64,000 nucleotides of DNA from Natronobiforma cellulositropha (GCF_025629245.1 NZ_JANZXN010000060.1:1-64000), one strand, 5' to 3'; shown: positions 1-64,000, numbered from the stretch's first letter. A program made the numbers and translations. Notes: generated from the sequence alone by a model not told the origin.

Positions 1-172
1 CGGAGTATGTATCGTCTACACACTCACACGTAACGTGGTCAATTCGGCGACTCCGATCGATTCGACCGATCGAGCGTCACCGAACTATCGAGGCTCACAT
101 CAGATTCCATCTGTACGGCGGACCGCAGGGGTGGAATCCTCATTTCCTTCGGACGTATTCCTAAGCCACGAC
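1..172 (-). other. 5' leader of an rRNA primary transcript (16S lies outside the window)
   Basis: Read on the minus strand, this follows the last of four tandem rRNA-type promoters and runs off the left end. It has no credible ORF. The stretch around positions 60-120 resembles, from memory, the leader preceding haloarchaeal 16S genes, where the pre-16S processing stem forms. The 16S start itself is not in the window, so the identity of the downstream gene is inferred from the promoters and leader only. Confidence 0.6.
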
Positions 173-197
173 GAGTACTTAAACCCATCGGACTCAC
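173..197 (-). promoter_or_regulatory. rRNA-type promoter, proximal copy
   Basis: On the minus strand this reads TCCGATGGGTTTAAGTACTC, the proximal-type haloarchaeal rrn promoter with a TTTAAGTA TATA box. It is the copy nearest the presumed 16S gene and differs from the three upstream copies, which share CTTATATAC. Confidence 0.65.
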
Positions 198-270
198 GTC
201 CAGGACGGTGGAGCGGGTTGAACGCCCCACCAATCACGCGTTCTTTGCATTCACATCCGAGTGGCCCTAT

Positions 271-290
271 GTATATAAGGCCGTCGGATC
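271..290 (-). promoter_or_regulatory. rRNA-type promoter, tandem copy
   Basis: On the minus strand this reads CCGACGGCCTTATATAC. A downstream ACTCGGATG element follows, as in known haloarchaeal rRNA promoters. The CGACG(G/C)CCTTATATAC core also occurs at 353-373 and 491-509 in the same orientation, spaced about 80 and 140 bp apart, which is the layout of a multi-promoter rRNA operon. Confidence 0.75.
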
Positions 291-352
291 GAGTTCCCCT
301 CCGAAAACCGCATCCGGAGAGGAGTTTCGCGTACCAAGTCGTACGCCCCGTT

Positions 353-373
353 AGTATATAAGGGCGTCGTCTT
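353..373 (-). promoter_or_regulatory. rRNA-type promoter, tandem copy
   Basis: The minus strand reads GACGACGCCCTTATATACT. It shares the core with the copies at 271-290 and 491-509 but lacks the clear downstream CTCGG element that the other two have. Confidence 0.7.
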
Positions 374-490
374 GAGGTCACGAAATTATCGTCGACCCGA
401 GGGATGTGTGCCTACCTCCGTGCCGGGTTCGGCCAGAGGGGACGTGGTTGCGTTCACCACGTCGTTCGCATTATAACCGAGGCACGGGTG

Positions 491-509
491 AGTATATAAG
501 GCCGTCGAA
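491..509 (-). promoter_or_regulatory. rRNA-type promoter, most distal copy
   Basis: The minus strand reads TTCGACGGCCTTATATACT, followed about 10 nt on by CCTCGG and then AATGCGAACGACG. The TTCGACG-TATA-CTCGG-GCGAACGACG arrangement matches published haloarchaeal rRNA promoters as I remember them. No further copy is visible upstream. Confidence 0.75.
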
Positions 510-540
510 CGAACTGGCCTCCGGAAGTCGCTACCATGGC

Positions 541-865
541 ACGGTTTTCCATCCGGAATGCGAACCCGTTGCACACCCTTCGAGATTTCCGGCTCGGTTC
601 ACAGAGACGGGTGAGCGAACACTACCCAGACCCTGCCGAATCTCGACAGGGTGGCCACTCGAGCGGTCAGGAGTGTCGCACGGGCGGAGGTCGATCGGTC
701 ATCCCGTCCTCGCAGACACGGTCCGATCGGATGATACCCGCGCGTTCGCACACGAGGGTGCCCGCGCGTAAGAACCTGTCTCTGTGGGTGTGTCCGAACA
801 TCTTCGTCTGGGCCGGGACGAGCCACCGATGGCACTAAATCGGGTGGCTGAGAAGGTGGTGGTGA
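541..865. other. Intergenic stretch without a recognisable gene
   Basis: This lies between the rRNA promoter array and the first winged-helix gene. Its open frames on both strands have no recognisable domain and mutually overlap. A GGTGGTG ribosome-binding-like sequence sits at the right edge, just before the ATG at 866. I see no RNA gene here. Confidence 0.5.
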
Positions 866-1243
866 ATGGTCCGGGACCCGTTCGTATCGCAGCAACAACC
901 GGATGCAGCCGAGATCTGCGCTGCACTCGACGACCCAGACTGTCGAGAAATTATCCGCCAGCTCGAGGAACCCATGACGGCAGCAGAACTCACCAGCCAC
1001 TGTGACATCCCCCAGTCGACGTTGTACCGCAAACTCGAGTTACTCACCGACTCGACGTTGCTCGAGGAGTCGACCGAGATCAGACGCGACGGCCACCACG
1101 CGAGCAAGTACGAGGTGAGCTTCGACGAGATACGACTGTTCTTATCGGAGGAACGAACGCTCGGCGTCGCGGTCGAGCGGCCGGCCCGGACGGCCGACGA
1201 GCGCCTCGCGGAACTCTGGTCGGAGGTCCGGCGCGAGACATGA
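866..1243 (+). CDS. Winged helix-turn-helix regulator (ArsR-like)
   Basis: This 125-residue protein has a central winged-helix domain. Residues about 25-65 carry a DPDCREI/AAELTSHCDIPQSTLYRKL helix-turn-helix, and an acidic wing and C-terminal helix follow. It is a cytosolic DNA-binding protein of the ArsR/MarR-like superfamily, with no metal-binding cysteine cluster visible. A GGTGGTG sequence precedes the ATG. Its stop overlaps the ATG of the following small membrane protein (ATGA), so the two are co-translated. The same gene pairing recurs at 18417-19055 and 19103-19804. The target is unknown; self-regulation of the pair is the simplest guess. Confidence 0.85.
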   Translation: MVRDPFVSQQQPDAAEICAALDDPDCREIIRQLEEPMTAAELTSHCDIPQSTLYRKLELLTDSTLLEESTEIRRDGHHASKYEVSFDEIRLFLSEERTLGVAVERPARTADERLAELWSEVRRET

Positions 1244-1536
1244 GTCCACACGACACCATCGGGACCGAGATCGCCATCGTCCTCGCGATCGTGAAGACGC
1301 TCGTCCTCCTCGTCGGTGGGCTGATCTCCTACTTCGCGTTCAAAGCGTACCGACGGACGCGCCAGCGAGCGCTCGGGTTGTTGGCGACCGGGTTCGGTCT
1401 GGTGACGCTGGGGCTGGTACTCGCCGGTGTCAGCTACGAACTGCTCGAGGTCGACCTCGCCGTCGGCGTCTTACTCGAGAGTCTGCTCGTACTCGCCGGG
1501 TTCCTCATCATCGCGTACTCGCTGTACGTCCAGTAG
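1240..1536 (+). CDS. Small membrane protein paired with winged-helix gene (DUF7521-like)
   Basis: This 98-residue protein has about three hydrophobic segments (roughly residues 10-33, 45-65 and 72-95) and a short basic loop, YRRTRQR, near residue 37. The layout matches the two other small membrane proteins in the window (18759-19055 and 19103-19393), which also sit next to winged-helix genes. It overlaps the upstream regulator by four bases. The function is unknown. The constant pairing suggests a membrane sensor or modulator of the regulator, which is inference. Confidence 0.75.
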   Translation: MSPHDTIGTEIAIVLAIVKTLVLLVGGLISYFAFKAYRRTRQRALGLLATGFGLVTLGLVLAGVSYELLEVDLAVGVLLESLLVLAGFLIIAYSLYVQ

Positions 1537-1552
1537 AGAGGAGGCGGACGCC

Positions 1553-2719
1553 TCAGGCGTCGTAACCCGCGTCAGCCATGACGTGGGCGAACTCCTCGGT
1601 CTCCATCGCTTCCTCGTAGACGATCGCCGTCATCATGCCGCCAGGGTAGTTGCCTTCGTTGGTGACGTGGTGGACCTTGTGGCAGTGCGCCGGGTAGATG
1701 CCGGGGTCGGCGTCGGCCTCGAACTCGAGCGTGTAGCGTTCTGCAGGGCCGATAGTGACGACGTCCTCGTCGTGGCGGGCCGCCTCGGGAATCTCGCCGC
1801 CGTCTTTGGCGACGACCTGGAAGCGGTGGCGGTGGGTGTGGAACGGGTGTGACTCGTAGCCCGCGTTGACGACGTGGAGCCTGACGGTCTCACCGGCGTC
1901 GACGAGCAGCGGCGTGCCGAGTTCCGGGTGGAACGTCGAGGGGGCGCTCCGGCCGTTGATGGTGTAAGCGTCGGAGCGGCGGTCGAGCGAACTGTAGTCT
2001 GCGTCGGCGTCACCGGCGTACTGGCGGTGGAGCCGGGTGTCCCAGTCGCGAAGCGTCAGGAAGTACTCCCTGTCGACCGGCTCTGCGTCCTCTGGAATCA
2101 CGTGGAAGATGCCGAACATCCCCATCTCGAGGTGGGTGTCGGTCTGGACGTGGCAGTGGTAGAAGTGTGTGCCCGGAACGTCGGCGTGGATGGTGTAGGT
2201 CTGGCTGTCGCCGGGTGAGACGTCGAGGTGGCCGGCGGTGTCGGGTGCGCCGTCGTCGTGCCAGGATTTGTCGACGGCGTGGACGTGCAGCGTGTGGTTG
2301 TGGTTGTGTTCGGTGTTCTCGTAGTGGAGTTCGACGGTCTCGCCCTCGGGGACGCGGTAGACGGGGCCGGGGACGCTCGGGTCGCGGTCGTCAGCCTGCC
2401 AGGCCCAGACTTCGGGGAGGACGACCGGGCCGCTCGGCGCGTCGGCGGTGACGAGTTCGTGGCGGGCGGGGACGGTCCGGAGCGTCGACTCGAAGCCCTG
2501 GTCTGCGAGGTCGACGATTTCAGGCGGCGACGTGTACGGGTGGTCGGTGAGCGGTTCGTCCGCGTCGTCGTCGCCGTCGGGTTGCTCGGCGGTGCCAGCG
2601 GGTTCGTCGTCGCCGTTGCTCGTCGAGAGACAGCCCGCGAGTGCACCGACGGTCGCGACGCCAGCCGTTTTCAACACCGTCCTGCGGTCGATACCGGAGT
2701 CGAGCGGAACACGAGTCAT
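1553..2719 (-). CDS. Exported multicopper oxidase lipoprotein
   Basis: This 388-residue copper oxidase oxidises a substrate outside the cell. The twin-arginine signal contains RRTVLKTAG (residues 12-20) and a lipobox LAGC with Cys30, so it should be Tat-exported and lipid-anchored, followed by an acidic linker. Copper motifs: HTLHVH (142-147), HFYHCH (185-190), HPFHTH (291-296), and HCHKVHH (345-351) with a Met near 362, the type 1 copper ligands. I start at the ATG at 2719; an in-frame extension to 2773 would place extra residues before the Tat signal. A laccase-like or nitrite-reductase-like substrate cannot be chosen from sequence alone. It is convergent with the small membrane gene on its left. 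Confidence 0.9.
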   Translation of the reverse strand: MTRVPLDSGIDRRTVLKTAGVATVGALAGCLSTSNGDDEPAGTAEQPDGDDDADEPLTDHPYTSPPEIVDLADQGFESTLRTVPARHELVTADAPSGPVVLPEVWAWQADDRDPSVPGPVYRVPEGETVELHYENTEHNHNHTLHVHAVDKSWHDDGAPDTAGHLDVSPGDSQTYTIHADVPGTHFYHCHVQTDTHLEMGMFGIFHVIPEDAEPVDREYFLTLRDWDTRLHRQYAGDADADYSSLDRRSDAYTINGRSAPSTFHPELGTPLLVDAGETVRLHVVNAGYESHPFHTHRHRFQVVAKDGGEIPEAARHDEDVVTIGPAERYTLEFEADADPGIYPAHCHKVHHVTNEGNYPGGMMTAIVYEEAMETEEFAHVMADAGYDA

Positions 2720-2830
2720 AGTACACTCGAGTGTTCGAGACCCCACATCAAGACCCGTCACGACGGTTCCCACCGGGTGGGAAGCGCGAGAGACCGCATA
2801 AAAAAGCGAACACGGACGGGCAACGGCGTC

Positions 2831-4321
2831 CTACCGGTTCAGCGTGTGAATCGCCCGGCCGAGGGCGTTCTCTGCGGCCTCCATCACCGCTTCCGAGAGC
2901 GTCGGGTGGGTGTGGACCGTCGCCGCGACGTCCTCGAGGGTCGCCCCCAGTTCGATGGCGAGGGCGAGTTCGGCGATCAGTTCCGAGGCGTGCGGGCCGA
3001 CGAGCTGTGCGCCGAGGACGAAGCCGCTCTCGCCGTCGGCGACGATCCGGACGAAGCCGTCGGTGTGGCCCGTCGTCAGCGCGCGTCCGCTCGCGCGGAA
3101 CGGGAACTGACCGACGACGGGGTCGAATCCCTCCTCCTCGGCCGCCGCTTCGGTCAGCCCGACGGTCGCGATCTCGGGATCGGTAAACACCGCCGCGGGC
3201 ATCGCCTGGGCGTCGATCGCCGCGGGTTCGCCCGCGATCACCGCCGCGGCGACCTGCCCCTCCATGCTCCCCTTGTGTGCGAGCATCGGCTCACCGGCCA
3301 CGTCGCCGACGGCGAAGATGTGCGAGACGTTCGTGCGCGCGCGGTCGTCCGTCCCGACGAAGCCACGCTCGTCGGTCTCGACGCCCGCCGACTCGAGCGA
3401 GAGCGAGTCGGTCACCGGCACCCGCCCGACGGCGACGAGGACTTTCGTGGCGTCGAACTCGAGGCGCTCGTCCGCCTCACTCTCGTCGGTCTCCGCCGTG
3501 GTCCCGCCGTCGGCTTCGGTCTCGGTCGCCTGCCCGGCGGGTTCGGTGACGACGCGGATGCCGTCGGTTCCCGGCGGGTCGTACCACTCGGTCGCGGTCC
3601 GGCCGAAGTGAAAGTCGACGCCCAGTTCCTCGGCGCGTTTTTTCACCGGCCGGGCGAGGTCCGCCTCGTACTCGGGGAGGGCCCGCTCGAGCATCTCGAC
3701 GACGGTGACGTCGGTGCCGACCCGGGCGAAGACCCCAGCCAGTTCCATGCCGATGTAGCCCGCGCCGACGATGACGAGCGACTCTGGCACCGACTCGAGC
3801 GAGAGCGCCGCCCGCGAGTCGAGGACGGGATCGTCGTCGAACGAGAAGTTGGGGATCTCGAGCGGGCGAGAGCCGGTCGCGACGACCGCGTGCTCGAACC
3901 TGATCGACTCGGAGCCTTGCCCGTCGCCGCCGTGTGAGACGCGGACGGTGTGTTCGTCGGCGAAGTGGGCGGTGCCCTCGACGAGGGTGACGCCGTTGGC
4001 CTTACAGAGTTTCTCGACGCCGCCCGTCAGCTGTGAGACGACGCCGTCTTTCCAGTCGACCATCTTCGCCAAGTCGATCGCTGGATCGGCGTGGATGCCC
4101 ATCTCCTCTGCGTGGCCGGCGTCGTAGGCGAGTGCGCTGGCGGAGAGCAACGCCTTCGACGGGATACAGCCGTGGTTGAGACAGGTCCCGCCGTAGGCGT
4201 CCCGTTCGACGAGCGTCACGTCGAGATCGAGTTGGCCCGCGCGGATCGCCGCCACGTAGCCCGCAGGGCCAGCGCCGATGACCAGTACGTCCGTTCCGGT
4301 TTCGATGTCGCCGACGACCAT
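2831..4321 (-). CDS. lpdA: Dihydrolipoyl dehydrogenase (E3)
   Basis: This 496-residue FAD flavoprotein reoxidises the dihydrolipoyl group of E2 with NAD+. It has an N-terminal dinucleotide fold (GAGPAGY, about 16-22), the redox disulfide CLNHGC (Cys47, Cys52), a second NAD fold with GAGYIG, and the C-terminal HTHPTLSE with the catalytic His-Glu pair near 472-477. An acidic insert of about 30 residues (near 275-300) in the NAD-domain region looks like a halophilic loop. It is the last gene of the minus-strand dehydrogenase cluster, with one small membrane gene between it and E2. Confidence 0.95.
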   Translation of the reverse strand: MVVGDIETGTDVLVIGAGPAGYVAAIRAGQLDLDVTLVERDAYGGTCLNHGCIPSKALLSASALAYDAGHAEEMGIHADPAIDLAKMVDWKDGVVSQLTGGVEKLCKANGVTLVEGTAHFADEHTVRVSHGGDGQGSESIRFEHAVVATGSRPLEIPNFSFDDDPVLDSRAALSLESVPESLVIVGAGYIGMELAGVFARVGTDVTVVEMLERALPEYEADLARPVKKRAEELGVDFHFGRTATEWYDPPGTDGIRVVTEPAGQATETEADGGTTAETDESEADERLEFDATKVLVAVGRVPVTDSLSLESAGVETDERGFVGTDDRARTNVSHIFAVGDVAGEPMLAHKGSMEGQVAAAVIAGEPAAIDAQAMPAAVFTDPEIATVGLTEAAAEEEGFDPVVGQFPFRASGRALTTGHTDGFVRIVADGESGFVLGAQLVGPHASELIAELALAIELGATLEDVAATVHTHPTLSEAVMEAAENALGRAIHTLNR

Positions 4322-4393
4322 GTACGTCAGTGGCCCGGCCAGCGGTAAATAGACGCAGGGACCGCCGCCGGAGAGTCAGCCCAGGTGACGCTC

Positions 4394-4855
4394 TCAGGCC
4401 GCGTCAGCGAGACCCAGTTTGCTGAACCGGCCAGCGGCGAGGAAGGCGAGGGTACCCCCGGAGAGTGCCGTCACGAGCACGCCGATGCCGCCGAACGGCA
4501 AGAAGGTGAGCGCGAACGCCGCGACGACGACCCCGGCGAGAAAGAGGACGGCCATCGCCCGGCGGTCCCACTCGAAGGCGTGTGCGACGCCACCCGCCGC
4601 GGCCGCCAGAACGACCGCGATCCAGCCGTAGACCTCGAAGCCGTACACCACGGTTCCGTCGATCACCGCCCACGGGAGCATCGACCCGGCGAGGACGCCG
4701 ACGAGACACGCGACCATCGCGGCGAGACCACGGTCGAGCGACGGCAGGTCGTCCTCGCCAGCGTATTCGTCGGTCCGCTCGTCCTCGAGTGTCGGGTCGC
4801 TGGCGCTCGAGTCGCCGTCCACCGCGTCGAGAGCACCGGGGTCGTCGCTCGTCAT
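4394..4855 (-). CDS. Small acidic-tailed membrane protein of unknown function
   Basis: This 153-residue protein has an acidic N-terminal tail (residues 1-40, rich in Asp, Ser and Glu), then about four hydrophobic segments to the C-terminus. I start at the ATG at 4855; a longer in-frame reading upstream is basic and unlike a haloarchaeal protein. It lies between E2 and E3 of the 2-oxoacid dehydrogenase cluster, on the same strand. I do not recognise a family. A link to the complex is possible from position only. Confidence 0.65.
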   Translation of the reverse strand: MTSDDPGALDAVDGDSSASDPTLEDERTDEYAGEDDLPSLDRGLAAMVACLVGVLAGSMLPWAVIDGTVVYGFEVYGWIAVVLAAAAGGVAHAFEWDRRAMAVLFLAGVVVAAFALTFLPFGGIGVLVTALSGGTLAFLAAGRFSKLGLADAA

Positions 4856-5162
4856 ACCCGACACATCGGAGAGGGGACGGGTGAAGGTTGCGACACTCGA
4901 GCGGGCGAACCAACGGGTAACGAGCGAGCGAGGGGTGAACGGACGCAGGGACGGGAGACCAGCGCCCACCGGAGCACGAACCGGTGGGCTCGAGCGCTCG
5001 GCTCGCTGGCGAGTCGCGGAGAACGTGGACTGCTGTCGTGGTAGCCGCGTGCGGCCGTACCGTTCGCCGTCGGCTACCTCGCCACGTCCAGAGCGGAGTG
5101 AGCGGCCCGTCCGTCGGAACCGAGACGGCGGGAACGGCGAGACAACCGTGAGGTGCCGCCGA
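4856..5162. other. Intergenic gap inside the dehydrogenase cluster
   Basis: About 300 bases lie between the E2 stop and the small membrane gene. Open frames here are basic, low-complexity shadows. The gap is wide enough to hold a separate promoter for the membrane protein and lpdA, but I see no convincing TATA box. Confidence 0.4.
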
Positions 5163-6731
5163 TCACTCGAGCAACAGCAGCTCCGGCTCTCGCAGGTGAG
5201 CCGCGACGGTGTTCGTGAATCCGGCAGCCACCGCGCCGTCGAGCACCCGGTGGTCGAACGAGAGCGACAGCGGGAGGACGTCTCTCGCGACGACCTCGCC
5301 CTCGTGGACCCACGGCCGTTCGTCGATCGCCCCGAGCGCTAAAATGCCGACCTCGGGGTAGTTGACCAGCGGCGTCGCGAAGCGCCCGCCGAGCGCGCCG
5401 ACGTTCGTGATGGTGAACGTCCCGCCTTGCATCTCCTCGAGCGAGATCGAGCGGTCTCTGGCCCGCGCGACGAGTTCCTCGAGTTCGGAGGCGAGCTGGA
5501 GCAGCCCCTTCCGATCGACGTCCTCGACGACGGGGACGAGCAGCCCGGCGTCGGTCGCGACGGCGACGCCGAGGTTGTACTGGCTCAGCTGAACGATCTC
5601 CTCGTTCTCCTCGTCGAGCTGGCTGTTGAGCAGCGGATACGCCCGGAGACCGGCGACGACGGCCTTCATCACGAACGGCATGTAGGTCAGCCGGATGCCC
5701 TGCTCGTCGGCGTGCTCGGCGAGTCGCGAACGCGTCTCGACCAGTCGGCTCACGTCGACCTCGTCGGTGTGGGTGACGTGCGGCGCGGTGAACGCAGAGC
5801 GCTCCATCTGCTCGCCGATCGCCTTTCTGACGCCGCGATAGGGGATTCGTTCCGCGCGCTCGCGTGTGCGGGCGTCGTCTGCCGCTCGAGCGCTCACCCG
5901 CTGTGCGTCGGCCGCCTGCGCGGCCTGCTGGGTCTCGGCGTAGGCACGAACCGCCTCCGGGGTGACGAACGCCTCGCCGTCGTGGCTCTCGTCGGTCGGA
6001 ACGGCGTCGAGGTCGACACCCGCCTCGCGGGCGAGTCGCCGGGTCGCCGGGGCGGCGAGCGTCCGCTCGCGGTCGGCCGGCTCGTGGCCGGTGGCCGACG
6101 CCGGAGACTGCTCGTCGGTGCCGGGAGCGGTATCTGCTGGAGGTTCCTCGACAGACGGCTCCTCGGTTTCCTGTGTCGGCGCTCCCTCGTCGGTCTCACG
6201 CGCCGATTCATCCTCGTCGGCCGCCGCCGCGTGAACGTCCGCCTCGGTGAGCCGACCCCCGGGACCGTTCCCCTCGAGTGCGGTCAGGTCGACCCCCTCC
6301 GCACGGGCGAGCCGACGGACGCGCGGCGGGGCGAAGACCCGGCCCGTGGGCGTGGGTGTCTCCTGTGCCTCCGCAGTCTCGTTGGCGGCATCGGGTTCGC
6401 TCGCACCGTCGGCGGCATCGGGTTCGTCGACTCCCGGTGGCTCGCTCGAGCGGGCGGTCTCGGAGTCGCTCTCGGCCGTCTCCGCGGTCTCGCCCTCGAC
6501 GTCGAAGGTGACGATGACGGTACCGACGGGGACGACCGCGCCCGCCTCGGCGTGGAGCTCGCGGACCGTCCCGTTCACCGGCGAGGGAATCTCCACCAGT
6601 GCCTTGTCGGTCTCGACCTCGGCGACCGACTGGTCCTCGCTGACGGGGTCGCCCTCGTCGACCAGCCAGGAGACGATCTCACCCTCGGCGACGCCCTCGC
6701 CGACGTCGGGGAGCGTGAACTCACGGGCCAT
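5163..6731 (-). CDS. pdhC: 2-oxoacid dehydrogenase E2 (dihydrolipoyl acyltransferase)
   Basis: This 522-residue core subunit transfers the acyl group from E1 to CoA. It has a lipoyl domain with the lipoylated Lys43 in ETDKALVE, then a long acidic Ala/Glu/Asp linker. A peripheral-subunit-binding domain follows (about 131-170, FAPPRVRRLA), and a second binding-domain-like segment (about 226-266, LAAPATRRLAREAGV). The catalytic domain ends with HRVLDGA, catalytic His near 494. Two binding-type domains on one chain is more than the single one of most bacterial E2s. The start codon lies one base from the E1beta stop, so the genes are one operon. Confidence 0.95.
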   Translation of the reverse strand: MAREFTLPDVGEGVAEGEIVSWLVDEGDPVSEDQSVAEVETDKALVEIPSPVNGTVRELHAEAGAVVPVGTVIVTFDVEGETAETAESDSETARSSEPPGVDEPDAADGASEPDAANETAEAQETPTPTGRVFAPPRVRRLARAEGVDLTALEGNGPGGRLTEADVHAAAADEDESARETDEGAPTQETEEPSVEEPPADTAPGTDEQSPASATGHEPADRERTLAAPATRRLAREAGVDLDAVPTDESHDGEAFVTPEAVRAYAETQQAAQAADAQRVSARAADDARTRERAERIPYRGVRKAIGEQMERSAFTAPHVTHTDEVDVSRLVETRSRLAEHADEQGIRLTYMPFVMKAVVAGLRAYPLLNSQLDEENEEIVQLSQYNLGVAVATDAGLLVPVVEDVDRKGLLQLASELEELVARARDRSISLEEMQGGTFTITNVGALGGRFATPLVNYPEVGILALGAIDERPWVHEGEVVARDVLPLSLSFDHRVLDGAVAAGFTNTVAAHLREPELLLLE

Positions 6732-6732
6732 G

Positions 6733-7785
6733 TTAGAACGCCACCGCCTCCCGGATGCCGTCGACGATCCGCGCCGGTTCGGGCAGGTAGTAGTCCTCGA
6801 GCGCGTAGAGCGGGAACGGCGTGTCGAAGCCGGTGATGCGTTTGATCGGGGCTTCCTGGTACAGCAGCGAGTGTTCCTGGAGCGTCGCGACGAGTTCCGC
6901 GCCGAAGCCGCCGGTTTTGGGCGCTTCGTGGACGATGGCCGCCCGCCCCGTCTTCTCGAAGGAGGCGACGACCGTCTCCTCGTCGAGCGGCGAGATGGTC
7001 CGTACGTCGACCACCTCGACGTCGATCTCGCCCTCGAGTTCCGCGGCGGCCTCGAGTGTCGGACGGGTCATCGCCCCCCAGGTGAACACCGAGATGTCCT
7101 CGCCTTCCCGGCGGACCGCGGCCTCGCCGATGGGGACCTCGTAGGAGCCGGTGGGAACCTCCTCGCGGAAGGCCCGGTAGATGAGCTTCGGCTCCAGGAA
7201 GATCACGGGGTCGGGGTCGCGGATCGCGCTCGTGAGCAACCCCTTCGTGTCGTATGGGGTGCTCGGAATCACGACCTTGAGTCCGGGCTGGTGGGCGAAC
7301 ATCGCCTCCGTCGACTCCGAGTGGTGCTCGGGGGCGCGGATGCCGCCGCCGTAGGGCGCGCGGATCACCATCGGACAGGTAAAGCGGCCGCGCGAGCGCG
7401 TACGGAGGCGCGCCGCGTGGGAGACGATCTGGTCGAACGCGGGGTAGATGAAGCCCAGAAACTGGATCTCGGGGACGGGCTTCAGGCCGTAGGCGGCCAT
7501 CCCGATGGCCGTGCCGACGATGCCCGACTCGGCGAGCGGGGTGTCGATCACCCGGTCCTCGCCGAACTCCTCGTAGAGACCCTCCGTGGCGCGAAAGACG
7601 CCGCCGTTCTTGCCGACGTCCTCGCCCATCACGAGGACGTCCTCGTCGCGGGCCATCTCGGTCGCGAGACCGTCGCGGACCGCCTGAACCAGCGTCAGTG
7701 ACTCGGTCTCGGCGTCGGCCGCCGTCGCGTCTCCGGTCTCTGCCTGTGCGCCACCGCCTGCCTCTGGGTTTGCGTGACTCGCCAT
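6733..7785 (-). CDS. pdhB: 2-oxoacid dehydrogenase E1 beta
   Basis: This 350-residue transketolase-like beta subunit forms the E1 heterotetramer with the alpha subunit. It has the typical motifs GEDVGKNGG and DTPLAESGIVG and a C-terminal domain with the conserved EAPKTGGFGAE. I start at the ATG at 7785, one base after the E1alpha stop; a longer frame to 7854 would overlap E1alpha heavily. An N-terminal acidic/Ala tail of about 25 residues precedes the domain. Confidence 0.95.
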   Translation of the reverse strand: MASHANPEAGGGAQAETGDATAADAETESLTLVQAVRDGLATEMARDEDVLVMGEDVGKNGGVFRATEGLYEEFGEDRVIDTPLAESGIVGTAIGMAAYGLKPVPEIQFLGFIYPAFDQIVSHAARLRTRSRGRFTCPMVIRAPYGGGIRAPEHHSESTEAMFAHQPGLKVVIPSTPYDTKGLLTSAIRDPDPVIFLEPKLIYRAFREEVPTGSYEVPIGEAAVRREGEDISVFTWGAMTRPTLEAAAELEGEIDVEVVDVRTISPLDEETVVASFEKTGRAAIVHEAPKTGGFGAELVATLQEHSLLYQEAPIKRITGFDTPFPLYALEDYYLPEPARIVDGIREAVAF

Positions 7786-7786
7786 G

Positions 7787-8896
7787 TTATCCCTCCAGGA
7801 GCGCGTCGTCGCCGTGTGTGTCGCGAACCGAACCGAACCACTCGAGTTGTGCACGCAGCCGTCTCGGCATGTCCGCGTAGACGTGCGCGAAGATTTCCTC
7901 GGGGTCGGGCCGGCTCTCGTTCTCTGCGCGTTCGATCGCCTCCGCCACCTGCGCTTCGATCCGCGCCTCGAGCGCCTCGAGTCGCTCGTCGTCGAGCATC
8001 CCGTTCGCGCGCAAGAACGCCTCCATCCGCGGGAGCGGGTCCTTCGCCTTCCAGCGGTCGACCTCCTCGTCCTGGCGGTAGACCGAGGGGTCGTCCGCGG
8101 TGGTGTGTGCGCCGAAGCGGTACTGGACGGCCTCGATCAGCGTCGGGCGCAGTTCGCCGTCGTCGGGGTTGCGGGCCTTCTCGAGGGCGTCTCGGGTGAC
8201 GTTGTAGACCGCCAGCGGATCCATGCCGTCGACCTGAATGCCCTCGAAGCCGTAGGCGGTCGCCTTCTGCGCCAGCGTCTCGCTCGCGGTCTGGCGCTCT
8301 CTGGGCACCGAGATGGCCCACTGGTTGTTGTTACAGAAGAAGACGGTCGGCGTGTCGAACACCCCGGCGAAGTTGAGTCCCTCGTGGAAGTCGCCTTCGC
8401 TGGTCGCGCCGTCGCCGAAGTAACAGAGGAACGCCCGGTCCTCGTCTCTGAGCCGTGACGCCCACGCCGCGCCCACCGCGTGGGGAATCTGCGTGGCGAT
8501 GGGGACCGCCACCGAGAAGACGTTGACGTCCTCCGGGATGTAGTTGCCCGACTCGTGGCCCATCCAGTAGAGGAGGATCCGCTCGAGCGAGAGACCACGC
8601 AGGAGGATCGCCGCGTGTTCGCGGTAGCTGGGGAAGATCCAATCGTCGTCGGCCAGCGCGAAGGCGCTGCCGACCTGGGCGGCCTCCTGGCCCGACAGCG
8701 GCGGATAGGTTCCCATCCGGCCCCCGCGCTGGAGACTCACCGCCCGCTGGTCGAGGTGTCTCGCCAGCGCCATCGCCTCGTACATCTCGAGGAACGCCTC
8801 TTCGGAGAGGTCGGGGACGCGTGCGCCCTCGAGCACACGCCCGTCGTCGTCGAGCACCCGGACCCGGTCTCGCGGGTCGTACTGTACCGTACTCAT
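7787..8896 (-). CDS. pdhA: 2-oxoacid dehydrogenase E1 alpha
   Basis: This 369-residue subunit binds thiamine diphosphate and performs the oxidative decarboxylation. The TPP-binding stretch runs from [13 protein letters not shown] to NNNQWAIS (about residues 165-200). The [10 protein letters not shown] and [16 protein letters not shown] segments are typical of pyruvate or branched-chain E1alpha. I start at the ATG at 8896, which fits homologues better than an upstream one at 8923. It is the first gene of the cluster and probably transcribed from the promoter near 8940. Which 2-oxoacid is used is not determined by sequence. Confidence 0.93.
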
Positions 8897-8936
8897 TAGT
8901 GAACACCCCTGCGCATACATCACATTCTATCGCTCG

Positions 8937-8944
8937 GGTTAAAG
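8937..8944 (-). promoter_or_regulatory. Possible promoter of the dehydrogenase operon
   Basis: The minus strand reads CTTTAACC about 41-48 nt before the pdhA ATG, an acceptable haloarchaeal TATA box for a short-leader transcript. It is the best candidate in the 171-base gap between pdhA and lipA. Confidence 0.4.
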
Positions 8945-9067
8945 GAGTTTCGTGGATTGTGAATCATAGGTACCTATCCCCCACATCAGACCACTATTGT
9001 CCACCCATGTGCAATTCAGGTGATCGTTTGTTTCATCGTCCGGTGAGCGACGCGCTGGCGACCTCGC

Positions 9068-10021
9068 TCACTCGCTCGCCCGGCGCGCCGCTGCACGCGC
9101 CTGCTCGAGGCTCTTGCCCTCGCGGAGGAGCGCGTCGACGAACAGTTCGCCCGCCCTGTACGACGAGCGGACCATCGGGCCGCTCGCACAGTACAAAAAT
9201 CCGAGTTCCTCTTCTGCGACCTGCCGCCAGGTGTCGTACTTCTGTGGGTGGTCGTAGCGGCGAACCGGGAGGTGGCTCCGTGAGGGCCGGAGATACTGCC
9301 CGAGGGTGACCACGTCGACGCCGCGCTCGCGGCAGTCGGCGAGTGTCTGGTAGACCTCGTGGTCGTACTCGCCGTGGCCGAGCATGATCGAGGTCTTCGT
9401 GTAGATCTCCGAGTGGCGGTCGACGTACTCGAGGACGCCCAGACTCTGTTCGTAGCCCGCTCGGCGGTCCCGGACGGGGAACTGCAAGCGCTCGACGGTC
9501 TCGACGTTGTGGGCGATCACGTCCGGACGGGCGTCGACGATGCGCTGGACGAGGCGCTCGTCGCCCTGGAAGTCCGGGATCAGAACCTCCACCAGAATGT
9601 CGGGGTGGCGGCGCTTGATCTCCCGAATCGTCTCCGCGAAGTGGCCCGCTCCCTGGTCGGGGAGGTCGTCGCGGTCGACGCTCGTCAAGACGACGTAGTC
9701 GAGACCGATCTCGGCGACCGCTCGAGCGACGTTCACCGGCTCCTCCGGGTCCGGCGGCTCCATCCCACCGGTCTCGACGTCACAGAAGTTACAGCCTCTC
9801 GAGCAGCTATCACCCAGCAGCATGAACGTCGCGGTGCCGCCAGCGTCATCCGCTGCCGACGGCCGGTGGCCGCCCGACCAGCACTCGCCGAGGTTCGGAC
9901 AGTTGGCCTCCTCACAGACGGTGTGGAGACCGTACTCGCGCAGGGTCTCTCTGATACCGACGAACTCCCGGCCCGCGGGAGGACGCATCTTCAGCCAGTC
10001 GGGTTTGCGTGCGCGAGACAC
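9068..10021 (-). CDS. lipA: Lipoyl synthase
   Basis: This 317-residue radical-SAM enzyme inserts two sulfurs into octanoyl groups. It carries both clusters: the auxiliary CEEANCPNLGEC (C-x4-C-x5-C) and the radical-SAM CSRGCNFC. I chose the GTG at 10021, giving a VSRARKPDWLKM start as in homologues; the longer frame to 10225 is antisense to the PH-domain gene. It lies upstream of and on the same strand as the dehydrogenase operon, whose E2 it would lipoylate. Confidence 0.93.
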   Translation of the reverse strand: MSRARKPDWLKMRPPAGREFVGIRETLREYGLHTVCEEANCPNLGECWSGGHRPSAADDAGGTATFMLLGDSCSRGCNFCDVETGGMEPPDPEEPVNVARAVAEIGLDYVVLTSVDRDDLPDQGAGHFAETIREIKRRHPDILVEVLIPDFQGDERLVQRIVDARPDVIAHNVETVERLQFPVRDRRAGYEQSLGVLEYVDRHSEIYTKTSIMLGHGEYDHEVYQTLADCRERGVDVVTLGQYLRPSRSHLPVRRYDHPQKYDTWRQVAEEELGFLYCASGPMVRSSYRAGELFVDALLREGKSLEQARAAARRASE

Positions 10022-10141
10022 AGCAGACGTTCGGTCTCGAGGGTGAAAAACGCTGGCGGTCGGCCGAGGAGAACGCTCGAGGAGACGCACCCGCTGCGAA
10101 CCGACACCAGCTTTACGCCGGCGAGGGGCGTACGGTCTCCG

Positions 10142-10684
10142 ATGGCTCCGGTGCTCGAGCGCGGCGACCCCGACTGGCTCCACCTCGCGGGTGACGAGCG
10201 CGTCGTCTGGGAGAGTCGCCCGCACGTGGTCGCGATGGGGAAAGAGGTACCGATCGCGACGGCGCTCGTCCTGGTCGGCTTCGTCCTCGCCCTCTGGAGT
10301 GCGACGAGTGGGGTCTCGAGCCTGCTGACGCTGGCTGGCGTCGTGCTGATCCTCGCCGGTGGCGTCCTCGCGCTCGTCCGCTACGTCTACTGGACGAACA
10401 CGCGCTACGTCATCACCACCGGCGAACTCTACAAGAAACGCGGTGTCGTCTCGCGGGACGTCGTCCAGTTCCGTCTCGAGCGGGTCCAGAACACGAGCCT
10501 CGAGCAGTCCGTGCTGGGGCGGCTCCTCGGTTACGGCGAGCTGACGGTCTACACGGCTGGCTCGGGCGAGCCGGAGCTGACCTTCGAGCGGGTACCCCAG
10601 CCCGGCAAGGCGAACCGGATACTCAGCGGCGAACTGGGCGGGAACGTCGAGGTAGATCGCGATCCGTCGACGGCGCGCTCGTGA
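10142..10684 (+). CDS. PH-domain (bPH2) membrane protein
   Basis: This 180-residue protein has two adjacent hydrophobic segments (about 37-57 and 61-83), then a bacterial PH-like domain with the NTRYVITTGELYKKRGVVSR signature. Small membrane proteins of this kind are common in archaea and their role is unclear. It is divergent from lipA, with 120 bases between the starts. The ATG at 10142 fits a start just before the LERGDPDWLHL segment. Confidence 0.85.
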   Translation: MAPVLERGDPDWLHLAGDERVVWESRPHVVAMGKEVPIATALVLVGFVLALWSATSGVSSLLTLAGVVLILAGGVLALVRYVYWTNTRYVITTGELYKKRGVVSRDVVQFRLERVQNTSLEQSVLGRLLGYGELTVYTAGSGEPELTFERVPQPGKANRILSGELGGNVEVDRDPSTARS

Positions 10685-10699
10685 ACGCGTCTCGAGGCG

Positions 10700-12508
10700 T
10701 CAGGGGGTGGCGTTGTGAGCGTGTTCTCGAAGTGCCTCGAGTACCTCGATAGTGACCGGTGCGGTGCCGTCCGAAGTGAGGAGGCTACTGTCGAGCGCGT
10801 CGGCGTCGAACGGCGTGAACGTCAGGTCCTCGATCGGTTCGTACGAGTCGTTGAGGTCGGTGACGAGTTCGTCGAGGAGGGTCGCGATGGCGACCTGTTC
10901 CCCCAGTTTGACGGAGTAGATGTGGTCGGTCGGGTAGTGGACACCTGCCCAGAGTCGCCCCATCCCGATGTTCTCGGCGAGCTTGTCGATCTCTCCGTGA
11001 ACGGTCAGCGTGTCCGTGTCGTTCTCGTCGAGTTCGTCCCGGCCGCCGTCGCCGTCGGGGACGTAGATCGTCTCGAAGTCCGGTAAGTCGAGGAGATCTG
11101 AGTCCTCGAAGAAGGCCTTGACGATCGTCGAACAGGCACCACCGATCGCCGAGTGGCCGCTCGGATACGCCGGGTGTGCGGGCGATCCCTCCCGATAGGT
11201 GAGCGAGAGGTAGCGGTAGATGGTGTTCCAGCCCTCGACCGCCGTGTGATCGTAGACGGTAGAGTCGAAGACGAGGTCAGACATCACGTCGTCTGGATCG
11301 TCGAGCTGGACGGTCTGGCTGGCGACTTCCGGGCGGGGGCGTCGGTGGACCAGCCACTTCTGGTACCAGGCGGCGTTCAAGGCGTTTCTCGTGACTCGAG
11401 CGAGCAGGTCCAAGAGACCGACACCCCCGTAGTTGACGTACTGGAGGACGGTGTCGCTGTCGACGTTCGGCAGTCCCGCGTCGAACTCCGCGCCCCACTC
11501 GAAGAGCTGGAGGGCCGGAACGACGTACGGCACGTACGCCGGGTCGACCCTGACGTACGCCGCCAGGTCGCGCCCAGTGGTGATCCAGCGTTCCTCGTCC
11601 TCCTCGAGGTCGTTCGCGCCGTCTGGATCGCCGTCACCCGGTTCAGAGCCGCTCGAGATACCGGAGCCGAGAATCATCATCGAGCGCTGGCCACGGTGGT
11701 TGTTTTCGAACATGTCTCTGCCCTCTTCGAACGGACGAACCTTGGGATCCATCGGCACGTTTCCGAGGGACGCACGCTGGATCAGGAACTGGCTGAGATA
11801 CGGGCCGGAGCGGGCGTGATCGGAGACGCCGCGGAATGGGTTGTCGAGGTCGACCCACTCGGGATCGAGGTCGTAGGTGACACCGATCAACGTGTCGGTA
11901 TCGTCCTCGTAGTCGTCGTAGAGACTGTCGTCGGTGTACTGTCCGAGAGTGACGTCACGGAACTGCTCCATCCAGTACAGTTCGACCAGTTCGGCACCGA
12001 ACAGGTCGCTGTCGAACGACGGCGGCGCAGGCATCGTTCCCATCCAGGAATCCATTCCATCGGTCGGGAAGTGGTGACCAGCGGGCGGGGAAACGAGCCG
12101 TCGCTCTCCGGCACCGAGGTCGATGTCGTCGTAGTCGCCGTCGTTCTCGAGGATATCGACGAACGCGTCGTACACCTCGACCTCGATGCGGTGGGTTTGG
12201 GAGCTTCCGCCGAGTCCTTTGAGATACGCGCCATAGTAGTACTCCTGGCCGTCGTCGGTCACCGAAATCGGGTCGTCGTTCGACTGGTCGTCGTACTCGT
12301 CGAGTTCGCGGATGAGTTCGTTCGCCGCGTTCACCCGATTGTTGTACGCTTCGTCACGCCGAGAGCCGATCGCTCGCAGTTCGGTCTCGGAAGCGGACAC
12401 CGATGGGACACCGAGTGTCGCGAGCGCCCCTGCACCAGCGACACCCTGTAAGTAGCCGCGTCGACCGAGTAACCGTTCGATACCGCCTGCAGAACTGTCA
12501 TCAGACAT
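10700..12508 (-). CDS. Tat-exported vanadium haloperoxidase-like / PAP2 phosphatase-fold enzyme
   Basis: This 602-residue protein starts with a twin-arginine signal (RRGYLQGVAGAGALA, about 16-30) and is very acidic. The vanadate or phosphate-binding signature is complete: KWLVHRRPRPE, YPSGHS, and GRLWAGVHYPTD (Arg-x5-His-x3-Asp). In this fold the residues bind vanadate in haloperoxidases or phosphate in acid phosphatases. The long N-terminal helical region (to about 350) and spacing fit vanadium-dependent haloperoxidases better. It would act outside the cell. Haloperoxidase against phosphatase is not settled. Convergent with the PH-domain gene. Confidence 0.88.
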   Translation of the reverse strand: MSDDSSAGGIERLLGRRGYLQGVAGAGALATLGVPSVSASETELRAIGSRRDEAYNNRVNAANELIRELDEYDDQSNDDPISVTDDGQEYYYGAYLKGLGGSSQTHRIEVEVYDAFVDILENDGDYDDIDLGAGERRLVSPPAGHHFPTDGMDSWMGTMPAPPSFDSDLFGAELVELYWMEQFRDVTLGQYTDDSLYDDYEDDTDTLIGVTYDLDPEWVDLDNPFRGVSDHARSGPYLSQFLIQRASLGNVPMDPKVRPFEEGRDMFENNHRGQRSMMILGSGISSGSEPGDGDPDGANDLEEDEERWITTGRDLAAYVRVDPAYVPYVVPALQLFEWGAEFDAGLPNVDSDTVLQYVNYGGVGLLDLLARVTRNALNAAWYQKWLVHRRPRPEVASQTVQLDDPDDVMSDLVFDSTVYDHTAVEGWNTIYRYLSLTYREGSPAHPAYPSGHSAIGGACSTIVKAFFEDSDLLDLPDFETIYVPDGDGGRDELDENDTDTLTVHGEIDKLAENIGMGRLWAGVHYPTDHIYSVKLGEQVAIATLLDELVTDLNDSYEPIEDLTFTPFDADALDSSLLTSDGTAPVTIEVLEALREHAHNATP

Positions 12509-12840
12509 GCAACAGCGCCAACGAACCTCAGTGATAAATAATTTCTCGATGGTTGACTTATTTTAACGTGGCAGAAATATAATCTGACATGTGGTTGTCT
12601 GATTTGGCTAGACCGTCTTCCCGGGTTTAGAGAGAGAATAATACGCCATTCGACAGTTTAGATAGTAGACAATATTATAATTTTCTCGAGAAAGTGAGGT
12701 CGGTGTGCACTCCGGTACTCGAAGTGGACCGATGCATTCGTACGCCGGACGAACCCGACTCGAAACGAACGCACGAGGTGACCAGTCGGAGTCAGCCTGG
12801 AAGGAAACGCCTTTGCTCCCCCATCCCCCGGTTCAGCCTG
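12509..12840. promoter_or_regulatory. AT-rich divergent intergenic region
   Basis: This separates the haloperoxidase-like gene (minus) from the helicase gene (plus). On the minus strand, ATTATTTATC at about 12532-12541 lies some 25-30 nt before the haloperoxidase ATG and is a good TATA box. The middle (12530-12690) is markedly AT-rich, with several TATA-like strings. An in-frame upstream extension of the helicase from 12694 lacks homologous features. No gene is seen. Confidence 0.5.
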
Positions 12841-15201
12841 ATGGAGGTCGCCGAGGTTCTGCCCGAGTTTGCTGACGCCTTCTCGTTCGAGGAGTTCAAC
12901 CGGATGCAACGCGAGGCACTGCCCGCGCTCTTAGACCGCGAGGGGAACGTCGTCGCGAGCGCGCCGACCGCGTCGGGAAAGACCGCGCTCGCCGAACTCG
13001 CCATCTGCAAGGCGCTCGCCGACGGCGGCACCGCGCTGTTTATCGCCCCGCTCCGGGCGCTGACCAACGAGAAAGAGGCCGACTGGGACCGCTTCGAAGC
13101 CCTCGGCTACTCGGTCTACGTCGTCACCGGCGAACGCGAGCTGAACCCCCGCCGGGCACGCCGGGCCGACATCCTCGTGATGACCCCCGAGAAACTGGAT
13201 TCGGCGACGCGAAAACACGACTCGAGACGCTACGACTTCGTCACGAGCGTCGACGTCTGCATCATCGACGAGGTCCACCTCCTGGATGCCGACCGGCGAG
13301 GCTCCGTCCTCGAGGTCTCGATCTCGCGGCTCAGACGGCTGTGTGCGCCACGGATCGTCGCGCTCTCGGCGACGATGCCGAACGTCGAGGACGTCGCCGC
13401 CTGGCTCGAGTCACCCCCGGAGTGTACCTTCGAGTTCGGCGACGAGTACCGCCCCGTCGACCTGAACCCGGGGGTGAAGACCTACACCCACGGCGAGAAC
13501 TCCTTCGCCGACAAGTACCGCCGGCTGTATCGCGCGCTCGACCTGGCCGAACCCCACCTCAGGGAGGACGGCCAGGCGCTCGTCTTCGTCTCCTCGCGCC
13601 AGGACACCGTCCAGGCGGCGAACAAGGCCAGAGACGAGATCGCCAAGCGCGACGTACCGATGGGCGCACGCGGCGACTACGACTTTCACACCGAGAGCAC
13701 CGACCTCGAGAACGAGACGCTCAGAAACGCCGTCCTCGACGGCGTCGCCTTCCACCACGCAGGTCTCTCGAAGAACGACCGCGACCTCGTCGAGCAGTGG
13801 TTCAAAGCGGGAAAGATCGAACTGCTCTTCTCGACCTCGACGCTCGCCTGGGGGGTGAACCTGCCCGCTCGCTGTGTGATCATCCGGGATACGAAACTCC
13901 ACGACCCGCTCGAGGGCGAAGTCGACATGAGCCCGCTCGACATCCTCCAGATGCTCGGACGGGCGGGCCGGCCCGGCTACGACGACGTGGGCTACGGCTG
14001 GGTGATCTGTGACGGCGCGGACGCAGACACCTACCGCAGACTGCTTCGCGAGGGCAAAGAGATCGAGTCCAGACTCGCCGAGAGCCTCGACGCCCACCTC
14101 AACGCCGAGATCGCGATGGGCACCATCACCGATCTCGAGGACGTGATGGACTGGCTCGAGACCACCTTCTACTACGTCCGCGGGCAGTCGAAACCCGAGG
14201 CGTACGACTTTCCGAACCTCAGAGAGCGGGTGCGTGACTGTCTCGAGCGCCTCGTCGACGACGGCTTCGTCGAGACCGGCGCGGACCTCTCGATCGAGGC
14301 GACGCCGCTCGGCGTCCTCGCCTCGAAGTACTACCTCAGACTCGACACCGCCGCCGAGTTTTTCACCGTCTGTGAGCGCTGTAACGAGCGCGGAAGCGAC
14401 GCGCTGGCGGCGAGTGACCTCCTCTGTGCGGTCGCCGCCGCGGGCGAGTTCGACTCGGTGTCGGCACGCCAGGCCGAACGCGACGCGATCAACGCCGTCC
14501 TCGTCGGCCAGGAGACCGGCGACCTCGACGCCGGCCAGCGGAAGGTGCTCGCCATCCTCCACAGCGGCGCGAGCGGGACGACCCCCGCCGAACTTCGCAG
14601 CGACGCCTGGGTGATCCGCCAGAACGCGACCCGCCTGCTCTCGGCGCTGCGGGCCTTCCTGGTGCGCTTCTGTGACCCCCACGCGGCCAACCTCGCCCGC
14701 CGGGTCGAGGCGCGCATCGAGAACGGCGTCGCCGACGACGCGGTCGGCCTGACGGCCATCGACGGGGTCGGTCCCGGCCGGGCGAGTAAACTCGCGAAAG
14801 AGGGCCTGACCACCCCCGGCGACGTCGTCGAGGCGGGTGTCGCCGACCTCGTCGCGGTCGGTCTCGGCGAGGGCGTCGCCGAACGCGTCTACGAGGGCGC
14901 ACAGTCGCTCCCCGCGGTCGAACTCGAGTGGGGAACCTTCCCCGAGACGGTCGCGACCGGCGAGAGCGCCGTCCACGAGGTGACGATCCGAAACGTCGGC
15001 GAACCCGCCCAGGCCGGGATTCGCGTGACGGTCAACGGCGTCGAGATGACGAGCACCAGTAGCTACCTCAGAGACGAGGAGACGGTCCCCGTCGGCGTCT
15101 TCGGAGCCAACGAAGACGAACTCGAGTACACCGTCAGCGTCGCCTTCCCCGGTGTGCCACTGGTGCCGGTGGCGGAGTCACGCACCGTCGACGTCCGGTA
15201 A
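12841..15201 (+). CDS. Ski2-like SF2 DEAD/DEAH-box helicase
   Basis: This 786-residue ATP-dependent helicase has a Walker A APTASGKT (about 41-48), a DEVH box (IIDEVHLLD, near 142), SATMPNVEDVAAWL, and a second RecA domain with MLGRAGRPGYD. A winged-helix/ratchet region and helix-hairpin-helix (IDGVGPGRASKLAKEG, about 640) follow. The last 90 residues look like a beta-rich immunoglobulin-type domain, which is unusual for this family. It is related to Hel308 but lacks the usual Hel308 N-terminus. I start at the ATG at 12841, where similarity begins. A role in DNA repair or RNA processing is inferred. Confidence 0.88.
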   Translation: MEVAEVLPEFADAFSFEEFNRMQREALPALLDREGNVVASAPTASGKTALAELAICKALADGGTALFIAPLRALTNEKEADWDRFEALGYSVYVVTGERELNPRRARRADILVMTPEKLDSATRKHDSRRYDFVTSVDVCIIDEVHLLDADRRGSVLEVSISRLRRLCAPRIVALSATMPNVEDVAAWLESPPECTFEFGDEYRPVDLNPGVKTYTHGENSFADKYRRLYRALDLAEPHLREDGQALVFVSSRQDTVQAANKARDEIAKRDVPMGARGDYDFHTESTDLENETLRNAVLDGVAFHHAGLSKNDRDLVEQWFKAGKIELLFSTSTLAWGVNLPARCVIIRDTKLHDPLEGEVDMSPLDILQMLGRAGRPGYDDVGYGWVICDGADADTYRRLLREGKEIESRLAESLDAHLNAEIAMGTITDLEDVMDWLETTFYYVRGQSKPEAYDFPNLRERVRDCLERLVDDGFVETGADLSIEATPLGVLASKYYLRLDTAAEFFTVCERCNERGSDALAASDLLCAVAAAGEFDSVSARQAERDAINAVLVGQETGDLDAGQRKVLAILHSGASGTTPAELRSDAWVIRQNATRLLSALRAFLVRFCDPHAANLARRVEARIENGVADDAVGLTAIDGVGPGRASKLAKEGLTTPGDVVEAGVADLVAVGLGEGVAERVYEGAQSLPAVELEWGTFPETVATGESAVHEVTIRNVGEPAQAGIRVTVNGVEMTSTSSYLRDEETVPVGVFGANEDELEYTVSVAFPGVPLVPVAESRTVDVR

Positions 15202-15314
15202 CGACAGTCGCGCGAGAGCCGTCGTGCGAGAGCGCGGGCCGTCGTCCCGCTGGCGTATATCAGTCTCACGAGAGGCGTGTGAGAATCAAGTGCCTCGACG
15301 GTGCAGCGCCGTGT

Positions 15315-15683
15315 ATGGACACACCGGAGAACACGCTCGAGCGACCTATCGATTCGATCGCGCTCGGCTTCGCACTCGCGAGCGCGTGGGGGCTCGCCGT
15401 CGCCGTCCTCGGCTTCGCCTCGAGACACGGCTGGGGAACGCGCTGGCGAGCGCTGCTCTCGGACGTCTACGTCGGCTTCGAGCCGGGACGCGGCCGGACG
15501 TCGGCGGGCGTCGCGTGGGCCGCCGCCGACGGCTTCCTCGGCGGCGTCGCCGTCGGCTGGCTCTACAACGTCTTCACCCGCTCGCGTGCCGACTCGAGCG
15601 ACGCGCCGGTTCAGGAGACCGCCTCGAGCACCGCCGCAGAGAGCGCCGCGGGATCGTCGACGACGACGTCCGCTGGCGCGTAG
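15315..15683 (+). CDS. Small membrane protein (haloarchaeal 'phage holin'-type annotation)
   Basis: This 122-residue protein has two membrane segments (about 17-35 and 60-85: AAADGFLGGVAVGWLYNVF) and a low-complexity Ser/Ala/Thr tail. Similar haloarchaeal proteins are commonly annotated as holin, but nothing here shows lysis activity. The last 24 codons are antisense to the 3' end of the HAD gene. The true end may be real or the tail may be read-through. Start ATG at 15315. Confidence 0.65.
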   Translation: MDTPENTLERPIDSIALGFALASAWGLAVAVLGFASRHGWGTRWRALLSDVYVGFEPGRGRTSAGVAWAAADGFLGGVAVGWLYNVFTRSRADSSDAPVQETASSTAAESAAGSSTTTSAGA

Positions 15684-16291
15684 TCGACGCCGTCGTGAGC
15701 GTCGATCTCGTAGGCGATCACCGTCGCCCCGGCGGCGGCCGCAGCGGCGAGACCGTGACTCGAGTCCTCGATGGCGACACAGTCGCCGATCGGAACGCCG
15801 ACGAGGTCGGCGGCCACCTCGTAGATGTCGGGTTCGGGCTTTCCGGGACCGTCGATCCCCTCGGCGCTGACGATCGCGTCGAACGCGCCGTCGAGGGCGA
15901 AGCGCTCGCGGACGAGGTCGATCCACGCCGGTGGCGAGGAGGAGACGATCGCCGTCGACACCGCTCGAGTCTCCAGCTCGGTGAGGAGGTCCGTAAAGCC
16001 GGCCAACAGCGAGACACGCTCGCCGTAGAGGTCGCGGGCAGCGTCCTCGAAGATCGCGAGGAACTCCTCGCGGCTGACCGCCGTCCCGTAGGTCTCCTCG
16101 AGATAGTCGTAGATCTCGCGGTAGTTCAGCCCCGTCACCTCGGAGACGGAGACCTCGTGGTCGGGGACCACGGTTGGCAGGAGCTGCTCGCGCTCGAGTT
16201 CGACCCAGTAGTCTTCGGAGTCGACGATCACGCCATCCATGTCGAAGCAGACCGCGTCGTGTGTCGCCTCGAGAGCCGTGTGCGTCGCCAT
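15611..16291 (-). CDS. HAD-superfamily hydrolase (phosphoglycolate phosphatase-like)
   Basis: This 226-residue cytosolic phosphatase has motif I DMDGVIVDSE (catalytic Asp in FDMDG), motif II SSSPPAW, the Lys of motif III (GPGKPEPDIY), and motif IV IEDSSHGL. The helical cap follows motif I. It resembles beta-phosphoglucomutase/phosphoglycolate phosphatase relatives; the substrate is not determined. It converges with and overlaps the small membrane gene by about 70 bases. Confidence 0.9.
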   Translation of the reverse strand: MATHTALEATHDAVCFDMDGVIVDSEDYWVELEREQLLPTVVPDHEVSVSEVTGLNYREIYDYLEETYGTAVSREEFLAIFEDAARDLYGERVSLLAGFTDLLTELETRAVSTAIVSSSPPAWIDLVRERFALDGAFDAIVSAEGIDGPGKPEPDIYEVAADLVGVPIGDCVAIEDSSHGLAAAAAAGATVIAYEIDAHDGVDYAPADVVVDDPAALSAAVLEAVS

Positions 16292-16530
16292 TGGTCACGG
16301 TTCACCAGCGGACAGTATAGGTGTGTTCCCGACGGCGACGACCACTCCCGAATCCGGTCACGAGTGACGGTCAGAGGTGGACGAAAACGCACGAGGGCGC
16401 GCCGAATATTGGAGAGAGTTTCGAGGTAGTACCCACGGAGCTTCGAGAGAGTCGAGCGAACCTTCCATACAGTTGTGACGGAGTTCGAAAAATCCTCTTA
16501 GGGGAGACTCGAGTCGGATGGGAGTGAGAC

Positions 16531-16902
16531 ATGAGACAGACACGAACGCGGTTCGCAATCGTTGCACTGGTCGCACTCCTGACGCTGGTCGCTGGCGCGG
16601 CCGGTGGCGTGAGTGCGCTCGACGGAGACAGCACGCTCGCACAGAGTGACGAGATGAACGGCGACGACGATATGATGGGTGACGAGATGAACGGTGACGA
16701 CGACATGAGTGGCGACGATGAGATGATGGGCGACGACATGGGCGGCGATGACGAGATGATGGGCGACGACATGAACGGTGACGACGAGATGATGGACGAT
16801 GACGACGACGGACTCCTCGGTAACGTCGGCATCGTCGCCGCGGGCCTGCTCGTCGTCGTCGGCATCGTCGGCGTCGTCGCGGTCCGATCGATGGGGAACT
16901 GA
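16531..16902 (+). CDS. Secreted Met/Asp-repeat protein with C-terminal membrane anchor
   Basis: This 123-residue protein has an N-terminal signal segment (about 8-30), then about ten near-identical GDDEMMGDDM-type units (about 39-92), and a C-terminal hydrophobic anchor (about 100-118). The repeats place Met pairs between Asp pairs on the outer face, a pattern that could bind copper or other soft metals, or simply give a charged surface; no assignment is possible. It ends nine bases before the sulfite-oxidase-like gene, on the same strand. A GGAGTGAG ribosome-binding site precedes the ATG. Confidence 0.8.
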   Translation: MRQTRTRFAIVALVALLTLVAGAAGGVSALDGDSTLAQSDEMNGDDDMMGDEMNGDDDMSGDDEMMGDDMGGDDEMMGDDMNGDDEMMDDDDDGLLGNVGIVAAGLLVVVGIVGVVAVRSMGN

Positions 16903-16911
16903 GAGGCGACC

Positions 16912-18420
16912 ATGGCCGGCACCCCCTCACAGCTCCCGGATCGGTGGCGGCTGCTCACAGCCCTGATCGGCGGGACGGCGGCCACCGCTGGCTCGTTCGC
17001 CTACGCCGGACTCACCCCGGCGTTCGTCGGTGAACCGGCGTCGGCGTTCGTCGTGGACACGACCCCCGGTATCGTGATTACCACCGTCCTCGAGACGCTG
17101 GGCCCGCTCGCCCAGCCGGTCAGCTTCGCCCTCGCCCTCGCGGTCATCACGGCCCTGCTGAGCGCAACGGCCCTCCTCGCGCTCGAGATCGAAGTCACGC
17201 TCGAGCGCCAGTACGTCGCGGTTCCGGCGACGGCACTCGGCGTCTGGCTGGTGACGGCTGGTCTCACCGGGTCGACGACCGGATCGCTCGCGGCGGCGGT
17301 CCCGGCGGCGGCAGCCGTCGGCATCGTCGAGTTCGCGAGCGCGAACGACCCGCTGAGCGTCCGACGGGACCGAACTCCCGACCGGCGGAAGCGGGCGACG
17401 CTCCAGGCGGGCTTCGGCACGCTCTCGCTGTCGGGACTCGCCTACGTCGCGGGCCGACGGCGGACGCCCGACTCGAGCGTTCCCTACCTCGACGGTGGCG
17501 TCGACGCCCCGCTCGCAGAGCGGCGACTGCTCCGGGAGGCCGACCGCGAGTCGTTCGACTTACCGGACGCACCGGGGCTGGTGAGCCGAATCGGCGAGTT
17601 CTACACCATCGACATCAACACGATCGATCCGATCGTCGAGTCGGCGACCTGGGAGCTGTCGATCACCGGAGCCGTCGCGACCGAACGCACGATCGACTAC
17701 GACGAGTTGCGCGAGCGCCCCGCCGAGCGCTTCTTCAGCACGCTTCGCTGCGTCGGCGAGGGACTCAACGACCGCGAGATGGACACCGCCGTCTGGACCG
17801 GCGTCCCCCTGGCTGACGTCCTCGAGGAGGTCGGTCCCGAGGGCGAGTACGCCGTCGCCCACGCCACCGACGGCTTCTGGAACACGATCACGCGCGAGGA
17901 ACTCGAGCGCTCCTACCTCGTCTACGGCATGAACGGGCGGGTGTTACCGCGGGAACACGGCCACCCGGTTCGCCTGCTCGTCCCCGGCAACTGGGGCGAG
18001 GTGAACGTCAAGTGGCTCACCGAGATCGAACTCACCGACGAGGACCGTGACGGCTACTGGGAGGAACGCGGCTGGGACGGCACCGGCGAGGTGCGCACCG
18101 TCGCGAAACTCTGGTCGGTCGACCACCACGACGACGGAACGGCGACCGTCGGCGGCCACGCCTACGCCGGCCGACGCGGAATCGACCGCGTCGAGGTCTC
18201 GAGCGACGGTGGCGAGACCTGGACCGACGCCGAACTCGGTCCCGAGTTCGACGCACCCGACGTCTGGCGACAGTGGCGACACACGGTCGACCTCGCAGAC
18301 GAGCCGCGCGAGGTCGTCGTCAGAGCGGTCGACGGCGAGGGGAACCTCCAGCCGGAAACGGAGTCGGAACCGGTTCCCGACGGCTCGAGCGGCTGGGTGT
18401 CCCGGGTGATCGAACCGTGA
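16912..18420 (+). CDS. Membrane-anchored sulfite-oxidase-family molybdopterin enzyme
   Basis: This 502-residue protein has about four N-terminal transmembrane segments (to about residue 145), then a molybdopterin domain. The Mo-ligand Cys is in STLRCVGEG (about 280). The HGHPVRLLVPGNWG and VKWLTEIE motifs follow, then a C-terminal dimerisation domain (GIDRVEVSSDGGETW). The family oxidises sulfite or acts on sulfoxides, so electrons could pass to a membrane or copper acceptor. The fused membrane anchor is unusual for soluble sulfite oxidases. It is in an operon with the Met/Asp protein upstream and overlaps the winged-helix gene downstream (GTGA). Confidence 0.88.
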   Translation: MAGTPSQLPDRWRLLTALIGGTAATAGSFAYAGLTPAFVGEPASAFVVDTTPGIVITTVLETLGPLAQPVSFALALAVITALLSATALLALEIEVTLERQYVAVPATALGVWLVTAGLTGSTTGSLAAAVPAAAAVGIVEFASANDPLSVRRDRTPDRRKRATLQAGFGTLSLSGLAYVAGRRRTPDSSVPYLDGGVDAPLAERRLLREADRESFDLPDAPGLVSRIGEFYTIDINTIDPIVESATWELSITGAVATERTIDYDELRERPAERFFSTLRCVGEGLNDREMDTAVWTGVPLADVLEEVGPEGEYAVAHATDGFWNTITREELERSYLVYGMNGRVLPREHGHPVRLLVPGNWGEVNVKWLTEIELTDEDRDGYWEERGWDGTGEVRTVAKLWSVDHHDDGTATVGGHAYAGRRGIDRVEVSSDGGETWTDAELGPEFDAPDVWRQWRHTVDLADEPREVVVRAVDGEGNLQPETESEPVPDGSSGWVSRVIEP

Positions 18421-18755
18421 GCCGGGAGACGCTCGAGCGATCCGACGGCGAGCGTACCCGGGCGTTCGAACGGACCGCCTGGGAACTCTTCGGAACGGGC
18501 ACCGGCAGCGACACCCGGTGTCGGCTCGTCGCCGAACTCGAGGCGAACGGCCCGCTCAACGCGAACCAGCTGGCGAGCGCGCTCGAGTGTGACTACACGA
18601 CGGTTCGTCACCACCTCGAGCGGCTGAGCGAGACCGGGTTCGTCGTCACCGACGGTCCCGAGCGGGGCTACGACGTGCGGTACCGACTCGGCGACGCGCT
18701 CGCGAGGAACTGGCCGTGGGTGGACACACAGTGGCTCGAGTCGACGAGTAGGTGA
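18417..18755 (+). CDS. Winged helix-turn-helix regulator
   Basis: This 112-residue protein carries a helix-turn-helix (NANQLASALECDYTTVRHHL) with a small wing, closely related to the regulator at 19523-19804. The GTG at 18417 overlaps the upstream stop; a longer frame from 18273 would lie wholly over the sulfite oxidase. A small membrane gene begins three bases after its stop. It probably controls this operon. Confidence 0.85.
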   Translation: MSRETLERSDGERTRAFERTAWELFGTGTGSDTRCRLVAELEANGPLNANQLASALECDYTTVRHHLERLSETGFVVTDGPERGYDVRYRLGDALARNWPWVDTQWLESTSR

Positions 18756-18758
18756 GAG

Positions 18759-19055
18759 ATGGAGTGGAGCACGCCGCTGGCCGCCGCGCTCGTGTTGTCG
18801 GCGGCCAACCTGCTGTTGCTGTGCGTGCTCGTCGCGGTCTGGCTGGGAAACTACCGCACCTTCCGGCGGCGCGAGTTGCTGGCGTTGTGTTGTTTCGCGG
18901 TCGTCCTCGCCGGTGAGAACGCCGCTGCGCTCGTCTTTCACCTCGGCATGAGTATGTTCTACGCCGAGACAGCGGGGGCGCTCGCCGTCGCGACGACGCT
19001 GCGAGCGCTACAGTTCGTCGCGCTCTGCTTTCTGGCGTGGGCGACGCTCCAGTGA
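18759..19055 (+). CDS. Small membrane protein paired with winged-helix gene
   Basis: This 98-residue protein has three hydrophobic segments and the conserved stretches YRTF, VVLAGEN and ALQFVALCFLAW, nearly the same as its neighbour at 19103-19393. It is the last gene of the Met/Asp-sulfite oxidase operon. Its function is unknown. A role in sensing membrane or respiratory state for the regulator just upstream is inferred from gene order only. Confidence 0.75.
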   Translation: MEWSTPLAAALVLSAANLLLLCVLVAVWLGNYRTFRRRELLALCCFAVVLAGENAAALVFHLGMSMFYAETAGALAVATTLRALQFVALCFLAWATLQ

Positions 19056-19102
19056 GCAGTGACGAGGGTCGGGACGCGTGAGAGCGTAGAGACGAGACGG
19101 CG

Positions 19103-19393
19103 TCACTTGAGGGTGACGTAGGCGAGGAAACACAGCGCGACGAACTGGAGACCGCGCAAGAGCGCGACGACCCCCTGGACGGTCGGATCGGAGGCGTAGA
19201 ACATCCCCGTCGAGAAGAAGAAGTAGATCGCCGCCGCGTTCTCGAGCGCGAGGACGGCGCTGAACGCCAACAGCCCGAGGACGAGCGGCGTCTTGAACCG
19301 GCGGTAGTTCTGGAGCCAGACGTACGTGAGGACGACGAGCAACGCGAGATTGGCCCCCGAGAGAACCGCTGCGGCGGTGAGTTCGGTCGACAT
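19103..19393 (-). CDS. Small membrane protein, paralogue of the 18759 gene
   Basis: This 96-residue protein has three hydrophobic segments. It shares NYRRFK, VLALENAAA, GMFYA and LQFVALCFLA with the protein encoded at 18759-19055, which lies head-on to it. I start at the ATG at 19393, which aligns with that paralogue and has GGTGAG a fitting distance upstream; 19399 is an alternative. It follows the winged-helix gene on the same strand after about 130 bases. Confidence 0.78.
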   Translation of the reverse strand: MSTELTAAAVLSGANLALLVVLTYVWLQNYRRFKTPLVLGLLAFSAVLALENAAAIYFFFSTGMFYASDPTVQGVVALLRGLQFVALCFLAYVTLK

Positions 19394-19522
19394 CGCCATC
19401 TCACTCACCCGCCTCCGTGTTCGCGTCGCTCACTCGCCGGCGAGACACCCGCGAGCGCTCGCTCGGTGGTGCCCATCCGGGCGTCGGTTCGTTCGGTGCA
19501 GTCGGGTCGGTGCTGTGCGCTC

Positions 19523-19804
19523 TCATGCGTGCTCAAGTTTCTCCGTGATCGCCTCGAACTCCTCCCAGTGACGGGTGAACTGATCGGTGAGGAAGTACAG
19601 TTCGCCGTAGGTCTGGCCACCCGTCTCGACGACGTTGTGATCGACGAGCATCTCGAGGTGGTGGCGGACGGTGTTGTACCCCAGGTCGAGTTCGGTCGCC
19701 AACTGGTTGGCGTTGCGCGGGCGGTCGTCGAGGGCTCTGATGATCCGTGCCCGGTTCTCACCGCCGCGTGTCCCGGCGATGAGGTACCACAACGCCTTCT
19801 CCAT
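19523..19804 (-). CDS. Winged helix-turn-helix regulator
   Basis: This 93-residue protein has an ArsR-like winged helix (NANQLATELDLGYNTVRHHL). I start at the ATG at 19804, with a GGAGATCG ribosome-binding site in front; a GTG at 19825 is possible. It and its downstream membrane gene are the mirror image of the pair at 18417-19055. It is divergent from the zinc-ribbon gene. Confidence 0.86.
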   Translation of the reverse strand: MEKALWYLIAGTRGGENRARIIRALDDRPRNANQLATELDLGYNTVRHHLEMLVDHNVVETGGQTYGELYFLTDQFTRHWEEFEAITEKLEHA

Positions 19805-19926
19805 CGATCTCCATCGGCGATTCACACGGTCACCTCAAAAGTGTACGTATTGTGGTCGCAGAAACGAACCCCGACTCGAGTGCGAGCCGGACTGGACCAC
19901 ACCGCTCGCGACCGCACCGCCGCGGG

Positions 19927-19934
19927 TTTATATA
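19927..19934 (+). promoter_or_regulatory. TATA box of the zinc-ribbon gene
   Basis: A perfect archaeal box TTTATATA sits 23-30 nt before the ATG at 19957, so the transcript is probably leaderless. Confidence 0.7.
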
Positions 19935-19956
19935 CGATGGCCGGACCAGCGTCGCC

Positions 19957-20712
19957 ATGCTCGACGACTCGATCAGGGTCCTCGCCGGTGACTGTACGGT
20001 CATCGCCGACGGGGCGAGTAGAGAGGAGTACCGCGGCCGCGTGACGACCGTGGTCAAACCCGACAACACCGTCCTCGTCCACGACGTCGACGGCTACCAG
20101 CCCGTCGCCTGGCTCACCCGTGCCGACAGCATCTCGAGTACGAGCGATCCGAGCGGGTTCAGCGTCGTCGCCCACAAAGGCGAGCAGACGCTCCGCATCG
20201 CCGCCCACGACCAGGACGGCTTCGGCCAGTATCCGGCGTCCCCGGCCGGAACGCCCGTCGGCGACTGCCCCGACTGTGGCGGGGCGCTCGTGCGTTCGTC
20301 GGACGTCCACTGTCTCGACTGTGGCGAGCGCTACGGCGTCCCGAGCGACGCGACCGTCCGCGAGGAGCGCTGTGGGTGTGGTCTCCCGCGGATGCGCGTC
20401 GAACGCGGTCTCGCCTTCGACGTCTGTCTCGACCGGCGCTGTGAGTCACTCGACGAGACCGTCCGCGAAGCGTTCGACCGCGAGTGGGCGTGTCCCGAGT
20501 GCGGTGGCGACCTGCGGATTCTGCGGCGCGGCGGTCTCCTCGCCGGCTGTGAACACTACCCCGACTGCGAAGCCGGTTACGTCATCCCTTCGGGCCTGCT
20601 GGACGGCGAGTGTGGCTGTGGACTGCCCGCCTTCGACACCCCGAGCGGGCGGCGCTGTCTCGACGCAACCTGCGAGGAGATCCTCGAGACCCCCGCCGTC
20701 GAGCGCGGCTGA
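19957..20712 (+). CDS. DUF91-like protein with topoisomerase-type zinc ribbons
   Basis: This 251-residue protein has an N-terminal beta-rich domain (about 1-85), resembling the N-terminal part of NucS/DUF91 proteins, then a cysteine-rich half. That half has CPDCGG and HCLDCG, a CGCG loop, CPECGGDLR with GCEHYPDCEAGY (topoisomerase IA-type zinc ribbon), and a final CGCGLPAFD block. It is predicted to bind nucleic acid; catalysis is unproven. It sits one gene before endA on the same strand. Confidence 0.75.
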   Translation: MLDDSIRVLAGDCTVIADGASREEYRGRVTTVVKPDNTVLVHDVDGYQPVAWLTRADSISSTSDPSGFSVVAHKGEQTLRIAAHDQDGFGQYPASPAGTPVGDCPDCGGALVRSSDVHCLDCGERYGVPSDATVREERCGCGLPRMRVERGLAFDVCLDRRCESLDETVREAFDREWACPECGGDLRILRRGGLLAGCEHYPDCEAGYVIPSGLLDGECGCGLPAFDTPSGRRCLDATCEEILETPAVERG

Positions 20713-20765
20713 TCCCGAACGCGGCCGATCGCAGTCCCTTTGTCTCGAGCGGCCGAGCGACGCGT

Positions 20766-21833
20766 ATGGGACATGGACTCGAGGGGCGGTTCGTCAGCAC
20801 GGACGCCCACACAGACGGCGTCGTCCACGTCGCGGGCGACGCCCGCCAGCGCTTTCACGACGCCCGCGGCTACGGCTACCCGCTCGAGGGCAACGAGATC
20901 GCCCTCGCCCCCGTCGAAGCGGCCCACCTCCTCTACCGGGGCGACCTCGAGTCGGTGGTCGTCGACGACGAGCCACTCGGTTTTCGCGAATTCGTCGCGC
21001 GCGAACCCGGTGTCGACTTCGGCGTCCGCTTTCTCGTCTACGCCGACCTGCGCTCGCGCGGCTTCTACCTCTCACCGGCGACCGAGCCGTGGCTCGAGTC
21101 GCCCCCGGCGAGTGACTTCGCGGTCTTCCCCCGCGGGAAGGGACCGCGAGACGGCGCGGTCGAGTACGCCCTCCGCGTCGTCGGCGAGCGGACCGACCTC
21201 CCCGCAGGCGACCTCCGCGAGGGCGTCCTCGCCGTCGTCGACGAAGAGGGGGAGATCACCTACTTCGCCGTCTCGCGCGAGGAGATCACGGGTACGAGCG
21301 ACGACAGCTTTCCGGCCGACGGCCCGTTCGAGGCGGACTTACTCGCCGACCGGGTCGTCGTCTGGGAGCCGCCGCTCGCACTCTACGAACGGACGTTCTA
21401 CGGCCAGCCACTCGAGGGACGGGAGTACGACGACCCGACGCTCCAGTGTTCGCTGCTCGAGGCGGCCCACCTCGCAGAGGCGGGCGTCCTCGACCTCTCT
21501 GTCGAGACCGTCTCCGAACGCGGGCGGGCGGTCGAGGGAGCACGCTTCGAGCGCCGCCTGGCGGTATACACCGCGCTCCGGGAGTCCGGCGTGGTGCCGA
21601 AGACCGGCTACAAGTTCGGCGCGGACTTCCGGACCTACGCCGACGTGGAGTCGGTCGAGAACCTGGGCCACTCCGAATTCCTCGTCCGGGTCCACCCCGC
21701 CGAGTACGTCTTCGAGCCGCGTGCGCTCGCCCTCGACGTTCGACTCGCCCACGGCGTCAGAAAGACCATCGTCTTCGCGCTGGTCGACGGCGAGGAGATC
21801 GAGTGGTGGTCGCTCGAGCGGCTGACGCCCTGA
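20766..21833 (+). CDS. endA: tRNA-splicing endonuclease (duplicated-domain type)
   Basis: This 355-residue enzyme cuts introns at bulge-helix-bulge sites in pre-tRNA and pre-rRNA. The length fits the fused two-repeat form used by haloarchaea. The C-terminal half carries the catalytic Tyr (YKFGADFRTY), His (FLVRVHP) and Lys (VRKTIVFA). The N-terminal half repeats the fold with degenerate residues. Start ATG at 20766; an in-frame extension upstream is antisense-like and unsupported. Confidence 0.95.
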   Translation: MGHGLEGRFVSTDAHTDGVVHVAGDARQRFHDARGYGYPLEGNEIALAPVEAAHLLYRGDLESVVVDDEPLGFREFVAREPGVDFGVRFLVYADLRSRGFYLSPATEPWLESPPASDFAVFPRGKGPRDGAVEYALRVVGERTDLPAGDLREGVLAVVDEEGEITYFAVSREEITGTSDDSFPADGPFEADLLADRVVVWEPPLALYERTFYGQPLEGREYDDPTLQCSLLEAAHLAEAGVLDLSVETVSERGRAVEGARFERRLAVYTALRESGVVPKTGYKFGADFRTYADVESVENLGHSEFLVRVHPAEYVFEPRALALDVRLAHGVRKTIVFALVDGEEIEWWSLERLTP

Positions 21834-21865
21834 GTCGATGGCTCTCGTTCGTTACGATCTCCGTC

Positions 21866-21901
21866 GGGGATTCCCGCGCCTGTAGGCGCGAGAGGATGTC
21901 A
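21866..21901 (+). mobile_element. Possible IS200/IS605-type (TnpB-associated) terminal end, scar
   Basis: This stretch has a short hairpin, CGCGCC-TGTA-GGCGCG at 21875-21890, followed by GAGAGGATGTC. Haloarchaeal IS200/IS605 elements and their deletion derivatives commonly end in a GC hairpin followed by GAGGATGTCA. No tnpA or tnpB gene, nor a second end, is present, and endA ends only 33 bases upstream. It is best read as a residue of an excised or decayed element, from memory of the family. Confidence 0.45.
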
Positions 21902-21911
21902 CACAGATCAC

Positions 21912-22340
21912 TCACTCGAGCAACTCCCGATTCCGGTCTGTGACCCACTCGAGAACCTCGAAGACCACGTCGAGGTGGTATTCGGTCTCGAGTGGCGGCG
22001 GCTCGACGCCGGACGCGTCCGGCGGTGGATGGAAGTGGGCCCGAGTGGCGTCCGGTCTCGGGTGGCGATCCCACCGACACTGCCAGCGTCCCTCCTCGTG
22101 ACGCTCGAGATAGTGGACGGTGTAGTCTCCGCCGACGAACCAGTGGACGTCGAGGCGAACCTCAGTCACCGACGCCGGATAGCGCGTGTCGTCCAACTCG
22201 AGTTCGAGCACTCTCGGCGAGATGGAATCGGGGCGGAACGCCCACCCGGATACGAGGGGGTGGGTCGTCGCCCGTCGAGCGAGCACGTCGAGGGTCTCGA
22301 CGTCGAGCGGTCCGCTCGGCGCTTCGTCTCGGCCGCTCAC
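21912..22340 (-). CDS. Small protein, candidate toxin of a TumE-like pair
   Basis: This 142-residue protein starts with GTG at 22340, three bases after the stop of the regulator upstream. It has a beta-strand-rich middle, VHWFVGGDYTVHYLER, then WDRHPRPDATRAHFHPPPDA and a C-terminal helix. The pattern resembles haloarchaeal TumE-type (DUF6516) proteins, which sit downstream of winged-helix regulators. I do not assert a toxic activity. Confidence 0.7.
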   Translation of the reverse strand: MSGRDEAPSGPLDVETLDVLARRATTHPLVSGWAFRPDSISPRVLELELDDTRYPASVTEVRLDVHWFVGGDYTVHYLERHEEGRWQCRWDRHPRPDATRAHFHPPPDASGVEPPPLETEYHLDVVFEVLEWVTDRNRELLE

Positions 22341-22343
22341 GGT

Positions 22344-22865
22344 TCAGACCCGCGCTCGCCCGTCGTTCGACGATGCCAGGCGCTGGACGGCCCGTTTCAG
22401 GAGCGGAACGTCCCGGCGGATCGTCCGCCACTCGGTGAGGTCTTCCCACCGCTCGTGAAGCTCGTCGTGGCCCTCCGTCGGGTCGTCCGGAACCGTCACG
22501 GCGTCGGGACCCGGGACCCCGTATCGCTCCTGAAGCGCCCGGTCCGTCTCGAGGAGGTCCTCGAGCCGGGCTCGAAGCTCGCTCTCGTCGTGTTCCCGAA
22601 CGAGCGTTTCGACCCGCTTCCACCGAACGTACGACGGATTGCGTCGGTATCCCGCTGGCCGCGAGTCCGTTCGCTGTGCGATTCCCATCTCGACGAGTTG
22701 CTCGAGCGCCCCTCGAGCGCCGTTTTCAGAGCACTCGGCCCACTCCGCGAACTGCCGTGCGGACACGGCGTCGGCCGTTCCAACGAGCACGTCGTACACC
22801 CGCTGGAACGTGGTCTGGTCGCCAGTCCACCGCTTCCGGGGATCCTCGTGTGTGCGGCCGGCCAT
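22344..22865 (-). CDS. Winged-helix regulator (DUF7342-like), candidate antitoxin
   Basis: This 173-residue protein has a helix-turn-helix near residues 25-65 (VSARQFAEWAECSENGARGAL), then a helical, charged C-terminal half (RARLEDLLETDRALQERYG). I start at the ATG at 22865; the longer frame to 23036 has no support. A perfect palindrome lies between its TATA box and ATG, so it probably represses itself. It forms a likely operon with the gene downstream at 21912-22340. The antitoxin role is inference. Confidence 0.82.
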   Translation of the reverse strand: MAGRTHEDPRKRWTGDQTTFQRVYDVLVGTADAVSARQFAEWAECSENGARGALEQLVEMGIAQRTDSRPAGYRRNPSYVRWKRVETLVREHDESELRARLEDLLETDRALQERYGVPGPDAVTVPDDPTEGHDELHERWEDLTEWRTIRRDVPLLKRAVQRLASSNDGRARV

Positions 22866-22901
22866 GGCCGAACTTCGGCCCGGGAGCGCATATATCTTTA
22901 C
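22866..22901 (-). promoter_or_regulatory. Promoter with palindromic operator for the regulator pair
   Basis: 22866-22880 is a perfect inverted repeat, GGCCGAA-G-TTCGGCC on the minus strand, touching the ATG at 22865. The TATA-like AAAGATATATG is at 22889-22901. The repeat covers the space where transcription would begin, a classic site for autorepression. Confidence 0.65.
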
Positions 22902-23183
22902 CAGGGCACACATATCTGTATCCGTTGTGAGCGCTACGACCGCTCGTCCAACGCGACGTGGCCGAGTCGGACCGAGACCTCGACACACGAGTCGGTGCGT
23001 GAGAACACCCCTCGGTGGCAGAGGTCTCGTCAGCAACCGTCTGCGAACCGACCCGGCTACGGCAAGGCTATCGCCCGCGTCTCCCCCAATCGTGTGCCGA
23101 AGACCACCTCCTGTCCACGTCGTCGGTGATGGGTCGTGTTTAGTTAGGCGAAAACCAGCCGACCAACCGCCGCTGGGTGGGGC
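22902..23183. other. Intergenic stretch without a recognisable gene
   Basis: The several open frames on both strands here overlap one another and show no domain. Part of the left end is the divergent promoter region of the regulator pair. At 23129 the sequence GGGTCGTGTTTAGTTAGG begins a segment that leads into the inverted repeat at 23184. Confidence 0.4.
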
Positions 23184-23286
23184 TGAAAGGGGCGACGCTC
23201 TCGAGGTGTAAGACGACGCAAGAACCGCAGGACGAAGTCCGAGGATCGCAGCGAGTCGCAGCCCTCGAGAGCGTCGGGGCTTTCTG
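23184..23286. repeat. Structured inverted repeat, candidate dispersed element
   Basis: GACGCTCTCGAG (23194-23205) and its exact complement CTCGAGAGCGTC (23264-23275) form a 12-bp stem around a 58-nt loop; pairing extends outward to GAAAG with a three-base mismatch. Inside the loop is a smaller hairpin, GGAC-GAA-GTCC. The segment has no sound reading frame. I recall very similar sequences between genes in other haloarchaea, so it may be a repeat family. Confidence 0.45.
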
Positions 23287-23342
23287 GGCGTTCGCAGCCA
23301 ACGAATCGGCGGATCGAGCTAAAGTAAACACCACCCGGTGAT

Positions 23343-23429
23343 GAAAACGAACCCTTTTTGCGATTCACGGCGGGAGTAGGTGACAATCGATGACAGGCGA
23401 CACCGACGACGAGACCCGGCCCGACGGCG
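23343..23429. repeat. Duplicated trpS 5' region, copy A
   Basis: 87 bases with 84 identical to 23730-23816. It covers the promoter-proximal region and the first codons of trpS, but stops after codon 13 and runs into unrelated sequence. The two copies are 387 bases apart. Confidence 0.9.
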
Positions 23430-23500
23430 CCGTGGTGTGCAATCCTGACGGCCCTGTCACTGGTATCCGAGTAGCTCTCCAATCATCTCCAGCACCATAA
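23390..23500 (+). pseudogene. Truncated trpS start, fused to unrelated sequence
   Basis: An ATG with the same 13 residues as TrpS (MTGDTDDETRPDG) is followed by 23 unrelated codons and a stop. If the copied upstream region is active it would make a 36-residue peptide. It is read as a remnant of the duplication. Confidence 0.7.
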
Positions 23501-23630
23501 ATATTGGAAGGGCGATCAGAAAGATGTAGAGGAGGAATACTGCGGGCAGCATCTCGACACCACCGCTCACGAAAAAGTCTACTATCAGGGTATATGCAAT
23601 GATGGCGAGTAGCCACTCCTGTTTATTCAT
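23457..23630 (-). CDS. 57-residue predicted membrane protein in a low-GC insert
   Basis: The reading frame is MNKQEWLLAIIAYTLIVDFF... to GYQ, with two hydrophobic segments (about 6-22 and 28-50). It is too short for routine gene calling. Codons such as ATA, AAT and GTA are unlike the neighbouring genes. A TATA-like AATATAAATATT precedes the ATG on its strand. The frame lies wholly between the two trpS copies, so it looks imported. No family is recognised. Confidence 0.55.
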   Translation of the reverse strand: MNKQEWLLAIIAYTLIVDFFVSGGVEMLPAVFLLYIFLIALPIFMVLEMIGELLGYQ

Positions 23631-23729
23631 GAATATTTATATTTAGATGACTCCTTTACCGTTTTCGATCTGCTACAGTGACACCACTCGAGCCCGACCA
23701 CGATACGTACGGTTCACTCTCGGAGTCGC

Positions 23730-23816
23730 GAAAACGAACCCTTTTTGCGCTTCACAGCGGGAGTAGGTGACAATCAATGACAGGCGACACCGACGACGAG
23801 ACCCGGCCCGACGGCG
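23730..23816. repeat. Duplicated trpS 5' region, copy B (functional)
   Basis: The second copy of the 87-base repeat at 23343-23429 is continuous with the full trpS gene starting at 23777. Three mismatches separate the two copies, so the duplication is fairly recent or kept uniform. Confidence 0.9.
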
Positions 23817-25336
23817 GGACCGTCGACGCCGAGGGGGCAGACGAGGTCGCCCTCGACCCCTGGGGCTCCTCGAGCGTCTCCGACTACCGCAAGCTCTTCG
23901 AGGAGTTCGGCATCGAGGAGTTCGACGAACTGCTCGAGGCGGTGGCGAACCCCCACTACCTGATGCGCCGGGGCGTGATCTTCGGCCACCGTGACTACCG
24001 GCCGGTCGCCGAAGCGATGCGCGAGAGCGAGCCGTTCGCGGCGCTCTCGGGTTTCATGCCGACGGGCGACCCGCACATCGGCCACAAACTGGTGTTCGAC
24101 GAACTCATCTGGCACCAGCAACAGGGTGGCGACGCCTACGCGCTCATCGCCGACCTGGAGGCCCACTCGGCGCGCGGACTCTCCTGGGCGGAAATCGACG
24201 GACACGCGCGCAACTACCTGCTCAGCCTGCTGGCGCTCGGCTTCGACCCCGAGGAGGGGACGCTCTACCGCCAGTCCGAAGAGCGCGAGGTCCAGGACCT
24301 GGCGTTCGAACTCGGGGCGGAGGCGAACTTCTCGGAGCTGCAGGCGATCTACGGCTTCGACGGCGAGACCGACGTCTCGCACATGCAGTCGGTCGTCACC
24401 CAGATGGCCGACATCTGCTACCCACAGCTCGAGGAGCCAAAGCCCACCGTCATCCCCGTCGGGCCGGACCAGGACCCTCACGTCCGACTGGCCAGAGACC
24501 TCGCCTCGCGGATGCGGTTCTTCGGCGTGACGACCGCCTACGCGAGTTTCGAGGCGACCGACGAGGAACTCGACGTGCTCGAGACGGCCTACGACGCCCG
24601 CGAGCACTACGCCGACGACCCCGAGGTGCCTCGCTGCGTCGAGGCCGCCGCGTGGCTGGCCGAGGCGGACGTCGAAGATGGTCCCGCCCTCGAGTCGGTG
24701 CTCGAAAAGCTCGAGAACGCCGGGATGGAGCCGATCCGGCCGCGGACGCGACTGCTCGACCGGCGGGCAAGCGAGGCGGCGTTCGAGGGACTGATCGACG
24801 CCATCGAAGGCGAGAAGCGCGTCTTCGAGGGCCACGTCGACGCCTTCGACCTCGAGGCGGCCGAGGCCCGCGCGCTCGCCCGCGAGGTCGAACTCGAGTA
24901 CGACGGCTACGGCTTCCGCGCACCCTCGTCGATCTACCACCGGTTCATGTCGGGGCTGACCGGCGGAAAGATGTCTTCCTCGATTCCGGCGAGTCACATC
25001 TCGCTGCTCGACGACCCCGAAGACGGTTACGAGAAGGTGAAGTCGGCGACCACCGGCGGCAGAGAGACCGCCGACCTCCAGCGCGAACTCGGCGGCAAAG
25101 CCGACGAGTGTCCGGTCTACGAACTCTACGCCTACTTACTCGCCGGCGACGACGACGCGTTCGCCACGGAGGTCTACGAGGAGTGTGTCGGCGGCGAGCG
25201 CCTCTGTGGCGGGTGTAAAGAGCAGGCGGCCGTCCTGATGCGCGAGTTCCTCGAGGACCACCAGGAGAAACGCGCCGAGGTCGAGGAGTTACTCGAGGAG
25301 ACGGGAATCGAACTCGAGTCGCCGCGACGCGGCTGA
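23777..25336 (+). CDS. trpS: Tryptophanyl-tRNA synthetase
   Basis: This 519-residue class I synthetase charges tRNA-Trp. The HIGH-type motif is PTGDPHIGHK and the KMSKS-type motif is GGKMSSSIPA. An acidic N-terminal extension of about 25 residues precedes the catalytic domain, as is usual for haloarchaea. The start at 23777 is the second copy of a duplicated 5' region. Confidence 0.95.
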   Translation: MTGDTDDETRPDGGTVDAEGADEVALDPWGSSSVSDYRKLFEEFGIEEFDELLEAVANPHYLMRRGVIFGHRDYRPVAEAMRESEPFAALSGFMPTGDPHIGHKLVFDELIWHQQQGGDAYALIADLEAHSARGLSWAEIDGHARNYLLSLLALGFDPEEGTLYRQSEEREVQDLAFELGAEANFSELQAIYGFDGETDVSHMQSVVTQMADICYPQLEEPKPTVIPVGPDQDPHVRLARDLASRMRFFGVTTAYASFEATDEELDVLETAYDAREHYADDPEVPRCVEAAAWLAEADVEDGPALESVLEKLENAGMEPIRPRTRLLDRRASEAAFEGLIDAIEGEKRVFEGHVDAFDLEAAEARALAREVELEYDGYGFRAPSSIYHRFMSGLTGGKMSSSIPASHISLLDDPEDGYEKVKSATTGGRETADLQRELGGKADECPVYELYAYLLAGDDDAFATEVYEECVGGERLCGGCKEQAAVLMREFLEDHQEKRAEVEELLEETGIELESPRRG

Positions 25337-25410
25337 ACGGGGCGAGTCGGCCGGTATGATTCATTTTCGGGGATAAAGATTTAACACCTGGTTCGGGGAA
25401 ACGATAGAGG

Positions 25411-26952
25411 ATGAAGCCGGATCGTTCCGGCGGTTCGAACCGGGCAGCGCTCGTCTGCGCCGACGTCCTCGGTGCGTTCGGCGTCTCCCAGACGGACCTC
25501 CCCGTCGGAGACGAGCGCCGCCACGCGGCGTCGCTCGAGGAGACGCTGGTGAGCGCGCTCGAGGACGCCCGCGACCGGACGGCGTTTCTCCGCCAGACGA
25601 TCTGTCGCTCGCCGCGCGGGGTCGACTGCTCGGCACGCCACGCGACGGCCGACCTCGAGCGCGAACTGGCGGCGACGTTCGACGCCATCGGCTGGACGCT
25701 GACGATCACCGACCGCGAGCGAGGGCTACACGTCCGCGCGAGCGACGGTGCGACGAGTCGGGAGACCATCGCCGTCTACCCGGCGACGCCGCTCGAGCGG
25801 GACAACCTCCCGGCGGTGCTCGCGGCGGTCAACGAACGCCTGCTGTTCGGCGTCGACGCCGAGTTCGTGTTGCTCTCTGCGGGTGTTGACCGCTGGCGGG
25901 CGGCGCTGATCGAGACCGACCAGCTCGAGCGGCTTCGCGCCAGTTACGGCGAGCGGATCGCGGCGTTCGAACGGCCGCTGGTGCCCGAACACGACCTCGA
26001 GGCGTACACCGAGGACATCTCGGGCACGGCCGACGAGACCGGGCCGTGGCCGGCGTGGGCGCTCGAGCGCACCCGGCGGCGGTCGGTCTCGACCGGGAAC
26101 GAGCCGACGGGGGAGGCTGGCGACCGGACGGCGGTCTCGAGCGGCGGGGCGTCGGATACTGGCGGCGTCGACACACCGACGACGGTGTCGCTCATCGAGG
26201 AGGCGGAGCCCGACCGCGAGCGCGCCGCGGGCGGGGCGAGCGTGCGGCGAGTATCCGCGTCGGGACGCGAGGGCCAGGAGGCGACGGCTCGAGCAGCCAG
26301 TGCGAGCGAGGCGGCCAGCCGCCAGCGCGACGGGTACGAACTCGTCGGCGCGGCGAGCGTCTCGCGAGTCGACGGTACCGTGGACACACCGAGCGCCGCG
26401 AGCGAGAGCCGTCGCTCGAGCGAGCGAACCGGTGAGACACGGATCGGCGGATCGCCGACGAAGGTGCGCTCGAGCGGAGCGAGCGGCGACGGGCAGGAGA
26501 CGAGTGATGGCGCTGTGGACGCGCGAGATGGTAGTGATGGTGGGAACGCTCGAGATGGTGACGACGGGAACGCTCGAGCGGCGGTGGTCTCGAGACGGGA
26601 GCGTCGGGAGACGAGCACCGAGGGTTTCGGAACGCTCACCGGCGGGGTGAAGACGGCCCGTGTCTCGAACGACGCCTTCGGGGCGGACGTCGAGACGCCG
26701 ACGGAGGACGACCGTTACCGGGCGCTCGGGGCGGCGATCGGCACCGGCCGGAACGTCTCGGTCAGGGGGCTGCTCTACGACGAGGAGTTCCTGCCGACGC
26801 TGCCGGCGATCGAGCCACTCGAGACACGGATCGAGTACGACGACGAGTTCGATCCGGGCGCGCTCCCGGAGGCGAAAGCCGTCGCCGAGGAGTCGGGATT
26901 CGTCTGGGTCGATTCGGGGTCGTTGGAGTCGACGCGGATCTCGAACGGGTGA
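25411..26952 (+). CDS. Large uncharacterised haloarchaeal protein with disordered linker
   Basis: This 513-residue protein has an N-terminal folded part (about 1-195) with a strand/helix pattern, then a Ser/Gly/Thr/Arg-rich low-complexity linker (about 215-415), then a short C-terminal domain with GRNVSVRGLLYDEEFLP. TATA-like ATTTAAC lies about 30 nt before the ATG, so it is probably leaderless. I do not recognise a family and assign no role. Confidence 0.75.
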   Translation: MKPDRSGGSNRAALVCADVLGAFGVSQTDLPVGDERRHAASLEETLVSALEDARDRTAFLRQTICRSPRGVDCSARHATADLERELAATFDAIGWTLTITDRERGLHVRASDGATSRETIAVYPATPLERDNLPAVLAAVNERLLFGVDAEFVLLSAGVDRWRAALIETDQLERLRASYGERIAAFERPLVPEHDLEAYTEDISGTADETGPWPAWALERTRRRSVSTGNEPTGEAGDRTAVSSGGASDTGGVDTPTTVSLIEEAEPDRERAAGGASVRRVSASGREGQEATARAASASEAASRQRDGYELVGAASVSRVDGTVDTPSAASESRRSSERTGETRIGGSPTKVRSSGASGDGQETSDGAVDARDGSDGGNARDGDDGNARAAVVSRRERRETSTEGFGTLTGGVKTARVSNDAFGADVETPTEDDRYRALGAAIGTGRNVSVRGLLYDEEFLPTLPAIEPLETRIEYDDEFDPGALPEAKAVAEESGFVWVDSGSLESTRISNG

Positions 26953-27007
26953 GAGCAAGCGAGCGCTCGCCCGGCGTTCAACTACCAGTGTCACGTACGC
27001 CCTCGAG

Positions 27008-27256
27008 ATGACCGAACTGACCGTTCACGAGGAGGCGACGCCCGAGGACGCACGCGAGCAGGTGCGGGGGTTCGTCGACGTCGGCGACGAAGTCGAGGTG
27101 TACCGCGAGGTGATGACCCGCGAGAAGAACAACCGCATCTCGGGGACCGTGGCCGCACTCGAGGAGGAGTTCCTCGGCGTCGAGACCGACCCCGGTGACC
27201 TCGAGAGCCTCGAGTACGGCGAGGTCGACCGACTGGTGCTGGTCTCGCGCGAGTGA
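27008..27256 (+). CDS. Small uncharacterised protein
   Basis: This 82-residue acidic cytosolic protein is made of strands and charged helices (VGDEVEVYREVM, EEEFLGVETD). It follows the 25411 gene after 55 bases on the same strand and may share its transcript. No family is recognised. Confidence 0.65.
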   Translation: MTELTVHEEATPEDAREQVRGFVDVGDEVEVYREVMTREKNNRISGTVAALEEEFLGVETDPGDLESLEYGEVDRLVLVSRE

Positions 27257-27526
27257 GCGGCGCGGGCGACACCCGCAAGGTTTTTCGCTCGGCGCTGCGC
27301 GGGGTGGGGTATGGCACTCGAGTCCCGACCCCGTGCCGGTGTCGACCGTGAGCGACGGCCAGTGACGACGGGATTCGACTTCGTTTTTCCCCGGTGAATC
27401 CGGGGTCGGTGGAGCCGCGAGCGCCCACACCGGGCGGACGCGGGAAACCGACCGACTCGAGCACTCGGCTACGCCCCGAGTATCGGAACCGCTAACTGAC
27501 CGACACACACCACTCAAAGTAAGCGA

Positions 27527-29059
27527 ATGCAACTTCCCGACGCACAGGCCGCAGTCCTCGAGGCTGCGAGCGCAGACGAGGCACAGACCGTCGACGCCCT
27601 CGCTGCGGCGACCGACCTCCCGCCGGAGACCGTCACCGGCGCGGCCTTCGAACTCGAGGAGGCCGGGTTGGTCGCTGTCAGCGAGCGCGTCGAGGAGACG
27701 CTCACCCTCACCGAGGAGGGCGAGACCTACGCGAGCGAGGGGCTGCCGGAGATCGGCCTCTACGAGGCGGCGCGCTCGGCGGGCGCGGACACCGAGGCGA
27801 TCCAGATGGGCCAGGCCATCGGCGCGTCCGGACTCGAGGGACCGCAGGTGAACATCGCGCTGTCGAACTACGCCAGGAAGGGTTACGGAGCGATCGAGAG
27901 CGGCGAGATCACGGCCGACCCGGACGCGGAGCCGGCGGCCGACGCCGAAGCGACGGCGCTCGAGACGCTCGCGAACGAGGGCGACGAGCCGGTCGCACTC
28001 GACGCACTCGGGCTCGACGCGGACGTCCTCTCCCAGCTCGAGCGCCGTGAGTTACTCGAGCGCAGCGAGACGACCGTCAGGGCGGTGACGCTCACCGAGC
28101 TCGGTCTGACGGAAGTGATGGCGGGTATCGAGACGGCGGAGACGGTCGGGCAGGTCACCCCGGAGCTGCTCACGGGCGGCGAGTGGCGCGAGGCGGAGTT
28201 CAGCGCCTACAACGTCGAGGCCGACGCGGCGCGCCTCGAGGGCGGGAAGGTCCACATCCTCCGCCAGACGGCCGACCGGGTCAAGGACGTGCTGGTGGGG
28301 ATGGGCTTCCAGGAGATGGAAGGCCCACACGTCGACGCGGACTTCTGGATCAACGACTGTCTGTTCATGCCCCAGGACCACCCGGCGCGGACTCACTGGG
28401 ACCGCTTCGCCTTAGAGCAGCCGACCGAGATCGGCGACCTCCCCGCCGAACTCGTCGAGCGGGTCGAACGCGCCCACCGTGAGGGTGTCGGCGCGGACGG
28501 CGAGGGCTATCACTCGCCGTGGGACGAGGACTTCGCCCGCGCGCTCGCGCTGCGTGGACACACCACCTCGCTCTCCGCGAGGTACCTCTCGGGGTACGAG
28601 GTCGGTGAACTCGAGCCGCCCCAGCGCTACTTCAGCGTCGAGAAGGTGTACCGGAACGACACGCTCGATCCGACCCACCTGCTCGAGTTCTTCCAGATCG
28701 AGGGCTGGGTGATGGCCGACGGCCTGTCGGTGCGGGACCTGATGGGCACCTTCGAGGAGTTCTACGCCCAGTTCGGGATCACGGACATCGAGTTCAAACC
28801 CCACTACAACCCCTACACCGAGCCGAGCTTCGAGCTGTTCGGCACCCACCCGACGACGGGCGAACTCGTCGAAATCGGTAACTCCGGCATCTTCCGTCCG
28901 GAGATGCTCGAGCCCCTCGGCGTCGAGTGTGACGTGATGGCGTGGGGGCTGGCGCTCGAGCGCCTGCTCATGCTGATGTACGGCTTCGAGGACATCCGTG
29001 ACATCCACGGAACGCTGTGTGACCTCGAACTGCTGCGGAACACGGAGGTGACCTACTGA
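27527..29059 (+). CDS. pheS: Phenylalanyl-tRNA synthetase, alpha subunit
   Basis: This 510-residue class II subunit holds the catalytic site. The first 200 residues are winged-helix-like modules typical of archaeal alpha subunits. Class II motifs include QDHPARTHWD, the YRNDTLDPTH segment, FFQIEGW, and ALERLLMLMYG near the C-terminus. The stop overlaps the pheT start (TGATG), so the two are co-translated. Confidence 0.95.
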   Translation: MQLPDAQAAVLEAASADEAQTVDALAAATDLPPETVTGAAFELEEAGLVAVSERVEETLTLTEEGETYASEGLPEIGLYEAARSAGADTEAIQMGQAIGASGLEGPQVNIALSNYARKGYGAIESGEITADPDAEPAADAEATALETLANEGDEPVALDALGLDADVLSQLERRELLERSETTVRAVTLTELGLTEVMAGIETAETVGQVTPELLTGGEWREAEFSAYNVEADAARLEGGKVHILRQTADRVKDVLVGMGFQEMEGPHVDADFWINDCLFMPQDHPARTHWDRFALEQPTEIGDLPAELVERVERAHREGVGADGEGYHSPWDEDFARALALRGHTTSLSARYLSGYEVGELEPPQRYFSVEKVYRNDTLDPTHLLEFFQIEGWVMADGLSVRDLMGTFEEFYAQFGITDIEFKPHYNPYTEPSFELFGTHPTTGELVEIGNSGIFRPEMLEPLGVECDVMAWGLALERLLMLMYGFEDIRDIHGTLCDLELLRNTEVTY

Positions 29060-30783
29060 TGCCAACCGTCGACGTCGACCCGGAGGAACTGCGCGCGCTG
29101 ACCGGCCAGGAGGGAAAGAGCGACGAGGAGTTGATCGACGACCTGTTCGCGCTCGGTCTCGAGTACGAAGGTGAGACCGAGGAGGGCGCGTTCGAACTCG
29201 AGTTCGCCCCCGACCGGCTGGATCGGCTCTCGGTCGAAGGGGTCGCCCGCTCGCTGCGCTATCAGTACGGTGACGCCCGTGGCGTCTACGTCCCGAAGAC
29301 GAACTCGCCGGAGTGGACCATCGAGGTCGACGAGGCGGTCCCGCCGGAGCGCCCGTACGTGACGGGAGCGGTCGCCCGCGGTGTCACCCTCGACGAAGAG
29401 GCGCTCGAGTCGCTGATCCAGCTCCAGGAGAAACTCCACGCGACGATGGGCAGAAAGCGCGCGAAGGGCGCGGTCGGGATTCACGACCTCTCGATGCTGA
29501 AGGGCGCGTCCGCGACCGAGGGGAGTCCGAGCGTCCGCTACACCGGTGTCGAACCCGGCGGCGACCGGTTCGTCGCGCTCGACTCCGACGAGGAGCTGAC
29601 CCCCGAGGAGGTCCTCGAGCGCCACCCGACGGGCCAGACCTACGCCGGTCTGGTGCGCGAGAACGAGAGCGGGCGCTACCCGGCGATCTACGACGACCTG
29701 GGGCTGTTCTCGTTCCCGCCGGTGATCAACGGCCGCCGGACCGAGGTGGGAACCGACTCGCGGGACCTGTTCGTCGAACTCACCGGCACCGACCAGTGGA
29801 CGATCGACAAGATGTGTGTGATCGTCTGCTACGCGCTGGCCGCCCGCGGGGCGACCATCGAGTCGGTGACCGTCGAGTATCCGGACCACGACCTCGTCCG
29901 GCCGGACCTGTCGACGAAGACCAAACGCGTCACCCACGAGCGCATCGAGACGATCCTGGGGATCGACCTCGAAGTGGCGGACGTGATCGATCTCGCCGAG
30001 CGCGCAGGTCTCGACGCAGCGGTGCTCGCGGACGACGGCGAGGACGAGGGGACGAGCTACGAGGTGACGATTCCGCCCTACCGCGTCGACGTGCTCCACC
30101 CGCTCGACCTGATCGACGACCTCGGGCGCGCCTACGGCTTCAACGAACTCGAGCCACGCTATCCCGACGTGGGGACCGTCGGCGGCCGCCACGAGCGGAC
30201 GCGACTCGAGGACGCCGCGCGGACGGGGCTGGTCGGTCTCGGTTTCGAGGACCTGCTCAACTTCCACATGATCAGCGAGACCGAGAACTTCGAGCGGATG
30301 GGCGTCGACCCCGACGACGACGTCTTCGGCGCGGGCACGCCAGCGAGCATCAAAGAGCCCTACAGCGAGGATTACACGATGCTCCGGACCTGGGTGTTGC
30401 CGTCGCTGCTGATGGTTCTCGAGAACAACACCCACCGCGCCTACCCGCAGGATCTGGCCGAGGTCGGCTTCAGCGCCCGTGTCGACGGACGCGAGAACAC
30501 GAAGGTGCGCGAGACGCGCCACGTCGCCGCCGCCCTCGCGCGCCACGACGCGGCCTACGAGGACGCGAAGGCGCGGCTACAGGCGATCGTCGGCCACTTC
30601 GGGAAGACGGTCGAGACGCCCGCGAGCGAACACCCATCGTTCATCCCGGGCCGGTGTGCATCCGTCGTGATCGACGGCGAGGAGGTTGGTGTCATCGGCG
30701 AACTCCACCCGGCCGTCCTCGTCGAACACGACCTCGAGGTGCCCGTCGCGGCGTTCGAGTTCGACCTCGCCGCGCTCGAGTGA
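29059..30783 (+). CDS. pheT: Phenylalanyl-tRNA synthetase, beta subunit
   Basis: This 574-residue partner of PheS has the archaeal beta-subunit layout of B3/B4 editing and B5 domains, with LEFAPDRLDRLSVEG near the start, a B5 domain (about 275-345) and a catalytic-like C-terminal domain. It shares its start with the pheS stop. The length is right for archaea; bacterial beta chains are much longer. Confidence 0.95.
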   Translation: MPTVDVDPEELRALTGQEGKSDEELIDDLFALGLEYEGETEEGAFELEFAPDRLDRLSVEGVARSLRYQYGDARGVYVPKTNSPEWTIEVDEAVPPERPYVTGAVARGVTLDEEALESLIQLQEKLHATMGRKRAKGAVGIHDLSMLKGASATEGSPSVRYTGVEPGGDRFVALDSDEELTPEEVLERHPTGQTYAGLVRENESGRYPAIYDDLGLFSFPPVINGRRTEVGTDSRDLFVELTGTDQWTIDKMCVIVCYALAARGATIESVTVEYPDHDLVRPDLSTKTKRVTHERIETILGIDLEVADVIDLAERAGLDAAVLADDGEDEGTSYEVTIPPYRVDVLHPLDLIDDLGRAYGFNELEPRYPDVGTVGGRHERTRLEDAARTGLVGLGFEDLLNFHMISETENFERMGVDPDDDVFGAGTPASIKEPYSEDYTMLRTWVLPSLLMVLENNTHRAYPQDLAEVGFSARVDGRENTKVRETRHVAAALARHDAAYEDAKARLQAIVGHFGKTVETPASEHPSFIPGRCASVVIDGEEVGVIGELHPAVLVEHDLEVPVAAFEFDLAALE

Positions 30784-30942
30784 GCGCAGCGAGACTGGCC
30801 GGTCACGGGCCGCCAGAGGGAGTGAGTGAGCGACGGGCGACTCGAGACGGAGGAGACGGAATCGGAGCAGGTGTCTCTCGCGTGAGAGCACGGCCGTAGG
30901 CGACGCTCCGGGTGGCGAGAGGCGCAGACCGGACAGGTGTGT

Positions 30943-31140
30943 TCAGAATTCGTGTTCTACCTCATCCTTGTCCGCCTTCTGGATGATGATCTTGTCCTCT
31001 CTGACGCGGACGAACACTTCGTCACCGATCTCCATGCCTGCAACGGCGAGTTCGTCCTCGTGGAGGTTGAGGTGTACGTTGTGGTATTCTCCGTGTTCGT
31101 CCTTCGCACCGCTTGGACTCAACTTCTTTTTCCGTACCAT
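30943..31140 (-). CDS. Small AbrB/SpoVT-like protein
   Basis: This 65-residue protein, with EHGEYHNVHLNLHEDELAVA, GDEVFVRVREDKIIIQKA and an acidic tail, fits a swapped-hairpin AbrB-like fold. It may bind DNA or, given its size, be part of a small regulatory dimer. A TATA-like CTTAAGTATATC on the minus strand lies about 35-45 nt before the ATG. It is divergent from the MC1 gene. Confidence 0.8.
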   Translation of the reverse strand: MVRKKKLSPSGAKDEHGEYHNVHLNLHEDELAVAGMEIGDEVFVRVREDKIIIQKADKDEVEHEF

Positions 31141-31371
31141 CGCGGTATTCTACGAGGAACTTCGCTGTAGGATATACTTAAGTGTTTTCTACGCCACAGC
31201 AAGCGATAACCGACGGTCACCGTCGGCCGAGGGCGGATTCGCGCGACTGAGACGGTATCTGAGCTACAGATGGCGCAGGGTGTACACTTAAAGATACCGG
31301 CAGCAGGCGTCTGTTTTCAGGGATATCTTTATGTCACACCATGTGCTGATGTGGCATGGAGGGCCAAAACC

Positions 31372-31680
31372 ATGGTACGTGAAGATGGTAAGCGGAATTT
31401 TGCACTGCGCAGATCGAACGGTGACGAATCGAGCGTGTTCTCCGGGAACACGCCGAGACAGGCCGCGCTGAAAGCCGCTCGGCGACTCGAGCCCGGCTCG
31501 AGCGAGGACGAAGCCGAGCGAGTCGAACTCAGGCTGCGAGAGAAGGGGACGAGCAAGGTCCACATCTACGACGGCTGGGCGTGGGAGGAGACGGCCCCCG
31601 ACGACAAGCCCGACTGGATGCCCGACGACATCACCGAAGCGAACGTCTCGAAGAAAGGAATCGAACACCTCGAAGAGTGA
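31372..31680 (+). CDS. MC1 chromosomal (nucleoid) protein
   Basis: This 102-residue DNA-bending protein compacts the chromosome in haloarchaea and some methanogens. The signature covers GKRNFALRRSNGDESSVF, SGNTPRQAALKAARRLEP, and WAWEETAPDDKPDWMP. I start at the ATG at 31372, preceded by short TATA-like boxes; the upstream frame to 31270 lacks homology. It is divergent from the AbrB-like gene. Confidence 0.93.
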   Translation: MVREDGKRNFALRRSNGDESSVFSGNTPRQAALKAARRLEPGSSEDEAERVELRLREKGTSKVHIYDGWAWEETAPDDKPDWMPDDITEANVSKKGIEHLEE

Positions 31681-32124
31681 CTGCTGGGAGCTATTTTGCA
31701 GATACGGATTCGGTAGCGGCGCGCTCGTGGGTCGTATAGCGGTACGTGTGCGAGTGCGAGGGAACGCCCGGGCCGACACCGACAGGTCGCAGCGGACGAC
31801 GCGAGTGCGAGCACGCGTAGCAGAGACGAGACGCCGGCGAGCGCTCGAGGCGGGCGTTGACGAACGGCCGAAAGTACCCGGGTCGAGGAGGCACCGAGTC
31901 GCCGTTCGGATCCTACAATCCATACTAGGACATACTGATTTTTTGGCTCGAGTATCGAACACGGTATTTTTTAGCGTTTTTTAAACCACCACCGTTATGT
32001 AGGTACGAATGTACAGATGGTACCGTGATATACGAATGAACGTCGAGAATTTATCTGTATTCGTGGACAAAAGCGTTGTTGGTTCCGAGCTGTCTGTCGC
32101 TGACGGGCTCGAGGGGGTGAACGG
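31681..32124. promoter_or_regulatory. Gene-free region with narK promoter
   Basis: The left half is ordinary GC-rich sequence. From about 31920 it turns AT-rich, with T-runs (GATTTTTTGG, TATTTTTTAGCGTTTTTTAAA) that could end MC1 transcripts. Several TATA-like strings follow, including AATTTATCTG near 32050. A GGGGGTGA ribosome-binding site lies just before the narK ATG. No gene is seen. Confidence 0.5.
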
Positions 32125-33447
32125 ATGATCGACAAGAAGTGGATCAACCTGTTGCTCGCGACGGCGATGTTCAACCTCGGGTTCGTGATCTGGTTCTCGT
32201 TCGCGCCCTTCACGGGTGAGATCGGGACCGAGTTCGGACTCACGACCGCCCAGCTAGGTCTCGTCGCGAGTCTGGCCGTGATCGCCGTCCCGATCGGTCG
32301 CATCATCGTCGGCCCGCTCACCGACCGCTTCGGTGCGCCGAGAGTGGCCTGCGCGACGCTCGTGCTCGTCGGTACCTTCTCGATCATCAGCGCGTTCGCA
32401 CAGACGTACGAGGTGTTCACCGCCTCGCGCGTGATCGCCTCGCTCGCCGGGATCACCTTCGTCATCGGCATCCAGCACGTCGCTCAGTGGTTCGAAGAGG
32501 AGAACCTGGGCCTGGCTGAAGGGATCTTCGCGGGTGTCGGCAACGCCGGGGCCGGTCTCGGCGCGTACTTCACGCTCCCGCGCATCTTCGGCGAGGGATA
32601 CAGTGACCCCATCTTCGCGGCGAACTGGCGAGCAGCCTTCTTCTACACGGGCGCGCTCGCGATCGTCCTCGGTATCCTCTACCTGGTGTTCGGCCAGGCA
32701 GCGAAGACCGAAGAGCGCCGACTGGCTGCCAAGGAGGGCGTCACCCTCGAGCAGTGGCTCTACATCGCGACCCGCCACGCCGCGGTCGTGCTCGCAGCCG
32801 CCTACATCATGACCTTCGGGCTCGAGGTCGCGATGAACGGCTGGCTCGGTACCTACTACCGCGAGGGCTTCAGCCAGGACAACCTGGTGATCGCGGCGAC
32901 GTTCGCCGCCACGTTCTCGATCGCTGCCGGGCTGCTCCGTCCACTCGGTGGCTACATCAGTGACGTGGTCGCTCGCAACGAGAAGGACATCCTGCCGTGG
33001 TTCGAGGGACGCTACCGCGAGCAGTGGACGTTCGCGACGATGTCGTGGGTCGTCATCGCGCTCTTCGGCATGACCGCGGCTGGACTGACCGGCAACGTCT
33101 ACCTCGCCGTCGCCGCGGGCTTCCTCGTCGGCGTCGGCTGTGCGTTCTCCGAGGGAGCCATCTTCGCGCAGGTGCCCGCCATGTTCCCGAACAACTCTGG
33201 CACCGTCGCGGGCATCGTCGGCGGCGTCGGCACCGTCGGTGGGACCGTCTACCCGCTGATGTTCGCCGCACCGTTCCTCCCGAACCTCCACGTCGGCTAC
33301 GCACTCGTCGGTCTCACCATGATTCCGATCCTGCTGCTCACCGCGTGGGTCTTCCAGCCACACATCGCCGAGCGTTCGACCGAAGACGGCTGGTTCATCG
33401 ACGAGGCACCCGCCCAGCCCACCGGTGGTGTCGCCGCAGACGACTGA
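32125..33447 (+). CDS. narK: Nitrate/nitrite transporter (MFS, NNP family)
   Basis: This 440-residue major-facilitator protein has about 12 transmembrane segments. The NNP-type features are [13 protein letters not shown] in helix 1 and [12 protein letters not shown] in helix 5, with a matching glycine-rich helix in the second half (GGVGTVGG). It moves nitrate or nitrite across the membrane; direction and partner are not fixed. No nitrate reductase gene is within the window. Confidence 0.9.
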
Positions 33448-33551
33448 AAACCGGGCCAGAACGCCGGATTCCGGTCTCGAGCACTCGAGCGCGCCGCCCT
33501 CCAGCCACTCGTCCGACGGCCTTTTGCCCTCGAACCCGGTAGTGGCCTTCA

Positions 33552-34364
33552 ATGACCGTCGTTACGCTGGGACCCGAAGGGACCTACTCACACCGTGCCG
33601 CGCGCGCCGTCGCCGACGGAGACGAGATCGTCTTCCGCCAGTCGGTGACCGCCATCGTCGACGCCGTCTCGAGCGGCGAGGCGGCCCGCGGCGTCGTCCC
33701 CATCGAGAACAGCATCGAGGGCAGCGTCACCGAGAGCCTCGACGCCCTCGCCGAGTACGAGGTGGCCGTCGTCCGCGAGGTCGTCACGCCGATCAAACAC
33801 GGTCTCCTCGCGCAGGGTCCCGAGTTCGACACCGTCGCCAGCCACTCACAGGCGCTCGCCCAGTGTCGCACCTACCTCGAGACCGAGTACCCCGACACCG
33901 CCTTAGAGGCCGTCGCGAGTACCGCCCAGGGTGTCGAGTACGCCCGCGAGGATCCCTCCATCGCGGGCATCGGCCACCCCGACAACGCCGGTGACGGACT
34001 CGAGGTGCTCGCCGAGAACATCCAGGACCAGTCCTCGAACGCGACGCGCTTTTTCGTCGTCGCCCCCGCGAGCGAGCGCGCCGACGGCGGCGGGAAGAGT
34101 TCGTTCGTCGTCTACCCGAACACCAACTATCCGGGGCTGTTACTCGAGTTGCTCGAGCCGTTCGCCGACCGCAACATCAACCTGACGCGCGTCGAGTCCC
34201 GTCCGAGCGGCGAGCGTCTGGGCGATTACGTCTTCCACCTCGACGTGGAGGCTGGCCTGTACGAAGAACGCACGCAGGCGGCCGTCGCCGACATCGAGGA
34301 ACTCGCGAGAAACGGCTGGGTCCGCAGCCTGGGTTCGTACGACCTCGAGCACGTCGTCGGGTGA
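33552..34364 (+). CDS. pheA: Prephenate dehydratase
   Basis: This 270-residue enzyme converts prephenate to phenylpyruvate for Phe synthesis. The catalytic domain holds ENSIEGSV and the TRFFVV motif (Thr active-site segment, about 164). The C-terminal ACT domain contains NINLTRVESRPSG for Phe feedback. It is monofunctional, with no chorismate mutase domain. Confidence 0.93.
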   Translation: MTVVTLGPEGTYSHRAARAVADGDEIVFRQSVTAIVDAVSSGEAARGVVPIENSIEGSVTESLDALAEYEVAVVREVVTPIKHGLLAQGPEFDTVASHSQALAQCRTYLETEYPDTALEAVASTAQGVEYAREDPSIAGIGHPDNAGDGLEVLAENIQDQSSNATRFFVVAPASERADGGGKSSFVVYPNTNYPGLLLELLEPFADRNINLTRVESRPSGERLGDYVFHLDVEAGLYEERTQAAVADIEELARNGWVRSLGSYDLEHVVG

Positions 34365-34449
34365 CCGACGCGGGGATGGAGCCGACAGCCGGCGTTCTGT
34401 CGTCTCCGTCCGGGCAGAATTTATGTGCGTCGCCGACCTACGGACGAGT

Positions 34450-34887
34450 ATGCGACGCAATCCGTTCGACGAACTCGAGGAACTGCTCGACCGCGTCAGC
34501 CGACAGGTCGAAGAGGGGATGGCGAGCGGGACGGGCCTGCCAGTACCGGGATCGGTGGCCGTCGACGTCGCCGACTACGACGAGGAGTACGTCGTGACCG
34601 CGGATCTACCGGGCTACGAGACCGACGACATCGAGCTGACGCTCACCGAGGGCACGCTGCGACTCGAGGCCGAGCGCGAACGGGAGACGGAGACGGCCGA
34701 CGAGGAGGGTGCAGACCGGTACATCCGCCGCGAGCGGACGAGTCGGTCGATCAGCCGACGGTTCCGGCTGCCCGAGCCGGTCGACGAGGAGGGCGTCTCG
34801 GCCAGCTACACCAACGGCGTGCTGACGGTGACGCTGCCGAAACACGAACCCGCCGAGGAGGAGTCGAAACGGATCGACATCGACTGA
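34450..34887 (+). CDS. Small heat-shock protein (Hsp20 family)
   Basis: This 145-residue ATP-independent chaperone has an alpha-crystallin domain (about 40-125) with YVVTADLPGYETDD and ASYTNGVLTVTLPK, and a charged C-terminal tail. I start at the ATG at 34450, giving MRRNPFDELEELL; nine upstream codons from 34423 are possible. Confidence 0.93.
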   Translation: MRRNPFDELEELLDRVSRQVEEGMASGTGLPVPGSVAVDVADYDEEYVVTADLPGYETDDIELTLTEGTLRLEAERERETETADEEGADRYIRRERTSRSISRRFRLPEPVDEEGVSASYTNGVLTVTLPKHEPAEEESKRIDID

Positions 34888-34950
34888 GTACGACGGCCGA
34901 CACCGACCGAGCGCGACGGCCGTCACGGCGGCGGCCGCGATGTGGGAGTT

Positions 34951-34957
34951 CTTTTAT
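34951..34957 (+). promoter_or_regulatory. TATA box of leuS
   Basis: CTTTTAT lies 24-30 nt before the leuS ATG at 34981, with GGGAGGG as ribosome-binding-like sequence directly upstream of the start. Confidence 0.55.
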
Positions 34958-34980
34958 CGCACCCGCGACAACGGGAGGGC

Positions 34981-37830
34981 ATGAGCTACGACCCGCAGGA
35001 ACTCGAGGCCACGTGGCGCGAGCGCTGGGCCGAGTCGGGGCGCTACGAGGCCGACCCCGACGGCCGGGACGAGGCGACGTTCGTGACGGTGCCCTACCCC
35101 TATCCGAGCGGCGGGATGCACATCGGACACGCCCGGACGTACACCGTCCCCGACGTCTACGCGCGCTACCGCCGCCAGCAGGGTGACAACGTCCTGTTCC
35201 CACTGGGCTGGCACGTGACGGGAACGCCGATCATCGGCGCCGTCGAGCGCCTGAAGAAAGGCGAGGAGAAACAGCTCTCGGTGCTCAGAGACACCTACAA
35301 CGTCCCCGAGGAGACGCTTCGCGACCTCGAGACGCCGATGGGCTTCGCCCGCTACTTCATCGAGGAACACTACAAGAAGGGGATGGTCGACCTGGGACTC
35401 TCGATCGACTGGCGTCGCGAGTTCACCACGAACGACGAGCGCTACTCGCGCTTTATCACCTGGCAGTACGAGACCCTCAGAGAGCGCGGCCTCCTCGAGA
35501 AGGGTCTCCACCCCGTCAAGTACTGCACCGAACAGGAGAACCCGGTGACGACCCACGACCTCCTCGAGGGTGAGACCGTCGAGTACCAGGAGTACACGCT
35601 GGTGAAGTTCGAGGATACAGGCGGCGAGGAACTCGTCTTCCCGATGGCGACGCTGCGCCCCGAGACGGTCCGCGGGGTGACCAACGCCTACGTCGACCCC
35701 GAGGCGACCTACGTCGAGGCGACCGTCGACGGCGAGCGCTGGGTGGTCGCCGAGGAAGCCGTCGAGAAACTCGAGTTACAGGACCACGAGGTGACCGTCG
35801 AGCGCGAGACGACGGGGGCGGCCTACGTCGGCGAGCGCATCAGCAACCCGGTCACCGACGACGAGGTGTTGATCTTGCCCGCCGACTTCGTCGACCCCGA
35901 CAGCGGCAGCGGCGTCGTCATGTCGGTGCCCGCCCACAGCCCCGACGACTACCTCGCGCTGCAGGCGGCGAAAGCCGACGAGAGCCGCCTGCGTGAGTAC
36001 GACGTCGACCCCGAGGCGGTGGCCGCCATCGAGCCGATTCCGATCCTCTCGGTCGACGGCTACGGCGAGATTCCCGCGAGAGACGCCGTCGAGTCCCACG
36101 GCGTCACCGACGCCGCCGATCCCGACCTGAAAGCCGTCACCCAGGAGGTCTACAACAAGGAGTTCCACCAGGGGGTGTTGAACGACGAGTACGGTGAGTA
36201 CGGCGGCGAGATCGTCGAGGAGGTCCGCGACGACCTCAAGGCACACTTCCAGTCCCAGGGCGCCTTCGACGCGATGTACGACTTCCCCGAACCCGTCATC
36301 TCGAGAGCGGGCGGGAAGGTCGTCGTCTCCGAACAGGAGACCTGGTTCCTCCGGTACAACGACGCCGCGTGGAAGGAGAAGACGCTCGAAGCGGTCGCCG
36401 ACCTCGACGCGATCCCCGAGAACACCCGCGAGCAGTACGAACACACCGTCGGCTGGCTCGAGGAGTGGCCCTGTATCAGAAACTACGGGCTGGGCACGCC
36501 GCTGCCGTGGGACGACGAGTTCGTCATCGAACCCCTCTCGGACTCGACGATCTACATGGCCTACTACACCATCGCCCACCGACTGGCCGACGTGCCCGTC
36601 GAGGACCTCACCCCCGAGTTCTTCGACACCCTCCTGCTGGGCGAGGGCGAGGACGAGACCGCCCTCGAGTTGCGCGAGGAGTTCGACTACTGGTACCCCG
36701 TCGACTACCGCTGTTCGGGCAACGACCTCATCTCGAATCACCTGACGTTCTTCCTCTACCACCACGCCGAACTGTTCGAAACGCCCCAGTGGCCCCAGGG
36801 GATCACCATCATGGGCATGGGCTTACTCGAGGGCGAGAAGATGAGTTCCTCGAAGGGCCACGTCGTCCTCCCCGGCGAGGCCATCTCGACCTACGGCGCG
36901 GACACCGTCCGCTTCTTCCTGCTCAACAGTTCGGAGCCGTGGCAGGATTACGACTGGCGCGCAGACGAGGTCGGCGCCGTCAGGGACCAGCTCGAGCGCT
37001 TCTGGAATCGCGCGGTCGAGATCATCGAGCGCGCAGCAGACGAGTCTGGGGACGAGGACGACCTCGAGCGCGTCGACTACTGGCTGCTCGCGAAGCTCCA
37101 GGAGTGTGTCCGCGAGGTCACCGCGGCGATGGAGCGCTTCGAGACCCGCTCGGCCAGCCAGACGGCCTTCTACCGCTTCGAAGAACACCTCAAGTGGTAC
37201 CGCCGACGGACCGACCTCGAGCGCCCCGGGGCACAGTATACGCTCCGGACCGTCCTCGAGACGCGCCTGCGCCTGCTGGCTCCGTTCGTCCCCTTCCTCG
37301 CGAACGAACTCCACGAGCGGCTGACCGGCGAGCCTGCAGAGGACGTCCCGTGGCCCGCGGTCGTCCCCGAGTTCGACGAGCCGACGGTGATCGAAGAGGA
37401 GCGCCTCGTCGCCTCGCTCGCCGACGACGTCCGTGACATCGTCGAGGTGACCGGTGACGACCCCGAGACGGTCCGCGTCTACGCGCCCGCCGCGTGGAAA
37501 CGCGAGGTGTTCGAGACCGTCGTCGAGGAGGGACCGAACCAGGGCGCGGTGATGGGCACCGTCATGCAGAACGAGGCGCTACGCGAGAAGGGCAACGCCG
37601 TCAACGCGCTCGTCTCCGACCTCGTCTCGTTCGTCCGCGAGCGTGACGAGGCGACGCTCGAGGTCCTCGCCGAGATCGACGAGCGCTCGGTCTACGCCGA
37701 CGCCACCGACTTCCTCGCCGCCGAGTTCGACGCCGACGTCGAGGTCTACGCCGAAGACGGCGACCCCGTCGACCCCGCCGGAAAGGCCGCACACGCCCAG
37801 CCGTTCCGCCCGGCGATCCACCTCGAGTAG
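34981..37830 (+). CDS. leuS: Leucyl-tRNA synthetase (archaeal type)
   Basis: This 949-residue class I synthetase has the HIGH motif in PYPSGGMHIGHARTY, a CP1 editing domain (roughly 200-400, with the CTEQENPV segment and the T-rich site near FPMATLRPET), and KMSKS as EKMSSSKGHV. The anticodon-binding and C-terminal domains follow. I start at the ATG at 34981, giving MSYDPQELEATW; an upstream in-frame ATG at 34942 precedes the TATA box and is rejected. Confidence 0.96.
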   Translation: MSYDPQELEATWRERWAESGRYEADPDGRDEATFVTVPYPYPSGGMHIGHARTYTVPDVYARYRRQQGDNVLFPLGWHVTGTPIIGAVERLKKGEEKQLSVLRDTYNVPEETLRDLETPMGFARYFIEEHYKKGMVDLGLSIDWRREFTTNDERYSRFITWQYETLRERGLLEKGLHPVKYCTEQENPVTTHDLLEGETVEYQEYTLVKFEDTGGEELVFPMATLRPETVRGVTNAYVDPEATYVEATVDGERWVVAEEAVEKLELQDHEVTVERETTGAAYVGERISNPVTDDEVLILPADFVDPDSGSGVVMSVPAHSPDDYLALQAAKADESRLREYDVDPEAVAAIEPIPILSVDGYGEIPARDAVESHGVTDAADPDLKAVTQEVYNKEFHQGVLNDEYGEYGGEIVEEVRDDLKAHFQSQGAFDAMYDFPEPVISRAGGKVVVSEQETWFLRYNDAAWKEKTLEAVADLDAIPENTREQYEHTVGWLEEWPCIRNYGLGTPLPWDDEFVIEPLSDSTIYMAYYTIAHRLADVPVEDLTPEFFDTLLLGEGEDETALELREEFDYWYPVDYRCSGNDLISNHLTFFLYHHAELFETPQWPQGITIMGMGLLEGEKMSSSKGHVVLPGEAISTYGADTVRFFLLNSSEPWQDYDWRADEVGAVRDQLERFWNRAVEIIERAADESGDEDDLERVDYWLLAKLQECVREVTAAMERFETRSASQTAFYRFEEHLKWYRRRTDLERPGAQYTLRTVLETRLRLLAPFVPFLANELHERLTGEPAEDVPWPAVVPEFDEPTVIEEERLVASLADDVRDIVEVTGDDPETVRVYAPAAWKREVFETVVEEGPNQGAVMGTVMQNEALREKGNAVNALVSDLVSFVRERDEATLEVLAEIDERSVYADATDFLAAEFDADVEVYAEDGDPVDPAGKAAHAQPFRPAIHLE

Positions 37831-37954
37831 CGTTTCACCGAGTGAAGAAGGCGGCGGGCTTTATCGCCGCCTCCGTCGTGCGAGTGAGTATGAGCGCCGC
37901 GGCCGTCGCGGACGGATCGACGAGTGACCCACCCTCGAATCGCACCAGCACGCG

Positions 37955-38752
37955 ATGAGCCGGGCCGACGAGCGTGTCGAGCGCCGCGACCGAGACCGCG
38001 AGCGGACCGCCTGGGGGCTGAAGCCGGGAGCGCGTCGGCCCGCACTCCCCCACCCGTTCTCGATGACCTGGCGCGACGGTCTCTTCCTCCACTGGCCGGC
38101 CGACCCCGGTGCACTCGAACACCACGTCCCGCCCCCGCTCGAACTCGACACGCGAGACGGCCGGGCGTGGCTCTCGATCCTGCCGTTCGTCCTCGCTCGA
38201 GCCGGAATCCGTGGCTCGCCCGGGTTCACGCGGCTGTCGGTGCCGGAACTCAACGTCCGAACCTACGTCCGCTTCCGGGGCGACCCTGGCCTGTTCTTCT
38301 TCAGCGTCGACGTCGACAGCGCACTCCTCGCGAATCTGGTCGGCGGGCTGAGCCGCCTGCCGGTCTCCCGCGCACGGATGCACGTCGAGGGCGACGACGA
38401 GCGGGTGGCGTTCTCGAGTTCACGGCCGGGAAGCGAGGATGAGCACGACTGGACCGGCGCCAGATTCGCCGCGACCTACCGCCCCGATGGGCGCGTGTTC
38501 TACGCCGAACCGGACTCGCTCGAGTACTGGCTCACGGCGCGCCGACGTCTCTACGCACCCGGTGGCCGCGGGGTGTTGAGCGCGGAGGTCGCCCACGCCC
38601 CCTGGCCGCTGCGCCCCGCGGCGGTGACGGTCCACGAGAACACGATGTTCGCGGCCAACGGTCTCCCGGAGCCGAGCGGGGAAGCGCTCGCACACTACTG
38701 TGGCGAACTCGAGCTGACGGGGTCGGTTCCCCGGTGGCTGCGCCGGCGGTGA
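37955..38752 (+). CDS. DUF2071 (YqjF-like) protein
   Basis: This 265-residue soluble protein carries the DUF2071 hallmarks: MTWRDGLFLHW, VPPPLELDT, the TYVRFRGDPGLFFFSVDV strand, and HENTMFAANGLP near the end. The family's function is unknown. About 30 charged residues precede the domain; the first Met is kept because no shorter start is favoured. Confidence 0.85.
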   Translation: MSRADERVERRDRDRERTAWGLKPGARRPALPHPFSMTWRDGLFLHWPADPGALEHHVPPPLELDTRDGRAWLSILPFVLARAGIRGSPGFTRLSVPELNVRTYVRFRGDPGLFFFSVDVDSALLANLVGGLSRLPVSRARMHVEGDDERVAFSSSRPGSEDEHDWTGARFAATYRPDGRVFYAEPDSLEYWLTARRRLYAPGGRGVLSAEVAHAPWPLRPAAVTVHENTMFAANGLPEPSGEALAHYCGELELTGSVPRWLRRR

Positions 38753-38762
38753 CGCGAGCGGG

Positions 38763-39752
38763 TCACGTGCCGCCGAAGAAGTCGAACGGGACCCCGTCGC
38801 CGGACTCGAGTGCGCGCTCGTAGACGACGTGTGCGGTCGCGACGTCCTGGATCGCGAGACCGGTCGAGTCGAAGACCGTGACGCCGGTCTCCGGCGTGCG
38901 ACCCGCAGCCTCGCCGACGACGACTGCGCCGATCTCGGCGTGGATGTCCGCCTCCTCGAGTACCCCCCGACTCCAGGGAACGTTGATCTCCCCCGAGTGG
39001 GTACACTGCTCGTAGTCGTCGATGACGAGCGTCGCCATCTCGAGGAGGTCGTCCGCGAGTTCGTGTTTCCCCGGGGCGTCGGCCCCGATGGCGTTGACGT
39101 GGGTGTGGCCGGTGACGTCCGCGAGCGAGACGATCGGTTCGTCGACCGGCGTCACCGTCGAGAGCACGTCGCAGTGGCCCGCCTCGGTGATCGACCCCTC
39201 GCGAACGTCGAACTCGTCGCCGAAACGCTCGAGGAACGCGGTGACGCGCGCCTCGTCGAGGTCGGAGACGACCACCTCCTCGATCGATCTGGCCTCGCTG
39301 ATGGCCTCGAGCTGGGTGTACGACTGGACGCCCGCACCGACGATGCCGAGGCTGGTGGCGTCCTCGACGGCGAGGTAGTCGGTGGCGACCGCTGCGGCCG
39401 CGCCGGTGCGTTTCGTCGTCAGACTCGCGCCGTCGAGAATCGCGAGCGGGTAGGCGGTCTCGGGATCGGAGTAGATCATCGTCCCGAGAACCGTCGGCAG
39501 GCCGTGGTCGGCCGGGTTGTCCGGGTGGACGTTGACCCACTTCAGCCCGGCGGCGTCCCACTCGCCGGTGTCGAGGTAGGCGGGCATCGAGCGGAAGTCG
39601 CCGTTGTACTGGGGCAGGTCGACGTAGGACTTCGCGGGCATCTGAGCGCGGTCTCGAGCGGCGGCGGCGAACGCGGCTTCGACGGCGCGGATCACCGCGG
39701 CCGTCTCGGCGTGAGCGTCGACCGCGTCGCCGTCGAGGAGGAGTGTCTGCAT
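38763..39752 (-). CDS. Ornithine cyclodeaminase / archaeal alanine dehydrogenase family
   Basis: This 329-residue NAD(P)-dependent enzyme has the AGLKWVNVHPDNP segment with the catalytic Lys, the nucleotide-binding GIVGAGVQSYTQLEA (about 134-148), and IGADAPGKHEL with the catalytic Asp. Members oxidise alanine, act on ornithine, or reduce imines; the substrate is not certain. It faces the DUF2071 gene tail to tail. Confidence 0.9.
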   Translation of the reverse strand: MQTLLLDGDAVDAHAETAAVIRAVEAAFAAAARDRAQMPAKSYVDLPQYNGDFRSMPAYLDTGEWDAAGLKWVNVHPDNPADHGLPTVLGTMIYSDPETAYPLAILDGASLTTKRTGAAAAVATDYLAVEDATSLGIVGAGVQSYTQLEAISEARSIEEVVVSDLDEARVTAFLERFGDEFDVREGSITEAGHCDVLSTVTPVDEPIVSLADVTGHTHVNAIGADAPGKHELADDLLEMATLVIDDYEQCTHSGEINVPWSRGVLEEADIHAEIGAVVVGEAAGRTPETGVTVFDSTGLAIQDVATAHVVYERALESGDGVPFDFFGGT

Positions 39753-39913
39753 ACGCGGAGAATGTCGGGGTTGCTACTTAGTTCGTCACGTCCGCTCGAG
39801 TGTCGCGTACTCAGCGGGTCTCGAGCGAGAAAAACGGAGATTCGGCGTCGAAAATGCGGTGGTCGAACGGAACGGAGAGCGTGATCGGTGTGGTGGTGGG
39901 TGCTCGGGTGCGG

Positions 39914-41611
<1,698 letters not shown>

Positions 41612-41637
41612 AGTCAAAGACAGATTGATTGTTATTC

Positions 41638-41645
41638 TATATAAA
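41638..41645 (-). promoter_or_regulatory. TATA box of the thermosome gene
   Basis: On the minus strand this is TTTATATA, 27-34 nt before the ATG at 41611. A strong box fits a highly expressed chaperonin gene. I see no clear heat-shock operator. Confidence 0.75.
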
Positions 41646-41855
41646 TCTTCCCCTATTGGACACAGGAAACCGCCGGACGCAGGCGAGTCGACGGTTCACA
41701 CACCACTCCCCAGGAGACTGTTTATCACACACATATGCCGGAGCGAGCCACTTCTGGATACACGAGCCTCGTGGCTCATCACCGGCCGAACGTGCGGACG
41801 ACCCGAAATCCGAGACACGGCGAGCGCGAAAGAGGTGGTGGCGAGGGGTGACGGC

Positions 41856-42413
41856 CTACGAGTCGCCGCCGGGGTAGCGGTGGGACTCGAGTGCCTGGTA
41901 CTTCATCTCGTTGTGTCGCTCCTCTAAGAAGGAGTAGACGGTGCCGTGGGGAGCGCCGTCGAGGAGCATCTCGGCGGCGGTTCTGGCCGTCTCGACCTGC
42001 GGTGGGGTGCCGATGATGCCGAGGGTCGTCCCGTAGATGACGACCGACGCACCGCTGAGCTGTTCCATGAGTTCGCGCGTCCGACCGCCTTCACCGATGA
42101 GCCGCCCTTTCTGGCGTTTCACGTCGTTTTTGTTCCGCGAGGCGGCGTCGATGTCGACCAGGTCGAACAGCATCATATCGTCGACCAGCAACGTCAGTGC
42201 GTCCTCCGGCGAAAATCCGCGGCCGATAGCGCGGACGATCTCGGGCCCTTTCAGCCCCTTCACCGGATCGCCGACCGCCTCGACCGCCACGGAGCCGTTC
42301 TCCGAGTCGATGTCGAGACGAACTTCGGCTTCGGTCTCGATTTCGCGCATCGTCTCCCCACCCTGGCCGATGAGCACACCGATGCGGTCCTGCGGTATCT
42401 TCACGTGCTGCAT
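41856..42413 (-). CDS. KH-domain RNA-binding protein (archaeal Pno1/Dim2-like)
   Basis: This 185-residue protein has two KH domains marked by GQGG ([10 protein letters not shown], about 11-21) and GEGG ([10 protein letters not shown], about 105-115), followed by [11 protein letters not shown]. It is an archaeal relative of the ribosome-assembly factor Pno1/Dim2, acting on 16S pre-rRNA. In many archaea it is next to rio1 and eIF1A. Here rio1 lies 8.8 kb away, past an inserted island. Confidence 0.93.
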
Positions 42414-42483
42414 ACACTCGAGTACTCACCGCCGACGGTTAAGGCCTTGGACCGCCGGTTCGCGCGTGCGGATCGAAGACTCG

Positions 42484-42825
42484 TCACACCCCCTCGAGTA
42501 CCGACCGGAACGTAAGCGACTCAGAGCGGGTATCGAGGAGGGCAACCGTCCGGTGGTCGTCGGGAATCGTCGGGAAGTGCCCACCGGGGTTGGCGAGCGT
42601 GGTCCGGCCGACCTCGCGGCTGACCCGCTCGTGGTGGTGGCCGTAACAGACGTAGTCGAACTCCTGGCGCTCGGCGAGTTTGTCGACCGCCTCGAGGTCT
42701 TCGCCGTGGACCAGAGCGACGCGAAGGCCGTCGAACTCGAGGTCGGCGACCCGGCCGTGGAGTTCGCTGGCGCCGCCGAGGGCCTCGAAGCCGGACTCGA
42801 GTCCGGCGACCTCGCCGTCGTTGTT
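42484..42825 (-). pseudogene. C-terminal fragment of a YfcE/MJ0936-like metallophosphoesterase
   Basis: On the minus strand the reading frame runs from NNDGEVAG, through VALVHGED and CYGHHHERVSREVGRTTLANPGG, to a stop, with no internal stop. This is the second half of a small Mn/Fe phosphodiesterase, starting at the conserved asparagines. The first half, with the metal-binding DxH and GD motifs, is absent here and I do not find it at the other island end. The break at about 42825 marks the left island junction. Confidence 0.8.
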
Positions 42826-42890
42826 TTGAAAGGAGCAGATATCTATTGGTAGATCGACGTGGTATCTATCACCAAGGAGAAGACCACTTT

Positions 42891-43337
42891 ATGGCAGATA
42901 CCCAGCCCGCGATGACCTATCCGACTGAGGGCCAATACCAGCGGTGGAAAACACGGGCCGCCGAGATGGACATATCTGTCAGTGAGTTTATGCAAGCGAT
43001 GGTCGAGGCCGGCATGAAAAAATTCGACGCAGACGCCGTCGAACCTGACGAATCTGCTCGCGAACTCCGCCGCCAGCGCAACGACCTACGAGACGAATTT
43101 CAGGCCACCCGCGAGCGAATCGAGAAACTCGAGCGTGACCTGTATCGCGGCGAGCGCCGGACCATCATCGAGTACGTCCACGAAAACCCTGGCACTACCT
43201 ACGGCGAGCTTCAACAACACATCATCAATACCGTACCGTCGCGCGTGAACCGCTTGCTCGACACGCTCGAGGGGGAAGAAGTTCGCGCCGACGACGGGGC
43301 CTACTATCCAGTCGACGACGGTGGTCGCAGTGGCTAA
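42891..43337 (+). CDS. Recombinase-associated protein with coiled coil and winged helix
   Basis: This 148-residue protein starts with a ribbon-helix-like segment (QYQRWKTRAAEMDISVSEFM), a charged coiled coil (RELRRQRNDLRDEFQATR), and a C-terminal winged helix (PGTTYGELQQHIINTVPSRVN). AAGGAGA precedes the ATG at 42891. Similar genes sit directly before integrases in other haloarchaeal elements. It overlaps the next gene. A DNA-binding role in controlling excision or integration is inferred. Confidence 0.75.
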   Translation: MADTQPAMTYPTEGQYQRWKTRAAEMDISVSEFMQAMVEAGMKKFDADAVEPDESARELRRQRNDLRDEFQATRERIEKLERDLYRGERRTIIEYVHENPGTTYGELQQHIINTVPSRVNRLLDTLEGEEVRADDGAYYPVDDGGRSG

Positions 43338-43794
43338 GTCCGTGACGCCCACGGGGAATATGGGTGTTTACAAGCACCTCGACGATGTTCCAGAACGCTA
43401 CCGGTTGGCGAACTTCGCCAGCGAGTACGACGACCGAGACACATGGGCAGCGTACGTCGCCGACTGCCATGCCAATCGAAGCGAGTACGTCGATCGGATG
43501 CTTCGCCGGTTCGAACGCCGGTGGAAGGCGCACATGGTCGACCGGGGACGGCACCACGCACTGGCGACGCCAGCTGACATCGAGGCGTTCTGTGCGGACC
43601 TAGTTGAGCGAAACACGCTCTCGACTTCCTACGAAACGTACTGGTTGCGCATCGAAGCCTTCTACCAGTGGCTGCAGGCGCACCCCGACCATCCCCACGT
43701 CTACCACCCGGTACTCATGGCCGCTGCCGTACACCCGAACGCGGCGACGCTTTGGGAGTACCGTATCGAGCGAACGGGGGTGAGCAACCCATGA
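43321..43794 (+). CDS. Lone SAM-like core-binding domain protein of a recombinase module
   Basis: This 157-residue protein has a helical core-binding domain like the N-terminal DNA-binding part of tyrosine recombinases (ALATPADIEAFCADLVERNTLSTS, YETYWLRIEAFYQWLQ) but no catalytic domain. It overlaps the previous gene by 17 bases and the next by four (ATGA), so all three are one unit. It may be a DNA-binding partner of the integrase that follows. A GTG at 43327 is an alternative start. Confidence 0.75.
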   Translation: MVAVAKSVTPTGNMGVYKHLDDVPERYRLANFASEYDDRDTWAAYVADCHANRSEYVDRMLRRFERRWKAHMVDRGRHHALATPADIEAFCADLVERNTLSTSYETYWLRIEAFYQWLQAHPDHPHVYHPVLMAAAVHPNAATLWEYRIERTGVSNP

Positions 43795-44954
43795 CCCGCC
43801 ACGAAGCCAATACTGACGCGAACACCGACATGGAGATGGACGCTAACACGGAGGCCGGTACCAGTCAGGCTCGCAAGCAGCTGGCAGCCGCGTTCGGACG
43901 CGACATCGATCCGCTCAAACCGTATGCCGTGACGTTCGAAGAGACAGATATCGACCCGTTCGACGTATTCGTCGAGGAAGTGCTCGAATCGAAGAACCTG
44001 TCGTCGTCTACGGTCGAGCGCTATCACACCTACTTCGACGAGTGGCGTATGTTCATGGCCGAACAGGGGCGCTATCCAGCGTGTCCGAACGAGGGGCACG
44101 TCCGGACGTTTATCCACCATGAGCTACACGAGCAAGGGCACAAGCCTAGGACCGTCCGTGAGAAGTTGCAAAAGCTGAATCGTGCATACGAGTATTGGCA
44201 GACCGATAGCGCACTCCCGCACCCCCAGGAGTTCAATCCGTTCAAGCTGGCACGCGAGAAGGTCGATCTGAGCCGCCAGACCAAGAAGCCGCCGCATAAC
44301 ATCCCGCTGACGGACCTTCGCGAACGGGTTCAGTCGATCGGCCATGTCCGTGACCGAGCGTACGTCGTCCTCCCGTTGAAGCTCGGCCTACGTGCCAGTG
44401 AACTCACGAACATCCAGCTGCAGGATGTTAGTTTGGCCCATCCCGATATCCGTGCGCACTACCCAGAACTCGGGATGCATCCTCGCCTCGAAGATCGGGA
44501 GAACGCGATCTACGTGCCTCCGAGCGGCGAACGTGAAGGGAACAAATCAGAGCTAGGTCGGATCCTGCCGCTCGACGACGAATCCCGGCGGGTACTCGTT
44601 AAGTGGCTGCTGATCCGCCCTGATAACGGCCTTCCGTGGGTATTCTTGACGAAACAGGCACACACGAAACCCGAGCATGACGGTGTGAACGACGTCTGGA
44701 AGGTGGTTTTCCGGCCGGAGTACGACGAGACCGACGAACACCGCGCTGTGACGTCGCATTTCGGCCGCCACTTCTTCAGTACCTACTGGCGGGTGAAGCA
44801 AGACGCGCCGCGCGAGGTCGTGAAATATATGCGCGGGGACAAAACAGATCGGGCAGCATCTAACGGTCGTGAGGCGATCGACGAGTACCTCCACACGTTC
44901 TACGACGATGTTGAGCAGTTTTATCGCGAGAACGTGTTCAAGCTGGATCTGTAA
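43791..44954 (+). CDS. Tyrosine recombinase / integrase
   Basis: This 387-residue site-specific recombinase has an N-terminal SAM-like domain (about 60-140) and a catalytic domain with LGLRASEL (Arg), a lysine in GNKSELGRILPL, SHFGRHFF (His-x2-Arg), and a C-terminal Tyr region, DEYLHTFYDDVEQFY. It is likely the enzyme that inserted this island. The N-terminal 45 residues are low complexity. Confidence 0.9.
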   Translation: MTRHEANTDANTDMEMDANTEAGTSQARKQLAAAFGRDIDPLKPYAVTFEETDIDPFDVFVEEVLESKNLSSSTVERYHTYFDEWRMFMAEQGRYPACPNEGHVRTFIHHELHEQGHKPRTVREKLQKLNRAYEYWQTDSALPHPQEFNPFKLAREKVDLSRQTKKPPHNIPLTDLRERVQSIGHVRDRAYVVLPLKLGLRASELTNIQLQDVSLAHPDIRAHYPELGMHPRLEDRENAIYVPPSGEREGNKSELGRILPLDDESRRVLVKWLLIRPDNGLPWVFLTKQAHTKPEHDGVNDVWKVVFRPEYDETDEHRAVTSHFGRHFFSTYWRVKQDAPREVVKYMRGDKTDRAASNGREAIDEYLHTFYDDVEQFYRENVFKLDL

Positions 44955-45143
44955 GGTGGTTCAATCTAATCGGCTGTGTGAAAATCCGGGGTAGCACGGA
45001 GGAGTTGTCTGCTAAATCGAGAGGGGGCGCGAAGTTTTTGGATGAATGCTGGTGGGTAGAAGGGAGCAAAAGATCGACAGTCATGCAAGTAGGAGATGAG
45101 GCGGGGCCAAACCGCAGGACACGGGCCCGTACGCTACGAAAGG

Positions 45144-45150
45144 ATTTTAT
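45144..45150 (+). promoter_or_regulatory. TATA box of the C5 methyltransferase gene
   Basis: ATTTTAT lies 24-30 nt before the ATG at 45174, fitting a leaderless transcript. The methyltransferase thus has its own promoter and does not need the integrase transcript. Confidence 0.55.
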
Positions 45151-45173
45151 CCAGCCTGCTTGAATGACTGTTC

Positions 45174-46313
45174 ATGGGAGACGAGTTCCGGTGCGTCGAC
45201 CTCTTTTGTGGTGCCGGTGGTTTCTCGCTCGGGTTTCAAAGCGCAGGGTTCGATGTCGTCGCGTCTGTGGACCGGAACGAGGCCGCTCTCGAGACATACT
45301 CGCACAACTTCGACAACGTGGCTACGTTCGAAACTGACATCCGGAACTTTACGCTCAATATGTTCGAGGAGCATTCCGGGTACGACGCTCGGGACATCGA
45401 TGTCGTCATCGGTGGTCCACCGTGCAAGGGGTTCTCTACAGCTGGGCGGATGGACCCCAACGATCCCAGGAACGAACTCGTCGTTGAATACGCGAAGACC
45501 GTTGCCGAACTGGATCCCGAAGTCGTAGTTCTTGAAAATGTTACTGGCTTCCTCAACATGCATGGCGGCCAGTACCATGAAGAACTCCGCGAGACGCTGA
45601 GCGAAATAGGCTACACCGTCCAACAACCCGAAGTGCTGACCGCCGCAGACTATGGAGTACCGCAGTTGCGTGAACGGGTGATCATCGTCGCTACGAGGGG
45701 CGGCCGCGTAGAGGTTGCCTCGCCAACGCACAGACCCAGAGAGGGGCAAGAGCCGCTCCGTGGCGGTGAGGATCTCGATCCGTACGTGACCGTCGAGGAC
45801 GCCGTGGGCGACCTGTCGTTCTTGCGCTACGGACAGGAGGCGACCCAATACAAACTCCGGCCCCTAACGGACTACCAGCGCGAAATGAGAGATGGGGCCG
45901 ACGAGCTTTACAACCACAAGGCGCCCAACCACGGCAAGACGGTCCGCGAGCGGTATGACCAATTCGACTATGGGCAGGAAATGAGCGAACTGGACGAACA
46001 GTACCAGACGAAGAAACACTCGATGAAGCGGTGGCACCCAGAGGAGCCGGCACCGACGGTGACAACGCTCCCCGAGGACTTCGTCCACTACGACCGGCTA
46101 CGAATCCCCACTGTTCGAGAGGTTGCCCGTATCCAGTCGTTCCCCGACTGGTTCGAGTTCAAAGGCCCGCGGACGACTGGCGGGCAGAGGCGGCGAAACT
46201 CGGTACCGCAGTACACACAAGTCGGGAACGCGGTCCCGCCAAAATTTGCGGAGGCAATTGCGGATCGAGTGGCGGACCATCTGACAGCCCAGCGAATTAT
46301 TCCGGGAACTTGA
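45174..46313 (+). CDS. DNA (cytosine-5) methyltransferase
   Basis: This 379-residue protein has the C5-methylase motifs: DLFCGAGGFSLGF (I), GGPPCKGFS with catalytic Cys84 (IV), LENVTGF (VI, about 120), RERVIIV (VIII), and QVGNAVPP (X). The target-recognition stretch lies between motifs VIII and X (about 180-300). The last 17 bases overlap the 3' end of the nuclease-helicase gene on the opposite strand. It would protect host DNA from the companion enzymes; the sequence recognised is not known. Confidence 0.93.
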   Translation: MGDEFRCVDLFCGAGGFSLGFQSAGFDVVASVDRNEAALETYSHNFDNVATFETDIRNFTLNMFEEHSGYDARDIDVVIGGPPCKGFSTAGRMDPNDPRNELVVEYAKTVAELDPEVVVLENVTGFLNMHGGQYHEELRETLSEIGYTVQQPEVLTAADYGVPQLRERVIIVATRGGRVEVASPTHRPREGQEPLRGGEDLDPYVTVEDAVGDLSFLRYGQEATQYKLRPLTDYQREMRDGADELYNHKAPNHGKTVRERYDQFDYGQEMSELDEQYQTKKHSMKRWHPEEPAPTVTTLPEDFVHYDRLRIPTVREVARIQSFPDWFEFKGPRTTGGQRRRNSVPQYTQVGNAVPPKFAEAIADRVADHLTAQRIIPGT

Positions 46314-47967
46314 TCTGGTCTTCCCCGTCCCTCGTGCTGATCGCGGCCTTGTCAGCGAGGTACTCGCGGAAGAAGCTCTGGGCGTTCTGGTCCTGAAACG
46401 AGAGGTCGAAGTTACCAGGTATTACCTCGATACCGTCCCCGCGCTCCAGTTTGGTGTCAATGTCGACGGCCTCGGCTATCCGCCTGATGTCGGCCACCAG
46501 ATCCATGGCGACTACCTGATCTTTGCCCTCCGCAAGTCGGAGTCCGCGGCCGAGCTGCTGGAGAAAAATCCGTCGGCTGTGGGTCACCCGGAGGAACACG
46601 ATGATGTCCACCTCTGGGATGTCGACGCCTTCGTTCAGCATGTCGACCGCGGTCAGCACTTCGGCCTTTCCGCGCCGGAACGCTCGGAGCCGCCGTTCGA
46701 TCTCTCGGTTGTCGAGGTCGCTATGGAGTGGGCGCGCCCCGAAGCCACCCTCCCGCAGCCGGTCGGCCATCCGCTTTGCGTAGTCGATCGATGGACAGTA
46801 GAAGATCGCCCGTCCGGTGTCGCTGCTCTCCCAGACGGACTCGAACTCGTCCATGATTTTGTCGTCGCGCTCCTGAATGAACAGCCGCCTGTTGAGGTCG
46901 CGGATGGTGTAGTTCTGTGAAGAGCGGTTTTGGACTGCCTCCCAGTCGACGTTGTCGCAGTACAGCCGGTAGTCGACGTCGGTGAGGTACCCCTTCCTGA
47001 GCCCCTCGATGACGTCGATGGTCAACTCGTCCCGGATCGGTCCGAAGAGTCCTTCAAGCGACCGTTCGTCTTCGCGCCAAGGCGTCGCCGTCAGGCCTAG
47101 CAAGAACTCCGGATCGGTCCTGTTCAGCACCCGTTTGTACGACGGAGCAACCGCGTGGTGTGCCTCGTCGACGACAACGATGTCGTACTTCTGTGCTTCT
47201 TCGGCGGGAAACCTCTCCGTACTGGCCAGGGTTTGGAACGTACCGACGTCGATTCCACCGTCGAAGGCTGGGGACTCGTTTCCGTACCACAAATGGGTAC
47301 TAACGTCCTTCGGGAGATGGTTCCACATGGATTCTTCGAACTGTCGGACGAGAGCCTTCTGGTCTGCGAGGACCAACACGCGGGCGTCGGGACGGCCACG
47401 GAGGACTTCGCTCAAGAAGCTACCCGCAACGAACGTCTTCCCGAGCCCGGTTGCGAGCGAGAGGAGCGCCTCGCCGTAGCCATCGTGGTAGAGCTCCAGC
47501 AGACGTTGGATTGGCTCTCGCTGGTAGTCGTAGGGTTCGTAGTCGTTTTCTGGCCACCGGGATAGCGACTCGTAGTTCCTCAAGAGATCGTTGCCCTCCA
47601 TAATCCCAATGGAGTAACCAGCTCCCCTCAGTTCGCGGAGCCGTTCGTTGGCTGTGTCAGATAGGCGGGTGTTCGTGACGCAAACACCCTCGTCAACGCC
47701 ATAGAACTCCATGGCACGCTTCACGTCGTTGACGATCCGCTTGCTGGCCGACCGCTCTACCGCAGACTTATACTTCACTTGTGCGACGATCTCGCGCTCG
47801 TCGCTCGAAGCCACTACGTCGGCTCCCCGATCGCCCGGTCCGCCTACCAGTGCCACGTGCGACCACCCGCTGTGGTTGAAGAGGCGGCCCACGGCGCGCT
47901 CCAGACACCTCCAGGAGCCTCGTTCGATTCGCTTCGTTGAGAGGAATCCGTCTGGATCGGCGGTCAT
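46297..47967 (-). CDS. Mrr-type nuclease fused to SF2 helicase
   Basis: This 556-residue protein starts with an Mrr-like restriction-nuclease domain: GPGDRGADVV (catalytic Asp near 50) and AQVKYKS (Q63-x-K65). An SF2 helicase follows, with ATGLGKT (Lys177), DEAH (267-270), TATPW (293-297), and LQQLGRGLR in motif VI. I start at the ATG at 47967, one base after the GHKL ATPase stop; 33 upstream codons in frame are basic and overlap that gene. It probably cuts or remodels DNA using ATP. Confidence 0.9.
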   Translation of the reverse strand: MTADPDGFLSTKRIERGSWRCLERAVGRLFNHSGWSHVALVGGPGDRGADVVASSDEREIVAQVKYKSAVERSASKRIVNDVKRAMEFYGVDEGVCVTNTRLSDTANERLRELRGAGYSIGIMEGNDLLRNYESLSRWPENDYEPYDYQREPIQRLLELYHDGYGEALLSLATGLGKTFVAGSFLSEVLRGRPDARVLVLADQKALVRQFEESMWNHLPKDVSTHLWYGNESPAFDGGIDVGTFQTLASTERFPAEEAQKYDIVVVDEAHHAVAPSYKRVLNRTDPEFLLGLTATPWREDERSLEGLFGPIRDELTIDVIEGLRKGYLTDVDYRLYCDNVDWEAVQNRSSQNYTIRDLNRRLFIQERDDKIMDEFESVWESSDTGRAIFYCPSIDYAKRMADRLREGGFGARPLHSDLDNREIERRLRAFRRGKAEVLTAVDMLNEGVDIPEVDIIVFLRVTHSRRIFLQQLGRGLRLAEGKDQVVAMDLVADIRRIAEAVDIDTKLERGDGIEVIPGNFDLSFQDQNAQSFFREYLADKAAISTRDGEDQIKFPE

Positions 47968-47968
47968 C

Positions 47969-50443
47969 TCAGGAGGAGCCCGTCGCCTCGGCTTCGAGGA
48001 GCCGTAGGCTCTGCGCTGCGCGGTCGACTTCGATCCGCCTCGCCGCACGGGCTGTGGCTGGATCAACCTCTGTCGCCTCTTCGGCGAGCATGATCACGTC
48101 GCTCAGGTACGCACGGAACTTGTCAACAGATCGTTCCTTCAGCTTGTCCGTGCCGAGTTTGGCGTACGACTGCTGCCATACGGCACCGTCGAAGAACTGC
48201 TCGGGGTGGGCCTCGAAGTAGCGAACCAGTTCGCGGTGCGAAGCGTACTCAAGGTACGCACTCGACGCGAGTACTTCCTCGACTGCTTCCTCCCCCAGGT
48301 TCTCTTTGAGCCAGATGTTTTCCCTGACGTCGTCTTCCACGTCGCTGTCGACATCGAAATCCTGAAGTTCGAACTCCTCATCCGCGATCCGGTGTTTTAT
48401 ATGCCGGAGTTGGTCCTGAGCCCGCGACGCCAGTCCTTCCGGACTGACCCGGCTGTCGGAGCAGTACTTCGCCTGTAATTCCGCGAAGAGGTGCGTGTGC
48501 CGCCAGTGGCCGGGGTTGTCCATCTGGTGACGGTACGTGTAGGCAGCTTCCATCAGGACGGTCGTGATCGGGTCGTGGCCGAACTCGGTGAAGAACTGGT
48601 CACCGGGATCGTACCTGATCGTTCGTTCATCGTAGGAATCGCGAGCGACGTCCACAGGTCCGTCCTCGAGCTCACCATCGATCAGACGGTAGACGTTGAA
48701 CTCGATGTCGGGTTGGTCGATATCATCTAAGCCGTATTTCCCCGAAAGCGACTCGTCACGCTCGTACTCGGGTTCCGTCTCCACTCCGTCCCCAACCCCC
48801 GCATCGTCGGTAGCCCCTCCATCGCTGTCTGTTCCGGTCTCGGGTTCAGTTGTTGTGGTTTCCCCCCCGGTGACCCCGTCTCCAGTGGTATCGGCCGATG
48901 GGTCGATGTTAAACCCAGGCCCAGAACTGCCCCCGCTCGAGTCACCACCTCCTCCGTCGTCGCCAGCCGAGTCCGTTTCGCCACCAGAACCAGTGGTGGG
49001 AGCCGTCCCTGAAGAACTCCGCATCGCACGTTCTGCTCGCTCGACCAGCTCCCACCACTTCGAGTCGTCTTGGTATTCGTCTTCGCCGTCCCAAAACTTC
49101 TCTGCCCACTCCTTCGGACGGGAGTTGTCCCCTGTTACGTTACCGTCCTCGTCGACCTCGCCAGGGACGAGCCGCTTTTTGCCGACTTCGTTCCCCGTGC
49201 GGTACCCCTTGTACAGCTTGCCGATGGGGGACCGGTTCGGCGCAAAGCTATCGTCTCTGTTTGGCCTCAACGGTGCCTCTCCGCGAACCGCTTTCCGGAC
49301 CTTCTCCCACCTTGGGTTCGACTTCTCGAAGGAGTCCTTCGTGTTTGAAACCGGAACGAAGTCGATGTGGAGTTCGCCGACGATCCGGCCACCCCAGTGG
49401 AGCGTGTCGAGTGGGTATTCCCTCTCCATTACGCCGTTGGAGTTCTCCCACTTGAACAGCGACTTGTCGTGCTTTTCGATAACTCGGCCATTGCGGATCA
49501 GGTCGATGCCGAATCGTTCTTCGTCGAAGAACCGCTGGATCCCGACCCACCCCCACACGACTTGCTCTCGGTGGACGACGTCGCCCCCGTCGTTGCACAC
49601 CATGCACTCGGGCTCGTCCGGCAGCTCTCCGCCTATGAACGGGTCCGCCAGCCACGACCAGCACTCTTTGCAGTAGAAGCCTTCGCCGACCTTCTCTTCG
49701 ATTTGTTCCATCGCGGGGTACTCTTCGCCACCGATCTCCACGCTGCGCTCTTCGCTCCACGTGCAGGCGGGACGGGGGCTGAGTTCGTCATTGTTCAGGA
49801 CGATCTTTACGTTCTCCCGCTCGAGTACGGGAGTGTACCAATCTCCGAGCTTCTCGGGCATCTTCCACTTTCGACGGAGCGTTCTCGCCATCTCGTTGAG
49901 CCTGCCGATCCGAATCTCCGTCCCGTGGTCGGACGAATCTATCTTCTCCTCGTACTCGACGTCGACCTCGAAACTCCCCTGTCCCTTTAGCTTGCGGAAG
50001 TCGATCGTCGCGACTGCCCAGTTGTCGTCGCCCGTGCGTGTCGTCCGGACTTTCGTCCGATTACCAAGTCGGGCGGTGGCAATATTGAACCCCATCCCGA
50101 AGAGCCCCATTTCGTCGAGCGGGTCTTTGCCCGAATAGCCGGCCCTGAGGTTGTTTCGGAGGGCTTCTTTGGACATCCCCGGGCCGTTGTCTCGTACGAC
50201 CACTTCAGCGTTTTCGTAGTCATCCTTGTACTCGTGGATGGTAGGTGGCTGGATCTCGATTACGAGAGTTTCTCCACCGTCAGAACTGTGACCGCGCCCC
50301 GGCGTTCCCTGAATTCCCTCGTCCAGAGAATTGTCGATGAACTCGGCGAAACAGCGCGCTGCCGACAGGTCAACCTGACCCAGCATCTTCAGGACTCGCG
50401 GTGTCGGCGTAATATCGATAGTTTCTGTTGTTTGGGATGACAT
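47969..50443 (-). CDS. MORC/paraMORC-like GHKL ATPase with zinc finger
   Basis: This 824-residue protein begins with a GHKL ATPase module: EFIDNSLDE (Asn38 of the N box), RDNGPGM (84-90), and MGLFGMGFN (112-120). A zinc-finger insert follows (CKEC at 258-261, CMVC at 280-283). A low-complexity Ser/Gly/Thr/Asp linker (about 490-580) joins a helical C-terminal domain. In the family, ATP binding closes a clamp on DNA. The stop lies one base from the nuclease-helicase start, so both are one operon. The long linker is unusual. Assigning it as MORC-like rests on the motif order; other GHKL families are possible. Confidence 0.85.
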   Translation of the reverse strand: MSSQTTETIDITPTPRVLKMLGQVDLSAARCFAEFIDNSLDEGIQGTPGRGHSSDGGETLVIEIQPPTIHEYKDDYENAEVVVRDNGPGMSKEALRNNLRAGYSGKDPLDEMGLFGMGFNIATARLGNRTKVRTTRTGDDNWAVATIDFRKLKGQGSFEVDVEYEEKIDSSDHGTEIRIGRLNEMARTLRRKWKMPEKLGDWYTPVLERENVKIVLNNDELSPRPACTWSEERSVEIGGEEYPAMEQIEEKVGEGFYCKECWSWLADPFIGGELPDEPECMVCNDGGDVVHREQVVWGWVGIQRFFDEERFGIDLIRNGRVIEKHDKSLFKWENSNGVMEREYPLDTLHWGGRIVGELHIDFVPVSNTKDSFEKSNPRWEKVRKAVRGEAPLRPNRDDSFAPNRSPIGKLYKGYRTGNEVGKKRLVPGEVDEDGNVTGDNSRPKEWAEKFWDGEDEYQDDSKWWELVERAERAMRSSSGTAPTTGSGGETDSAGDDGGGGDSSGGSSGPGFNIDPSADTTGDGVTGGETTTTEPETGTDSDGGATDDAGVGDGVETEPEYERDESLSGKYGLDDIDQPDIEFNVYRLIDGELEDGPVDVARDSYDERTIRYDPGDQFFTEFGHDPITTVLMEAAYTYRHQMDNPGHWRHTHLFAELQAKYCSDSRVSPEGLASRAQDQLRHIKHRIADEEFELQDFDVDSDVEDDVRENIWLKENLGEEAVEEVLASSAYLEYASHRELVRYFEAHPEQFFDGAVWQQSYAKLGTDKLKERSVDKFRAYLSDVIMLAEEATEVDPATARAARRIEVDRAAQSLRLLEAEATGSS

Positions 50444-50452
50444 ACTGTTATG

Positions 50453-50890
50453 TCAATACCCAATGCCGCGGGGGGACTTAACGGGTTCCCAACCGAGGTG
50501 GAAGTGGACGTAGTCAGCACTTGAATAGACCGTCGCCTCGCCGCTGATCCCGCCATCGGTGAGGAACAGTTCGGCGTCGACGCGAGCGACGCCGTCGGCG
50601 ATGTGGACCGTCTCGACGGCGACGCCGGTGTGCTGGAGCCCCGAGACCGACTGGTGTTCCATCGCGTAGTCCGCTTCCGATGCCTCGACGAACGCCCTGA
50701 CCGCGTTCTCGGTGAGCGTCGACGGCGGCGAGGCCTCCGTATACGGACACTCGTTCGAGAGCGCGTCGAGCGAGGGAGCGGCGTCGGTCTCGTTCGAGGG
50801 CGGATCGCTCGAGCGGGGGCCGTCGGAGAGACAGCCAGCGAGGGCGGCCGTCCCGACGCCAACGGCCGCCAGCACCTGTCGGCGGTTCAT
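50453..50890 (-). CDS. Small lipoprotein of unknown function
   Basis: This 145-residue protein has RRQVLAAVGVGTAALAGC at the N-terminus, a twin-arginine signal with a lipobox (Cys20), then an acidic linker and a beta-rich C-terminal part. Its last residues (GWEPVKSPRGIGY) end ten bases before the island ATPase start, so the end may be altered by the insertion. No function is recognised. Confidence 0.75.
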   Translation of the reverse strand: MNRRQVLAAVGVGTAALAGCLSDGPRSSDPPSNETDAAPSLDALSNECPYTEASPPSTLTENAVRAFVEASEADYAMEHQSVSGLQHTGVAVETVHIADGVARVDAELFLTDGGISGEATVYSSADYVHFHLGWEPVKSPRGIGY

Positions 50891-50953
50891 ACAGTCGCAA
50901 ATGAGAGCCGCCGGTAAATGCTTTCAGGAGAACAGAACAGCGGGTCCCGACGG

Positions 50954-51118
50954 TCACGAGGGGTGCTGGTGGACGAGGCGCTCGCCGACGATTCCGGGCA
51001 CCGGCGTCGCACAGTCGCGACAGCGAAAGCGCCGCCCGGTGGTCGTCGACTCGACCTCGAGGTCCTGTTTGAACCGGAGCGGGGCGCCACAGACACACCG
51101 GTAGCTCGCGTCTGCCAT
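50954..51118 (-). CDS. Small zinc-finger protein
   Basis: This 54-residue protein reads MADASYRCVCGAPLRF... with CVC and CRDC metal ligands (residues 8, 10, 33, 36) and ends in LVHQHPS. Zinc-ribbon proteins of this size are common and overlooked in haloarchaea. It sits between the lipoprotein gene and rio1 on the same strand. Confidence 0.7.
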   Translation of the reverse strand: MADASYRCVCGAPLRFKQDLEVESTTTGRRFRCRDCATPVPGIVGERLVHQHPS

Positions 51119-51190
51119 CGTCACGACCTACTCCCGTCGACGAGATAAACCGTCTGCAGGCGAGCACGCACGCGTTTTCGCCCTCGGCAC

Positions 51191-52063
51191 TCAGCTTCTC
51201 GAGGGATCGGGCTCCGGCTGGGTGACGAACTCGAGGAGTTCGTCGCCGGTGACGTCGACGCCCTGGCGGGCGAAGAAGTTCGCGACGTTCTCACAGTCAC
51301 GGATCAGGAACTCGCGGCTGTTGGGGTGGTGGACGGTGACCCCCTGGCCGAGGTCGATGACGACGAGTTGGCCGTCCTGGAAGACGACGTTGTACTCGCT
51401 GAGGTCGCCGTGGATGAGTCCGGCGGCGTAGAGACGACGCATGTACTCGGCGAGCACCTCGTAGGCGGTCTCGGGGTTCTCGATGTGGAGTTCGCCGAGG
51501 CGTTTCGCCCGGCCGTCCTCGTCGCCGAGGTACTCCATGACGAGGACGTTTCGCTCGGTGGCGATCGGCGTCGGTACGCGCACGCCAGCCTTGCGGGCGC
51601 GCTCTAAGTTCGCCGACTCCTTTTTCACCCACGCGAGGACGACGTCCTTCTTCTTCCCGCCGAGACCCTCGAAGCGGGGGTCGCCCTCGAGATAGTCGCG
51701 CATCTGTCGGAAGTTCGAGGCGTTGATCCGGTAGACCTTGACGGCGACGTCGGTGTCGTCGGGACCGAGCGCGTGGTAGACGTTCGCCTCCTTGCCGGTC
51801 GAGAGGGGGCCGCCGAAGGCGACGACGTGGCCGTCGTGGACCAGTTTGTAGAGCGCAGCGAAGGTCGCGTCGTCGAACACCGACTGCTCGACTTTGAACT
51901 GATCGGCGTCTTTGATGCGCTTTTGGAACTGGTGGAACTCGCGGTCGCGCTCGCGGGCGAGGCGGTCGGCCTCCGTATCGGAGACGTCGATCGCTTCCCA
52001 CTCGTCGCCCGGGATATCCCCACCTTCGGGGTCGAGCAACTCGAACTCGTTTCCGGTGTCCAT
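51191..52063 (-). CDS. rio1: Rio1-type atypical serine kinase
   Basis: This 290-residue kinase/ATPase acts in 30S ribosome maturation. It has an N-terminal helical domain, the ATP-binding STGKEANVY (about 95), the catalytic Lys (VAVKVYR), the hinge VMEYLGDE, the catalytic loop HGDLSEYN, and the metal-binding IDLGQ. Its usual neighbour, the KH-domain gene, lies 8.8 kb to the left beyond the island, with the lipoprotein and zinc-finger genes also between. Confidence 0.95.
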   Translation of the reverse strand: MDTGNEFELLDPEGGDIPGDEWEAIDVSDTEADRLARERDREFHQFQKRIKDADQFKVEQSVFDDATFAALYKLVHDGHVVAFGGPLSTGKEANVYHALGPDDTDVAVKVYRINASNFRQMRDYLEGDPRFEGLGGKKKDVVLAWVKKESANLERARKAGVRVPTPIATERNVLVMEYLGDEDGRAKRLGELHIENPETAYEVLAEYMRRLYAAGLIHGDLSEYNVVFQDGQLVVIDLGQGVTVHHPNSREFLIRDCENVANFFARQGVDVTGDELLEFVTQPEPDPSRS

Positions 52064-52137
52064 CTACCACCTCTAACGGGGCGAGCGGCTAAAGGTGTGG
52101 GTGTCGGGGCGAACCGGTCGGAAGCCAAACCGGTCGC

Positions 52138-54282
<2,145 letters not shown>

Positions 54283-54357
54283 GCGGACTACCGTAGCGGC
54301 CGGGCTCGAGTGCGTGAAAAACCGATCCGGTGTGGCACGGAGAAGTCGCCCGAATTT

Positions 54358-55230
54358 TCAGAGGTCAGTCCGGTTGAACCGGGCGATGCCGATCGCCGTC
54401 GGCACGACGACCCAGCACAGCAGGATGACGAGCGAGAACCAGTCGCGTAAGAAGAAGGGCGTACGCTCGAGTTGGCCCTCGAACGCGAGGACGGCTATAT
54501 CGATGTCGACGGCCGACGTGACGAGCGAGAGGATGTTCGTATAGGACATGCCAGGGTCGAGGTAGTAGAGAAAGAGCAGGAGCTGATAGGTGTATTCACT
54601 GTCGGGAAGGTATCCCAGACTGATCAGCGTGAATCCCGCGATGAGGGCGAGGTCCCAGAGGAGATAGAAGAGCAGGAAGATCGAGAAGAGAATCGCCGCG
54701 GCGGCCGTCGTCGAACGGACGGTCGAGGAGACGGCCACGGCGATGCTCGTGTAGGCGACGGCGTAGATGATCGAGACCAACAGCAGGCCGCCGTATTCGG
54801 CGACATCGAAGCCACCGAGTACGACCGCGACGATCACAGCAGCGAGGGCGAAGCCGATGATCAGCGAGAGTGAGAGCACCGCCGAGCGCCCGATTACCTT
54901 TCCGAGGATGGCGTCGGTGCGCGAGTGTGGCAGCGAGAGCATGATCTTGATGCTACCCGACTCGCGTTCACCGGCGATGGCTTTCCAGCCGAGGAGCAAG
55001 GCGATGAGCGGGATAGCAGGCCGTGTGATGCCGCTGAGGTACATGACGAGCACTTCGGTCGTCGCCCCCTCTGCGGCGATGTCCTGTCCGAAGTACGCGA
55101 GCACTCCCACGACCAAGGCGATCACGAGGAAAAACAGCGCGCTCAGCCCCCAGAAGGTCCAGGAACGGACCGCGTCCCGGAAGTCCTTGATCGCGATCGC
55201 CCGGACGCTCGAGAACTCGACGCCGCTCAT
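54358..55230 (-). CDS. ABC transporter permease (ABC-2 type)
   Basis: This 290-residue membrane protein has six hydrophobic segments and an N-terminal SVRAIAIKDFRDAVRSW typical of ABC-2 exporters (NosY/CcmB-like). The ATP-binding partner gene overlaps its start. The substrate is unknown. Confidence 0.9.
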   Translation of the reverse strand: MSGVEFSSVRAIAIKDFRDAVRSWTFWGLSALFFLVIALVVGVLAYFGQDIAAEGATTEVLVMYLSGITRPAIPLIALLLGWKAIAGERESGSIKIMLSLPHSRTDAILGKVIGRSAVLSLSLIIGFALAAVIVAVVLGGFDVAEYGGLLLVSIIYAVAYTSIAVAVSSTVRSTTAAAAILFSIFLLFYLLWDLALIAGFTLISLGYLPDSEYTYQLLLFLYYLDPGMSYTNILSLVTSAVDIDIAVLAFEGQLERTPFFLRDWFSLVILLCWVVVPTAIGIARFNRTDL

Positions 55231-56177
55231 GTGCGCACCTCCTGTTCGACCGTCTCTCCCCTCGAGCGTGATCCCGAGGTGTAGGCGTGGAAGACGTCCT
55301 CGAGCGAGGACTGCTCGGTCGAGAAGTCGACGACCTCGACTCCGGCGGCTTCGACCTCGCTCAAGACGGCAGTCTTCGAGCCACTCGTCTTGACGAGCAG
55401 CGCCGGTGGCTCGGTGTCCTCGCCGGTGGCGCTCGTCACGTCGGGCAGCGAGCGGACGCGCTCGAGGGCGTCCTGGCTGGCGCGGTCGACGACGACCCGG
55501 AGCGTCGAGCCACCGCCGACGGAGTCGCGCAGGCCCTCGACGGTATCGATGGCGACCATCTCGCCGGCGCGGAGGATGCCGACGCGGTCACAGACCGCCT
55601 CGACCTGTTCCATGATGTGACTCGAGAAGAAGACGGTCGCGCCGCGGGCGGCCTCCTGGCGGACGAGGTCGCGCATCTCGCGCGCGCCGTTGGGGTCGAG
55701 ACCGGTCGAGGGTTCGTCGAGGATCAGCAAGTCTGGGTCGCCGACGAGCGCCATCGCCAGCATGAGTCGCTGGGACATCCCCTTCGAGTAGCCACCGGCC
55801 TTCTTGTCGATGGCGTCGACGAGGTCGACGCGCGTCAGTAGTTCCTCGGGGTCGTCGTCGGTCCCCTTCGAGTCGATGGCGAACTCGAGGTGCTGGCGGG
55901 CGGTGAGTCGGCTGTAGGTCTCGACGCCTTCGGGGAGGACGCCGATCCGTCGCCGGATCTCGCGGCTGTCGGTCTGGGCGTCGAGACCGAAGACGCGGAC
56001 CTCACCGGCAGTCGGGCGGGCGAAGTCGAGGAGGATGTTGATCGTCGTCGACTTGCCCGCGCCGTTCGGCCCCAGAAAGCCGAACACTTCCCCCTCTTCG
56101 ACCTGAAACGAGAGGTCGTCGAGCGCGAGCGTGTCGCCGAACCGCTTGGAGAGCTTATCGACCGATATGGCGGTCAT
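55227..56177 (-). CDS. ABC transporter ATP-binding protein
   Basis: This 316-residue ATPase has the Walker A GPNGAGKST, the ABC signature YSKGMSQRL, and Walker B LLILDEPSTGLDP. The C-terminal extension (about 220-316) is characteristic of DrrA/CcmA-type exporters. I start at the ATG at 56177. The stop overlaps the permease ATG (ATGA), so one operon drives a two-gene exporter. Confidence 0.93.
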   Translation of the reverse strand: MTAISVDKLSKRFGDTLALDDLSFQVEEGEVFGFLGPNGAGKSTTINILLDFARPTAGEVRVFGLDAQTDSREIRRRIGVLPEGVETYSRLTARQHLEFAIDSKGTDDDPEELLTRVDLVDAIDKKAGGYSKGMSQRLMLAMALVGDPDLLILDEPSTGLDPNGAREMRDLVRQEAARGATVFFSSHIMEQVEAVCDRVGILRAGEMVAIDTVEGLRDSVGGGSTLRVVVDRASQDALERVRSLPDVTSATGEDTEPPALLVKTSGSKTAVLSEVEAAGVEVVDFSTEQSSLEDVFHAYTSGSRSRGETVEQEVRT

Positions 56178-56312
56178 GGCTGCACAGTCACGTCGGCCCC
56201 CGATAAATTTTGTCACTCGAGAACGATGATCGGGTGAGAGAACTCACCGAGCGACACCGGAGATACACGTCGACGGCAGGCTCAAATGCATCGAGGAGCT
56301 ACACCGGGGCAG

Positions 56313-58049
56313 ATGAACGCCGAGACGGTTCGCGAGCGCGCCACAACCCTCCCGCGCGAGCCCGGCGTCTACCAGTTTCGTGCCGACGGGACCACCCTCT
56401 ACGTCGGGAAGGCGGTCAACCTCCGCTCGCGCGTGCGCTCCTACGCCGACCCGCGCAGCGGGCGCATCCGCCGGATGGTCGAGCGGGCGAGCGAGATCGA
56501 GATCGCCGTCACCGACACCGAGACCCAGGCGCTCTTGCTCGAGGCGAACCTGATCAAACGCCACCAGCCGCGGTACAACGTCCGGCTGAAAGACGACAAG
56601 TCCTACCCGATGGTCCAGCTGACGGCCCACGACGCCCCGCGGATCGAGGTGACGCGCGACCCCGACGAGGCGGCGACGGTCTACGGCCCGTTCACCGACC
56701 GGAGCCGGGTCGACACGGTGGTGAAAGCCCTCCGGGAGACCTACGGCCTTCGCGGCTGTTCCGACCACAAGTACACCGGACGCGAGCGGCCCTGTCTCGA
56801 CTACGAGATGGGGCTGTGTAGCGCCCCCTGTACGCGTGAAATCTCGCTCGAGCGCTACCGCGAGGACGTCAGCCGGGCCGAGCGCTTCTTCGAGGGTGAG
56901 ACCGGCGTGCTCGCCGAGCCGTTACACCGGGAGATGGAGGCTGCGGCAAGTAGCCAGCAGTTCGAACGGGCGGCGAACCTCCGGGACCGACTCGAGGCGG
57001 CCGAGGCGTTCCACGGCGAGGGCGGCGAGGCGATCCAGTCGGTCGGCGGCGAGCGGGCGGTCGACGTCCTCGGCGCGTCGCTCGAGGGCGAGCGCGCGAC
57101 GGTCGCCCGGCTACGCGCCGAACGGGGCAAACTCGTCGAGCGAGACCGCCACACGCTGACGGCACCCGCGCGCGGCGAGGAGACGCTCCCGTCGGTGCTC
57201 GCCGCCTTCCTCGTCCAGTACTACGCCGAGCGCCGGCTGCCGGACGCCATCTTACTCCCGGAAGGACACGGCGACGAGGAGGTCGCCGCCTGGCTCGCGA
57301 GCGAGGGCGTCGCGGTGCGGATTCCCGGCGTCGGCCGCGAGGCGAAACTGGTCGAGCTGGCGCTGAAGAACGCCCGCAGCAGCGTCGGCCGCCGCGACGA
57401 GTGTGGCGCGCTGGCCGACGCGCTCGGTCTCGAGTCGGCCCGGCGGATCGAGGGCTTCGACGTGAGCCACGCCCACGGCACGGCCGCCGTCGGGTCGAAC
57501 GTCGTCTTCGTCGAGGGGGCCGCCGAAACCGCCGACTACCGCCGGAAGCGCCTCACCGACCAGAACGACGACTACGACAACATGTGCGCGCTGCTCGAGT
57601 GGCGCGCCAGACGCGCACTCGAGGGGCGAGACGACCGGCCCGACCCCGACCTGGTGCTCATCGACGGCGGGGCGGGCCAGCTCGAGGCCGCGCGGGGAGC
57701 GCTCGAGACCGTCGGCTGGGACGTCCCCGCCATCGCGCTCGCGAAGGCCGACGAACGGGTCGTCACGCCCGAGCGCGAGTTCCGCTGGCCACGCGACTCC
57801 CCACAGCTACACCTCCTCCAGCGGGTGCGCGACGAGTCCCACCGCTTCGCCGTCCAGTACCACCAGACGGTCCGCGACGAGGTCTCGACGGCGCTCGATG
57901 CCGTCCCCGGCGTCGGCCCGGAGACCAGAAAGCGCCTGCTCGGGCGCTTCGGCAGCGTCGAGAACGTCCGCGAGGCGAGTCTCGAGGAGTTACAGAGCGT
58001 CTCCGGCGTCGGTGAGCAGACGGCGCGGACGATCAAAGCCAGGCTCTGA
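56313..58049 (+). CDS. uvrC: Excinuclease ABC subunit C
   Basis: This 578-residue subunit makes both incisions in nucleotide excision repair with UvrB. It has a GIY-YIG domain ([16 protein letters not shown]), a UvrB-binding UVR helix (about 205-235), the RNase H-like domain ([18 protein letters not shown]), and C-terminal helix-hairpin-helix motifs ([25 protein letters not shown]). I start at the ATG at 56313, giving [11 protein letters not shown]. Confidence 0.95.
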
Positions 58050-58116
58050 TCATCCGCCGCGACAGTCACTGACATCCCGGGACGGAGCTAAGGCACTCGA
58101 GAACCTCTCTTCGCGT

Positions 58117-58413
58117 GTGGCAGACGACGACCCACTCGACGACTTACTCGAGGAACTCGACGCCCACGACGACCTGACGCGGACGGAACAGGCGGTCTCG
58201 GTCCGCATGGAGCGACGGCGCTACGGCAAGCCGATGACGATACTCGAGGGATTCGACCTCCCTCGCGCAGACGTCAGAGACCTCGCCTCGGAGCTGAAGC
58301 GCTCGCTCGGTACCGGCGGCACCGCGGAGGAAGGGCGCATCGAACTCCAGGGCGACCACCAGCGTCGCGTTCCCGAACTGCTCCGCGACCGAGGGTTCAC
58401 GGTTCGTGAGTGA
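58117..58413 (+). CDS. eIF1/SUI1-like translation factor
   Basis: This 98-residue protein starts with GTG at 58117, giving VADDDPLDDLLEEL. The SUI1 domain shows YGKPMTILEGFDLP and a GGTAEEGRIELQGDHQRRV strand-loop. The archaeal family takes part in start-codon selection on the small ribosomal subunit. It lies between convergent uvrC and uvrB, nine bases from the uvrB stop. Confidence 0.9.
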   Translation: MADDDPLDDLLEELDAHDDLTRTEQAVSVRMERRRYGKPMTILEGFDLPRADVRDLASELKRSLGTGGTAEEGRIELQGDHQRRVPELLRDRGFTVRE

Positions 58414-58421
58414 GCCCGGTC

Positions 58422-60473
<2,052 letters not shown>

Positions 60474-60573
60474 GATAGCCCGGATACGGACCGGAGGCAC
60501 TTGACAGACACGCTCCCGGACGCTCACGACGGGTGACCGGTCGGGTCTCGAGCGTCGCGCGGCCGGACGGCGA

Positions 60574-61086
60574 CTACGCGTAGAGGTAGATCAACAGCGC
60601 GATGATGAGCAACTCGCCGCCGACCAACAGCACGACGACGAACCAGTCGGTGTTGCGCCGGGCCCACTCGGCAGTGCTGGCGGCCAGCGACCTACGTCGC
60701 TCAACCTCGAGGGCGGCCGACTCGTCCGCCCGCCGCTCGCGTCCGACCGTCCACCCCGTCTCGGGGTCGAACGAGGCCGGAACGTGCGCGCCGAGCAGGT
60801 CGTCTAACTCGAGCGGCGACACCCCCGCCAGGGCCAGAATCCGCCGGAACGCCGGACAGCCCTCGAGTGAGCCGTCGGTCGGTCCCTCGACGTATTCGGT
60901 GTGGGTGGTGTCGCCGTGGGGTGTCTGCATCTCGATGGCGATGGTGCCCTCGGCGGTCTCGGAGACGCCGACGACGACCAGTTCGTCCTCCGCGTCGTTG
61001 AAGTAGGCCTCCTCGACCCGGCGTTTGAGCGCCTCGTCGACGCCCGCCGACGGCTCGGCCGTCTCCTCGAGCGTTCGCTCACCCAT
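60574..61086 (-). CDS. Uncharacterised protein with C-terminal membrane anchor
   Basis: This 170-residue acidic protein has [17 protein letters not shown] strands, a middle domain with PLELDDLLG, and one C-terminal transmembrane segment (about 145-168, [18 protein letters not shown]). It is tail-anchored, with the bulk facing the cytosol. I start at the ATG at 61086. No family is recognised. Confidence 0.7.
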
Positions 61087-61179
61087 ACGAGTCGTGGTAC
61101 GGGAAGAGGAGAAATAAGCACTCGGCCGTGTCTCGAGCGGCGGCCAACTCACTTGTGTGCGGCCGTGGAGAGACCAGCC

Positions 61180-61455
61180 ATGGCACCCGACCAGACGAAA
61201 CTCACCCAGTCACGCCACGCACTCGAGGAGGCCATCGAGACCGCAGACGATGGCGTTCGCGGTCCCCTCCGCGAGACCGGCGCGGCGTTCGCCGAACTCG
61301 TCAGTGAGGGTCGACACCCGGACCACGCACTCATGGACAGCCACCTCAACGTCCTCAGGCAGGCGAACGAACGCGCCACGGGCGAGACCGAGACGCAGAT
61401 CGAACGCGCGCTCGAGCACGCCGAAGCCTACCGCGAGGAGTTGCCGCGGGTGTAG
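61180..61455 (+). CDS. Small helical protein (DUF7553-like)
   Basis: This 91-residue protein consists of amphipathic helices (HALEEAIETADDGVRGPLRETG, about 12-35, and a second pair near 50-88). It resembles small haloarchaeal DUF7553 proteins. The ATG at 61180 removes a long upstream frame that is antisense to the neighbouring gene. Function unknown. Confidence 0.7.
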   Translation: MAPDQTKLTQSRHALEEAIETADDGVRGPLRETGAAFAELVSEGRHPDHALMDSHLNVLRQANERATGETETQIERALEHAEAYREELPRV

Positions 61456-61609
61456 GGGTGCTCGAGGAGGGACAGAGGCAGTCTCGAGGGGAAACAGCCA
61501 CCGAGTGCATTCGACTCGTCCCTCTGCAACCAGTATGGTTTCAATCGCCTCTCGTTTGCATTGGGAGCAATAGATTCAACTATACTCGAGTGCACAGGTT
61601 CATACGTGC

Positions 61610-62788
61610 ATGAGAGCGCACGAACTCGAAGACGGGGCACCGGGCACCCTCGTCCCTTACGGAAGACGGCCGTACTACAGGCCGGACCCGCTCCCACCCG
61701 CAGAGGGCCTCGCGCTCGACGACGACTTCTTCGAACTGCTCGCTGAGGCGACGTTCTGGCTGGGCAAACTCGCTGGCATCAGCCTCGAGCTCGACTTCCC
61801 GCCCGTTCTCTACACCTCGTTGCTCCGGAAGGAGGCGATGGAGTCCGCCGAGATCGAGGGTGCAGACATCGACTACAACGCCCTCTACAGCCTCGAGACG
61901 CGCCGTCTGGACCAACGTGACGAAGCGGCCACAGCACCCGTCACAGGTCACGCGAGCACGAAAGACACGCAGGAAGTGCTCAACTACGAACAGGCCGTCA
62001 GAGACGGCATCGACACGCTCGAGGGCGGCGGCGAGCTATCCGTCGCGCTCCTCCACGACCTCCACGAGACGCTGCTGACGGACGTGCCGGACGAGCGGGT
62101 CGAGACGGAGACGATCGGCGCCTACAAGACGGTCCCGAACCACCTCGGGGACTTCCTGCCGCCGGTTCCGGGGGCGGTCGAGGGGCTGATGGACGCGCTG
62201 GTGACGTACTACCGGACCGGTGGCAGCTACCACACCCTCGTCGACATCGCGCTGTTCCACTACCAGTTCGAGACGATTCACCCCTACGGTGACGGCAACG
62301 GCCGACTCGGCCGGCTCCTCATCACGCTCCAGTTGTACGACGGCGGTCTCCTCGAGCGGCCGACCCTCTACCTCAGTGAGTACTTCAACCGGAACAAGGT
62401 GGCGTACGTCGAGCGTATGGAGGCGGTTCGGTTCCGCGGCGACTGGGAGCGGTGGCTCTCGTTTTTCGTCACCGGAGTCGCCCAGCAGGCCGAGGAGTCG
62501 GTCGAGCGCACGCTGGCGCTGGACGCGCTTCGACGGCGCTACGAGCGCGAGTACGGTGGCTCCCAGTACGCGACGAACCGGCTCGCGTGTTCGCTCTTCG
62601 AACACCCGTACGTGACGACGAAGACGGTCGCAGACGCACTCGACATCGAGCGCTCGACGGCCTACCGTGCGGTGGGCGCACTCGAAGACGAGGGTGTGCT
62701 GGAGGAAATGACGGGGAACGACCGAAACAGGGAGTACCGGGCCAGGGAGATCTTCGAAATTCTCGAGCGACCACCCCAGACGTACTGA
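61610..62788 (+). CDS. Fic-domain protein with internal inhibitory motif
   Basis: This 392-residue protein carries the Fic catalytic motif HPYGDGNGRLGR (catalytic His224), which in active members transfers AMP to target proteins. The N-terminal segment ESAEIEG (Ser79, Glu83, Gly84) fits the S/T-x3-E-G/N inhibitory helix, so it should be self-restrained. The C-terminal 65 residues form a winged helix (TTKTVADALDIERSTAYRAV). The target is unknown; it may regulate its own gene. Confidence 0.92.
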   Translation: MRAHELEDGAPGTLVPYGRRPYYRPDPLPPAEGLALDDDFFELLAEATFWLGKLAGISLELDFPPVLYTSLLRKEAMESAEIEGADIDYNALYSLETRRLDQRDEAATAPVTGHASTKDTQEVLNYEQAVRDGIDTLEGGGELSVALLHDLHETLLTDVPDERVETETIGAYKTVPNHLGDFLPPVPGAVEGLMDALVTYYRTGGSYHTLVDIALFHYQFETIHPYGDGNGRLGRLLITLQLYDGGLLERPTLYLSEYFNRNKVAYVERMEAVRFRGDWERWLSFFVTGVAQQAEESVERTLALDALRRRYEREYGGSQYATNRLACSLFEHPYVTTKTVADALDIERSTAYRAVGALEDEGVLEEMTGNDRNREYRAREIFEILERPPQTY

Positions 62789-62824
62789 CTCGGCTCGCGA
62801 AACCACATCACGCGGGCCACTCTC

Positions 62825-63955
62825 CTACTCGAGGCGGTCGAGGATCGCGTCTCTCTCGTAAGAGAGCGAGAGCGCGCGCGAGCGCCCCCGGCCGTCGATG
62901 TCGGCGTAGTCGGCGTCGATGAGGTTGAGCTGGTCGAGTTTGTTGACGATCTCGGAGTAGCGGGTGTAGCCGAGGTCGGTCTCTTCGTGGAAGGATTCGT
63001 AGACTGCGCCCGCCTGGTCGCCGTCGTGGTCGGCGATCACCTCGAGTAAGGCGCGTTCGTTCTCGCTCAGCCCCGCGAGGCTCCGCGAGAGGTTGACGTA
63101 CTTCGAGGTCTCGTAGGCCTTCTCGACGTCTTCGGGTTCGACGACGCGACTGGCGCGCATCTCGGCGTTGAGACCGGCCCGGCGGAGCAGGTCGATACCG
63201 ACGCGGAGATCGCCGCTGTCGGCGGTGAGCGAAGCCACCCGCTCTAAGACGTCGCCGGAGACCACGTCCTCGTGGAAGCCGCGTCTGACGCGCTCGCGGA
63301 GGATCTCGACGATCTCCGGCTGGTCGTAGACCGGGAAGTAGACGTCCTCGGGGCGGAAGACGCTCTGGACGCGCGAGTCGAGTTCCTCGATCACCTCGAG
63401 TGTGGGGTCGGAGGAGACGACGATGACGCCGATCTTCGCGCCGGGGTGTTCCTCGTGGGCGCGCAACAGCGAGTAGAGCGTATCGGAGGCCTCGTTCTCG
63501 TAGAAGAGGTAGTTCACGTCGTCTAAGGCGACGACGAAGACGCGGTCTTCCTCGATGAGTTTCTCGGCGATCTGGGCGAAGAGTTTCTTAAAGGAGATGC
63601 CCGAGGAGGGCGGTTCGTAGTCGAAACAGCCCTCGAATAGCCGTGAGAACACCGAGTAGCGGGTGGCGTTGACCTGGCAGTTGACCCGGATCGTGCGCAC
63701 GTCCTGGGTCTGCATCGCGACCTCGCCGAAGAGTTTCTGGATCGCGGTCGTCTTCCCCGTCCCCGGCGGGCCGCGCACGAGGACGTTGAGCGGTCGCGAC
63801 CCGCGGACGGCCGGACGCAGTGCGTAGGTCAGCCCCTGCATCTGGCTGTCGCGGTGGTGAAACGTCTCCGGGAGGTAGTCGATCTCGAAGACGTGTTCGT
63901 CCCGGAAGACGGACTCGTCCCACGACAACATCCGATCGTCGGGGTCGCCAACCAT
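62825..63955 (-). CDS. Orc1/Cdc6-type replication initiator
   Basis: This 376-residue AAA+ protein has Walker A GPPGTGKTT (62-70), Walker B ALDDVNYLF, sensor motifs (VSSDPTLEV, SRVQSVF), and a C-terminal winged helix (YTRYSEIVNKLDQL). It binds replication origins. I start at the ATG at 63955, preceded by GGTGAAAG. Haloarchaea carry several such genes, often near the origin each one serves; an origin, if present, would be to the right, beyond the window. Orc number cannot be assigned. Confidence 0.93.
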   Translation of the reverse strand: MVGDPDDRMLSWDESVFRDEHVFEIDYLPETFHHRDSQMQGLTYALRPAVRGSRPLNVLVRGPPGTGKTTAIQKLFGEVAMQTQDVRTIRVNCQVNATRYSVFSRLFEGCFDYEPPSSGISFKKLFAQIAEKLIEEDRVFVVALDDVNYLFYENEASDTLYSLLRAHEEHPGAKIGVIVVSSDPTLEVIEELDSRVQSVFRPEDVYFPVYDQPEIVEILRERVRRGFHEDVVSGDVLERVASLTADSGDLRVGIDLLRRAGLNAEMRASRVVEPEDVEKAYETSKYVNLSRSLAGLSENERALLEVIADHDGDQAGAVYESFHEETDLGYTRYSEIVNKLDQLNLIDADYADIDGRGRSRALSLSYERDAILDRLE

Positions 63956-64000
63956 CACTTTCACCAGGCTTGCGGAGCTACTTAGTTGTTTGCGCACTAC

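Follow-up and report, generated by a model that had tools for sequence, protein, structure and literature searches.

A compact haloarchaeal locus of MORC ATPase, nuclease-helicase and cytosine methyltransferase as a predicted stand-alone restriction-modification system

Do three closely packed genes of the haloarchaeon Natronobiforma cellulositropha form a defence system of their own, and is it of a kind already described? The question arises from a locus in the 64,000-nucleotide stretch of genomic DNA analysed here (the window), in which a C5 DNA methyltransferase faces an operon for a GHKL ATPase and a nuclease-helicase. Prokaryotic MORC ATPases are the proposed ancestors of eukaryotic chromatin MORCs, and the case for a role in restriction operons comes from gene neighbourhoods. 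Few complete-looking examples are as small as the window locus, whose simplicity makes it a good test case: with one C5 DNA methyltransferase detected in the genome, loss of 5-methylcytosine and loss of restriction could be read gene by gene.

The C5-cytosine DNA methyltransferase (DCM, P0001, 379 aa) is encoded on the plus strand at 45174-46313. Its 3' end overlaps by 17 bases (46297-46313) the 3' end of a minus-strand gene at 46297-47967, which encodes an Mrr-type nuclease fused to an SF2 (RadD/XPB/SauUSI-like) helicase (P0002, 556 aa). Upstream of it on the same strand, a MORC-family GHKL ATPase (P0003, 824 aa) occupies 47969-50443. In the window sequence, a single base separates the MORC stop codon (47971-47969) from the helicase ATG (47967-47965), the spacing expected of an operon. 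All three ORFs are complete at these coordinates, which are those originally predicted, and the predicted arrangement of a DCM converging on a two-gene operon of a GHKL ATPase and an Mrr-SF2 protein is borne out by the gene ends, 46313 on the plus and 46297 on the minus strand, and by Pfam domains. The catalytic motifs of all three enzymes are intact by inspection and largely invariant in homologues. Rfam and tRNA scans of the 64,000-nt window returned no matches.

The DCM contains a DNA_methylase domain (PF00145, E 1.5e-67 in Pfam) and the motifs PPCKGF (PC), LENV, QLRER and QVGNAVPP, all read from the sequence; the domain match makes it a methylase of the mostly cytosine-modifying kind that the class-1 operons of Iyer et al. 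2008 contain. It is the sole PF00145 protein found in the window genome. As predicted, P0002 joins nuclease and helicase in a single chain, with Mrr_cat at the N-terminus (res. 16-129; 47581-47922, minus strand; PF04471, E 2.2e-14) alongside ResIII (E 8e-29) and Helicase_C (E 1e-16). The nuclease residues D50, Q63 and K65 are invariant, and the helicase motifs read ATGLGKT, DEAH and QQLGRGLR. P0002 also matches profiles for XPB (E 2e-15) and rad25 (E 5e-8), as expected of the Rad25-like helicases of class-1 operons.

The ATPase had been labelled a paraMORC. Its GHKL and S5 ATPase module, delimited by its motif set (res. about 5-470; 49034-50431, minus strand), contains HATPase_c_3 (Pfam, E 2.3e-11) and the motifs EFIDN, DNGPG, GLFGMGF and GTEI. 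Residues E34/D37/N38, D85/G89, G116/G118 and G174/T175 are invariant in 47 homologues, so that all four GHKL ATP-binding motifs are present; K369, the basic catalytic residue of the S5 domain, is equally invariant. Within S5, GIDLIRNGRVI (res. 312-322) fits GhXhhpXXRhl, the motif that sets MORCs apart from other GHKL proteins (Iyer et al. 2008, PMC2292703). A strict match to this motif occurs in 11 of the 47 homologues; in most of the others the tenth residue appears to be K. A six-homologue profile searched against the PDB finds MORC3 and MORC4 first (E 1e-6 to 6e-5). An AlphaFold2 model of P0003 (mean pLDDT 84, disordered only at res. 480-554) best matches the MORC4/MORC3 ATPase-CW structures, followed closely by MORC2-DNA and Hsp90/TRAP1 structures (E about 1e-14 to 1e-12 for MORC4/MORC3 and MORC2). 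Inside the ATPase module, a zinc-ribbon insert (C258-C261-C280-C283; 49595-49672, minus strand) keeps C258, C261 and C280 in 45/47 relatives, C283 being the fourth cysteine. By motif, profile and predicted fold, P0003 is a true prokaryotic MORC and not a paraMORC. The earlier label has to be given up, as has membership in paraMORC1-5, because paraMORCs lack the unifying motif and the predicted fold is nearest to eukaryotic MORC4/MORC3.

An acidic, disordered linker (res. 480-554) precedes the C-terminal domain (res. 556-824; 47972-48778, minus strand), which is built of a small β domain followed by helices. These ~270 residues have no Pfam or PDB match by sequence, and we rejected a recognised DNA-binding or nuclease domain on that ground. 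A fast-swapping specificity domain was rejected too: the C-terminus is less conserved than the ATPase part, no clear replacement was seen, and it stays constant in a pair of loci in which the DCM was swapped (L058/L062, below).

The distribution of the genes shows how tightly they are linked. An alignment-based scan of one genome per species gave 176 MORC relatives; the best 80 of these and four plasmid loci, from many phyla, form a set of 84 loci that is biased to close relatives of P0003, so that its counts describe this subfamily and not all MORCs. Single-sequence P0003 scans of genome contigs and viral contigs found no relatives. The nuclease-helicase is the next gene after the MORC, on the same strand, in 82 of the 84 loci, and a C5 methyltransferase lies within the flanking DNA examined in 82/84. 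The exceptions include two loci at contig ends (L037, L048), a short contig (L053) and a locus that may be a deletion product (L083). In the last, a 903 aa ORF (9004-11715) begins as a MORC and near its end matches protein X, an accessory protein of the relatives, and no helicase follows; it looks like a deletion that fused MORC to X. A link between X and MORC in clustering was traced to this one odd ORF and discarded. A survey of 391 halobacterial genomes places both the MORC proper (E 1e-281) and the helicase in only two, the window genome and one other; a related DCM (E below 1e-60) is present in 11. MORC and helicase are thus obligately paired; the DCM often accompanies them but is in wider use and also occurs outside these loci. 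On plasmids, the four records with the best MORC matches are the ones that contain the four helicase relatives with at least 98% length coverage, and MORC and helicase distances correlate (Spearman 0.79; permutation maximum 0.21). The association of the genes is not chance. The original prediction that the three proteins belong together, and that their homologues would prove linked rather than apart, therefore stands on these counts.

Plasmid copies include several departures from the common layout. An IS3-type transposase gene separates MORC and helicase on a Pseudosulfitobacter plasmid (L005, 10281-11410), and a Deinococcus plasmid copy adjoins a CBASS-like set of nucleotidyltransferase, E2/UBC, Mov34 and SAVED genes (L008, 13191-17320). 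A Streptomyces plasmid protein (L009, 8461-10869) fuses helix-turn-helix domains to a MORC-like GHKL module; no helicase or DCM was recognised in the flanking DNA examined.

Many relatives carry additional genes. Protein X (175-200 aa) lies behind the helicase in most proteobacterial and actinobacterial loci and is found by profile in 66/84, with some low scores; its model is confident (pLDDT 91.5) and has no significant PDB match, so that assignment to a known fold was abandoned. The repair endonuclease Vsr occurs in 65/84 loci, and an Eco29kI-family GIY-YIG nuclease is added in many alphaproteobacterial ones. A Chloroflexota/Ruegeria/Agrobacterium branch lacks X; in three of its four loci an MvaI/BcnI-family restriction enzyme takes the position of X (Pfam, E 2e-45), and an HhH-GPD glycosylase often replaces Vsr. 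X-less relatives may carry an MvaI/BcnI or an EcoRII-C restriction endonuclease. The accessory nucleases thus belong to the sequence-specific restriction endonuclease families Eco29kI, MvaI/BcnI and EcoRII-C, which points to a restriction context. In the helicase tree, the window groups with Haloarcula and Methanoregula, and these join Bacteroidota with a support of 100. None of the eight helicases of this archaeal and Bacteroidota branch is accompanied by X, and the MORC-helicase pair is intact throughout; judged by gene content, the compact form is not unique to the window, the branch being generally without X. Directly upstream of MORC, Bacteroidota loci encode a conserved protein of 99-102 aa (L048 443-742, L058 3758-4057, L067 8691-8996, L077 4516-4824, L093 8714-9013), which might stand in for X.

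At the window locus, none of the genes called next to it resembles X, Vsr, a glycosylase, or an Eco29kI, MvaI/BcnI or EcoRII-C type nuclease; a type II restriction-modification system with a separate, linked endonuclease of these three types was rejected on this basis. Across the window genome, Vsr is absent in searches with positive controls; X was not found in a search without a positive control, and searches for PF09019 and PF15515, also without positive controls, were empty. Two archaeal relatives have neighbours of other kinds. In Methanoregula (L016, 4067-8417) the MORC-helicase pair comes after a DCM, a HEF_HK-like double HATPase protein and a protein of 281 aa, so that two kinds of GHKL protein stand side by side in one locus. 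A McrBC-like pair, seen in translations only, lies directly upstream of the Haloarcula MORC locus (L012, 3400-6794).

The window locus has the setting of mobile DNA. Two adjoining tyrosine-recombinase-type genes lie at 43321-44954 on the plus strand, one (146 aa) with an integrase SAM-like domain only and the other (388 aa) with a full Phage_integrase domain; they are possibly a split or paired integrase. Before them, a metallophosphoesterase gene on the minus strand (42490-42829) is truncated to its C-terminal part from NNDGE on; it is cut before this motif at about 42829, and the window does not contain its first 56 codons. In relatives this phosphoesterase gene is intact and lies between RIO1 and a KH-domain gene. 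Of eight relatives inspected, five have it next to KH-protein and thermosome genes; all five carry RIO1 on the opposite flank, and four of them have LigA further out (in the fifth, the stretch examined ends before LigA, or LigA is elsewhere). Beyond the break, the window has the pair of integrase-type genes, then the DCM and the MORC operon. Judged by this gene order, an island truncated the phosphoesterase gene; its left end is at the break, and its right end falls somewhere between RIO1 and the start of the MORC gene. The truncated phosphoesterase and the integrase-type genes together indicate that the locus is cargo of an integrated island. Carriage of such MORC operons on mobile DNA was also noted by Iyer et al. 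2008 (PMC2292703).

Comparison of individual loci suggests that the pair changes partners. The Bacteroidota loci L058 and L062 are 86% identical in SF2, 87% in Mrr, 81% in the MORC ATPase and 86% in the MORC C-terminus; the identity of their DCMs is only 31% for the core and 16% for the target region. In two haloarchaeal genomes (G387, G192; loci L120, L121), a DCM 56-58% identical to that of the window converges on a GmrSD-type protein (PF03235, PF07510) that stands in place of MORC-helicase. The layout is common to both genomes (L120 2330-7750, L121 3354-8722): an EcoRII-C-like gene, a divergent DCM, and the GmrSD-type gene converging on the second DCM with an overlap of about 10 bases. The Haloarcula locus looks like the same set of two DCMs and an EcoRII-C protein, but with MORC-helicase. 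From these few cases, methyltransferases and nucleases appear to be exchanged around a near-constant MORC-helicase pair. We did not find such partner exchange described in the literature, and it raises a testable question, namely how these systems read their target. Exchange around a constant pair may mean that the pair takes its target from the exchangeable partner, of which only the DCM remains here. MORC and Mrr-SF2 could then be a specificity-neutral cutting module directed by an exchangeable methyltransferase, X or type II nuclease, with the haloarchaeal three-gene form as the simplest, DCM-guided version, a proposal we make tentatively and would expect to fail more readily than to hold. 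Unrelated DCMs can recognise one and the same sequence, so the swaps are no proof that the MORC-helicase pair is without specificity of its own.

What, then, do the three genes do? A stand-alone ATP-dependent restriction-modification system is the best reading, and probably the correct one. It builds on the gene structure, the intact motifs, the strict linkage of MORC to the nuclease-helicase, the near-constant linkage to a C5 methyltransferase and the mobile island; from these we infer a restriction-modification role, DNA clamping by the MORC and cutting by the Mrr domain. The methyltransferase would mark a cytosine in a specific sequence of the host genome. The MORC, as an ATP-gated dimer, would be expected to clamp or loop DNA and to work with the Mrr-SF2 protein, which would translocate on DNA and cut DNA with unmarked sites. 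G:T repair enzymes are expected where 5-methylcytosine deaminates, and their presence in most relatives (Vsr or HhH-GPD glycosylase) counts for this reading. Iyer et al. 2008 (PMC2292703) proposed that MORC loops DNA between the sites of recognition and cleavage.

The window has neither X nor a type II restriction endonuclease, one or the other of which is present in most bacterial relatives, so its copy might be incomplete. The locus would then be the remnant of a larger system that lost its sequence-specific nuclease or X, its MORC-helicase inactive or a helper beside a solitary methyltransferase. The frequency of X, the restriction enzymes that may accompany X-less relatives and the failure to find X in the window genome all agree with such a loss. 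However, the three ORFs are intact with their catalytic residues, and the archaeal and Bacteroidota branch keeps MORC-helicase intact without X, which argues for a maintained function in its absence; we regard decay as unlikely, if the most serious of the rivals. The helicase part gives rise to another reading, its nearest PDB structures being RadD, XPB and SauUSI-like ones, with 7clg the top solved relative. As a Hachiman/RadD-type sensor of DNA damage or phage replication, the helicase would survey DNA, Mrr would kill the cell or degrade phage DNA, and the methyltransferase would protect or regulate. It fits this account that a haloarchaeal DCM of the same clade has a GmrSD partner, from a class of effectors employed outside classical restriction; a damage sensor would not need the C5 methyltransferase that is kept in 82/84 loci, and we give the sensor a rather small chance.

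In PADLOC, the helicase part matches the mREase_IV profile best (E 5e-41), and this, with 7clg, recalls a methylation-dependent, type IV-like effector that attacks cytosine-methylated DNA. A cytosine methyltransferase stands beside it in nearly every locus, and the combination would be self-destructive unless the specificities differ, which makes such an effector very improbable. We rate marginally lower still a repair module outside defence, in which a MutL-like MORC would act with the helicase on G:T mismatches at methylated sites. In its favour are the frequent presence of a neighbouring Vsr or HhH-GPD glycosylase and the MutL parallel noted by Iyer et al. 2008 (PMC2292703); against it, the control-backed search found no Vsr in the window genome, and relatives have restriction enzymes as their accessory nucleases.

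Whether the presumed restriction-modification system is new can be judged against known ones. Class 1 operons combine a MORC, an SF2 Rad25-like helicase with an N- or C-terminal RE-fold nuclease and a methylase that is mostly a cytosine methylase, often with Vsr, in a patchy, mobile distribution over bacteria and euryarchaea (Iyer, Abhiman and Aravind 2008, PMC2292703). The window has the same three components; it differs in lacking Vsr and any further nuclease, and in a DCM that is convergent rather than part of the operon, a layout seen in several relatives. The closest relative, Haloarcula sebkhae JCM 19018 (L012/L015; MORC 54-55%, helicase 69-70% and DCM2 54-57% identical), shares the MORC-helicase order but has a second DCM, an EcoRII-C-type protein, McrBC-like genes upstream and a co-directional DCM2. 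Mza (MzaABCDE) likewise has a MORC/GHKL protein, and a relative locus (L010) has a C5 methyltransferase; the window genome has the Mrr-SF2 helicase instead of Z1 (PF10593), which, as predicted, is absent genome-wide (control genome positive), and we therefore rejected Mza membership. P0003 matches MzaB at E 0.03 in PADLOC, and among the 47 relatives MzaB matches number 7 in PADLOC (weak) and 29 in NCBIfam; the matches to MzaB, like those to TmtA, are weak and probably stem from the GHKL ATPase module that these proteins have in common. The paraMORC families, paraMORC1-5 and paraMORC3/Shedu VcSduA among them (PMC12137116), also tie a GHKL ATPase to restriction or defence nucleases, but P0003 has the MORC-unifying motif and no recognised fused C-terminal nuclease. 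SauUSI, type ISP and HsdR proteins join nuclease and SF2 motor in one chain but lack MORC and differ in methylation and recognition domains, the similarity being concentrated in the motor region. The window locus fits no system in PADLOC or NCBIfam, and the literature we found holds no experimental study of this operon type and no activity for a close member. The suggestion of an undescribed variant does not survive: the operon class is in Iyer et al. 2008 (PMC2292703), and the compact form also occurs in the archaeal and Bacteroidota branch. The match to a named three-part system that was to speak against novelty thus exists in substance, in that class, but the class carries no system name. 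The locus is a new, unusually simple member of a kind predicted in 2008, not a new system.
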